Positions 1 through 20,758 of a stretch of 20,758 nt of DNA are shown here, piece by piece (position 1 is the first letter of the stretch; every line of letters begins with the position of its first letter). Made by a program: the position numbers and the translations under genes. The stretch covers positions 1 to 20,758 of the forward strand of contig PEWQ01000043.1 of the NCBI GenBank assembly GCA_002780065.1, given 5' to 3'. The DNA is from Candidatus Hydrogenedentes bacterium CG07_land_8_20_14_0_80_42_17. GTDB lineage: Bacteria; UBA8481. Under the pieces are notes generated by a model. That model was not told where the DNA came from. It ran no database searches and saw nothing but the letters and a program-made list of their open reading frames with translations.

Positions 1-57
1 TTGACGCGTAGCGCATGTGCATCTTGCCTTTTGCTGAACGCTTACTTTATTTTTATT

Positions 58-1278
58 TTATGCCTTTATATGACTTCCAAGGTCGAAAAGCGGCATGAAT
101 AGCGCAAGCACAATAAAACCGACAGTGACACCCATGAATACGATAATTGCCGGCTCCATCAGTGAAGTCAAACCTTTCACTGCCTCTTCAACTACCATGT
201 CGTAATTGTCCGCTATTCGCAAAAGCATCTGATCAAGTGCTCCAGTCTCTTCTCCGACTGCAATCATGTTTGTCACCATCGGAGCGAAAACACCGAGTCT
301 ATGAAGCGGAGCCGCAATAGGTTCTCCTTCTGTGACAGCGGCTGAGACAGATTCCATTGATTCGCCAACCACAACATTGCCCGTTGTATCTTTGACGATA
401 GACAGCGCCTGCAGAATAGGCACGCCGGATTGAATTAAAGTTCCAAGAGTTCGAGCAAATCTGGCGGTTATCATTTTTCGGGTCAGCTCTCCAAATATCG
501 GAAGTTTCAATATCATTCCATCTTTCCATTTTTCACCGACAGGTGTTTTAACCCATGCGGTAAAACCGTAATATCCTCCGAACATTCCGCCGAATATCAG
601 CCACCAAAATCCTTTAATAATATTTGAAATATTTATGAGAATTCTTGTCGGCAAAGGCAGTTCAGCTCCCATAGACGCAAACAGCTCGGTAAACTGAGGT
701 ATTACAAATGCCATCAAGATCGTCACCACGGTCACAGCCACGCAAACCATCAAGATTGGATATATCATGGCGGCCTTGACCTTTGCCATCAGAGCGGCAT
801 CCTTCTCGGCAAATTCGGCAAGTCTGTCGAGCACTACTTCCAGCACACCTCCAACCTCTCCTGCTCTTACCATCGAAACATAAAGTTTATTGAAAGTATC
901 CGGATATTTTGCAATAGCTTCTGAAAATGATGAACCGCTCTGCACTGAGTTTTTAATCTCTTCGATCATTTCTCTCAAAGTCGGATTTTCAGACTGCTCG
1001 GTTAATATAGTTAATCCTCTCAATAAAGGCAGACCTGCTTCGAGCAATGTAGAAAGCTGTCGAGTAAAAACCATTTTATCCCGGGCTTTAACCTTTTTCT
1101 TTTTGAATTTAGCAAAATAGGATCCGATATCAAATCCGCCGGCGCTTGCCTTTATTTCAAACGGACGCAAACCTCGTTCTCGAAGTTGTTGAGAAGCAAT
1201 GCGGTCGTTAGCGGCATCAATTGACCCTGAAACTTCTTTATTGGAAGAATCCATTGCTTTATATTTAAAAGCAGGCAT
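58..1278 (-). CDS. pilC: PilC/GspF-family inner-membrane platform protein
   Basis: This is the inner-membrane platform on which the assembly ATPases drive pilin polymerisation. The 406-aa length is normal for PilC/GspF. Two T2SSF repeats are visible: a cytoplasmic helical domain starting near FTRQLSTLLEAGLPLL (about 71-86), and its second copy at ARFARTLGTLIQSGVPIL (about 272-289). Hydrophobic segments lie at about 169-195, 220-242 and 370-397, matching the three-helix topology of the family. The N-terminus (MPAFKYKAMD...) is typical for PilC. The ATG is preceded by AGGAAA about 7 nt upstream. The gene begins 2 nt after the pilT stop, so it is the last gene of a tight ATPase-platform operon. 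Family assignment is secure. Whether to call it PilC or GspF rests on the neighbouring pilT. Confidence 0.95.
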   Translation of the reverse strand: MPAFKYKAMDSSNKEVSGSIDAANDRIASQQLRERGLRPFEIKASAGGFDIGSYFAKFKKKKVKARDKMVFTRQLSTLLEAGLPLLRGLTILTEQSENPTLREMIEEIKNSVQSGSSFSEAIAKYPDTFNKLYVSMVRAGEVGGVLEVVLDRLAEFAEKDAALMAKVKAAMIYPILMVCVAVTVVTILMAFVIPQFTELFASMGAELPLPTRILINISNIIKGFWWLIFGGMFGGYYGFTAWVKTPVGEKWKDGMILKLPIFGELTRKMITARFARTLGTLIQSGVPILQALSIVKDTTGNVVVGESMESVSAAVTEGEPIAAPLHRLGVFAPMVTNMIAVGEETGALDQMLLRIADNYDMVVEEAVKGLTSLMEPAIIVFMGVTVGFIVLALFMPLFDLGSHIKA

Positions 1279-1280
1279 CG

Positions 1281-2390
1281 TTAGTTTCCTGAAACGAGCT
1301 TCTCGAACTCGTCCTTCCTAGCGGCTTTCTGCAGACCGGCTTCATAAGTGATCAACCCGCGTTGATAAAGTCCGAACAGCCCCTGCTCCAAAGTCTGCAT
1401 TCCCAATTTTCCTCCGGTCTGAATTGCCGATACTAAATTCATTATTTTATTATCTTTTATCATCGCACGAACCCCATCAGTCGCAAACATTATTTCGAAC
1501 GATGCAACTCTTCCTGTGCCCCGGCATTTTGGAAGAAGTGATTGGCACATAATCGCTTGAATAGAAACTGCTAGCTGGGTTCTTACCATCTCCTGCTGAT
1601 CCGTAGGAAACGCATCGATAATGCGGTTCACTGTCCCCGGAGCAGTATTCGTATGCAATGTAGCAAAAACCAAATGCCCGGTTTCGGCGGCTGTAATGGC
1701 GGCGGAAATAGTTTCGAGATCTCTCATTTCTCCGACGAGTATCACATCAGGGTCCTGCCTCAATGCATGCCGAATAGCCATCGAGAAGGAAGGAGTATCA
1801 ATTCCTAGTTCTCTCTGAGTCACAATACCGGTCTTATGCGTATGATAAAATTCGATAGGATCTTCAATAGTTATGATATGACAATCACGTTCAGTATTAA
1901 TAAAATTAATCATCGATGCAAGAGTTGTCGATTTGCCCGAGCCGGTAGGACCTGTGACGAGAACTAATCCTCTTGGAGTATACATCAGCTCACGAATTCT
2001 GGGATGCGTCAATCCAAGCGTCTCAAACGAAAGCAGTTTAGATGGAATAATTCGCATGCAAAGCTGATACATACCCTTCTGCTTGAATGCTGATATACGG
2101 AAGCGGCAGTATTCACCAAAAGGATATGCAAAGTCTGCGGCGCCGACTTCAGCTATTCTCTGCATATACACATCTGCCGTAATTGCTCGAACATAAGCTT
2201 CGGTATCTTTCGACTCCAATATAGGCGCATCAACATTCTGAAGATTGCCGTCAATTCGAAACACAGGAGGCCTTCCAACTGAAAGATGAATGTCCGATGC
2301 TCCGCGCTCATACGCCATGTACATCAGCTCTTGAATATCGTAACATCTTGGAGCTTCTGAACTTGTCGCAGTTTCTTCGCCGTAACTCAA
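1281..2390 (-). CDS. pilT: PilT-family pilus retraction ATPase
   Basis: This is a hexameric cytoplasmic ATPase that depolymerises type IV pili. At 369 aa it has the PilT/PilU length. It lacks the long MshEN N-domain and the tetracysteine zinc motif of PilB. Visible motifs are Walker A GPTGSGKST (147-155), Asp box ITIEDPIEF (173-181), Walker B region RQDPDVILVGEMRD (211-224) and His box GHLVFATLHTNTA (238-250). The C-terminal retraction motif, AIRNLIRE in classical PilT, reads GVRAMIKD here (306-313), so it is diverged but recognisable. The start codon is TTG (2390-2388). It is chosen because a perfect AAGGAG lies 6 nt upstream, inside the last codons of the preceding ATPase gene; the gap between the genes is 3 nt. 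The presence of PilT argues for a dynamic pilus rather than a pure secretion system. PilU-like function is possible. Confidence 0.93.
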   Translation of the reverse strand: MSYGEETATSSEAPRCYDIQELMYMAYERGASDIHLSVGRPPVFRIDGNLQNVDAPILESKDTEAYVRAITADVYMQRIAEVGAADFAYPFGEYCRFRISAFKQKGMYQLCMRIIPSKLLSFETLGLTHPRIRELMYTPRGLVLVTGPTGSGKSTTLASMINFINTERDCHIITIEDPIEFYHTHKTGIVTQRELGIDTPSFSMAIRHALRQDPDVILVGEMRDLETISAAITAAETGHLVFATLHTNTAPGTVNRIIDAFPTDQQEMVRTQLAVSIQAIMCQSLLPKCRGTGRVASFEIMFATDGVRAMIKDNKIMNLVSAIQTGGKLGMQTLEQGLFGLYQRGLITYEAGLQKAARKDEFEKLVSGN

Positions 2391-2393
2391 TTG

Positions 2394-4139
2394 CTACTCC
2401 TTTTTCATCTTCAAAGAAAGTTCGCTTGGCGTCATGCGCATAACTTCTGAAAATGTCGTCATGCCTAATTTAATCTTCTTTAATCCGTATTGTCTCAACA
2501 CGCTCATTCCTTTTTGTATTGCCAACTTCCTTAACTCGCCGGAAGAAGCATTCATAAGTATAAGTTCTTTGATTTCATCGTCAACCTTCATCAATTCAAA
2601 AATAGTAGTGCGGCCTCTGTAGCCTGTCATGTTGCATTCTCTGCATCCTGCGCCCTGATAGAACTTTATGTCTTTTATGTCGTCAGGTTTAAGAGCAAAT
2701 TCATCTAAGACATATTTTTCCGGAATGATCTCTTCTTTGCACGATTCGCATATTTTTCTTACAAGTCGTTGAGCCATAATTGCGTTTACGGACGACGCAA
2801 CAAGAAACGGATTTATTCCCATGTCTATAAGACGAGTGACAGCGCTTGGCGCATCGTTAGTGTGCAATGTCGAAAAGACAAGATGCCCTGTCAATGCGGC
2901 TCGAATGGCAATCTCTGCAGTTTCAAGATCTCGGATTTCTCCGATAAGAATCACGTCAGGCGACTGCCGTAAGAGCGCACGCAGTCCGCGCGCAAAGTCC
3001 AAACCGATGTCCGCTTTAATCTGCATCTGATTTATTCCATCGAGCTGATATTCAACCGGGTCCTCAACGGTAATTAACTTTCGATCAGAAGTATTAAGTT
3101 TATTTAATGCCGCATAAAGAGTTGTAGTCTTTCCGCTTCCTGTAGGGCCTGTCACCAAAATAATTCCGTTCGGCCGAGCAATAAGCTTCTCAAATTCTTC
3201 GATAGTCTCAGGCAGAAAACCAACCTGCTCTAGTCCTAACGAAACACTGGATTTGTCGAGAATTCTCATCACAATCGATTCGCCAAAAAGTGACGGAAGA
3301 GTGCTGAACCTAAGATCGATATTCTTCATCTGACGCCCGGCGCCTGTCGGAACTTTCATCTTGATTCTTCCATCCTGAGGTATTCTATGCTCGGAAATGT
3401 CACAGCCGGCCATTAGCTTCAATCTGGAAAGAATAGCGCCCTGCAATCGTTTCGGCGGAAATATTCTATCATGGCATACTCCGTCAATGCGGTATCGAAT
3501 CACCATCTTCTTCTCGCGGCATTCAACATGAACGTCGGATGCCCGCTCTTGAATCGCAGCAACAATAACCTGATTGACCAATTTTATTATCGGAGCATCT
3601 TCAGCTCCGAATTCTTCTCCATCTTCATCTTTAATTTCATCTTGTATGGATGCTAATGTAGAACTTAAACCCTCCATTACATCAATGTCCTCAAGCATAC
3701 CTGTGCCATAAGCCCTTAAAAGCGCATCGGTTAAATCCGATTGAGCCGCTAGAACAGGTTCCACTTCAAGCCCTGTCACAACCTTTACCTCGTCAAGCAC
3801 CCGAATATTTAGAGGATCGTCTATCGCAACTTTTAACTGTTTTCCATCGCGCCATACGGGCAGAACTCTCGATTTGCTCGCAAAGTCCGGAGTAAGCAGG
3901 TCTATAACTTCTAAAGGAATATCAACGCCCTGAAGTCCGACAGTTTCGAGTCCAAAACAATACGCAACCGCATTCAAAATCTCGTATTCATGACAACCTG
4001 CAATTCTTTGAACGATTGCGCCTAAAGGCTCGCCTGTTATCGATGCCTCGCGCCTTATGCGCTCTTCCATAGCGTCATCGATAAGCTGATAATTTTTTAG
4101 AGCTTCGATAAATCTGTCCGGAGATTCTACATCAAACAT
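2394..4139 (-). CDS. PilB/GspE-family assembly ATPase, second paralogue
   Basis: This is an extension ATPase of type IV pili or type II secretion, acting as a cytoplasmic hexamer under PilC. It is 581 aa. The N-terminal MshEN-like region (about 1-145) is followed by the GspE core. Motifs: Walker A GPTGSGKTT (331-339), Asp box ITVEDPVEY (356-364), Walker B SPDVILIGEIRD (393-404), His box GHLVFSTLHTNDA (418-430). A zinc-binding tetracysteine is present as CESC (464/467) and CREC (499/502). All catalytic motifs look intact, so it is not a dead duplicate. It starts 4 nt after the stop of the other PilB/GspE gene and ends 3 nt before pilT. Two full-length paralogues side by side are unusual. They could form mixed hexamers, serve two filaments, or be alternative motors; the sequence does not decide this. 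Confidence 0.93.
   Translation of the reverse strand: MFDVESPDRFIEALKNYQLIDDAMEERIRREASITGEPLGAIVQRIAGCHEYEILNAVAYCFGLETVGLQGVDIPLEVIDLLTPDFASKSRVLPVWRDGKQLKVAIDDPLNIRVLDEVKVVTGLEVEPVLAAQSDLTDALLRAYGTGMLEDIDVMEGLSSTLASIQDEIKDEDGEEFGAEDAPIIKLVNQVIVAAIQERASDVHVECREKKMVIRYRIDGVCHDRIFPPKRLQGAILSRLKLMAGCDISEHRIPQDGRIKMKVPTGAGRQMKNIDLRFSTLPSLFGESIVMRILDKSSVSLGLEQVGFLPETIEEFEKLIARPNGIILVTGPTGSGKTTTLYAALNKLNTSDRKLITVEDPVEYQLDGINQMQIKADIGLDFARGLRALLRQSPDVILIGEIRDLETAEIAIRAALTGHLVFSTLHTNDAPSAVTRLIDMGINPFLVASSVNAIMAQRLVRKICESCKEEIIPEKYVLDEFALKPDDIKDIKFYQGAGCRECNMTGYRGRTTIFELMKVDDEIKELILMNASSGELRKLAIQKGMSVLRQYGLKKIKLGMTTFSEVMRMTPSELSLKMKKE
2397..2402 (-). promoter_or_regulatory. Ribosome binding site that fixes the TTG start of pilT
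   Basis: The minus strand reads AAGGAG, then TAGCAA, then TTG. The Shine-Dalgarno overlaps the final codons and TAG stop of the upstream ATPase gene. This supports a TTG start and translational coupling; the next in-frame Met is about 22 codons downstream. Confidence 0.7.
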
Positions 4140-4143
4140 AATT

Positions 4144-5850
4144 TCAACTCGTCTTCAGAGGCGCCACACGGTGGACCTCTTCCAAAGTAGTAATTCCCTG
4201 CATAACTTTATTCCAACCGTCCATCGCCATTGTGACCATTCCAAGCTCTTGCGCTTTTGCATGGAGAACATTCGCGGGCGCTTTCTGCAGAACAAGTTCT
4301 TGGATCTCCTCTGACATAATAAACAACTCGAAGATTCCGGTTCTGCCTTTGTATCCGGTGCCGGTGCATTCTTCACAGCCACGGCCGCGGTATAAAGTAA
4401 TTTTGCTGATATCCGTATTCGGAGGCGCAAGAAGCTTCAATTTTTCTTTGTCGATATCGGCAACCTCTTTGCACATCGGGCAGATCGTTCTCACGAGCCG
4501 TTGACCGCAAACTGCCAGAATTGTGGAAGTCAAAAGAAATGGTTCTATTCCCATATCAATTAGACGCGTAATTGAACCTGCGGCTTCGTTCGTGTGAAGA
4601 GTCGTCAAAACAAGATGCCCTGTAAGAGAAGCTTGAATCGAAATCTCCGCCGTCTCAACATCGCGAATTTCTCCGACAAGAATAATGTCCGGGTCCTGCC
4701 GCAAAATTGACCGCAATGTTGCTCCAAAAGTTAATCCCACTTTTTCGTGCACCTGCACCTGAGTCAAAGTGTCTATTTCGTATTCAACAGGATCCTCAAC
4801 AGTGATAAACTTATCTTCAGGATTATGTAATTTAACCACGCAAGCATAAAGAGAAGAAGTTTTTCCACAACCGGTAGGACCTGTCACAACCACAATTCCA
4901 TTCGGATTTTCAATTATCTTCTCCATCTTTATTCGCGTCTCGTCCGACATTCCAAGCTGTTCAAGAGTCAATATCTGAGCAGTTCGATCAAGAAGGCGAA
5001 GGACTACTGATTCTCCAAAAACAGTCGGCAAAGATGAAACGCGAAGGTCGATCTCTTTCCCGGCCAGACGCAATTTAATACGGCCGTCTTGCGGCAAACG
5101 CGATTCGGCAATATTTAGATCTGCCATGACCTTGATGCGCGAAATGACCGCGTTCTGAACCTGCTTCGGAGGCGCAGGCATCTTGTGAAGTACTCCATCA
5201 ATTCGTTGGCGAATTACAAATTCGTTTTCAAATGGTTCGAGGTGAACGTCCGATGCGTGATTCTTGATTGCTTCCAGAATAATAAGGTTTACATACTTAA
5301 CGATTCGATTGTCCTCGATATCGACTGCGCCATTACCCGTAAGGTCAGCTTCATCTTTGACTAACTCGATATCATCCTCTGTTATGCCTTCCAATAGCTC
5401 CTGAACAGATTCTACTCCACCATAATAATCGTCAATATTTCTCAGTAAATCTGCCTTGCGGCATAATACAAGTTCAACATCTTTATTCAGCATCATCTTC
5501 GCATCATCGATGCCTTGAATGTTTGTCGGATCAGCAACTGCAATCACAATTTTGTTCTCGGTTTCTTCTATAGGAAGCATTGAATAACGCTGAGCAATTT
5601 TCGACGGTAGTAAAAGCGGGACCTTAGGATCAATTATTGCTTCTTCGAGATTTACTACTGGAATGTTTAGTTGAGATGAAAGAATATTGAGAAGATCATC
5701 CTCGGTAATCATCTCCTCTGCAATTGCGAGCTCTCCGAACTTTCCACCTTTTTCTTTTTGAACTTCAAGCAGATGGTCGCGTTGCTCTGGAGTGATTAAA
5801 CCTGAGCTTACCAGCAACTCCCCTATTTTAGGTTGTGATGTTCCGTACAT
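4144..5850 (-). CDS. pilB: PilB/GspE-family assembly ATPase, first paralogue
   Basis: This cytoplasmic ATPase powers pilus or pseudopilus extension. It is 568 aa, the usual PilB length. The N-terminal MshEN domain begins IGELLVSSGLITPEQRD and runs to about 145; this domain binds c-di-GMP in some family members, which I have not tested here. Core motifs: Walker A GPTGCGKTS (324-332), Asp box ITVEDPVEY (349-357), Walker B DPDIILVGEIRD (386-397), His box GHLVLTTLHTNEA (411-423). The tetracysteine is CPMC (457/460) and CEEC (492/495). It is the first gene of the ATPase-pilT-pilC operon. An AGGAG lies about 13 nt before the ATG and a weak promoter candidate lies at 5868-5896. The residue before the P-loop lysine is Gly as usual, with Cys in place of the commoner Ser two positions earlier. 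I assign PilB because pilT and pilC follow. Confidence 0.93.
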   Translation of the reverse strand: MYGTSQPKIGELLVSSGLITPEQRDHLLEVQKEKGGKFGELAIAEEMITEDDLLNILSSQLNIPVVNLEEAIIDPKVPLLLPSKIAQRYSMLPIEETENKIVIAVADPTNIQGIDDAKMMLNKDVELVLCRKADLLRNIDDYYGGVESVQELLEGITEDDIELVKDEADLTGNGAVDIEDNRIVKYVNLIILEAIKNHASDVHLEPFENEFVIRQRIDGVLHKMPAPPKQVQNAVISRIKVMADLNIAESRLPQDGRIKLRLAGKEIDLRVSSLPTVFGESVVLRLLDRTAQILTLEQLGMSDETRIKMEKIIENPNGIVVVTGPTGCGKTSSLYACVVKLHNPEDKFITVEDPVEYEIDTLTQVQVHEKVGLTFGATLRSILRQDPDIILVGEIRDVETAEISIQASLTGHLVLTTLHTNEAAGSITRLIDMGIEPFLLTSTILAVCGQRLVRTICPMCKEVADIDKEKLKLLAPPNTDISKITLYRGRGCEECTGTGYKGRTGIFELFIMSEEIQELVLQKAPANVLHAKAQELGMVTMAMDGWNKVMQGITTLEEVHRVAPLKTS

Positions 5851-5867
5851 CTATTGCCGCAGCTCCT

Positions 5868-5896
5868 ATTCTATAAATCAGTCTCCCCCAAATCAA
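5868..5896 (-). promoter_or_regulatory. Candidate sigma-70-type promoter for the ATPase-pilT-pilC operon
   Basis: On the minus strand, TTGATT (5896-5891), a 17-nt spacer and TAGAAT (5873-5868) sit just upstream of the first ATPase gene. The match is 4/6 and 5/6 to consensus. This is sequence resemblance only. Confidence 0.35.
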
Positions 5897-5931
5897 TTTT
5901 CGGAAATAATTTCGTGTTGCATGACCGAAAA
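5897..5931. repeat. Inverted repeat between the HEPN gene and pilB
   Basis: TTTTCGG at 5897-5903 and CCGAAAA at 5925-5931 form a 7-bp inverted repeat with a 21-nt loop, next to the candidate promoter. It could be an operator or a weak hairpin after the HEPN gene. The long loop makes it a poor terminator. Confidence 0.3.
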
Positions 5932-5991
5932 ACATTACGTTATCAAAAATAAGTTTATATGGCATTTGATAATTCTGCATTTTTTCGTTTA

Positions 5992-6408
5992 CTATTTAAT
6001 ATTCGAAAAATGTTTTATAACTATTTGAACAATATATGTTGCATCTTCTATAGCTCGTTTCGCATCTTCTTCTCTATAAATCTCAGTCGGAACGTAATCA
6101 ATATCACCGTAAAAAGATAGTTCTCTTTCTTTTCTCAACCATCTTGAAATTTCTATTATACGACTTGCTTCTTTAGAAATTTCATCAGGAAAACGATTCG
6201 AATATTCTTTGATTATTTCTCCAACATCATGCCACTTAGGAGGATCAATGCCGGTAAACCGTAATAATCCTTTTAGTGTTAGTTCAACTATTTCTTGAGC
6301 TTTCCTTATTACAACAGCATACGCCTTATTCTGATAAAATAATGGTAACGCTTTCATACGTTCGTTGGACATTTTTAAATAGCTTTGAGCAAGTTGATCA
6401 TTTGTCAT
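5992..6408 (-). CDS. HEPN-domain protein (PF05168-like)
   Basis: A 138-aa all-helical protein of the HEPN superfamily, encoded just after a nucleotidyltransferase gene with a 4-bp ATGA overlap. This is the classic minimal NT/HEPN arrangement. Recognisable HEPN features are the helix around AYAVVIRKAQEIVELTLKGL (29-48), the PPKWHDVGEII segment (56-66), and the family-typical YGDIDYVPTEIYREEDAKRA near 112-131. The R-X4-6-H ribonuclease motif of HepT toxins is not evident: the expected region reads SRWLRKERELSFYG with no following His. It may therefore be non-toxic or act by substrate binding, as proposed for other PF05168 proteins. The gene pair is visibly more AT-rich than the pilus genes on either side, which suggests acquisition. 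Function is unknown beyond the family. Confidence 0.75.
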   Translation of the reverse strand: MTNDQLAQSYLKMSNERMKALPLFYQNKAYAVVIRKAQEIVELTLKGLLRFTGIDPPKWHDVGEIIKEYSNRFPDEISKEASRIIEISRWLRKERELSFYGDIDYVPTEIYREEDAKRAIEDATYIVQIVIKHFSNIK

Positions 6409-6896
6409 AATTCAATTCTATCACCAAAAACATAATTATCTTTTAAAACCCAAAAATATCCTCCACAACGATATATCCTCTTTGCACCCATCTCTTTCAT
6501 TCTGTCCTGTAACTTCTTTAAATACTTCTGAAAAAAATTATCTCTGTCGAAAAGTATCGCTGCTCGATCAGTCATGTCAAAAAATAATGGACTGCCAAAT
6601 TCGACTTCACGTCGAGTTTTAAAGATAGGAGAAAGATAAACTGCCCAACCCTGTCGGCTCATTTCTTCTAATTTTTCCTTCATAGGTTTTTCAACCAAAT
6701 GAACAAACTCGTCTACACGAGGTATTCTTCCCGAAGGTAATGGCTCTGCAATAATCAAAATGTCAATGTCTGATTCAGTAGTAGAAGTTTCAGAAGCAAT
6801 TGAACCAAAAATTGCTAAAGTGATCAATCTATCTCCATAACTTAACTGAATTTTTTGGCTCAATTCTTTAAGCATTGTTTCGACTAAATGTTTCAT
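6405..6896 (-). CDS. Minimal-type nucleotidyltransferase (pol beta superfamily), partner of HEPN protein
   Basis: A 163-aa protein with the signature GSX10DXD: Gly31-Ser32 and Asp43-Asp45 in IFGSIASETSTTESDIDIL. This places it in the DNA polymerase-beta-like nucleotidyltransferase fold, such as MNT antitoxins that AMPylate HEPN partners. It is longer than typical MntA proteins (about 100 aa). The extra C-terminal region after about residue 85 includes FFDMTDRAAILFDRDNFFQKYL, as found in the larger NT proteins paired with PF05168 HEPN. It overlaps the HEPN gene by 4 bp, so the two are translationally coupled. No clear Shine-Dalgarno is seen. It sits between the PorV-like gene and pilB in the same orientation and is AT-rich, which suggests an insertion into the pilus cluster. 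It could be an NT/HEPN antitoxin-toxin pair or a nucleotide-modifying pair. Confidence 0.78.
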   Translation of the reverse strand: MKHLVETMLKELSQKIQLSYGDRLITLAIFGSIASETSTTESDIDILIIAEPLPSGRIPRVDEFVHLVEKPMKEKLEEMSRQGWAVYLSPIFKTRREVEFGSPLFFDMTDRAAILFDRDNFFQKYLKKLQDRMKEMGAKRIYRCGGYFWVLKDNYVFGDRIEL

Positions 6897-6940
6897 AATA
6901 GAATTTTAGTCTTTGAATAAAAGATGTGCAAGCCCCATCA

Positions 6941-6962
6941 GAGCGAAGACGTAGGTTCGCCC
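6941..6962. repeat. REP-like hairpin abutting the stop of the PorV-like gene
   Basis: GAGCGAA (6941-6947), an 8-nt loop, and TTCGCCC (6956-6962) form a 7-bp stem with one G-T wobble. On the minus strand it reads GGGCGAA...TTCGCTC and is preceded by GTAG, which is also the TAG stop of the PorV-like gene. The downstream CATCTTTTATT is mildly T-rich, so it may also end transcription. It resembles dispersed GTAGGGGCGAAC-type palindromes, from memory only. Confidence 0.45.
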
Positions 6963-8804
6963 CTACCTTGGAATCTTCACCATTATTGCGTCGGCTATTC
7001 TACCGCCAAGCGACCGGATGTTTCTTCTCGAACCGTATATCTCGATCGTGCCAATCGGTATCCCTGTTGCTCGATCGATCACTCTTCCGTAAACTACTAG
7101 TGTGCCATCTGAAAGTTCGGAATAAGTAGACTCGAACCTGAATGCGGCGCTCCGTTCATCATTGAGAATTCCCGCTCCATCAAGCGCTCTCTTCAAACTT
7201 TCCAAAATGCTTCTTGATAATTCATTCGAGACTGTTGATCCGTATTCAAGTATTCTCGAAACAGTCACACCTTTAGGTTCAGGTTTCTCTTCAACGATAC
7301 GAGTCGGTTCTTGAACCGGTGGCGGCGGCGGTAATGGCGCTTCTTGAGGTTGAACTGCAGTTGGCAATGGCGCATTCTCTACGGGCATTTCCATTGTAGC
7401 CCTCGGGCGCGGCGGAGCAGGAGGCCTGACATTCATTCCTTGAAGCGCAAGATATGTGCTCAACTTCTGCTCGAGGTCTCTCCACACCTCAAACGGATTT
7501 TCAACGTCGCCTGCTGAATTGAATATAGTGGCGGAACCAGAAATGAGATCACGAGCTATAGCAGAAATAGTAAATGTTCCATTCGAAGCCCAGCACATTC
7601 CCTCAACCTTGAATCTCGCGGATTCTAGCGAATTTGCCAGAGCATTTTGCGACTTCCAATCTGACGAAATAACCTCCGCAGTTGCAAAAGCCAGCCATTC
7701 GTAATCTGCCGGCCCGGCTTCATATCTCAAAGGAAGTATCCATGCTCCGTATAAAACGCGTTGAGTCGAAACCGGTTGCTGTATCACTGTGGCAGTGGGC
7801 TTTGAAGTTTCTGCTTGTCTTCGTTCCGTGCGCCTGTACACGCGCTCTCTTGGAGCTCCGAACTGATACGCGAGCGAAATGAGATTCTGGTCGCCAATAT
7901 CTCCAAACGGAATGAACGCATAATCAAATGTTAAGTCCGACCACTTGAAGCCCGCTCCAATTGTAAAACCGTTCGCAATATCAGCAGTCGAATTCGCTCC
8001 TGCGCGAAATGCTAGATGCTCAGGCCACACCCAAACCTCGCCGCCAATCGCTCCGTCTAAATCCTGGTTCTTCGTGTAAATTAAATCTCCGGCAACGCCC
8101 CAGCGGCCGCCAGGAGAACGATAGCCAAGTCCGGTTCGCAATGTGATCGGAAGCTCTTCACGTTCCGAGACAAATTTCAAACGCGTTCCAATATTTGAAA
8201 GCGAAACTCCGACGGTAAATCCAGGAACAGGCGGACGCCATTTCGCACCGAGATCAACCGCAACTGCGCTTGCGCTGTAATCGTCAAGAGACTCGTTGAT
8301 GAATTTTAAAGTCATTCCAAGATCTAAAAATTCGGTCACTGTGCGGGCATAAGTTCCGGACAATGCAAAGTCCCAGCCGTTTGCATTTCCGAGTATTCCG
8401 GTCGGGCCGCCGCCAGCCGCAATCTCTCTGCGCTCGACCGACCCTAAATCCACATACAATGCATTCAGAGCAATCGCGCCTTGATCCTCGAATGGATAAA
8501 CAAAACCTAAAGTATTGTAATCGAGATCGAGGAACATCGTGTTGTGAGTGAACCCGAGTTCCTGCCTCTTTAGCGTCGCAATGCCTGCAGGATTGAAATA
8601 GACTCCATAAACATCGTCCGCCCATGCGCAATCGGCAAACCCGCGTCCTGCGGCTCGAGCGCCAATACCGAGTTCAAGAAATGCGGCGCCTGTGGATCCG
8701 GCTGAACCGGCATAAGTAACAGTAGAGTTGAATAGTAGAAGGAAACTTAGAAAACTTGCAAAGAACAGAAGATCATAAAAAGATTTTTTTAGTCTAGTCA
8801 GCAT
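6963..8804 (-). CDS. PorV/UPF0164-type outer-membrane barrel with C-terminal FlgO/CsgG-like domains
   Basis: The start is Met at 8804, chosen because it opens a textbook signal peptide (MLTRLKKSFYDLL...TVTYA|G, about 32 aa). An upstream in-frame ATG at 8843 would add 13 unrelated residues. The mature N-terminus (AGSAGSTGAAFLELGIGARA, then NPAGIA) is the PorV/PorQ/UPF0164 signature: a FadL-like beta-barrel of about 285 residues ending near LISLAYQFG. A Ser/Thr/Arg linker follows. Next is a domain at about 353-457 (GAWILPLRYE..., FTISAIARDLISGSA) whose pattern resembles FlgO/CsgG/TolB-N-like periplasmic domains. A Pro-rich linker (about 460-515) precedes a second similar domain (VYGRVIDRATGIPIGTI near 571-587). 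It probably resides in the outer membrane as an accessory of the pilus/secretion machine. The barrel call is firm; the C-terminal fold call is inference. Confidence 0.8.
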   Translation of the reverse strand: MLTRLKKSFYDLLFFASFLSFLLLFNSTVTYAGSAGSTGAAFLELGIGARAAGRGFADCAWADDVYGVYFNPAGIATLKRQELGFTHNTMFLDLDYNTLGFVYPFEDQGAIALNALYVDLGSVERREIAAGGGPTGILGNANGWDFALSGTYARTVTEFLDLGMTLKFINESLDDYSASAVAVDLGAKWRPPVPGFTVGVSLSNIGTRLKFVSEREELPITLRTGLGYRSPGGRWGVAGDLIYTKNQDLDGAIGGEVWVWPEHLAFRAGANSTADIANGFTIGAGFKWSDLTFDYAFIPFGDIGDQNLISLAYQFGAPRERVYRRTERRQAETSKPTATVIQQPVSTQRVLYGAWILPLRYEAGPADYEWLAFATAEVISSDWKSQNALANSLESARFKVEGMCWASNGTFTISAIARDLISGSATIFNSAGDVENPFEVWRDLEQKLSTYLALQGMNVRPPAPPRPRATMEMPVENAPLPTAVQPQEAPLPPPPPVQEPTRIVEEKPEPKGVTVSRILEYGSTVSNELSRSILESLKRALDGAGILNDERSAAFRFESTYSELSDGTLVVYGRVIDRATGIPIGTIEIYGSRRNIRSLGGRIADAIMVKIPR

Positions 8805-8885
8805 CAAGTTCCAATCTCGATATAAATCTCCCCTACAAAACATAACACAACTTTACAAAAAAAAAAGGTAAAAATTAATAAGTTT

Positions 8886-8943
8886 CTTAAAAAGTCCGAC
8901 AAAAGGTGATCGCACTAATCAGCTCGGCAGTTACAGGGCTGCC
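8886..8943 (-). terminator. Structured intergenic element, possible terminator/attenuator
   Basis: On the minus strand, GGCAG (8943-8939), an 8-nt loop and CTGCC (8930-8926) form a first hairpin. Then CCGA (8927-8924)...TCGG (8899-8896), with inner TGAT/ATCA (8921-8918/8910-8907), form a second, followed by ACTTTTTAAG. The two outer stems share bases 8926-8927, so they may be partly exclusive. Position after the gspK-like stop and before the PorV-like gene fits a terminator. The stems are short. Confidence 0.4.
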
Positions 8944-8974
8944 ATTTGAATTAATTTTCAGCACGCATCACGCA

Positions 8975-11900
8975 TTATTGTTCTGAATCCCAACGTGATT
9001 TCGGATATCTCCGAGTTCCAATCGGAGTCGTAAATATCATCTCGCTTGTATCAGATACCTCGAATACTTCTCTCCAATAAAGGAACTTAGCTTTGTCCGC
9101 ATCAGAACTTCGATGAGCTACTGCGGCAATTCTGTAAGTAGATATAGGAGTATCTGTAAGCACATCTTTGCCTTGCCTGTAAACAAAACCCATAGCCCAA
9201 AGAGTAAAATAATTCGTAGAGTTAACATTTATGTAATTTGAAAACTTTGCGAGGCCTGCGCTTGACAATGCATTTGTGTCTTTGATGTCTGTCATCAAAC
9301 CGAGTGTTTTGTTGTAAGCTTCTGTCACAGAATAAAAGCCCGTGTCATCGCTAAGTCCAACATCTGCCCCGCCATCACGGTTCGTTAAATAATCATAAAC
9401 TTTGTTCGCAATTCCGGCCGCTTGTATTCGAGCATTAGTGAGAGACAAAGTTGGATATTTGCTATCAGTAGAGCTCGCCGCGAGCATCTGCTGAAATACA
9501 GCAGTCAAGACCGGAGTCTCAGCCATATTTATGTTGAGAGGAAAAACCCCTGGCTCGTTGTATCCGTAAATAGTTAGCCACGGGAAGAATCTGGGATAAG
9601 GATGATTTAAATTTGTATAGAGAAGATAAAGTGATACCGGAGTGACAAGAATAGAATCTGCCCACGTACTTCTCAAATCCTCCAGAAGTGAATCGGCTTT
9701 AGTTGCTGTTAACCCACCGCCTCCTTTGAACGGAGGATCAGGAGCCACTTGGAAGAGTCGTGACACAATATTGTAAAGTGAAGCATCGCTTGCTCTTGCG
9801 CACCAGTTTGCATTAATCTTTGCGCCTTCATCCATAATCCTCAATCGATAATAAACATCGAGCCCGGAATTTGTGTAGAGCTTTACAAAAGTATCGTAGT
9901 TATACTTATACCATGTATCTCCGTACCCGTCGTATCCAAACCTTCCCGCAGAGCTTAATCCAATACCGGGATTTGGATCATTTTGTGCCCAATTTGAAGA
10001 AGTGAATGTTGAAAACGGCGAAGTCGTATCGTCATAAACTGAAACTAAAGCTTTCTGCCAGCTTGTATCGGTTCCGATCGAGCCAGAGTCCATATCAGGA
10101 AACGCAATTCCGTACCAAAACGGCTTAGTGGCCGGAGCAGGTCCTCCTCCAAATCCAAGAACAATATTGAATGCTGTGTCAGTTATAGTCTTAAGTCCAT
10201 TGGCTCCGATCATTGTATCTGTCGGAGTGCCGCTCGCGGCTCCAAGTCCAAACCATTGTATTGCCGCAGGATTCAAGCCGCTCAGATTAGCTATGAAAGA
10301 TGTATCAGCGTCTATTGCGGCGATTACACCAACTGCACCGTCAGTTAAAGTTGCGCTTCCACTATTCAAAGCAGAAATTCGTCTCGGGTTTGCTCCAGTG
10401 GCGGATCCTATCGAGATCCACCAATCATCTGCTTCCAGATCGATATTCGCTCCTGACACATTTTGTATCTCGATGAATTCGTATCTGCGATCGCCATCAT
10501 TTGAAGAAGAAGCTGATGCCGGAGCAGGTCCCAAAGAAATCTCGACGAATTCATTTCCATCGTATGGTTGAGCGGGCGGAGGTTCCGGAGCCGAAGAACT
10601 ATTCTTCCACTGAACAACTGAACTTAAAGTTGAAGCGTGCTCAACAAAATCGGCAGTAGTACCATTCACATCATACGAATTTCCGTTATCCACATCCGCT
10701 CCACCAACTTGCATAGTGGCGTTCGTAGAGGCAGCAAAAGCTTTTCGTTCGCGTGTTTTTAAATTGCCTGAAGATGCAAAACCAGTATCGTATAAAGTTC
10801 CTGAAGCATTATCGTACAATCCCAATTGGTTGTTAGTATTAATTTTATATGTCCCCAGTGCCCCTGTCACAAAATCTGCTGTAACCCCAACTGTATTGAT
10901 GACATATTTCGAGTCAGTCCACAAATAAAAGCCATAAGCCGGTATAGAACCGGTATTAAGGATGAGGCTATTTGAAGAGGCAGTAAAATATATTCTTAGA
11001 GGATTAGCTACCAAATTCCTTGCAGAACCGGTCGGATTATAAATTTCCACTGCTTCACGACTATAAGTGGCGCCTCCGTAATATAATCCGGCAGTTGCCT
11101 TTGAAATAACCTGATAATTAGTTCCACCCGCAGACGATGGATCGTATACCTCCGAAATAAATGGATTCGATTGAATTGTGTATGAAGCATCAGGTGTACC
11201 TGCAGTTGCGGCTCCACCTAAAGCAAGCGACGCCATCGGATCAGTTGTCGAAGTTCTTCTCCAATGTTGCCCTGCCACAGAATCATTCATACTTCCAGTC
11301 TGCGAAATATTGCCGCTCGGTCCCTTCAAAATGAATGCAATCGAATCTGAATTTGCTGCAGTGTGATCAAGCCACGGTATCCCGCTCGCTAGCGGCAAAG
11401 CAATTTGAGTATCACCATCTGTTCCTAATGTCCAAACCAAACCTGTCGTATCGTTTTTTATTACTAAGCTCTTTTCATATCTAAGAAAAACTTTTGCTTG
11501 CGGAAAAGAATAAGTCGCAGAAACACTCGAACCAATGTGCTTCTCGAGTGTATAAGAATCCATCCACATTCCTGCTCCGTTAGTATCGGAAGCGCCTGGC
11601 GCGCCACCTGGAACAAACTCAAACGGAGCCTTAATCCAGCGATACACGAGTCCATTATTAGGATTCAAAGCAACTTGATTTACATATTGCCCTGAATTCG
11701 AGGCTCCAGAATTTGCTCCGTCAGGCAGACAAACCCATTTTTCGCCACTAGCTCCAGTAGCAATAGTAGAAGAATCCGCTGTAGTTCCTGATGAATTATA
11801 CAGATAAACTGTAGAGTTGCCCGAATTCGTAACAAAATTTCCTGTCAGCCAAATTGCTCTTCCAGGATTCAAAGTAGTCCCGCCTCCGAAAGCAACAGCC

Positions 11901-12334
11901 AGTCCGTTCCACGAGCTTGTGCCGTTGTTATATCCTCGAATAGTCCATGTGCTTATATCAAGAGGCTTAGGTCCCCAGTTGTAAACAGAAACCTGGTCTG
12001 AACTTCCATTAACGTAACAGCCATTTATACTTACTGTATTCCCAAGGTACGGATTGTTCATGACCTCGGTAATTATTAATCCAGGCGTATCTGTTGAACC
12101 GGCAGGTCTGTCCTCAATAAGATCGGCAAGCGCTTTCATCACAGCAGAAGTTGCCGACATTCTAGCTCTTACATTCGCTCCTTCATTAGAAGACATCATC
12201 AAAGCGCCTTGAAGAATTGAAGCCATCGTAGTGACGAGCATTACTCCAACGAGCATGAGCCAAAACGCAGTTATCATTGCAAACCCACGGCGTCTGTTAT
12301 TTTTTGGGTTTAAAATTCGAATGCTATTTTTCAT
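8975..12334 (-). CDS. Giant GspK-like minor pseudopilin with inserted lamin-tail-like domains
   Basis: 1119 aa, against about 320 for ordinary GspK. The N-terminus has a class III prepilin signal, NRRRG|FAMITAFWLMLVG (cleavage after Gly17), then a hydrophobic helix. Position +5 is Thr rather than Glu, as usual for GspK, the tip-capping pseudopilin. After the helix are three stretches with lamin-tail-domain character: about 84-200 (LIITEVMNNPY, then LDISTWTIRGYN, LNPGRAIWL), about 391-530 (PFISEVYDP, REAVEIYNPTGS) and about 597-780 (NEFVEISLG, YEFIEIQNVSGANIDL). The C-terminal part (about 830-1110) looks GspK-like: DEGAKINANW, then PLNINMAETPVLTAVF and a SAM/HhH-like helical segment. It overlaps gspJ by 4 bp (ATGA). 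It probably sits at the filament tip and displays the inserted domains. A REP-like palindrome encodes PDPPFKGGGG at about 865-874. Confidence 0.82.
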   Translation of the reverse strand: MKNSIRILNPKNNRRRGFAMITAFWLMLVGVMLVTTMASILQGALMMSSNEGANVRARMSATSAVMKALADLIEDRPAGSTDTPGLIITEVMNNPYLGNTVSINGCYVNGSSDQVSVYNWGPKPLDISTWTIRGYNNGTSSWNGLAVAFGGGTTLNPGRAIWLTGNFVTNSGNSTVYLYNSSGTTADSSTIATGASGEKWVCLPDGANSGASNSGQYVNQVALNPNNGLVYRWIKAPFEFVPGGAPGASDTNGAGMWMDSYTLEKHIGSSVSATYSFPQAKVFLRYEKSLVIKNDTTGLVWTLGTDGDTQIALPLASGIPWLDHTAANSDSIAFILKGPSGNISQTGSMNDSVAGQHWRRTSTTDPMASLALGGAATAGTPDASYTIQSNPFISEVYDPSSAGGTNYQVISKATAGLYYGGATYSREAVEIYNPTGSARNLVANPLRIYFTASSNSLILNTGSIPAYGFYLWTDSKYVINTVGVTADFVTGALGTYKINTNNQLGLYDNASGTLYDTGFASSGNLKTRERKAFAASTNATMQVGGADVDNGNSYDVNGTTADFVEHASTLSSVVQWKNSSSAPEPPPAQPYDGNEFVEISLGPAPASASSSNDGDRRYEFIEIQNVSGANIDLEADDWWISIGSATGANPRRISALNSGSATLTDGAVGVIAAIDADTSFIANLSGLNPAAIQWFGLGAASGTPTDTMIGANGLKTITDTAFNIVLGFGGGPAPATKPFWYGIAFPDMDSGSIGTDTSWQKALVSVYDDTTSPFSTFTSSNWAQNDPNPGIGLSSAGRFGYDGYGDTWYKYNYDTFVKLYTNSGLDVYYRLRIMDEGAKINANWCARASDASLYNIVSRLFQVAPDPPFKGGGGLTATKADSLLEDLRSTWADSILVTPVSLYLLYTNLNHPYPRFFPWLTIYGYNEPGVFPLNINMAETPVLTAVFQQMLAASSTDSKYPTLSLTNARIQAAGIANKVYDYLTNRDGGADVGLSDDTGFYSVTEAYNKTLGLMTDIKDTNALSSAGLAKFSNYINVNSTNYFTLWAMGFVYRQGKDVLTDTPISTYRIAAVAHRSSDADKAKFLYWREVFEVSDTSEMIFTTPIGTRRYPKSRWDSEQ
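9720..9736. repeat. REP-like palindrome inside the gspK-like gene
   Basis: CCTCC (9720-9724), loop TTTGAAC and GGAGG (9732-9736) form a perfect 5-bp stem. In frame it encodes the low-complexity PPFKGGGG. This is a peptide signature I associate with dispersed palindromes captured in coding sequence. Confidence 0.5.
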
Positions 12335-13116
12335 AATGTTACCTTTGTCTCTCTCGCCATAGGTCTGTAAACAGAAACTATCGTCGAAGAATCGTTTCCA
12401 ATCTTACTCGTAATTGTGACTCGAATGAGTTCAGGCTGAAGTCCAGATACTGTCGAATTCCAAGTATTAGCCCAAGCAAGTCCATCATAATATTCAACAT
12501 TAAAACCTATTGCATTCAAAATGTATGGATGTTGTTTGCCAATTGCTCCAGTAACGAGTTTTCGGGGATAATCAGTTCTGGACGAAGGCACATAGGTAAA
12601 AGAAACCCTGCCTTTTGCATCACCGGCATCCTGTCTCAACCAATAGCAAACCCTCTGTATGTCAGCTCTTGGGTCGCTTCCGGATTGATTGCCAATAAAC
12701 CAGCCTTCCTGATCGCACCATGTTGCAGAGTGCATAAAGATCTCATCTTGTTGAGAACTGGTAAGCGGATATTTTGCATCTTCGTTCTTACCTTCCATTC
12801 CAACACCAGGAAGTTGAACATAGGGAGGATCAATACTCCGCAAATCCATGCCAAGGCGATCGATACCGCCCATAAGGCTCTGCTTCCTGTCCATATTTCC
12901 CAGTGAATACTGCCAAGACTTTATTGCATAAGCAAATAAGGAAGAGTATCCAACCATCAAAATGCCAAAGATTAATGCACAGACAAGGAGCTCGATTAAT
13001 GTGAAGCCGTGAAGTGAGTTTTCATTCGAACGGTAGCCGCAGGCTTTAGCCTGCGTTACTAAATAATCATGATTGACCATAAATTTTTTATTTGTTCTCA
13101 AATATTTATTAATCAT
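12331..13116 (-). CDS. gspJ: GspJ/PilW-like minor pseudopilin
   Basis: A 261-aa prepilin-like protein with signal peptidase site HG|FTLIELLVCALIFGIL (Glu at +5), a hydrophobic N-terminal helix, and a Ser/Arg-rich alpha-spine (NMDRKQSLMGGIDRLGMDLRSI) typical of GspJ/PilW. It should join GspH, GspI and GspK in the tip complex that primes filament assembly. It overlaps gspI by 8 bp and gspK by 4 bp. The leader before the cleavage site is 37 residues from the first ATG (13116), or 25 from an internal ATG at 13080. Either is longer than usual, because a palindrome (13033-13059) is embedded in the leader and translates as VTQAKACGYR. GspJ versus PilW cannot be settled without alignment; gene order H-I-J-K favours GspJ. 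Confidence 0.83.
   Translation of the reverse strand: MINKYLRTNKKFMVNHDYLVTQAKACGYRSNENSLHGFTLIELLVCALIFGILMVGYSSLFAYAIKSWQYSLGNMDRKQSLMGGIDRLGMDLRSIDPPYVQLPGVGMEGKNEDAKYPLTSSQQDEIFMHSATWCDQEGWFIGNQSGSDPRADIQRVCYWLRQDAGDAKGRVSFTYVPSSRTDYPRKLVTGAIGKQHPYILNAIGFNVEYYDGLAWANTWNSTVSGLQPELIRVTITSKIGNDSSTIVSVYRPMARETKVTL
13033..13059. repeat. REP-like palindrome inside the gspJ leader-peptide coding region
   Basis: CGCAGGC (13038-13044), loop TTTA and GCCTGCG (13049-13055) form a perfect 7-bp stem. It extends through a small internal loop by GTA (13033-13035) with TAC (13057-13059). The element is in frame within the prepilin leader, so it adds residues to a part that is cleaved off. Confidence 0.6.
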
Positions 13117-13501
13117 CGTTCATATCCGCAATATAAAATATGTAAGTATCCATCTTGTCGGCACCGGTTCCCCATTTAACGTTTAGAGTCACTTTCTTCA
13201 ATAAATCAGGTTTCTCTTCCGTAACTGAAGTAACCCATGAAAATTTGGAAAGGTCAGACATATTCGGAAGCAGAGCATTAAAATTTCCACTGGCAGATGT
13301 CACACCTGAATAAGGCTGAGAATAAATTTCATCTGCTTTTGAAGATGCAAAAATATAAGCACTTTCTAAACTGCTCCGGGAATTCGCAGCATTTATAAGA
13401 CGCGGAAGAACAGATATCATTACATAAGAACCGATAAACAAAATCGCCATAGCGACCATCACATCTACAAGTCCAAAACCTCTTTTACTTTTCATAGTCA
13501 T
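13109..13501 (-). CDS. gspI: GspI/PilV-like minor pseudopilin
   Basis: A short pseudopilin (about 130 aa from Met at 13501) with a compact leader, MTMKSKRG|FGLVDVMVAMAILFIG. This is the class III prepilin signal followed by a hydrophobic helix and an Asn/Ser-rich spine (LPRLINAANSRSSLESAYIF), as in GspI/PilV. I prefer the start at 13501 because it gives a 4-bp ATGA overlap with the gspH stop and an 8-residue leader. An in-frame ATG at 13522 would add seven residues. The conserved Glu at +5 is replaced by Asp, a rare but chemically similar change. GspI is a core tip-complex subunit that docks GspJ and GspK, which matches its place in the H-I-J-K order. Confidence 0.82.
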   Translation of the reverse strand: MTMKSKRGFGLVDVMVAMAILFIGSYVMISVLPRLINAANSRSSLESAYIFASSKADEIYSQPYSGVTSASGNFNALLPNMSDLSKFSWVTSVTEEKPDLLKKVTLNVKWGTGADKMDTYIFYIADMNDD

Positions 13502-14160
13502 AACGACACACACTTCTTCCATGGATAACTGGGATTGCTAAACCAAGGTTCCCATGCGTCGGCTGCGACACAACCAACATTATAAGCTGTCGGAGTAGAA
13601 CTCATCATGAAGAACATAATTGAGTTAAAGTCATTTGCATTTGAAGCAGTAGTTCCATAAGCGGCCGATTTAGGACCAACCTGCATAACTGTTTTGAAAG
13701 AACCGCAAGTCGAATCTATGTTAAGCACCGTATGAGCTGTAAAGACTATTGACTTCTGACCTGTCGTTCGAAATGTGCCCGCATTGTCGTCGTCCATGAA
13801 CCCTTTGATCTCAACACTCTCTACAGCCGGAGCAATAGCAGAACCTACCATTTTGCCATCAACAGTAAGCCATGCGCTTTCATTGTCTAAATCCAGAACA
13901 AGCGTGACATCTTTGCCAAGTGACCTTGTGAGGTTTTTTGCTTCTCGAGATTTTGTCAAAATTGCGGCAGCAAATCCCTTTGAAGCAATATTTACATAGA
14001 ATTGTGAATAGGAAGCGTTTACAACTGAAAGTAGAATTCCAATTATTATTATTACAACCAAAAGTTCGATTAAACTGACACCACGAGTGGCAGTCGATCT
14101 CGAAGATGAATATTTTCTAAATTTAATATTCATAGCATCATTCATTTCAGCAATAATCAT
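13498..14160 (-). CDS. gspH: GspH/FimT-like minor pseudopilin
   Basis: A 220-aa pseudopilin with the signal TRG|VSLIELLVVIIIIGILLS (Glu at +5) and the GspH-like spine FYVNIASKGFAAAILTKSREAKNLTRSLGKDVTLV, then a beta-rich globular domain with several Cys residues toward the C-terminus. It is the first gene of the pseudopilin cluster. The annotated ATG at 14160 gives a 27-residue leader. In-frame ATGs at 14145 and 14133 give 22 and 18 residues and would leave room for a 5' UTR if the candidate promoter just upstream is real. No Shine-Dalgarno is convincing for any of the three. The role is in the pseudopilus tip/initiation complex. It is separated from the secretin gene by two TA-like cassettes. 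Confidence 0.82.
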   Translation of the reverse strand: MIIAEMNDAMNIKFRKYSSSRSTATRGVSLIELLVVIIIIGILLSVVNASYSQFYVNIASKGFAAAILTKSREAKNLTRSLGKDVTLVLDLDNESAWLTVDGKMVGSAIAPAVESVEIKGFMDDDNAGTFRTTGQKSIVFTAHTVLNIDSTCGSFKTVMQVGPKSAAYGTTASNANDFNSIMFFMMSSTPTAYNVGCVAADAWEPWFSNPSYPWKKCVSL

Positions 14161-14168
14161 ACCACAAC

Positions 14169-14196
14169 TTTATAGTATGATCTCCTAATTTTTCAA
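14169..14196 (-). promoter_or_regulatory. Candidate sigma-70-type promoter for the pseudopilin genes
   Basis: The minus strand shows TTGAAA (14196-14191), a 16-nt spacer and TATAAA (14174-14169). The predicted transcription start falls at or next to the ATG at 14160, so the message would be leaderless or translation would begin at a downstream ATG. The element lies between the last cassette repeat and gspH. Confidence 0.5.
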
Positions 14197-14242
14197 TATA
14201 TTTTTAGACTGCCTTCCAGCATTTGAAAAAAAATTTGCATAA

Positions 14243-14272
14243 GGGGTCAGGCTTGAACTTTTTTACTTTTTC
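14243..14272. repeat. Cassette-border repeat, copy 1
   Basis: A 30-bp element beginning GGGGTCAGGCTTGAAC and ending ACTTTTTC on the plus strand. It is identical over all 30 bp to copies at 15249 and 15904 and in the same orientation. It lies just downstream of the AbiEii-like gene, separating it from the pseudopilin promoter. It shares the flanking ATAA with copy 2. Confidence 0.9.
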
Positions 14273-14296
14273 TGTCTTGTCCCAACGCATTTTAAT

Positions 14297-14980
14297 TTAT
14301 AAAAGTTTATGATATAAAAATTTTGCGAATCTCGCATAGAAAGCATAAAAATCTCCGGCATTAAACTTAATGAATATTTCAGGAAATAACTTTTTGTTAT
14401 CTTTGGTAAAATTAATTCCTTCTTCCATTTGAAATGCAACTGTTGCAGGGTCATCAAATATGGCATCTTTATGTTTTGCATTTTTGTATATGGTTTCAAA
14501 ATTGCAATCTGAAAAATATTTACTAATGAAATATAAGTCTAAGTAATCTTTTATCTCTCTTCTGCTGACAACAGCACATAATTTGTTTGAAGCTATATTT
14601 GTTATGGTATCAACTGATACATAATGTTTGTTTTTAAAGTAATATTTCTGACGGTTCTCTTTTATTGATAACAAATCAATGACAAAATCAACTTTTATGT
14701 TTCTAATCAATAATGATAGAAAATTAGTGTTTTCTTTAAGTGTAATTGTTTCATTCAGCCATATCCTCTGTAATTCAAAACCGATATCGCTTAAATCAAC
14801 CTTTGCTGTTGTAAAGAGATCTATGTCATTCGATTGTCTGTGGTTTAGATAAAAAACAGAAAGAGCAGTTCCACCTGTTAGAAAAAAATTGTTTTCGATA
14901 TCCGATAGTTCCATTAATTTAACCAGCACTTTCCTCTGCATCGGAAACATATAAAACTTTTTATTTTCGTTTAATTTCAT
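14297..14980 (-). CDS. AbiEii/AbiGii-family nucleotidyltransferase (toxin-like)
   Basis: A 227-aa protein of the AbiEii family (PF08843-like), nucleotidyltransferases that act as toxins of AbiE-type abortive-infection or toxin-antitoxin systems and may block translation by modifying tRNA. Visible motifs are LTGGTALSVFYL (34-45) and RQSNDIDLF (48-56) carrying the DxD pair, a third Asp in KVDFVIDLL (96-104), and SRREIKDYLDLYFI (139-152), the conserved C-terminal K/R-x-D-Y-x-D-L motif. Length is at the short end for the family. It overlaps the upstream small gene by 20 bp, so the pair is coupled. The region is strongly AT-rich (one sampled 60-bp stretch is 30% GC, against 55% in a sampled secretin stretch), suggesting separate origin. 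All main motifs look intact. Confidence 0.85.
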   Translation of the reverse strand: MKLNENKKFYMFPMQRKVLVKLMELSDIENNFFLTGGTALSVFYLNHRQSNDIDLFTTAKVDLSDIGFELQRIWLNETITLKENTNFLSLLIRNIKVDFVIDLLSIKENRQKYYFKNKHYVSVDTITNIASNKLCAVVSRREIKDYLDLYFISKYFSDCNFETIYKNAKHKDAIFDDPATVAFQMEEGINFTKDNKKLFPEIFIKFNAGDFYAFYARFAKFLYHKLL

Positions 14981-15227
14981 TGTAAACCTGAATCATTCTT
15001 TTCCATTTTTTTAGACTGTAATCAGATAATTTCAGTAAAGGTAATAAATCAGCTATCTCGGATATGCTAAAATATTTAAATGTGTCAACAACTCTTCCAT
15101 GTTCAAGAAATCTCCCAAGCACCCATTTGTATCCGTCATTACACTTATTTTGCTTGATATATTTTTTTAAGCATTTTTCATCCGTAAACCGCGGATAATC
15201 CCAGAATACTGCATTCAAATAATCCAT
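14961..15227 (-). CDS. DUF6922-like small protein, putative antitoxin partner of AbiEii
   Basis: An 88-aa protein starting MDYLNAVFWDYPRF. The pattern FWD...aromatic, then GRFLEHGRVVDTFKYFS, then LKLSDYSLKKWKRMIQVY resembles the DUF6922 family, which commonly precedes AbiEii-type nucleotidyltransferase genes. That is recognition by memory rather than a search. It has AGGAG (15241-15237) about 9 nt before its ATG and overlaps the AbiEii gene by 20 bp, as expected for an antitoxin-first operon. It begins only 21 nt downstream of cassette repeat copy 2, so its promoter must lie in or before that repeat, unless it depends on read-through. It lacks the winged-helix length of classical AbiEi. Confidence 0.65.
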   Translation of the reverse strand: MDYLNAVFWDYPRFTDEKCLKKYIKQNKCNDGYKWVLGRFLEHGRVVDTFKYFSISEIADLLPLLKLSDYSLKKWKRMIQVYNEIKRK

Positions 15228-15248
15228 TTATAAATTCTCCTATAATAA

Positions 15249-15285
15249 GGGGTCAGGCTTGAACTTTTTTACTTTTTCAATCCTG
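15249..15285. repeat. Cassette-border repeat, copy 2 (extended to 37 bp)
   Basis: The 30-bp core (15249-15278) is identical to copies 1 and 3. A further 7 bp (AATCCTG, 15279-15285) match copy 3 only. It overlaps the hepT stop codon: the last codons of hepT (GLKK-stop) are encoded within the repeat. It separates the MntA/HepT module from the DUF6922-like/AbiEii module. Confidence 0.9.
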
Positions 15286-15607
15286 TTTCCAGTTGCTCAA
15301 GTAGTTGAGGCACATCCTCGACAGCAACTGCCCACACTTCACGTGGATCGATATTGGCATAATCATGCGTCACAATGTTGCGCATGTCTATAATGTCCCT
15401 CCAGGGAATGTCAGGATATTTTGAGCGCTCTTCATCTGACAATTTCTTCGCCGCCTCACCAATAATTTGGATATTCCGAACAACAGCGTCAAACCTCATT
15501 CTATCCGTAATGAATGATTCAAAGGTCTGGTCTTTGGCATACTCGATAATACGCGAACAACTGTCTCGAATGTCATTGAGATAAGCAATTTGGTCATGCA
15601 ACATCAA
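15269..15607 (-). CDS. hepT: HepT-family HEPN ribonuclease toxin
   Basis: A 112-aa HEPN protein of the HepT (DUF86) family, the RNase toxin of MNT/HEPN type VII toxin-antitoxin systems. The active-site motif RX4HXY is fully present as RNIVTHDY (Arg76, His81, Tyr83). In characterised systems the Tyr is AMPylated by the MntA antitoxin. The upstream helix FDAVVRNIQIIGEAAKKL is also family-typical. The gene overlaps mntA by 14 bp. Its stop codon and last residues (GLKK) are encoded within cassette repeat copy 2, so the repeat boundary runs into the toxin 3' end. The toxin looks complete and potentially active. Confidence 0.9.
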   Translation of the reverse strand: MMLHDQIAYLNDIRDSCSRIIEYAKDQTFESFITDRMRFDAVVRNIQIIGEAAKKLSDEERSKYPDIPWRDIIDMRNIVTHDYANIDPREVWAVAVEDVPQLLEQLETGLKK

Positions 15608-15893
15608 TCAAATCCTTTTCAACATAAGGCTTAAATTCGTGACGCAATGACTCTGCAAGCACAAGGTCCACTTTTCTTCCAATAAGATCTTCGAGAAGAT
15701 GAAGAAGTCCTATGTGGCGATTAAAGAATCCCTTCAATCCTCTGTCCTCAAACTCAACAAGAAAATCTACATCGCTCTCGGGTCGATCCTCGCCTCGCGC
15801 AATAGATCCGAAAAGGGCAAGGCGCTTCACACCGAATTTGTCAATATCAGTGCGATGAGCACGAATTATCTCTATTATCTGGTCACGTATCAT
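15594..15893 (-). CDS. mntA: MntA-family minimal nucleotidyltransferase antitoxin
   Basis: A 99-aa minimal nucleotidyltransferase with perfect GSX10DXD: LFGSIARGEDRPESDVDFLV (Gly29-Ser30, Asp41/Asp43) and a third acidic residue in KVDLVLAE (Asp76). This is the AMP-transferring antitoxin that neutralises HepT. It precedes hepT with a 14-bp overlap, the standard order. Its ATG is 10 nt downstream of repeat copy 3 with no clear Shine-Dalgarno, so the repeat occupies what would be its promoter/leader. GC content is close to that of the pilus genes, unlike the neighbouring AbiEii cassette. Confidence 0.9.
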   Translation of the reverse strand: MIRDQIIEIIRAHRTDIDKFGVKRLALFGSIARGEDRPESDVDFLVEFEDRGLKGFFNRHIGLLHLLEDLIGRKVDLVLAESLRHEFKPYVEKDLIDVA

Positions 15894-15903
15894 AATCTTT
15901 TTT

Positions 15904-15940
15904 GGGGTCAGGCTTGAACTTTTTTACTTTTTCAATCCTG
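15904..15940. repeat. Cassette-border repeat, copy 3 (extended to 37 bp)
   Basis: The 30-bp core (15904-15933) plus AATCCTG (15934-15940) is identical to copy 2. In the minus frame it reads SGLKK-stop, the same tail as hepT, which suggests a relic of another cassette's 3' end. It sits between the minisatellite and mntA. Confidence 0.9.
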
Positions 15941-15949
15941 ACGCATAAA

Positions 15950-16076
15950 GCACAGGCGAGGCGTCCATTAACGCGAAGCCGTCCATTGACGAGAGGCCGT
16001 CCATTGACGCGAGGCGTCCATTGACGCGAAGCCGTCCATTGACGCGAAGCCGTCCATTGACGCGAAGTGCCTGTGC
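15950..16076. repeat. 18-bp minisatellite bounded by an 8-bp inverted repeat
   Basis: Six contiguous units of consensus GTCCATTGACGCGAAGCC run from 15963 to 16069 (18, 18, 17, 18, 18, 18 bp). Units 4 and 5 are identical and the others differ at one to three positions. The array is bounded by GCACAGGC (15950-15957) and its complement GCCTGTGC (16069-16076). Each unit with its preceding C contains CGTCCATTGACG, able to form a 4-bp stem with loop CATT. There are no spacers, so it is not a CRISPR array. Translated it gives SRQWTA-type repeats with no sign of being a real protein. Confidence 0.9.
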
Positions 16077-16114
16077 CTCCAAAGTGTGAGCGCTTTTGTC
16101 TCAATAACCAGCGG

Positions 16115-19100
16115 CTACTTTGCCGTTATTTTGCCGCGTATCTTCGCCAATAATTCAGGAGTAAATGTCGGGACGTCCAGAAGCTCATCTAAATTCGAAA
16201 ACTTTCCGTAGCTCGCTCTGTATGCGATCAACAGCTTTATATTCTGCGTCGAAAGTTCCGGAATATTTTTCAGTTCAGCTTCAGTCGCGGAATTTATATC
16301 TATCTTCGCAGAGGTTGAAACAGCAGGCGCCGAAGGCAAAGGAGAAGTTCGAGATGAATATGGCGGCGGTGGCGCAGTCGCCTCTGAACTTCCGCCAACA
16401 GTCAAACGGTCTCGTATCTTCGCCAAAAGTTCCGGAGTAATTCCCGGCACCTGAAGCAGATCGTCAACCGATGAAAAATTCCCATAGCTCTTTCTGTACG
16501 CAACAATAAGTTTCACGTTCTGAATTGTGAGGTCTGAAACGGTCAGTAACTGCGCCTCTGATGCAGTGTTGATGTTGACTCGACCTACGCTTGAATAAGT
16601 CGGCTGTGTCTGAGGAGTCGGTGCCGAATACGGCTGATTTACAGTAGCAGGAGCCGCAGTGCTTATTGAAGTAGGTTCGCTTGATACTGTGACATACTCT
16701 CGAATCTTTCCGTAAAGATCCGCAGTAATGCCAGGAACATCTATCAGTTGATCAGTTGTCTGAAAATTTCCGTACGTATTTCTGTACGCAGTAATCATTC
16801 TGGCATGATGATCCAAAATTCCCGGAACCGTCTTCAATTGCTCGATTGTTGCAGTATTCAAATTTACTTTACTAGAAGTCGTTGCGGCAGGCGTCGCAAC
16901 AGCCGGCTGAGCATTGACAGAAGAAGTCGGTTGAGGAGTAGGCGGAACCGCAGGCTGAGGTAAAGGCGCATTTAAATTCGATACAGGAGAAACCCGCAGA
17001 TAAGGATTAACTTTATCCAAAATTCCAGGATTCATTCCCGGCACTTGAAGCAGATCACTCGTCTTCTCAAATTTTCCGTTCTGGTCGCGATACTTCACAA
17101 TAAGCTCCGCAATGTGCGCAGGCATTCCAGGAACAGTTCTCAATTCAGCGGCCGTAGCACTGTTAATGTCGAAAGAAGTTAGCGAACCCAAGAAAGGCGG
17201 CTGAACCGTGGGTTCTTGAACCGTGGGTTCTTGAACCGGGGGTTCTTGAACCGTGGGTTCTAATGTCGAAGGCGCAGGTTGAATCGGAGCAGGGGTATTC
17301 GAAGGCGCAGGTTGAATCGGAGCAGGGGTATTCGAAGGTGCGGTAAAAGTCGGAGCAATAGTCGTTGACGCAGGAGGAGTCGTAGGTGTCGTTTCAGGAG
17401 CAGGCGCAATTCTCGTTTGCGATTCTTCAGTCGCACCAAATTCCCGAGCACCGTCAACTCCGACTACATAGTTGCTCCGCTCAAACGCCTGTCTCCTCAT
17501 CGCGGCTCTCCTCTGAGGATTATTTACAAGCCAGCGGCGCCCCGACCAATCTGCCGGGAAACTGACAAGATATTTATACCGATTGATCTCCTCCTCCATC
17601 TGGAGTTCTTGAGTTGATGGATAAATTATTCGAGGTGAAATCAAAATCAAAACTTCGCTATTCACTTCACTCTTCGTTGTGTTTTGGAAGAGCTTTCCGA
17701 TTCCGGGGATGTCTCCGAGCAAAGGAACTTTTACGACTCCATCAGAAACATTCTTAGTTATGAGTCCTCCAAGAATTAAAGTCTGACCGTCAATTACATC
17801 AACATTAGTTGTGACAGTGCGGTTCTGAACATTCAAAGGAGCATTGGCCACACGCTGACCGAGGTCAGAACCAATCACAACCGAAACATCCATTCTGACG
17901 TTGTCGGAGCCGCGCGCCACGCTCGGAGTAATCGTAAGCGTTGCCGGCACAGTCTGCGAAGTCCAATTAGTCGAAGTTGATGATGCTCCGCCTGACGTTG
18001 TAGTTGTCTGTTGAGGATAGTAAACAATCCTGCCAACATCTACAGTTGCTTGCTTGTTGCTTCTAGTGACAAGTTTCGGAGCGGATACAACCCGAGCATC
18101 AGCATTGCTGACCAACGCACTCACAGTCATCTGTAGATTATTTCGAGCAATTCCCAATGACAAACCATTTCCGTCAAAAGAAGCCTGAGCTCCACCGTAA
18201 TCCGGCGCAGTATACGGGCTGTAAGGCAAAATGCTTATTGCAGAAAGATCGGGTCTGAATCCCCAAGTAAATCCGAGGTTCTTCTGATCATTCAATACGA
18301 CCTCGACAACTGCGGCTTCAATCAGCACTTGCGGCGTCGGCTGGTCTAAATCATCAATCATCTTCAATGCGCTCTGTATCTGCTCAAAAGAGCCCTGCAT
18401 CATGACTGCATTCATCTGATCATCGAACCCAATATTATTGTCTGCTAACTGAGTATGCCGTACTATCGCCGCTTGCAATTTATCGATATTGCTCGGGTCG
18501 TAATATCTCAGCGGCCTAATTGCAGAATGCAGCTTCTTGTCAAGCGCAGAGACGAACTGATCAATCTCATTGAGAACTATCGAATCCGCGGAGATCGAAA
18601 GCGAATTCAATTCTGTTATCTCAACAACCTGCGCTTCAGGATAAAATTCTTTGAGAGCGGAAGTAATCGAAGTAAGTTCGACATTTTTTATTGGAACAAG
18701 ATGAATTCTTCTGGAGTCGATCTGGCGGATCATTTCAAGAGCTTCAGCCACACCTTCTTCACTACCGAGAAGAACTATTCCAATGCCGTTCGGCAATTGA
18801 GTCGCCTGAACCGAGCCGAAGAGCGTAGTAACCAGAGACTGCGCTTCCGCCGCGGAAATTCGCGCAAGCGGCACAATCTTCCACATCAATCCATTCTCTA
18901 TCTGCGACAGCAATTTTTCCGCACCGTCGAGACTCTCCTTCGTTCCTTGCGCGGTGAGAATATTTCCATTCGAAATAGTCTGCACAGAGACATTTGGATA
19001 AAACGCAGTGACTATTGCCGAAGCATCAGCAGTATTCATTCTGCCGTATTTCAAAACTCGAACGTCGCCGGTGACGTCCATCTTCTTCACAAAACTCAAA

Positions 19101-20758
19101 GCTTCATCAATACGTTTCGGCTCACCGTAAAGCATCAAAATATCAGAACCAAAAGCAGTTCCAGTAACACTCGTCACTCCAACTGAAGGCATAAACGTCT
19201 GAAGCGGAACTGTAAGCTCATCGGCTTTTCTGTAAACCGGTCTGTAAATGACAACCTTGCCGGAAGTATCGAGCTCATCCCAAAGATTCGCGAGTTCATT
19301 CAATCTGTGAATTGCTCCGCGCACCAAAACTTTTTCAAAGCCCTGAGAGCCAACAGTTGTAGTCTGAAGATCAGGATAGATCGAAGTAATTGTATTTACG
19401 AGATCAGTAATGGAACTAAGATGACTAGCTTGGAAAACACGATACGGAGTAATTGTGTCGAACTCGGCAATCGACTTTTCGATAAGGTCGAAAGCATCCG
19501 AAGAGTGAGAAAATACCAGAAGCTGACTACGAGGAGCATACGGCGGAGCCATCGCAATGATGTCCTGCGACCACTGCGGCCATAAAAGAGCCAATTCGGA
19601 TTTAATCTCACTTACCGTTCGATACTTAACTGTAATAAATTTCCAGAAAGGCTTGTCAGGTCTGTGATGATCGCGATACAGCTCGTCAATATTCTTGAAG
19701 TAATTCGCTACCCTATCGAGGTCAGCTCGGGTTCCCCACATTCCAACAACATTTCCCTGAATAACCCAATAATGAGCTATAAGATTTCCTGTGACGGTAA
19801 ATGTTTTCGCTTCTTCAGAAAGATTGATTCCGCCCGCCTGTCCCTGCCAAATTCCGGAAAGCGGCGCCCATTTGAAGATATACGAATCAAAAACAATTAC
19901 GTCTTCATCGATCTTTTTAAATGTTTCTTCAACTTTAGAGAGCTGATCAGGCGCTCCCTGAACAAGAATAGCCTGAAAACCTCTCTCTCCAGTCACAGTG
20001 CTGAACTTAATTCCAGGGAAAAGTTCAACAAGAGCTGTCTGCAAATTTTCAGCAGTCTGATGCTTTGGTTTTAGAACAATCCTATCGCTGGTTTTTTCCA
20101 GTTGCTTCAAAATCGCATCGATCTCATCGAGCACAGACTGATCCGCAAGCACAATCAAAGCATTTACATCATCCATAACAATCATAGAATTGGTTAATCC
20201 AGGATAAAGCGTGGTAATTAAAGTGGTAAGATTATCAGCCGAGATAACAGGATTCGTAAATATTCTATATGGAGAAAATGCAAATTCAACGCGATCCAAC
20301 ATTGGAATAACGCGTTTAATCCGCTCCCACGTGGCAGAATAAGCCCAAATCATTATTTTAGAATCTGTGGAATTCACATACATCATTTCGCCAACTCGAT
20401 TGTTTTGGTTCATGACATTGTCGCGTAACCACTTACCAACTATAGTTGCCGGCGATTTCTTGAGTTCTATCTTATAGAATTGAAGTTCTCTCTGCCCTGC
20501 AAAAGTATCGTTGTCAAATGACCTAATCAGTTCTTCAATCTGAACATGCTCTCTTGTAGTTGCAAAAGCAATTAAAGACTTCAAAGAGTCTTCAGCAACA
20601 GAACGAATAAGCTGAACATTCCTGCCCACTTTTATAGTTCTTCCGGTTGAAGGATCCACGTATTCCTGAATCTCATATCTCACTTCATCAATTGTATTGC
20701 GAATTAAATCTACAAGCTGAGAAGGAAGAAGGTATTGTAAATAATAAACCTTAACGTA
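16115..20758 (-). CDS. Very large secretin with tandem N-modules and four C-terminal ComEA-like HhH domains (partial, 5' end outside window)
   Basis: Outer-membrane channel of the PilQ/GspD family. The frame stays open to the window edge: upstream of the GTG at 20683 it reads VKVYYLQYLLPSQLVDLI, itself part of an N-module, so the true start lies outside. Numbered from that GTG (1522 aa): about a dozen repeated secretin N-type modules cover 1-781, for example YRIFTNPVISADNLTTLI and YRVFQASHLSSITDLVNT. The secretin core is about 785-1023 (QVLIEAAVVEVVLNDQKNLG, then VPLLGDIPGIGKLFQ and LILISPRIIYP). A Pro/Thr linker with tandem repeats spans about 1090-1165. Four HhH domains lie at about 1171-1232, 1272-1333, 1368-1428 and 1460-1522 (VNLNTATIEQLKTVPGI type). 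Ordinary secretins are about 600-800 aa with far fewer N-modules and no HhH. It probably gates the pilus and may bind DNA. Confidence 0.92.
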   Translation of the reverse strand, partial: YVKVYYLQYLLPSQLVDLIRNTIDEVRYEIQEYVDPSTGRTIKVGRNVQLIRSVAEDSLKSLIAFATTREHVQIEELIRSFDNDTFAGQRELQFYKIELKKSPATIVGKWLRDNVMNQNNRVGEMMYVNSTDSKIMIWAYSATWERIKRVIPMLDRVEFAFSPYRIFTNPVISADNLTTLITTLYPGLTNSMIVMDDVNALIVLADQSVLDEIDAILKQLEKTSDRIVLKPKHQTAENLQTALVELFPGIKFSTVTGERGFQAILVQGAPDQLSKVEETFKKIDEDVIVFDSYIFKWAPLSGIWQGQAGGINLSEEAKTFTVTGNLIAHYWVIQGNVVGMWGTRADLDRVANYFKNIDELYRDHHRPDKPFWKFITVKYRTVSEIKSELALLWPQWSQDIIAMAPPYAPRSQLLVFSHSSDAFDLIEKSIAEFDTITPYRVFQASHLSSITDLVNTITSIYPDLQTTTVGSQGFEKVLVRGAIHRLNELANLWDELDTSGKVVIYRPVYRKADELTVPLQTFMPSVGVTSVTGTAFGSDILMLYGEPKRIDEALSFVKKMDVTGDVRVLKYGRMNTADASAIVTAFYPNVSVQTISNGNILTAQGTKESLDGAEKLLSQIENGLMWKIVPLARISAAEAQSLVTTLFGSVQATQLPNGIGIVLLGSEEGVAEALEMIRQIDSRRIHLVPIKNVELTSITSALKEFYPEAQVVEITELNSLSISADSIVLNEIDQFVSALDKKLHSAIRPLRYYDPSNIDKLQAAIVRHTQLADNNIGFDDQMNAVMMQGSFEQIQSALKMIDDLDQPTPQVLIEAAVVEVVLNDQKNLGFTWGFRPDLSAISILPYSPYTAPDYGGAQASFDGNGLSLGIARNNLQMTVSALVSNADARVVSAPKLVTRSNKQATVDVGRIVYYPQQTTTTSGGASSTSTNWTSQTVPATLTITPSVARGSDNVRMDVSVVIGSDLGQRVANAPLNVQNRTVTTNVDVIDGQTLILGGLITKNVSDGVVKVPLLGDIPGIGKLFQNTTKSEVNSEVLILISPRIIYPSTQELQMEEEINRYKYLVSFPADWSGRRWLVNNPQRRAAMRRQAFERSNYVVGVDGAREFGATEESQTRIAPAPETTPTTPPASTTIAPTFTAPSNTPAPIQPAPSNTPAPIQPAPSTLEPTVQEPPVQEPTVQEPTVQPPFLGSLTSFDINSATAAELRTVPGMPAHIAELIVKYRDQNGKFEKTSDLLQVPGMNPGILDKVNPYLRVSPVSNLNAPLPQPAVPPTPQPTSSVNAQPAVATPAATTSSKVNLNTATIEQLKTVPGILDHHARMITAYRNTYGNFQTTDQLIDVPGITADLYGKIREYVTVSSEPTSISTAAPATVNQPYSAPTPQTQPTYSSVGRVNINTASEAQLLTVSDLTIQNVKLIVAYRKSYGNFSSVDDLLQVPGITPELLAKIRDRLTVGGSSEATAPPPPYSSRTSPLPSAPAVSTSAKIDINSATEAELKNIPELSTQNIKLLIAYRASYGKFSNLDELLDVPTFTPELLAKIRGKITAK
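17201..17260. repeat. 15-bp tandem repeat in the secretin linker
   Basis: About four units of TTCTTGAACCGTGGG (one with GGGGG variation) encode repeated EPTVQ/EPPVQ. It is an in-frame length-variable linker between the secretin core and the HhH domains. Confidence 0.85.
17266..17331. repeat. 33-bp perfect tandem duplication in the secretin linker
   Basis: Two adjacent identical 33-bp units (17266-17298 and 17299-17331) encode NTPAPIQPAPS twice. The identity at every base implies a recent duplication. Confidence 0.9.

Follow-up and report, generated by a model that had tools for sequence, protein, structure and literature searches.

Two toxin-antitoxin (TA) modules in the genome of a Candidatus Hydrogenedentes bacterium appear to have been inserted one after the other at a single site, each insertion duplicating about 35 bp of its target, which would have been a solitary REP sequence. 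The probability of this reading is put at roughly 0.6. It has long been asked how small TA modules pass between genomes when they encode no recombinase, and the anatomy of the repeats left around the two modules points to one way in which they might do so.

Two modules between three direct repeats

A 30-bp sequence, GGGGTCAGGCTTGAACTTTTTTACTTTTTC, occurs three times without mismatch and in the same orientation in the window (the whole 20,758-nucleotide stretch of DNA analysed), at 14243-14272, 15249-15278 and 15904-15933, always on the plus strand. A reversed-pattern control of the search gave no matches, and a chance origin for a triple 30-mer within 20 kb is far out of reach. An earlier sequence-only reading had reported these three copies and a 37-bp identity between copies 2 and 3 (the 30-mer followed by AATCCTG), both of which are borne out; it passed over a 34-bp identity between copies 1 and 2, ATAA followed by the 30-mer. 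The left copy consists of ATAA and REP copy 1 (14239..14272, plus strand) and bounds an AbiEii cassette, and the right copy consists of REP copy 3 and AATCCTG (15904..15940, plus strand) and bounds an MntA-HepT cassette. The middle copy (15245..15285, plus strand) has both extensions, its left flank being that of copy 1 and its right flank that of copy 3.

Each interval between repeats holds a single two-gene module on the minus strand and nothing else, an arrangement that had been read from the open reading frames and that Pfam confirms for AbiEii, MntA and HepT. Copies 1 and 2 bracket the AbiEii module at an interval of 1006 bp: abiEii (14297..14980, minus strand; PF08843, E=4.5e-14) encodes a nucleotidyltransferase toxin of 227 aa, and its partner is an 88-aa ORF (14961..15227, minus strand), the presumed antitoxin. 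The label "DUF6922-like" once given to this ORF finds no support in Pfam, where no family is hit at E<=1, or in NCBIfam, where no hit is relevant. Copies 2 and 3 bracket, at 655 bp, hepT (15269..15607, minus strand; PF01934, E=3.6e-29), for a HEPN ribonuclease toxin of 112 aa, and mntA (15594..15893, minus strand; PF01909), for a minimal nucleotidyltransferase antitoxin of 99 aa. The type VII identity of this pair comes from the adjacency of PF01934 (HepT) and PF01909 (MntA), the NCBIfam scores of 46.7 bits for HepT and 42.6 bits for MntA both lying below the cut-off of 60. Gene content and order are those of described MNT-HEPN (MntA-HepT) systems (PMC2701414, PMC7641770). The repeat lies at or over the 3' end of each module, as had been noted: the hepT stop codon falls within REP copy 2, and abiEii ends 24 bp from copy 1. 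The difference in base composition likewise holds, with G+C at 0.29 in the AbiEii cassette, 0.43 in the MntA-HepT cassette and 0.44 in the remaining window, and fits separate origins. Reading of gene and domain content found no transposase or integrase between the repeats, in line with the cassette-like units proposed earlier, and with all three copies on the plus strand the inverted ends of a transposon or MITE are absent as well.

The window HepT has no close homologue in 386 genomes, the best match (46%) being the paralogue on contig C137 of the same genome, and none in viral contigs or plasmids; the window AbiEii has no match among plasmids. The array lies in a type II secretion cluster, with a pseudopilin gene on one side (13498..14160, minus strand; PF07963) and on the other a secretin gene with C-terminal HHH/T2SSK-like repeats (16115..20683, minus strand). 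The secretin is very long, at 1522 aa, and four helix-hairpin-helix/T2SSK-like repeats follow its secretin domain. Next to copy 3, at 15956-16065 and between inverted GCACAGGC and GCCTGTGC, is an 18-bp tandem repeat, GCGTCCATTGACGCGAAGC, with relatives on contigs C103 and C145. A compact hairpin at copy 3 was also considered: TTCAATCCTGACGC resembles the inverted REP core at 12/14 positions, which makes the hairpin possible and is too weak to carry an argument. The same secretion cluster contains a second, different HEPN-MNT module (5992-6896) between PorV-like and pilB/gspE-type ATPase genes; no direct repeat flanks it, and a genome with the same gene order (G001) lacks it at that place.

The repeat is a REP

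The window repeat belongs to an ordinary REP family of the genome. In 2.39 Mb on 207 contigs there are 28 copies with <=3 mismatches, or 29 with a shorter core, spread over about 16 contigs. Inverted pairs of about 130 bp, or REPINs, account for most of them and occur on C36, C53, C87, C126, C134, C138 (two), C196 and C206. Contig C131 carries an intact Y1 transposase gene with an inverted REP on both sides (PF01797, E=7.6e-15; NCBIfam REP_Tyr_transpos, E=4.9e-19, its 68.6 bits falling under the model cut-off of 80), whose stop codon lies within a REP. The sequence-only reading had likened the repeat to sequences near REP-associated elements and proposed a search for a REP-associated tyrosine transposase in trans; the likeness was sound and the search succeeded. 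Dispersed intergenic copies, inverted pairs of about 130 bp and a flanked RAYT gene are equally the features of the known REP/REPIN and RAYT (TnpA-REP) system (PMC6006769). Known REPINs carry no genes, whereas the window copies are unpaired, unlike most copies in this genome, point one way and are separated by TA modules.

The REP was found in none of 59 other genomes searched, and an exact 24-mer of the repeat has no match in 85,000 species genomes. A looser search with the core recovered nine contigs, and in two MAGs among them, a Thermodesulfobacteriota bacterium (L122) and an unclassified bacterium (L126), the core GGGGTCAGGCTTGA forms the ends of complete RAYT elements.

Could the modules be the cargo of a REP-ended element, mobilised in trans by the genome's own RAYT? 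In favour, the genome's RAYT does lie between inverted REPs, and ends akin to these delimit complete RAYT elements in other phyla (L122, L126). The ends of RAYT elements and REPINs are inverted, though, while those of the cassettes here have the same orientation, and no REP pair outside the window has a TA module between its members. Such an element is held to be very improbable, and RAYT-borne cargo is rejected for the orientation of the repeats.

The REP has also been tried, and rejected, as a TA-specific integration site. Outside the window its neighbours are ordinary genes, with a HicB-like ORF on C207 as the one exception, and of about 25 sites sampled in G386, a Syntrophomonadaceae genome that has a related REP, only one has a TA gene nearby. 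The earlier proposal of a repeat-based insertion rule, with a cassette-specific site, is not supported by these neighbours, and the check that it invited, whether other copies end TA or defence modules, revealed no general association in the genome. An integron-type common recombination site fails too: the direct repeats around TA modules on C137 and C107 (see below) are unrelated to the REP, and most REP copies have no cassette.

Alternatively, a RAYT may have inserted three REPs independently at the 3' ends of genes, beside TA modules that were already there. REPs are indeed common at such ends: many overlap the stop codons of ordinary genes in G386, the stop codons of hepT and of the C131 transposase are both inside a REP, and solitary REPs also follow a PEBP-family gene and the HicB-like ORF. 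Three solitary copies in one orientation within 1.7 kb are nevertheless hard to expect from about 17 loci in 2.4 Mb, the other copies being mostly inverted pairs. Independent insertion also leaves aside that AATCCTG follows the REP in copies 2 and 3 and in no other copy of the genome, and that TA modules without REPs have direct repeats too. It is accordingly regarded as improbable.

At L045:6251-6478 a HicB-like ORF with weak Pfam matches, next to a sequence resembling tRNA-Leu, takes its C-terminus from a solitary REP into which it reads; a hicA was not seen there. In G386 (L169-L188) solitary REPs repeatedly provide the last codons and the stop of genes, whose proteins end in GQA.

Proposed serial insertion with target duplication

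The preferred reading of two successive insertions starts from a single ATAA-REP-AATCCTG between the pseudopilin and secretin genes. Insertion of the 88-aa ORF and abiEii would have duplicated ATAA and the REP (34 bp), and insertion of mntA-hepT the REP and AATCCTG (37 bp), in either case perhaps by a staggered cut or by strand invasion, followed by fill-in. A single target struck twice in this way leaves a middle copy with both flanks and outer copies with one each, as is seen. We infer that the repeats arose as duplications of the target in the course of insertion. Restriction of AATCCTG to copies 2 and 3 is what would be expected if both arose locally, while the 4-bp ATAA match is weak evidence, because ATAA precedes the GGGG of other REPs as well.

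One feature fits this reading poorly. On the inner side, each duplication ends where the REP does, which would be a coincidence if targets were chosen at random and favours either a nick at the REP boundary or recombination between REP copies; it is mainly for this that confidence is kept near the value given above. In a recombinational origin, a circle or fragment carrying a REP and a TA module would have joined a resident REP by RecA-type homologous recombination. IS-adjacent arrays built by translocatable units provide the model. Such an origin would account for the inner edges and would draw on a repeat that is dispersed in about 29 copies, but 30 bp is short for homologous recombination, and the 7 bp beyond the REP that copies 2 and 3 have in common go unexplained. 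It is judged unlikely, if the strongest of the alternatives, and the repeats around other TA modules bear on it further. Empty sites, which the earlier reading had suggested seeking, were not found for the array: none of the genomes compared is related closely enough, and the only one with the same gene order has a different gene beside the pseudopilin gene. This result weighs against the reading, as do the second HEPN-MNT module of the window, which lacks flanking repeats, and E. coli ccdAB (see below).

Direct repeats around other TA modules

In the same genome a second MntA-HepT (C137) lies within a perfect 42-bp direct repeat and a second AbiEii, in an HTH-abiEii module (C107), within a perfect 26-bp one, and both repeats are unrelated to the REP. 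The insertion "rule" proposed earlier seems to come down to the copying of whichever target was struck, since these modules carry unlike direct repeats.

HepT homologues were collected from 386 genomes spread over the domain, and 40 loci in other genomes were scored as enclosed or not by a direct repeat scoring >=18, with same-size intervals in the same regions as controls. Twelve of the 40 were enclosed, against a control mean of 2.0 and maximum of 7 in 20,000 draws; a first pass that included the two loci of the genome itself gave 14/42 against 49/1450 control intervals. AbiEii loci behave similarly, 8/30 being enclosed against 52/1835 intervals (2.8%; Fisher p=2.4e-6). The contrast is if anything understated, because some control positives are themselves TA modules, such as a hicBA within a 100-bp repeat (L196).

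The flanking repeats are mostly 26-170 bp long. Many have sharp ends (for example 28/28, 31/31 and 33/33 bp) and others have diverged copies (78/94, 98/107); both features, together with the complete plasmid records among the loci (L273, L274), argue against assembly artefacts. A few (L198, L204, L196) look like dispersed repeats, which suits recombination between resident repeats, but non-repeated host sequence duplicated around other TA modules would need another cause.

Wherever the origin of a repeat is legible, it proves to be host sequence, either the end or start of a gene or the 3' end of a tRNA. On a Haliovirga abyssi plasmid (L274) the 33/33-bp repeat is the last codons of a HAD hydrolase gene, at C137 it is the leader that runs as far as the next gene's start codon, and at L225 it is the 3' end of tRNA-Phe. 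A tRNA 3' end is probably the source at L202 too, judging by resemblance, although ARAGORN called no tRNA there. With the REP itself a host sequence and the repeats differing between modules, the window repeat would be consistent with being the target's own sequence. Locus L225 (6185-7123) has three tandem tRNA-Phe 3' ends with mntA-hepT between the last two, an arrangement that resembles tandem att sites.

The clearest parallel is L214:5800-8543, where the first ~40 bp of a glycosyltransferase gene are present in four copies of the same orientation. The gaps hold three TA modules (mntA-hepT, hicB-hicA and a parE module), and the intact glycosyltransferase gene (PF00535, E=4.7e-29) continues from the last copy only. 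This is the architecture of the window with a different target, without a REP and with a third cassette. TA arrays such as these two would grow at one site because each insertion duplicates its own target. A wider proposal, that MntA-HepT, AbiEii, HicBA and ParDE modules share a transposase-free mode of entry which duplicates 26 to ~240 bp and lets arrays grow in place, is offered tentatively, as somewhat less than an even bet. Empty sites for the other cases were sought in the family of G179 and the genus of G318, single-genome families, and none was found.

Relation to known systems

The nearest precedent is the restriction-modification (R-M) system, for which insertion with long target duplication was proposed, as the available accounts present it, from two related genomes (Nobusato et al. 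2000, Gene 259:99; PMC3874152, PMC3031569). There too, in those accounts, a small addiction-type module without a transposase sits between direct repeats of its target that vary in length, duplications being put in review at the order of 100 bp (PMC3874152, PMC3031569). In the present case TA pairs of type VII and of the AbiEii kind (type IV) are involved, the duplications mostly span 26-170 bp, and arrays form. A search of the open-access literature for long target duplication by TA modules returned only reviews citing the R-M work, and the general process appears new to us; whereas the R-M case, as those accounts give it, compared two related genomes, this one is argued from the anatomy of the repeats, with no empty site found.

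IS26 translocatable units and integron cassette arrays likewise place cargo modules between same-orientation copies of one sequence, but the window array has no IS or integrase, and the separating sequence varies between arrays (the REP in the window, a glycosyltransferase start in L214). The mobility of MNT-HEPN modules is on record, operons being among their insertion sites; the lysine operon of Thermus thermophilus, for instance, contains one in HB8 and none in HB27. The study in question does not use the term "direct repeat" or describe a duplicated target (PMC2701414).

If about one third of chromosomal MntA-HepT and AbiEii modules sit in host duplications, their insertions could be read directly from genomes, dated by the divergence of the repeats and used to predict empty sites, and R-M and TA modules would enter genomes by a common route. 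Duplication keeps the struck gene intact, which would explain how TA modules are able to land at gene starts and tRNA ends and to stack at one site.

Long target duplication would be one route among several for TA modules. Comparison of E. coli ccdAB at folA-apaH with strains that lack the module left ~6% of the query (~84 bp) unmatched and nothing duplicated, which shows that some TA insertions depart from the pattern. On enterobacterial and Aeromonas plasmids, MntA-HepT has Tn3-type or mercury transposon genes as neighbours. On a Picosynechococcus plasmid (L271:1852-1889) CRISPR-like repeats, GTTTCAGTCCCGTAGTCGGGATTTAGTGGTTGGAAAG, surround an MntA-HepT module.
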